8,281 bases of DNA from Candidatus Peregrinibacteria bacterium (GTDB lineage Bacteria; Patescibacteriota; Gracilibacteria; Peribacterales; Peribacteraceae), in NCBI GenBank assembly GCA_030638845.1, contig DAOWDW010000040.1, positions 1 through 8,281 of the forward strand. The letters are read 5' to 3'. This document shows, piece after piece, positions 1 to 8,281 of this stretch (positions within the stretch are counted from its first letter, which is position 1; the number at the start of each line of letters is the position of its first letter). Under the pieces are notes generated by a model that saw only the letters and a program-made list of their open reading frames with translations, had not been told where the DNA came from and did no database searches. Both the position numbers and the translations under genes were made by a program.

Positions 1-334
1 AATAAAGGCTCTTTCCGTCATCTGTATCTAATATAAATTTAGCATCTAATTCCGAAAGTTGAACTATTGTTTGGCACATCTTAAGTAAAATATGTGCTGG
101 TAGATGTACTCCTTTTTGTAAGCATGTTGCGCATAGTCCTGCTGCATCTTTAGAGCGAACAAAAGTATTTCCAAATTGAACGATAGCAGATCGCATTGTT
201 TCATGCATTGTAGAAACATACTGCTCTATATAAGATTCCATTTCTTCCATTGGTAAGTCATGCACTTCTGGAAGTGCTTCCAATATATCTAAGTCATTAT
301 GAATTGCATGTGCTATACAGGCGTCTATGGACAT
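1..334 (-). CDS. Unrecognised protein, N-terminal part (runs off left edge)
   Basis: Reading the minus strand from ATG at 334-332 gives an uninterrupted frame to the window edge (111 codons, no stop). The protein begins MSIDACIAHAIHNDLDILEA. It looks soluble and mostly helical, with an acidic first third and no signal peptide or membrane segment. It contains a CxxC pair (C68-A-T-C71) plus C6 and C86, which could be structural or metal-binding, but this is not a family I recognise. An extended -10 box (TGATATACT, 368-360) lies 25 nt upstream of the start and supports it; no Shine-Dalgarno sequence is present. The gene is divergent from the EamA transporter, across a 221-bp gap. The C-terminus is outside the window, so length and function cannot be judged. 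Confidence 0.65.
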   Translation of the reverse strand, partial: MSIDACIAHAIHNDLDILEALPEVHDLPMEEMESYIEQYVSTMHETMRSAIVQFGNTFVRSKDAAGLCATCLQKGVHLPAHILLKMCQTIVQLSELDAKFILDTDDGKSLY

Positions 335-359
335 TGTTTATTTTGGTATGAATCCAATT

Positions 360-368
360 AGTATATCA
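360..368 (-). promoter_or_regulatory. Extended -10 promoter element for the leftward gene
   Basis: On the minus strand the sequence reads TGATATACT, a match to the extended -10 pattern TGnTATAAT with one mismatch. Transcription would start near 353, giving a leader of about 19 nt before ATG 334. No convincing -35 is seen 16-18 bp upstream, which is usual for extended -10 promoters. Confidence 0.4.
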
Positions 369-448
369 CAAAAGGCGTATTGGAGCTAGGGGTAAATTAG
401 TGATTAGAATATTGGTTACGACCTCTATTCTCATACTATCTGTGTAGA

Positions 449-472
449 TACCTCGTAGCTTGCTGCGAGGTA
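449..472. repeat. Strong hairpin, REP-like or terminator-like
   Basis: The sequence TACCTCGTAG-CTTG-CTGCGAGGTA forms a 10-bp stem with one T-G wobble around a 4-nt loop. It is much more GC-rich than its surroundings. A GTAG tetranucleotide sits at 444-447, two bases 5' of the stem foot. A 5' GTAG next to a GC-rich hairpin is the known layout of REP elements recognised by RAYT/Y1-type transposases. The plus-strand 3' flank is CGTCATTTATATATT, which is not a clean T-tract, so a Rho-independent terminator is less likely. Only one copy is present in this window, so its repeat status is unproven. Confidence 0.5.
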
Positions 473-537
473 CGTCATTTATATATTAAATTACAGTCAA
501 CAATTCTTAACTTTTAAGTATCCAAGCTTAAGTATTC

Positions 538-546
538 TGTTATCAT
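538..546 (+). promoter_or_regulatory. Extended -10 element before the EamA transporter
   Basis: TGTTATCAT fits TGnTATAAT with one mismatch. The last base of the box is at 546 and ATG is at 556, so a start site about 7 nt downstream (near 553) would leave only a few untranslated bases. No -35 hexamer is recognisable near 518-523. The nearly absent leader agrees with the missing Shine-Dalgarno sequence; CCTCC just before the ATG is the complement of one, not a ribosome binding site. Confidence 0.35.
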
Positions 547-555
547 TTTCCTCCT

Positions 556-1446
556 ATGTGGCTTTTTTATGCGCTATTAACGCCATTTTTCTTCGGGATA
601 GTACATGTTTTAGATGAACATTGTGTTGATGAAATTTTTGAGAAGCCATGGATAGGGGTAGTGACAGGTGCCATAGCTTCTATGGTTGTTTTTTTGGGAC
701 TTCCATATTTAGCACCAGTTTTAAATTGGGTCGTTCCAACCCCAAAGATATTAATTTTTGCACTATTATCTGGGGTACTTATTCAAGGGAGTGTATTTTT
801 ATATTTTAATGCCCTTAGATATTCGGAAGCGGGGATAGTCGCAGCATATTGGAATATGGTTCCAGCGTTTGTTCCGATTATAAGTTTTTTTGTTTTAGGA
901 GAAATATTAAACGGAATCCAATATATTGGAATAATAATTTTAATAATTGCATCAGCTTCTTTATGTTTACTTGATGCCAATATAAGAACTAGATGGATCG
1001 CTTTTTTCTTAATGTTTATCAGTGCGATTTTACAATCTATAACGTTTCTTTTAGAAGACGTTGTATTTGAATCTATACCTTATTCAGAAGGTTTTTACAT
1101 AATCACGTTTGGTCTTATTCTTTCAGGATTTATACCATTATTATTTCGCGAACCTAGAAATACTATAAGAAAAAATACATTAACCCTTTCATCTATTGCA
1201 AAGTTAATATTATTTATAGAAATTATAAATTTAGCAGCATTAGTTACAACTCAAAAAGCAGTAGACTTAGGTATTCCTTCTTTAGTTGCTGCAGTTGAAT
1301 CTACCATTCCTGCTTACACATTTATAATTGGTTTTATACTTTTTACTTTAGGATCTAAATATGGAAATAGTAATAGTATTCAAAGAATAACTTCAAAACT
1401 TCTACTTGTTTGCTTAATGGTTACTGGAGTAATACTTGTTTCTTAA
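556..1446 (+). CDS. EamA/DMT-superfamily transporter, ten-helix
   Basis: This is a 296-residue integral membrane protein, the usual length for ten-helix drug/metabolite transporters of the EamA type, which move small metabolites such as amino acids or amines across the inner membrane. Two homologous halves are visible. The first ends in the characteristic block at about residues 86-138 (ALRYSEAGIVAAYWN, then P103, F111-LGE-114, and an isoleucine-rich helix). The second repeats the pattern at about 234-296 (QKAVDLGIPSLVAAVEST-P). The start at 556 opens directly into the first helix (MWLFYALLTPFFFGI), and no ribosome binding site is present. The substrate cannot be read from sequence; proximity to trp and aminotransferase genes is not enough to call it an amino-acid exporter. 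Its stop lies 4 bp from the stop of the convergent histidine kinase gene. Confidence 0.85.
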   Translation: MWLFYALLTPFFFGIVHVLDEHCVDEIFEKPWIGVVTGAIASMVVFLGLPYLAPVLNWVVPTPKILIFALLSGVLIQGSVFLYFNALRYSEAGIVAAYWNMVPAFVPIISFFVLGEILNGIQYIGIIILIIASASLCLLDANIRTRWIAFFLMFISAILQSITFLLEDVVFESIPYSEGFYIITFGLILSGFIPLLFREPRNTIRKNTLTLSSIAKLILFIEIINLAALVTTQKAVDLGIPSLVAAVESTIPAYTFIIGFILFTLGSKYGNSNSIQRITSKLLLVCLMVTGVILVS

Positions 1447-1479
1447 GGCTTTACTTAAAATCCTTTTTCTTTGCCTTAA
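1443..1479. other. Inverted repeat at EamA/kinase convergent 3' ends
   Basis: TTAAGGC (1443-1449) and GCCTTAA (1473-1479) are perfect inverted arms separated by 23 nt. They span the end of both convergent genes. The hairpin might slow polymerase or shield the overlapping 3' ends, but neither strand has a following T-tract, so I do not call it a terminator. Confidence 0.25.
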
Positions 1480-2923
1480 CCAATGGCAATTGGATTGAAA
1501 ATGTTGTTCCTTTATCTTCTTCACTAGTAAAGGAGATTTTTCCTCCGTGTGCTTCTACGGCGCCTTTTGCTATATATAGACCTAGGCCATTGCCATTTAT
1601 ATCTTGGGCATTGCTTGCACGGAATAATTTTGTAAATAGATTTGGTTGATCTTCTTTTGGTATTCCACAGCCAGTATCCGATATATAACAATATAATGTA
1701 TTACTACTTAGCTCTACTTTAATACTTACTTCTCCTTTCTCTGGAGTGTACTTAACAGCATTCCCTAAAACATTTTCTAGTGTCATTCTTAGAAGCCTTT
1801 TATCAAGCATGGCCGTAGGAAGTTTGTCTGGTTTATCTACTGTAAGTTTAATATTTTTTTCTTTTACCTTTGGATCTATAGTAGATAATACTTCTGTGCA
1901 GAATTCTTCCAAATTAACTGCAGTTCTATCTGCTTTCATTTTGTCTAATTGAATTCGAGAAACATCCAATATCATACTTATAAGATCTGTAAGATTATTT
2001 GTAATAGTGTGAATAGCTTGTACATGTTCTTTTTGATCTTTTGTTAGTTTCCCAACATCACCATCGAACAATGTTTCTAAGTACCACTTTGCAGATGCAA
2101 CAGGAGTTGCTAGCTGATGACTAACTATACTTAGAAGATTATCTTTTTGCCTATCTATCTCTTTCATAGCCTCTACTCTGTCTGTGTACATACGCATTAG
2201 AAGAAGCGATAGAAGAAGTATTAGTAGAATAAGAAAGAAAATGAATAGTAAAAATGGAAGCAGTGTTGCTTGTGTTTGTATTCTAAAGTCCGTAACTTCT
2301 ACATCTATACCGAGTATAGCAACTGTATATCCATCTTCATCTTGTATTGGTGCGTAAGCTGCCATGAGTAGACCCCATTGGTCTCCTTGAAGTTCTTTAT
2401 CTACAGAAGGATGATAAAAAGCTTCATCTCGAAGCACAGGGTATTCTTCTATTTCGTATGGATCTCCTGGCATTGGTGGATACTCCCATTCATCTATTTC
2501 TCCGCTTCCATCCTCGTCCAATTCATCAATTGGTATTAGTGAATCGGCATCTGCTACAAATTCTACAACCAACGGATCGTCCGTTCTTCGCATTATATAT
2601 ACATATTGAATGCTATGATTTGCATCACGAATTTTATTTAATTGATCTACGATAAGTTCCATTTCTTCTTTTTCTGAGTCTTCATATTTTTGAATAGCTT
2701 TAATGTTTTCAGAATCAATTTGTGTTGCTGCAGTCGATACAATAGCAACTAATCTATCCTGTAGTCTTTCGGTTAATAGGCGTTGTGTATAGTTATACAG
2801 AACGTATGTTGTTAATCCGGCAATCATTGTTGTAGCTGTTAATATTCCAGCTAAGCGAAAGGTATTCTTTAGTGAGAATTTATCTTTATTTTTCCTTTCG
2901 GTCGAGTTTTTACTCTTTTTCAT
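1451..2923 (-). CDS. Membrane sensor histidine kinase with extracytoplasmic Cache/PDC-like sensor
   Basis: This 490-residue kinase is anchored by helix 1 (about 22-46) and helix 2 (about 219-243). Between them lies a 170-residue extracytoplasmic sensor ending in APIQDEDGYTVAILGIDVEV, a pattern typical of PDC/Cache-like domains. Residues 136-147 (DEDGSGEIDEWE) match the EF-hand loop with ligands at positions 1, 3, 5, 9 and 12. The catalytic core is complete: H-box SHQLATP with H269 as phosphoacceptor, N-box around N388, G1 box DTGCG at 416-420, G2 box GNGLGL at 444-449, and KGTTF at 471-475. No HAMP or PAS domain is present, and helix 2 leads straight into the dimerisation helix. Its neighbour upstream on the same strand carries a homologous sensor. 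No response regulator is visible. The start at 2923 follows an extended -10 box by 6 nt; MKKSKNSTERKNK is a normal positively charged cytoplasmic N-terminus. Confidence 0.92.
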   Translation of the reverse strand: MKKSKNSTERKNKDKFSLKNTFRLAGILTATTMIAGLTTYVLYNYTQRLLTERLQDRLVAIVSTAATQIDSENIKAIQKYEDSEKEEMELIVDQLNKIRDANHSIQYVYIMRRTDDPLVVEFVADADSLIPIDELDEDGSGEIDEWEYPPMPGDPYEIEEYPVLRDEAFYHPSVDKELQGDQWGLLMAAYAPIQDEDGYTVAILGIDVEVTDFRIQTQATLLPFLLFIFFLILLILLLSLLLMRMYTDRVEAMKEIDRQKDNLLSIVSHQLATPVASAKWYLETLFDGDVGKLTKDQKEHVQAIHTITNNLTDLISMILDVSRIQLDKMKADRTAVNLEEFCTEVLSTIDPKVKEKNIKLTVDKPDKLPTAMLDKRLLRMTLENVLGNAVKYTPEKGEVSIKVELSSNTLYCYISDTGCGIPKEDQPNLFTKLFRASNAQDINGNGLGLYIAKGAVEAHGGKISFTSEEDKGTTFSIQLPLVKAKKKDFK

Positions 2924-2929
2924 CTACTT

Positions 2930-2938
2930 AGTATAGCA
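2930..2938 (-). promoter_or_regulatory. Extended -10 element of the histidine kinase gene (leaderless)
   Basis: The minus strand reads TGCTATACT, fitting TGnTATAAT with one mismatch, and only 6 nt separate it from ATG 2923. A start site 7 nt past the box falls on the A of the ATG, so the predicted mRNA is leaderless. The kinase may therefore be transcribed on its own as well as by read-through from the TrmB-like gene, whose stop is 53 bp upstream. The -35 region is poor (TTTAAA at 17-bp spacing). Confidence 0.4.
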
Positions 2939-2976
2939 TATTTGACATACTTTTTAAAGTAGTATTTCCACAACTT

Positions 2977-4485
2977 TTAGGTTTTACGTGCGAATATAAT
3001 TGCTCCTGCGAATTGGCTAATAAGTAGAATAATAAAAATTATTGCAAAGTATATAAGTGGGGCAAAATCTTTTATTGTTAATTCAAATACCTTAGATGCA
3101 TCCATATCTGTACCTAGTATAGCTACGGTATTCCCAAAGGAATCTTTAATTGGTGCATGACCAGAAATCCATGTCCCCCAAGGATCGTGAACTGGTTTTT
3201 TATCTGCAGAAATATTTCCTTTTAATGCTTTTGAAACGGCTGATGTTTCTGGATATTCATCTAACCAAATGTGTCCTGGCGCAATAGTATCGTTTCTAAG
3301 ACCATCCTCATTGTGGTCTTCTTTGTCACGAATATTCATTGAATCAGCATCTACTACAAATTCATAGTAATATTTACTATTTGTTGGACGAAGAATATAT
3401 GCATATACAATATCTGGATTTCTATCCTTAATTCCACTAAGTTTTCTAAGCACATTAAAATATTCATTCGACATGGCATCTTGCCAGTCATTAATATTTC
3501 TTATGTCCTGCCACGAGAAGTCTTTAACGGCATTGGCAGCTATAGAACGAACATGATCTCGCACACGTTCTGTATTTAGATAATAATTTTGCTTATATAG
3601 AGAATATGTTATTCCAGTTGCAAAAAGAGCAGCTCCAATGCAAACAAGAGCAAATGTTTTTATTTTTAAAGGCCATATATGCATTTTCTCTTCTATAATT
3701 TCTTTTCCCTCCCCTTCCCCAATTTCTCCATCCCAATAATTTTGAAATACACCTCTTTCACCTTCTGCAAGTTCTGGGAAGTGCATAAAAAAAGCTTGCT
3801 TTTCAGAATGTTTAAAGCAGGCTACACAATTTCCGCAGAGAATTTTCTCAAATGGAATAGGGTATTGTGAAAGGGGGAGAAGTACTGTTTCTCTGTTATT
3901 AAAAGCATCTTTAAACTGAAAACGTTTACCAAGAGGCGTGTCGTGAGTTAGCACGCGCAGCGCTATACCGCGCTTGCGGCGTGATCGAGTGAATTTAGAT
4001 AAAAATTCACTCAAAGGATTATCTTCCTCTTTTTGGGTTAGTGGCAGAAATTGCATTAATTCTTTGCAACCCATATCGAGTAGTTGCATGTATGCTTTTT
4101 TAATACCTTCTTCTCCGTCGAAATATTCAACTTTAGGGCGAGAGCCATTTGCATCTATAGTTTGAACAAACGAGGCAAAATCATCCTTCTTTCTAATTAA
4201 ACTCTTTGTCTTTTTTTGTACATCTTCTTCTACCCATTGGACTATGGCTTCCAAGGATGTAAGTACAAATCTTACTGAGTTATTTATGGTCTCTTTTTTA
4301 AAAATATTGCGCTGTAGGAGCTTTTTCATGGCTTGATCTAATACCCCTGTACTTTTGCCGGTTAGGATAGCGAGTTCACGTAGAGATTGAGGCTTTCCTC
4401 CAAGGGAATGTCTTAGAATAAGCAATTCCGTCTGGCTGAATCCAACCTCCTTTAAATGTGCCTCTATACTTGCAGGTAACATCAT
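2977..4485 (-). CDS. TrmB-like winged-helix regulator fused to membrane-anchored extracytoplasmic sensor
   Basis: This 502-residue protein has four parts. Residues about 10-75 form a winged helix (SLRELAILTGKSTGVLDQAM is cut here to its core SLRELAILTGKS; recognition helix about 45-57). Residues about 80-110 are a charged, coiled-coil-like linker. Residues about 117-252 resemble the effector half of TrmB-type regulators (YFDGEEGIKKAY, then RGIALRVLTHDTPLG) and carry C217-GN-C220-VA-C223. A membrane helix at about 274-296 precedes a sensor at about 297-473, and a second helix at about 474-499 ends the protein. The sensor is homologous to that of the downstream kinase: shared TER-x2-D, YAYILRPT versus YVYIMRRT, EFV-x-DADS, EYP, WG, and API-x-D-x2-G-x-TVAILG-x-D. 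It should be a one-component, membrane-tethered transcription factor in the manner of CadC/ToxR, but with the TrmB fold. Two adjacent ATGs (4485 and 4482) could start it; no Shine-Dalgarno sequence is seen. The targets are unknown. Confidence 0.85.
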   Translation of the reverse strand: MMLPASIEAHLKEVGFSQTELLILRHSLGGKPQSLRELAILTGKSTGVLDQAMKKLLQRNIFKKETINNSVRFVLTSLEAIVQWVEEDVQKKTKSLIRKKDDFASFVQTIDANGSRPKVEYFDGEEGIKKAYMQLLDMGCKELMQFLPLTQKEEDNPLSEFLSKFTRSRRKRGIALRVLTHDTPLGKRFQFKDAFNNRETVLLPLSQYPIPFEKILCGNCVACFKHSEKQAFFMHFPELAEGERGVFQNYWDGEIGEGEGKEIIEEKMHIWPLKIKTFALVCIGAALFATGITYSLYKQNYYLNTERVRDHVRSIAANAVKDFSWQDIRNINDWQDAMSNEYFNVLRKLSGIKDRNPDIVYAYILRPTNSKYYYEFVVDADSMNIRDKEDHNEDGLRNDTIAPGHIWLDEYPETSAVSKALKGNISADKKPVHDPWGTWISGHAPIKDSFGNTVAILGTDMDASKVFELTIKDFAPLIYFAIIFIILLISQFAGAIIFARKT

Positions 4486-4543
4486 ATGAAATGCTAAATA
4501 AAACAGAAATTAATGGAATATAATACTTCCTCTTCCTGTGAGC

Positions 4544-4561
4544 CGAAGCGATATCGTTTCG
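4544..4561. promoter_or_regulatory. Near-perfect palindrome upstream of the TrmB-like gene, candidate operator
   Basis: CGAAGCGATATCGTTTCG is an 18-bp palindrome with a single G/T mismatched pair, centred on CGATATCG. It lies about 60 bp upstream of the TrmB-like start, where an autoregulatory operator would be expected. A related interrupted repeat lies at 4589-4605. Assignment to the TrmB-like protein is inference from position. Confidence 0.35.
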
Positions 4562-4588
4562 TATGGCAAGATTTATTAACATATAGGC

Positions 4589-4605
4589 CGATATTGACTA
4601 TATCG
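4589..4605. promoter_or_regulatory. Interrupted palindrome CGATAT-N5-ATATCG
   Basis: Six-base perfect arms (4589-4594 and 4600-4605) flank TGACT. The arm sequence repeats the core of the palindrome at 4544-4561 (CGATAT/ATATCG), which makes a shared binding protein plausible. It also contains a TTGACT hexamer on the plus strand. Confidence 0.3.
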
Positions 4606-4626
4606 CGAAGGCTTATCATAGTAACC

Positions 4627-4689
4627 ATGAACTATACAGAAATTAAAAAGCTTGTAAAGTATATTTTACTTAAATACAAATTTAAGTAG
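4627..4689 (+). CDS. Possible 20-residue basic microprotein
   Basis: ATG at 4627 opens a 20-codon frame (MNYTEIKKLVKYILLKYKFK) ending in TAG at 4687-4689, overlapping the last codons of trpR on the other strand. A TATCAT box at 4614-4619 sits 7 nt before the ATG, the same spacing as at trpR. The peptide would be short, lysine-rich and amphipathic. Short frames like this are common by chance in AT-rich DNA, so the call is weak. Confidence 0.12.
   Translation: MNYTEIKKLVKYILLKYKFK
4667..4688. other. Perfect 9-bp inverted repeat at the trpR 3' end
   Basis: TACTTAAAT-ACAA-ATTTAAGTA has 9-bp perfect arms and a 4-nt loop and encloses the trpR stop codon (4682-4684). In RNA it would be an AT-rich hairpin protecting the 3' end of the trpR message. 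Neither flank is a T-tract, so termination by this element alone is doubtful. Confidence 0.35.
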
Positions 4690-4972
4690 GCTTGGAAAAT
4701 AATTTTTCAATGAAAAATTTAAATCCACCTGTTCCATATTTTAAGAATCTAGATCCTCTAGTAACCTTACTAATGCTTACATTAAGATCTTTTGAAATTT
4801 GCCTTTGTGTTTTTCCAGATGCAAGTTGCTGAACAAGTTGCCATCGTTCTGCTATTGATTCTATCTCTTGTGGAGTTAAAATATCCTTTAAAAGCATATT
4901 TGCTTCCTCTTTTGTTTCTATTGATGCAAATAGAATGCAAAGCTCTTTATAATGGCGTAATGGTACAGTCAT
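4682..4972 (-). CDS. trpR: TrpR-family tryptophan-responsive repressor
   Basis: This 96-residue all-helical protein aligns along its length with enterobacterial TrpR, minus the first few residues. LLKDILTPQE (27-36) corresponds to the helix C region. The helix-turn-helix spans about 55-75: TQRQISKDLNVSISK followed by VTRGSRFLK, where TRGS-x2-LK is the family signature. From the family's known tryptophan pocket (E. coli T44, R54, R84, S88), the equivalents are T33, R43 and R72, but the Ser88 position is F76. TrpR binds DNA as a dimer when loaded with tryptophan and represses trp genes. The gene is divergent from trpE, and a canonical-looking operator lies at the trpE promoter, which argues against the poorly characterised YerC/YecD branch. 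A TATCAT box lies 7 nt upstream of the ATG, so the mRNA is probably leaderless. Confidence 0.88.
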   Translation of the reverse strand: MTVPLRHYKELCILFASIETKEEANMLLKDILTPQEIESIAERWQLVQQLASGKTQRQISKDLNVSISKVTRGSRFLKYGTGGFKFFIEKLFSKPT

Positions 4973-4978
4973 ACTGTA
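4964..4978. promoter_or_regulatory. Inverted repeat centred on the trpR start codon
   Basis: TACAGT-CAT-ACTGTA has perfect 6-bp arms, and its three-base centre is the trpR ATG itself. It coincides with the predicted leaderless transcription start. The hexamer TACTGT also occurs in the trpE operator (5066-5071). It is a candidate autoregulatory site but lacks the GTACT-N8-AGTAC spacing, so this is a suggestion only. Confidence 0.3.
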
Positions 4979-4992
4979 TATGATACATATAC
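4976..4992. promoter_or_regulatory. Inverted repeat GTATATG-ATA-CATATAC over the trpR -10
   Basis: Perfect 7-bp arms with a 3-bp centre cover the trpR -10 box (4980-4985). With one bulged base the symmetry extends over 4971-4996. A protein bound here would block trpR transcription. The arms do not match the TrpR half-site. Confidence 0.3.
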
Positions 4993-5007
4993 GTATTTAA
5001 AAATCAA
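4980..5007 (-). promoter_or_regulatory. trpR promoter
   Basis: On the minus strand TTGATT (5007-5002) is followed by a 16-bp spacer and TATCAT (4985-4980). The box ends 7 nt before ATG 4972, so transcription would begin at or one base before the start codon. This is the best -35/-10 pair between the divergent genes on this strand. Confidence 0.5.
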
Positions 5008-5015
5008 TAGAAAGT

Positions 5016-5029
5016 CTCTTTTAAAAGAG
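5016..5029. promoter_or_regulatory. Perfect palindrome upstream of the trpE -35
   Basis: CTCTTTTAAAAGAG is a perfect 14-bp palindrome ending two bases before the trpE -35 hexamer and just upstream of the trpR -35. The position suits an activator or a second repressor of both divergent promoters. No known factor is recognised. Confidence 0.3.
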
Positions 5030-5031
5030 TA

Positions 5032-5060
5032 TTGACTATATTAAAAATAATAGTTAGTAT
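5032..5060 (+). promoter_or_regulatory. trpEG promoter
   Basis: TTGACT (5032-5037) and TAGTAT (5055-5060) are separated by 17 bp, the optimal sigma-70-type spacing, with 5/6 and 4/6 consensus matches. The start site would be near 5067, inside the operator, leaving a leader of about 16 nt before ATG 5083. This placement rules out translation starts at TTG 5032 or ATG 5059, which lie inside the promoter. Confidence 0.6.
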
Positions 5061-5061
5061 G

Positions 5062-5085
5062 CATGTACTGTTACGTAAGTACATG
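5062..5085 (+). promoter_or_regulatory. Trp repressor operator (trpO-like) overlapping the trpE start
   Basis: CATGTACT (5062-5069) and AGTACATG (5078-5085) are perfect inverted arms around 8 bp. The inner 18 bp, GTACTGTTACGTAAGTAC, keep the GTACT-N8-AGTAC layout of enterobacterial Trp operators: as I recall, the E. coli trpR operator and the trp operator consensus have these half-sites at this spacing. The site begins 2 bp after the -10 box, covers the predicted transcription start, and its last three bases are the trpE ATG. It is next to a divergent trpR gene. Binding would block initiation directly. Confidence 0.75.
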
Positions 5086-6480
5086 TATTTTCCACTTATC
5101 TCCATATCAGTTCGACCAGAACACTGCGATCCTCTTTACCTTATGAGAGGGCTCGGAACTAATCGTAATTATTGCGCTCTTTTAGAATCTGCAGATAGAC
5201 ATAGCAAGGCGAATGACTATTCTTTTGTAGCTCTAGGGGCACGAGACGTAATTACAATAAATGATGGTATGGTTAAGGGGTCCAAATTTGTTCCAGATGG
5301 AAAAGTTACAGATGCTTTATCTGTTCTTAGCCAGACTATTGGTACAGGAGCAGAAGGAGAGAGATTACGAATGGGGTATATTGGTTTTTTAAGTTACGAA
5401 GCAGCAAGAAATTTTGAAGATATAAATCTAGATCCACACCCTTCGCTACCAGATTCCCAGTTTGTTCTACCAGAAATTCTTCTTAAGATTGATCATAATC
5501 TACAGGAAGTTACTATTATTGCTCATAGAGACACAGAGGAAGACTTAGAGGAGATAGAAAAATTCATTCACTCTTCACCTTTTAAAGATGACAGTAGAAA
5601 AGCAGTTACGGATTTAAGGAAAGATATTCATCTGGCTAGCCAAGAAGACATTGCTCCATATAGACAAATGGAAAAGGAAGATTTTTGTAGTGCGGTATCC
5701 AAAGCAAAAGAAAGTATTATAGAAGGAGAAGCATTCCAAATTGTAATAAGTCAGGAGTTCGTAATCCCAGATCCTCCTTCACCTGATTGCGTGTATGAAC
5801 AATTGCGTTCAATTAATCCATCGCCGTACATGTTCTTATTCAAAACACCAGATCACACTTTAGTAGGTGCATCTCCAGAAACCTTGGTTAGAGTAGATGG
5901 TGATAATATTTTTTATAGACCAATTGCAGGAACACGAAAAAGAACAGGAGTTGAGGCAGAGGATAAAAAAATGGAAGAGGAATTATTAAATGATCAGAAA
6001 GAATGCAGTGAACATCAAATGCTTGTGGATCTTGGACGTAATGATGTTGGCAGAGTCGCAAAGATTGGATCTGTTAAAGTCAGCAATCCATTCCACGTAG
6101 AAACATATGCACATGTCTTCCATATTGTGTCAGATATTACTGCACAGATAAGAGATGATGTTTCTGCATTAGATGTTGTTAGATCGGTCTTTCCTGCAGG
6201 AACACTTACAGGTTCACCAAAAATTCGTGCAATGGAAATCATTCAAAAGTTAGAGAAAGGCAATAGGGGAATATACGGAGGTGCATTCGGATATATAGAC
6301 TTTGCTGGAAATGTTGATTTTGCAATTACTATAAGAACAATGCTATTTAAAGATGGAAAGATCTCTTTGCGTGTTGGAGCTGGAATAGTAAAAGATAGTA
6401 TTCCTGAAAACGAAGATAACGAATGTTTGCACAAAGCACGTAGCTGTCTTGCGGCTATTTACCATGCGCGTTTTTCCTAA
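5083..6480 (+). CDS. trpE: Anthranilate synthase component I
   Basis: TrpE makes anthranilate from chorismate and ammonia supplied by TrpG, the first committed step to tryptophan. From ATG 5083 the protein has 465 residues, typical for the family. The N-terminal domain has the tryptophan-feedback motif LLES (33-36) with YSF at 46-48. The chorismate-binding domain (about 195-460) contains PIAGTRKR (280-287), NDQKECSEHQMLVDLGRND with catalytic-type H311, PAGTLTGSPK (371-380) and GAGIVKDS (432-439). Alanine in PIAGT favours TrpE over PabB, which has lysine there. The start was chosen over TTG 5032 and ATG 5059 because these fall within the promoter and because MYFPLISIS fits the family's N-terminus; no Shine-Dalgarno sequence is present. 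trpG follows 7 bp downstream. Expression is probably controlled by TrpR and activity by tryptophan. Confidence 0.95.
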   Translation: MYFPLISISVRPEHCDPLYLMRGLGTNRNYCALLESADRHSKANDYSFVALGARDVITINDGMVKGSKFVPDGKVTDALSVLSQTIGTGAEGERLRMGYIGFLSYEAARNFEDINLDPHPSLPDSQFVLPEILLKIDHNLQEVTIIAHRDTEEDLEEIEKFIHSSPFKDDSRKAVTDLRKDIHLASQEDIAPYRQMEKEDFCSAVSKAKESIIEGEAFQIVISQEFVIPDPPSPDCVYEQLRSINPSPYMFLFKTPDHTLVGASPETLVRVDGDNIFYRPIAGTRKRTGVEAEDKKMEEELLNDQKECSEHQMLVDLGRNDVGRVAKIGSVKVSNPFHVETYAHVFHIVSDITAQIRDDVSALDVVRSVFPAGTLTGSPKIRAMEIIQKLEKGNRGIYGGAFGYIDFAGNVDFAITIRTMLFKDGKISLRVGAGIVKDSIPENEDNECLHKARSCLAAIYHARFS

Positions 6481-6487
6481 TACAACA

Positions 6488-7081
6488 ATGAAAACACTAA
6501 TACTCGACAATTACGACTCATTTACCTACAACCTTTACCAATACGTTAGTGAACTTAACGGAGAGCCAGTAGTATATAGAAATGATAAGATTAGATTAGA
6601 CGACATTAGAGATTTAGAGCCAACCCACATTATTATTAGTCCAGGTCCTGGTAATCCTTATACAGATCGTGATATAGGTGTTTCGGAGAAACTAATCGAG
6701 TATGCAATTAAAGAGCATATACCATTATTAGGAGTATGTTTAGGGCATCAAGTTTTAGCAAAACATTTTGGAGCAACTGTTTGCCAAGCACCAGAAATTT
6801 TTCATGGAAAAGCATCCGAAATAAAATTACTGCAACCAAGAAGTGCAATATTTGCTGGGCTACCAGAAAAAATCACTGGCATGCGTTATCACTCATTATG
6901 TGTGGAAGAAAAAGGACTTCCTGATTCTCTAAAAATTACAGCTCAAACAGATGAAGGAATAATTATGGGATTAGAGCATATTGAACATCTTCTTTTTGGA
7001 ATACAGTTTCATCCCGAATCAATTGGAACACCTGAAGGGAAAGATATACTTCGAAATTTTTTACTGTGTATTACAATGTAA
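6488..7081 (+). CDS. trpG: Anthranilate synthase component II, glutamine amidotransferase
   Basis: This 197-residue class I glutamine amidotransferase releases ammonia from glutamine and passes it to TrpE. The triad is visible: C84 in GVCLGHQ (82-88), and H175 and E177 in FHPES (174-178). The N-terminus ILDNYDSFTYNL (5-16) and the oxyanion segment SPGPGNP (51-57) are typical of TrpG/PabA, and RYHSL (133-137) is the usual interface motif. ATG 6488 is preferred to an upstream in-frame ATG at 6449, because the latter overlaps trpE and adds 13 residues absent from the family. The 7-bp gap after trpE indicates one bicistronic mRNA. PabA and TrpG are hard to separate by sequence and one protein can serve both; pairing with a TrpE-type partner decides the name. 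No Shine-Dalgarno sequence precedes it, so translation may be coupled to trpE. Confidence 0.93.
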   Translation: MKTLILDNYDSFTYNLYQYVSELNGEPVVYRNDKIRLDDIRDLEPTHIIISPGPGNPYTDRDIGVSEKLIEYAIKEHIPLLGVCLGHQVLAKHFGATVCQAPEIFHGKASEIKLLQPRSAIFAGLPEKITGMRYHSLCVEEKGLPDSLKITAQTDEGIIMGLEHIEHLLFGIQFHPESIGTPEGKDILRNFLLCITM

Positions 7082-7085
7082 TACA
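7067..7085. other. Inverted repeat over the trpG stop codon
   Basis: TGTATTAC-AAT-GTAATACA has perfect 8-bp arms with a 3-bp centre. The trpG TAA (7079-7081) lies in the right arm. It is AT-rich and lacks a T-tract, so it may be a DNA-binding palindrome or a weak 3' hairpin rather than a terminator. Confidence 0.3.
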
Positions 7086-7107
7086 AATGCTATACAATGT
7101 AATACAA
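7072..7107. repeat. 15-bp direct repeat at the trpG 3' end
   Basis: TACAATGTAATACAA occurs at 7072-7086 and again, unchanged, at 7093-7107, a 21-bp period (two helical turns). The first copy includes the trpG stop codon. Two-turn spacing would put bound proteins on the same face of the helix, or the pair may simply be a small tandem duplication. Confidence 0.6.
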
Positions 7108-7112
7108 GATAT

Positions 7113-7151
7113 TTCTGCGATCTAAATAACAGAGCTCACTTTTTCGCAGAA
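7113..7151. other. Inverted repeat at trpG/aminotransferase convergent ends
   Basis: TTCTGCGA (7113-7120) and TCGCAGAA (7144-7151) are perfect 8-bp arms separated by 23 nt, straddling the aminotransferase stop codon (7122-7124). It may be the shared 3' structure of the two convergent transcripts. No clean T-tract follows on either strand. Confidence 0.3.
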
Positions 7152-8279
7152 TTCTATAAGACGTTCCGCAGGTACACCTGCAATATTTATACGTCCATCA
7201 TCTAGAATGAAAACTTTATGTTCTTTTCTAAGAGAATGGATCTTATCTACATCTAATGGCAATACCGCAAATAATCCATTTCCATTTAGTTGAGATTGAA
7301 ACGAGTGTGGAAGATTATCACGAAGAATGGAACGTTTTTGTTCAAGTACTTTTCGTACGTGTTTAAGATCATTAATCCATTCTTGTTTATAATTTAATTG
7401 TGTTTCGGCAACAATTTGTTGACCGAGTGCGGGGGCAGTAGACCAAAGACCACGACTTAACATCGAGTAGTTCATTTCAATTTTTTCACACATATTTTCG
7501 TTTGGAATATTGGCTAGTGCAAGCCCTGTACGAAACCTATAGAGGCTATGATTTTTAGATGCAGACCACGATATTAATGTAGGTATACCAGCCTCCATAA
7601 GTATTTTAGCTGGCTTAGCATCCGTTTTGGGATCATTTGCAAATCCTTGATACGCAAAGTCTAGAATAACGGTGCTTCCACATTCACTTAGTATCGGAAT
7701 TATTTCCTTCCATTGCATTTCCGTAAGATCTATACCTGTTGGATTTGTACATCCTGCCTGTAACAAAATGGCACAAGGTTCTGAAGTTTTCTTAATCAAT
7801 TCAATTATTATTTGGTGATCTATTATACAATCGCTTAGTACAGATACTTCTTGAAAAGAAATATTTGCAGAGTGGCAAAGGGGTACATAGTTTGTCCATG
7901 CAGGCGTAGGAATACAAACTTGTATCTCTGGGTTTAAAAGCTTAAGAAGACGAAGGTTAATTGCTAGTGAGCCAGTTCCTCCTGTTGTTGCGATACAGGC
8001 AACAGGTGTATTTGAATTTGGGAGAACAAGCTCTGTTACAGCATTGCGATACTCTGGGATTCCGAGTAGTGGCGTGTAGGTAGTACTACTTTCAGAGTAT
8101 TCCTTTAAAATTATTTGCATTGCATTTTTTACACTTGGAAATAATTTTGTATCTCCTTCTTCATTTATATATACACCAATTGTTGCATCAATAGCTTCTT
8201 TTCCTGCTGCTCTAGCCTCAGCAGAAATTGAAAATATAGGATCGGGTTTGGCCGGAGGCAACATATTCCATTTAATCAT
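7122..8279 (-). CDS. Class I aminotransferase, aspartate/aromatic (AspC/TyrB) type
   Basis: This 385-residue PLP enzyme transfers amino groups between aspartate or aromatic amino acids and 2-oxoglutarate. It follows AspC/TyrB closely: PPAKPDPIFSI (8-18), IGVYINEEG (34-42), TTGGTGSLA (98-106), W128, GCTNPTGID (176-184, with N179), DFAYQGFA (207-214, with D207 and Y210), the PLP lysine K242 in SASKNHSLY, R250 for phosphate contact, and GRINIAGVP (362-370), whose R363 matches the substrate-carboxylate arginine of E. coli AspC (R386). It is slightly shorter than the usual 396 residues. ATG 8279 is only two bases from the window edge, so upstream control is not visible; M6 is an alternative start. 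The substrate (aspartate versus aromatic) cannot be fixed from sequence. It is convergent with trpG, so it is not part of that operon. The stop is TAG. Confidence 0.9.
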   Translation of the reverse strand: MIKWNMLPPAKPDPIFSISAEARAAGKEAIDATIGVYINEEGDTKLFPSVKNAMQIILKEYSESSTTYTPLLGIPEYRNAVTELVLPNSNTPVACIATTGGTGSLAINLRLLKLLNPEIQVCIPTPAWTNYVPLCHSANISFQEVSVLSDCIIDHQIIIELIKKTSEPCAILLQAGCTNPTGIDLTEMQWKEIIPILSECGSTVILDFAYQGFANDPKTDAKPAKILMEAGIPTLISWSASKNHSLYRFRTGLALANIPNENMCEKIEMNYSMLSRGLWSTAPALGQQIVAETQLNYKQEWINDLKHVRKVLEQKRSILRDNLPHSFQSQLNGNGLFAVLPLDVDKIHSLRKEHKVFILDDGRINIAGVPAERLIEFCEKVSSVI

Positions 8280-8281
8280 AT

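Follow-up and report, generated by a model that had tools for sequence, protein, structure and literature searches.

Locus organization

The window, i.e., the whole 8,281-nucleotide stretch of DNA analyzed, contained two adjacent genes on the minus strand, one for a TrmB-type regulator joined to a predicted membrane-bound sensor (hereafter the fusion) and one for a sensor histidine kinase. An earlier note on this DNA had placed both genes within 1451–4485, fusion first, on the same strand and 53 bp apart, and the ORF analysis agreed, with the fusion at 2977–4485 and the kinase at 1451–2923 on the minus strand. The features of the locus were as follows.

2977..4485, minus strand: TrmB-type regulator fused to TM–sensor–TM, 502 aa (ORF listing, Foldseek TrmBL2/TrmB, Pfam in relatives)
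4261..4485, minus strand: fusion, winged-helix DNA-binding region, residues ~1–75 (structure model, alignment columns)
3715..4143, minus strand: fusion, TrmB effector-like domain (phospholipase-D fold), residues ~115–257 (model, Foldseek)
3595..3678, minus strand: fusion, predicted first TM helix, residues ~270–297 (hydropathy, model)
3067..3594, minus strand: fusion, sensor domain, predicted single Cache with CitA-like fold, residues ~298–473
3283..3318, minus strand: fusion, degenerate EF-hand-type loop DHNEDGLRNDTI, residues 390–401 (pattern scan)
2983..3066, minus strand: fusion, predicted second TM helix, residues ~474–501 (hydropathy, model)
2924..2976, no strand: gap of 53 bp between fusion and kinase
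1451..2923, minus strand: sensor histidine kinase, 490 aa (ORF listing, Pfam, structure model)
2288..2788, minus strand: kinase, sensor domain, residues ~46–212 (BLASTP, model)
2483..2518, minus strand: kinase, EF-hand-type loop DEDGSGEIDEWE, residues 136–147 (fits the PROSITE PS00018 pattern)
1949..2146, minus strand: kinase, HisKA, phospho-acceptor His at residue 269 (Pfam, alignment)
1481..1804, minus strand: kinase, HATPase_c (Pfam)
556..1446, plus strand: EamA-family transporter, convergent with the kinase (Pfam)
4682..4972, minus strand: TrpR-family repressor, 5′ of the fusion (Pfam)

Of 25 assessable named loci, 15 encoded an EamA relative downstream of the TrmB gene, no more than six ORFs away. 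The TrpR-family repressor was a local neighbor, outside the conserved module. Scans of window positions 1400–5100 performed at chance level for both promoters (15 found, 15.1 expected) and terminators (2 found, 1.8 expected); at that level, two overlapping promoter-like matches fell in the 53-bp gap (2930–2958, minus strand), and no terminator-like site was listed there.

The kinase and the predicted membrane-tethered regulator

Both HisKA and HATPase_c scored above their Pfam cut-offs in the 490-aa protein and the conserved His was present, which identifies it, as judged from domain content, as a two-component histidine kinase. There was no match to a receiver (response regulator) domain on the window contig, and three were found in the rest of the genome, in ORFs of 133–154 aa. 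With an in-house profile, 33 of 35 named loci, many of them truncated by a contig end, showed no receiver domain up to six ORFs from the TrmB gene.

The window fusion had no Pfam match at E ≤ 0.01, while PF01978 (TrmB) was matched at that threshold by 25 of 44 aligned proteins (the window fusion and 43 relatives), with the copy at locus L044 scoring above the Pfam cut-off. The AlphaFold model of the fusion (mean pLDDT 90.4) had the archaeal TrmBL2 as its best Foldseek match (5bpi_D, E = 1.9e-9) and also matched archaeal TrmB (2f5t_X, E = 5e-4), with the same order of a wHTH followed by a phospholipase-D-fold domain. The winged-helix region carried a near-invariant GKSTG.LD.A.KKL in the alignment of relatives. 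On the model, the winged helix and the effector domain of phospholipase-D fold that follows the wHTH place the fusion in the TrmB family. Archaeal TrmB and TrmBL2 proteins generally stop after the phospholipase-D-fold domain, whereas here TM–sensor–TM units come after it. Combining a DNA-binding domain and a TM helix in one chain, the fusion is predicted to belong to the transmembrane transcription regulators, treated as a class in the excerpted text of PMC10269533.

One sensor family on two outputs

The claim that the two proteins share a sensor was borne out: BLASTP aligned kinase residues 21–211 with fusion residues 277–464 over 194 residues (33% identity, 93 bits, E = 1e-24), and all of the motifs named earlier (TER, YI.R.T, EFV.DADS, EYP, WG, and API.D..G.TVAILG.D) fell within this alignment, so that one family stands on both a kinase and a fusion. 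Both sensors are predicted to have a single-Cache, CitA-like fold, modeled as a PAS-like fold with a long N-terminal helix that occupies the stretch between two TM helices. No Pfam Cache model matched above its cut-off; the kinase reached 16.7 bits with dCache_2 against a cut-off of 26.5, the fusion sensor had no Pfam Cache match at all, and among the aligned proteins one or two members matched each Cache-clan model (E from 2e-4 to 4e-3). Identity to the periplasmic single Cache of CitA/DcuS was 11%, most sensors here differ from it in bearing an EF-hand-type loop, and there is no evidence for citrate as a ligand of these CitA-like sensors.

For the EF-hand loop we used D-x-[DNS]-x-[DENSTG]-[DNQGHRK]-x-[LIVMC]-x-x-x-[DE], which we take to be the PROSITE PS00018 pattern. 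A complete 12-residue loop of this type occurred in 61 of 82 sensor copies, against a mean of 0.26 in shuffled sequences; it was kept by 16 of 33 fusion sensors, being absent from the window fusion and present in the window kinase. Pfam EF-hand models matched just 2 and 1 of 77 kinases (E ≤ 0.01).

That the sensor family might be private to Peribacteria was rejected, as all 53 proteins from the P0111 search, P0111 included, matched the profile (iE < 1e-5). The few source names given for the wider family were Planctomycetes, Fimbriimonadales and Fibrobacterota, and its outputs elsewhere were GGDEF, kinase, HD-GYP, SpoIIE-type and chemoreceptor proteins.

Ancestry of the paired sensors

The earlier note had suggested that a duplication at the locus placed the same input on both proteins, and this was not supported. 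In the sensor tree, kinase-type and fusion-type sensors formed separate clades family-wide, with two kinases as exceptions; the tree indicated that the kinases of G029 (46.7%) and G019 had acquired a fusion-type sensor. The window fusion sensor was 30.6% identical to that of its own kinase, which ranked fourth of 43 kinase sensors. For the window kinase sensor, the neighboring fusion came 20th among 33 fusion sensors; this kinase sensor reached 60% identity with kinases from other genera but ~31% with that fusion. Across ten genomes, kinase–fusion identity averaged 31.2% within and 30.7% between genomes (permutation p = 0.15), and the lack of a within-genome excess also led to the rejection of gene conversion. 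Against the earlier note's benchmark of random Cache domains, the outcome is mixed: the two sensors are clearly of one family, but the window pair shows no special closeness.

A recent tandem duplication of the sensor would fit two adjacent genes on the same strand with a 53-bp gap. It is refuted by the separate clades and by the ordinary identity of the window pair, unless strong rate effects mislead the tree; from the sequences compared, the split between the kinase and fusion sensor lineages is old. Mixed dimers of kinase and fusion sensors, for which adjacency and a common sensor family might speak, are highly improbable given the deep divergence into separate clades, and tandem sensor copies within one regulator would favor contacts inside the same protein.

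Conservation of the pair and its interpretation

The pair was conserved in relatives, as the earlier note had proposed to survey: of 25 assessable named loci, 19 had a sensor-kinase on the strand of the TrmB gene and downstream of it, with 0–3 ORFs between, and in five more the same kinase core carried a multi-helix input in place of the sensor. The number of sensor copies per regulator was 0, 1, 2 or 3 across the family. The regulators of G022 and G033 had neither TM helix nor sensor, with no remnant found, and ended 14 and 87 bp before a sensor-kinase gene. The second TrmB copy of G027 and the sensorless kinase L105 were considered as sharing a homologous multi-TM input, a reading dropped because their match was not significant (E = 0.03). 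PilT was encoded within two ORFs upstream in 18 of 35 named loci. Pili as targets, considered from this neighborhood, were rejected, as none of 32 PilT genes had the repeat described below and no PilT gene adjoined the pair in the window.

These data bear on how the two proteins are related in function. Two independent receptors with different ligands, neighbors by inheritance of the locus and each using an ordinary Cache module, would be consistent with the occurrence of the sensor family on various outputs elsewhere, with a kinase–fusion identity of ~31% within as between genomes, and with pair-type kinases in G006 and G030, which had no TrmB gene. Against this stand a neighborhood kept in 19 of 25 loci (24 with replaced input) despite 0–4 ORFs between, and the movement of fusion-type sensors onto kinases in two genomes, and we regard it as unlikely.

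It is likewise doubtful that the pair forms one signaling unit, in which contact with the kinase, or phosphorylation by it, would act on the tethered TrmB regulator, the latter taking the place of a response regulator. The scarcity of receiver domains near the TrmB gene would suit such a unit, as would sensorless regulators adjoining a sensor-kinase in G022 and G033, the persistence of kinase core and TrmB together where either is sensorless, and the interdependence of ChiS and TfoS (PMC7564644, excerpts). However, a receiver domain is missing from the TrmB part, receiver proteins were encoded somewhere in all 33 family genomes searched, and sensor loss is seen in few cases, which may be neutral.

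An inverted repeat upstream of DNA-uptake genes

Among upstream regions, the inverted repeat GTTCY-N10-RGAAC occurred in 29 of 52 for the TrmB gene, 20 of 30 for comEC and 9 of 29 for dprA, and in none for the sensor-kinase (0 of 55) or ssb (0 of 28, with each genome represented by its top ssb match, usually a two-domain gene). A wrong short frame was read at L252 for dprA and at L281 and L300 for ssb, and all three loci stay in these denominators. In G024 and G030, a second ssb gene did have a site ~130–180 bp upstream. In the window and its genus-mate G001, the repeat was absent upstream of both the TrmB gene and dprA. A separate palindrome, CGATAT-N5-ATATCG, spotted by eye upstream of the window TrmB gene, was judged to be at chance level.

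Of 63 sites read, 44 were outside ORFs, compared to 19% of random positions. Flanks low in information spoke against a REP or MITE element: across 70 columns to each side of 25 sites of G024, the means were 0.07 and 0.15 bits. Six of the 63 sites preceded Y1-transposase-like genes (by clustering, with one member Pfam-checked), and part of the sites may have a link to mobile elements. Others preceded genes not evidently connected with DNA uptake.

Since the same repeat precedes the TrmB gene, comEC and dprA in many genomes of the family, the module would act in a DNA-uptake program, and the repeat may link the regulator gene to a probable DNA-uptake regulon. The TrmB protein itself is only a possible binder of the repeat. 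The comEC repeat occurred in 15 of 21 genomes with a TrmB gene and 5 of 9 without (Fisher p = 0.43); its retention in the latter disfavors TrmB as the only binder, a role that was thus not supported.

A proposed receptor module and its relation to known systems

With slightly better than even confidence, we read the locus as a receptor module, conserved in Candidatus Peribacteria, through which related outside cues would reach two outputs, possibly including a DNA-uptake program. A kinase and a TrmB-type regulator with a predicted membrane tether carry sensors of one family, for which a single Cache is predicted; lying between two TM helices, the sensors would point out of the cell and bind a small ligand, aided by a metal, for example Ca2+. 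DNA binding by the tethered wHTH would respond to a change in the sensor, the kinase would phosphorylate a free receiver protein encoded elsewhere, and the module would act in DNA uptake. Several points weigh against parts of this module: sensors are no more alike within a genome than between genomes, which leaves a common ligand as only a possibility; fewer than half of the fusion sensors, the window's not among them, have the full EF-type loop; the kinase input differs in 5 of 25 loci; receiver genes were rarely seen near the TrmB gene, as far as the contigs extend; the window and G001 have no repeat before the TrmB gene or dprA; comEC keeps the repeat in genomes lacking the TrmB gene; and the repeat also precedes genes without an evident uptake role. 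A bolder version, a response-regulator-free unit controlling natural transformation, with kinase and TrmB as co-receptors and a Ca2+-dependent, swappable Cache cassette (0–3 copies on the regulator, moved onto or off the kinase) tuning the timing of uptake, is decidedly unlikely.

The earlier statement that no system with this pairing is described was too strong, as excerpts on Vibrio and Neisseria present related cases. In Vibrio, the sensor kinase ChiS and the membrane transcription regulator TfoS form an interdependent pair for natural competence (PMC7564644, excerpts). The present pair may by analogy work like ChiS/TfoS in chitin-induced competence, both combining a membrane kinase with a membrane-tethered one-component regulator, which in Vibrio has competence genes as output (PMC7564644, excerpts). 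It differs in its single locus and TrmB-type DNA-binding part, and may differ in its shared sensor family. In Neisseria Rsp, the PilR DNA-binding domain is combined with the PilS receptor, which similarly places the receptor of a kinase on a DNA-binding protein (PMC10269533, excerpts); the present system has a TrmB-type DNA-binding part, both proteins in one locus, and a regulator with 0–3 sensor copies. Sulfolobus ArnR/ArnR1 are membrane-bound one-component regulators of type IV pili, with ArnS as a kinase, and resemble the fusion in having an N-terminal HTH and C-terminal TM helices, with pilus genes as targets; they are archaeal, the sensing domain of ArnR is described as lying beside the TM anchors, and the excerpted text mentions no outside Cache domain (PMC6396743). 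Among the matches listed, mostly titles and beginnings of abstracts with subscription journals largely missing, no description of a kinase/TrmB pair with a shared sensor was recognized.

Significance

Candidatus Peribacteria are uncultured. Saccharibacteria are naturally transformable and need comEC for it, according to excerpts of PMC10633639, the main text of which does not contain the word stem "regulat". For the timing of DNA uptake in Patescibacteria, the locus supplies two named receptors, together with a candidate operator and a set of candidate targets. Its natural series, with 0, 1, 2 or 3 sensor copies and with the kinase sensor swapped or replaced, lends itself to the study of input rewiring and of one- versus two-component outputs. 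In Candidatus Peribacteria, related outside cues likely reach two outputs, possibly with the control of DNA uptake among them.

Gene organization of the locus

The fusion, a TrmB-type regulator with a predicted membrane-bound sensor, and the sensor-kinase were arranged among the following genes:

556-1446, plus strand: EamA transporter, pointing at the kinase gene
2923-1451, minus strand: histidine kinase, 490 aa
4485-2977, minus strand: fusion, 502 aa
4972-4682, minus strand: TrpR-like (TrpR-family) gene
5032-7081, divergent from trpR: trpE and trpG-like genes

The kinase H-box (window 2114-2119, residues 269-270) read SHQLATP, with a Gln following the phospho-acceptor His, a position where an acidic residue is usual; this Gln was near-invariant across 77 aligned kinases. 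A TrpR 58% identical to that of the window was found ~2.8 kb before the fusion gene of another genome, G029. The window corresponds to contig C14 in an 808 kb assembly (115 contigs, 76% complete). The genus-mate G001 carried the pair (TrmB-type regulator gene and sensor-kinase gene at one locus) on a 34,806-bp contig, with a kinase core identical to that found at locus L093.

Conservation of the pair

The 35 named loci with TrmB relatives carried the titles Peribacteria, Peribacter(aceae/ales) or Peregrinibacteria (33), 'Patescibacteria group' (1) and 'bacterium' (1). Ten ended ≤2.5 kb past the last TrmB gene, and the 25 assessable loci came from 23 MAGs, two of which contributed two loci each. 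The pair was kept in relatives, with a sensor-kinase downstream of the TrmB gene on the same strand in 19/25 assessable loci. The intervening ORFs, whose numbers are approximate because ORF calling was mechanical, were 0 in four of these loci, 1 in ten, 2 in four and 3 in one. A kinase without the sensor occurred in 5/25, and one locus (L122) lacked any kinase. Two unrelated receptors sharing a locus would be a rival reading, disfavored by the conserved neighborhood. The five sensorless kinases shared a core clade with the pair kinases (37 rows, support 100/98), and an N-terminus of 8–9 predicted TM segments, with no Pfam family above cut-off, replaced the Cache sensor:

L095:14213-15865, sensorless pair-clade kinase
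L096:13920-15608, sensorless pair-clade kinase
L103:9692-11368, sensorless pair-clade kinase
L105:15261-17033, sensorless pair-clade kinase
L110:16418-18184, sensorless pair-clade kinase

Outside the bacterial family, none of the matches listed from a 59-genome sample (E to ~8e-7) extended past fusion residue 318.

Phylogeny of the kinase and fusion sensors

In a maximum-likelihood tree, midpoint-rooted for drawing only, the 82 sensors fell into a pair-kinase clade (17 rows, support 100/97), an other-kinase clade (26 rows, 100/99; 24 kinases and two unassigned) and a fusion clade (39 rows, 100/89; 33 fusions, two kinases and four unassigned). A third sensor copy in the window genome (G000:C56:9801-10343) was borne by another kinase, of the non-pair clade. 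In identity rankings, the window's own kinase was only fourth of 43 for the fusion sensor, and its own fusion 20th of 33 for the kinase sensor. Across ten genomes, G029 being left out, kinase–fusion identity averaged 31.2% within genomes vs 30.7% between them (permutation p 0.15). Neither comparison revealed recent sensor copying in the window. The sensor duplication at this locus proposed in the earlier note was therefore not borne out, given the separate clades and the identities of the kinase sensor, 60% with the best-matching kinase relative vs 30.6% with the neighboring fusion. Because of these clades, ranks and the lack of a within-genome excess, the kinase/fusion split is most likely older than the bacterial family. 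Sensors have moved between kinase and regulator outputs: two kinases with a pair-clade core, those of G029 and G019, bore a fusion-type sensor.

Sensor number on the regulator

Among 50 distinct TrmB domains, 10 had no detected sensor, 14 had one, 22 two and four three, counts that are lower bounds for genes cut by a contig end; TM segments numbered about two for each sensor, and the tree required 19 changes of sensor number. Among the zero-sensor cases, L055 lay at a contig end and L054 adjoined one, the ORF stopped within or soon after the TM helix in L051, L057 and L122, and the gene was split by frame in L048 and L109. In these last two (L048:4939-6773 and L109:9992-11338, from two MAGs), the TrmB and sensor parts occupied separate ORFs, which may be assembly errors or decay. 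Sensor loss from the regulator was clean in G022 and G033, where the kinase gene followed 14 and 87 bp downstream and no sensor remnant other than the kinase's own was found at the locus. In a second TrmB-type copy of G027 (L044:6730-8376), the place of the sensors was taken by a 293-residue tail for which seven TM segments were predicted; the tail had no significant match to L105, the only multi-TM kinase compared.

An upstream repeat and DNA-uptake genes

An inverted repeat was common to the upstream regions of TrmB genes, its exact GTTCY-N10-RGAAC core occurring in 29/52 distinct regions (shuffle mean 0.05) and in 2/20 upstream of EamA, with none upstream of the sensor-kinase (0/55), PilT (0/32) or LigA (0/32). 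Genome-wide, the narrower GTTCYA-N8-TRGAAC had 142 sites vs 14 for the reversed pattern (36 genomes), and 44/63 sites read fell outside ORFs vs 19% of random positions. Three GTTCYA-N8-TRGAAC sites were in the window genome (G000:C28:7562-7581, C57:2293-2312 and C92:11480-11499); one of these preceded a comEC-like gene by 99 bp.

Pfam-checked genes behind sites that were read included those for ComEC-like Competence proteins, in the window genome and in G031; others encoded an SSB, lamin-tail proteins, a PIF1-type helicase and a Y1 transposase. Two phosphoribosyltransferase-type proteins, one above and one just under the Pfam cut-off, were read as putatively ComF-like. GIY-YIG, 23S-intervening protein and RNase Y genes, with no evident link to DNA uptake, were also preceded by sites. 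ComEC, DprA and ComFC are core com products in Patescibacteria (PMC10633639). A targeted check placed the repeat core upstream of comEC in 20/30 genomes, of dprA in 9/29, and of the best-scoring ssb gene in 0/28.

In the window genome and G001, the repeat was absent upstream of the TrmB gene and dprA; comEC had it in both, and G001 had another before EamA. The comEC site occurred in 15/21 genomes with a TrmB gene vs 5/9 without (Fisher p 0.43). Because of these two exceptions and a comEC site present with and without TrmB, the TrmB gene is best called, across many of the family's genomes, a member of a probable repeat-marked regulon; we infer that its protein may regulate the marked genes.

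Part of the sites may be transposase-linked repeats. In G024 (L172-L191, L207-L210) there were 28 copies, which often shared one set of eight inner bases. Of those read, five preceded Y1-transposase-like genes, so that an operator and a mobile repeat may coincide in this genome. Inspection by eye showed a further dyad, resembling TTGGCTT-N4-AAGCCA(A) and frequently imperfect, ~7 bp after some repeats (L152, L162, L164 and L192).

Sensor family and possible function

Neither window sensor reached the cut-off of any Pfam model. Across 29 genomes of the family, a full 12-residue EF-hand-type loop was found in 61/82 sensors (shuffled sequences: mean 0.26, maximum 4), i.e., in 16/19 pair-type kinases, 24/24 other kinases, 16/33 fusions and 5/6 unassigned. 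The window kinase loop was DEDGSGEIDEWE; that of the fusion, DHNEDGLRND, departed from the typical loop at positions 8 and 12.

The sensors most likely face outward and bind a small ligand, supported by a metal-binding loop. The signal would then pass via the TM helices, most likely reaching the membrane-held wHTH in the fusion and leading to autophosphorylation at His269 in the kinase. The window genome had three receiver matches (ORFs of 133–154 aa), none on the window contig, and a receiver gene lay ≤6 ORFs from TrmB in just 2/35 named loci. Vibrio ChiS, a kinase, and TfoS, a membrane regulator, are mutually dependent for competence (PMC7564644). A similar unit, with the TrmB protein as the target of the kinase, is a rival to the two separate outputs; the scarcity of adjacent receivers would favor it, and the receivers encoded elsewhere in the genome would favor separate outputs.

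Regulators of transcription that span the membrane form an established class (PMC10269533, whose main text lacks the terms TrmB and Cache). In Neisseria Rsp, the receptor of a kinase moved to a DNA-binding protein (PMC10269533), and the ArnR membrane regulators control pili (PMC6396743). A search seeded with P0111, a diguanylate cyclase with the sensor, returned 53 proteins, all fitting the sensor profile (53/53), with a related D-x-D-x-D-G core in 38/53; the few with source names were from Planctomycetes, Fimbriimonadales and Fibrobacterota. Their outputs included diguanylate cyclases, kinases, HD-GYP proteins and chemoreceptors, and one Cache-type sensor on several outputs is therefore ordinary. 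The point of interest is the pairing of kinase and regulator, not the sharing itself; as far as literature searches reach, the new features are the use of a TrmB part, a sensor cassette that is both shared and countable, its EF-type loop and the connection to com genes.
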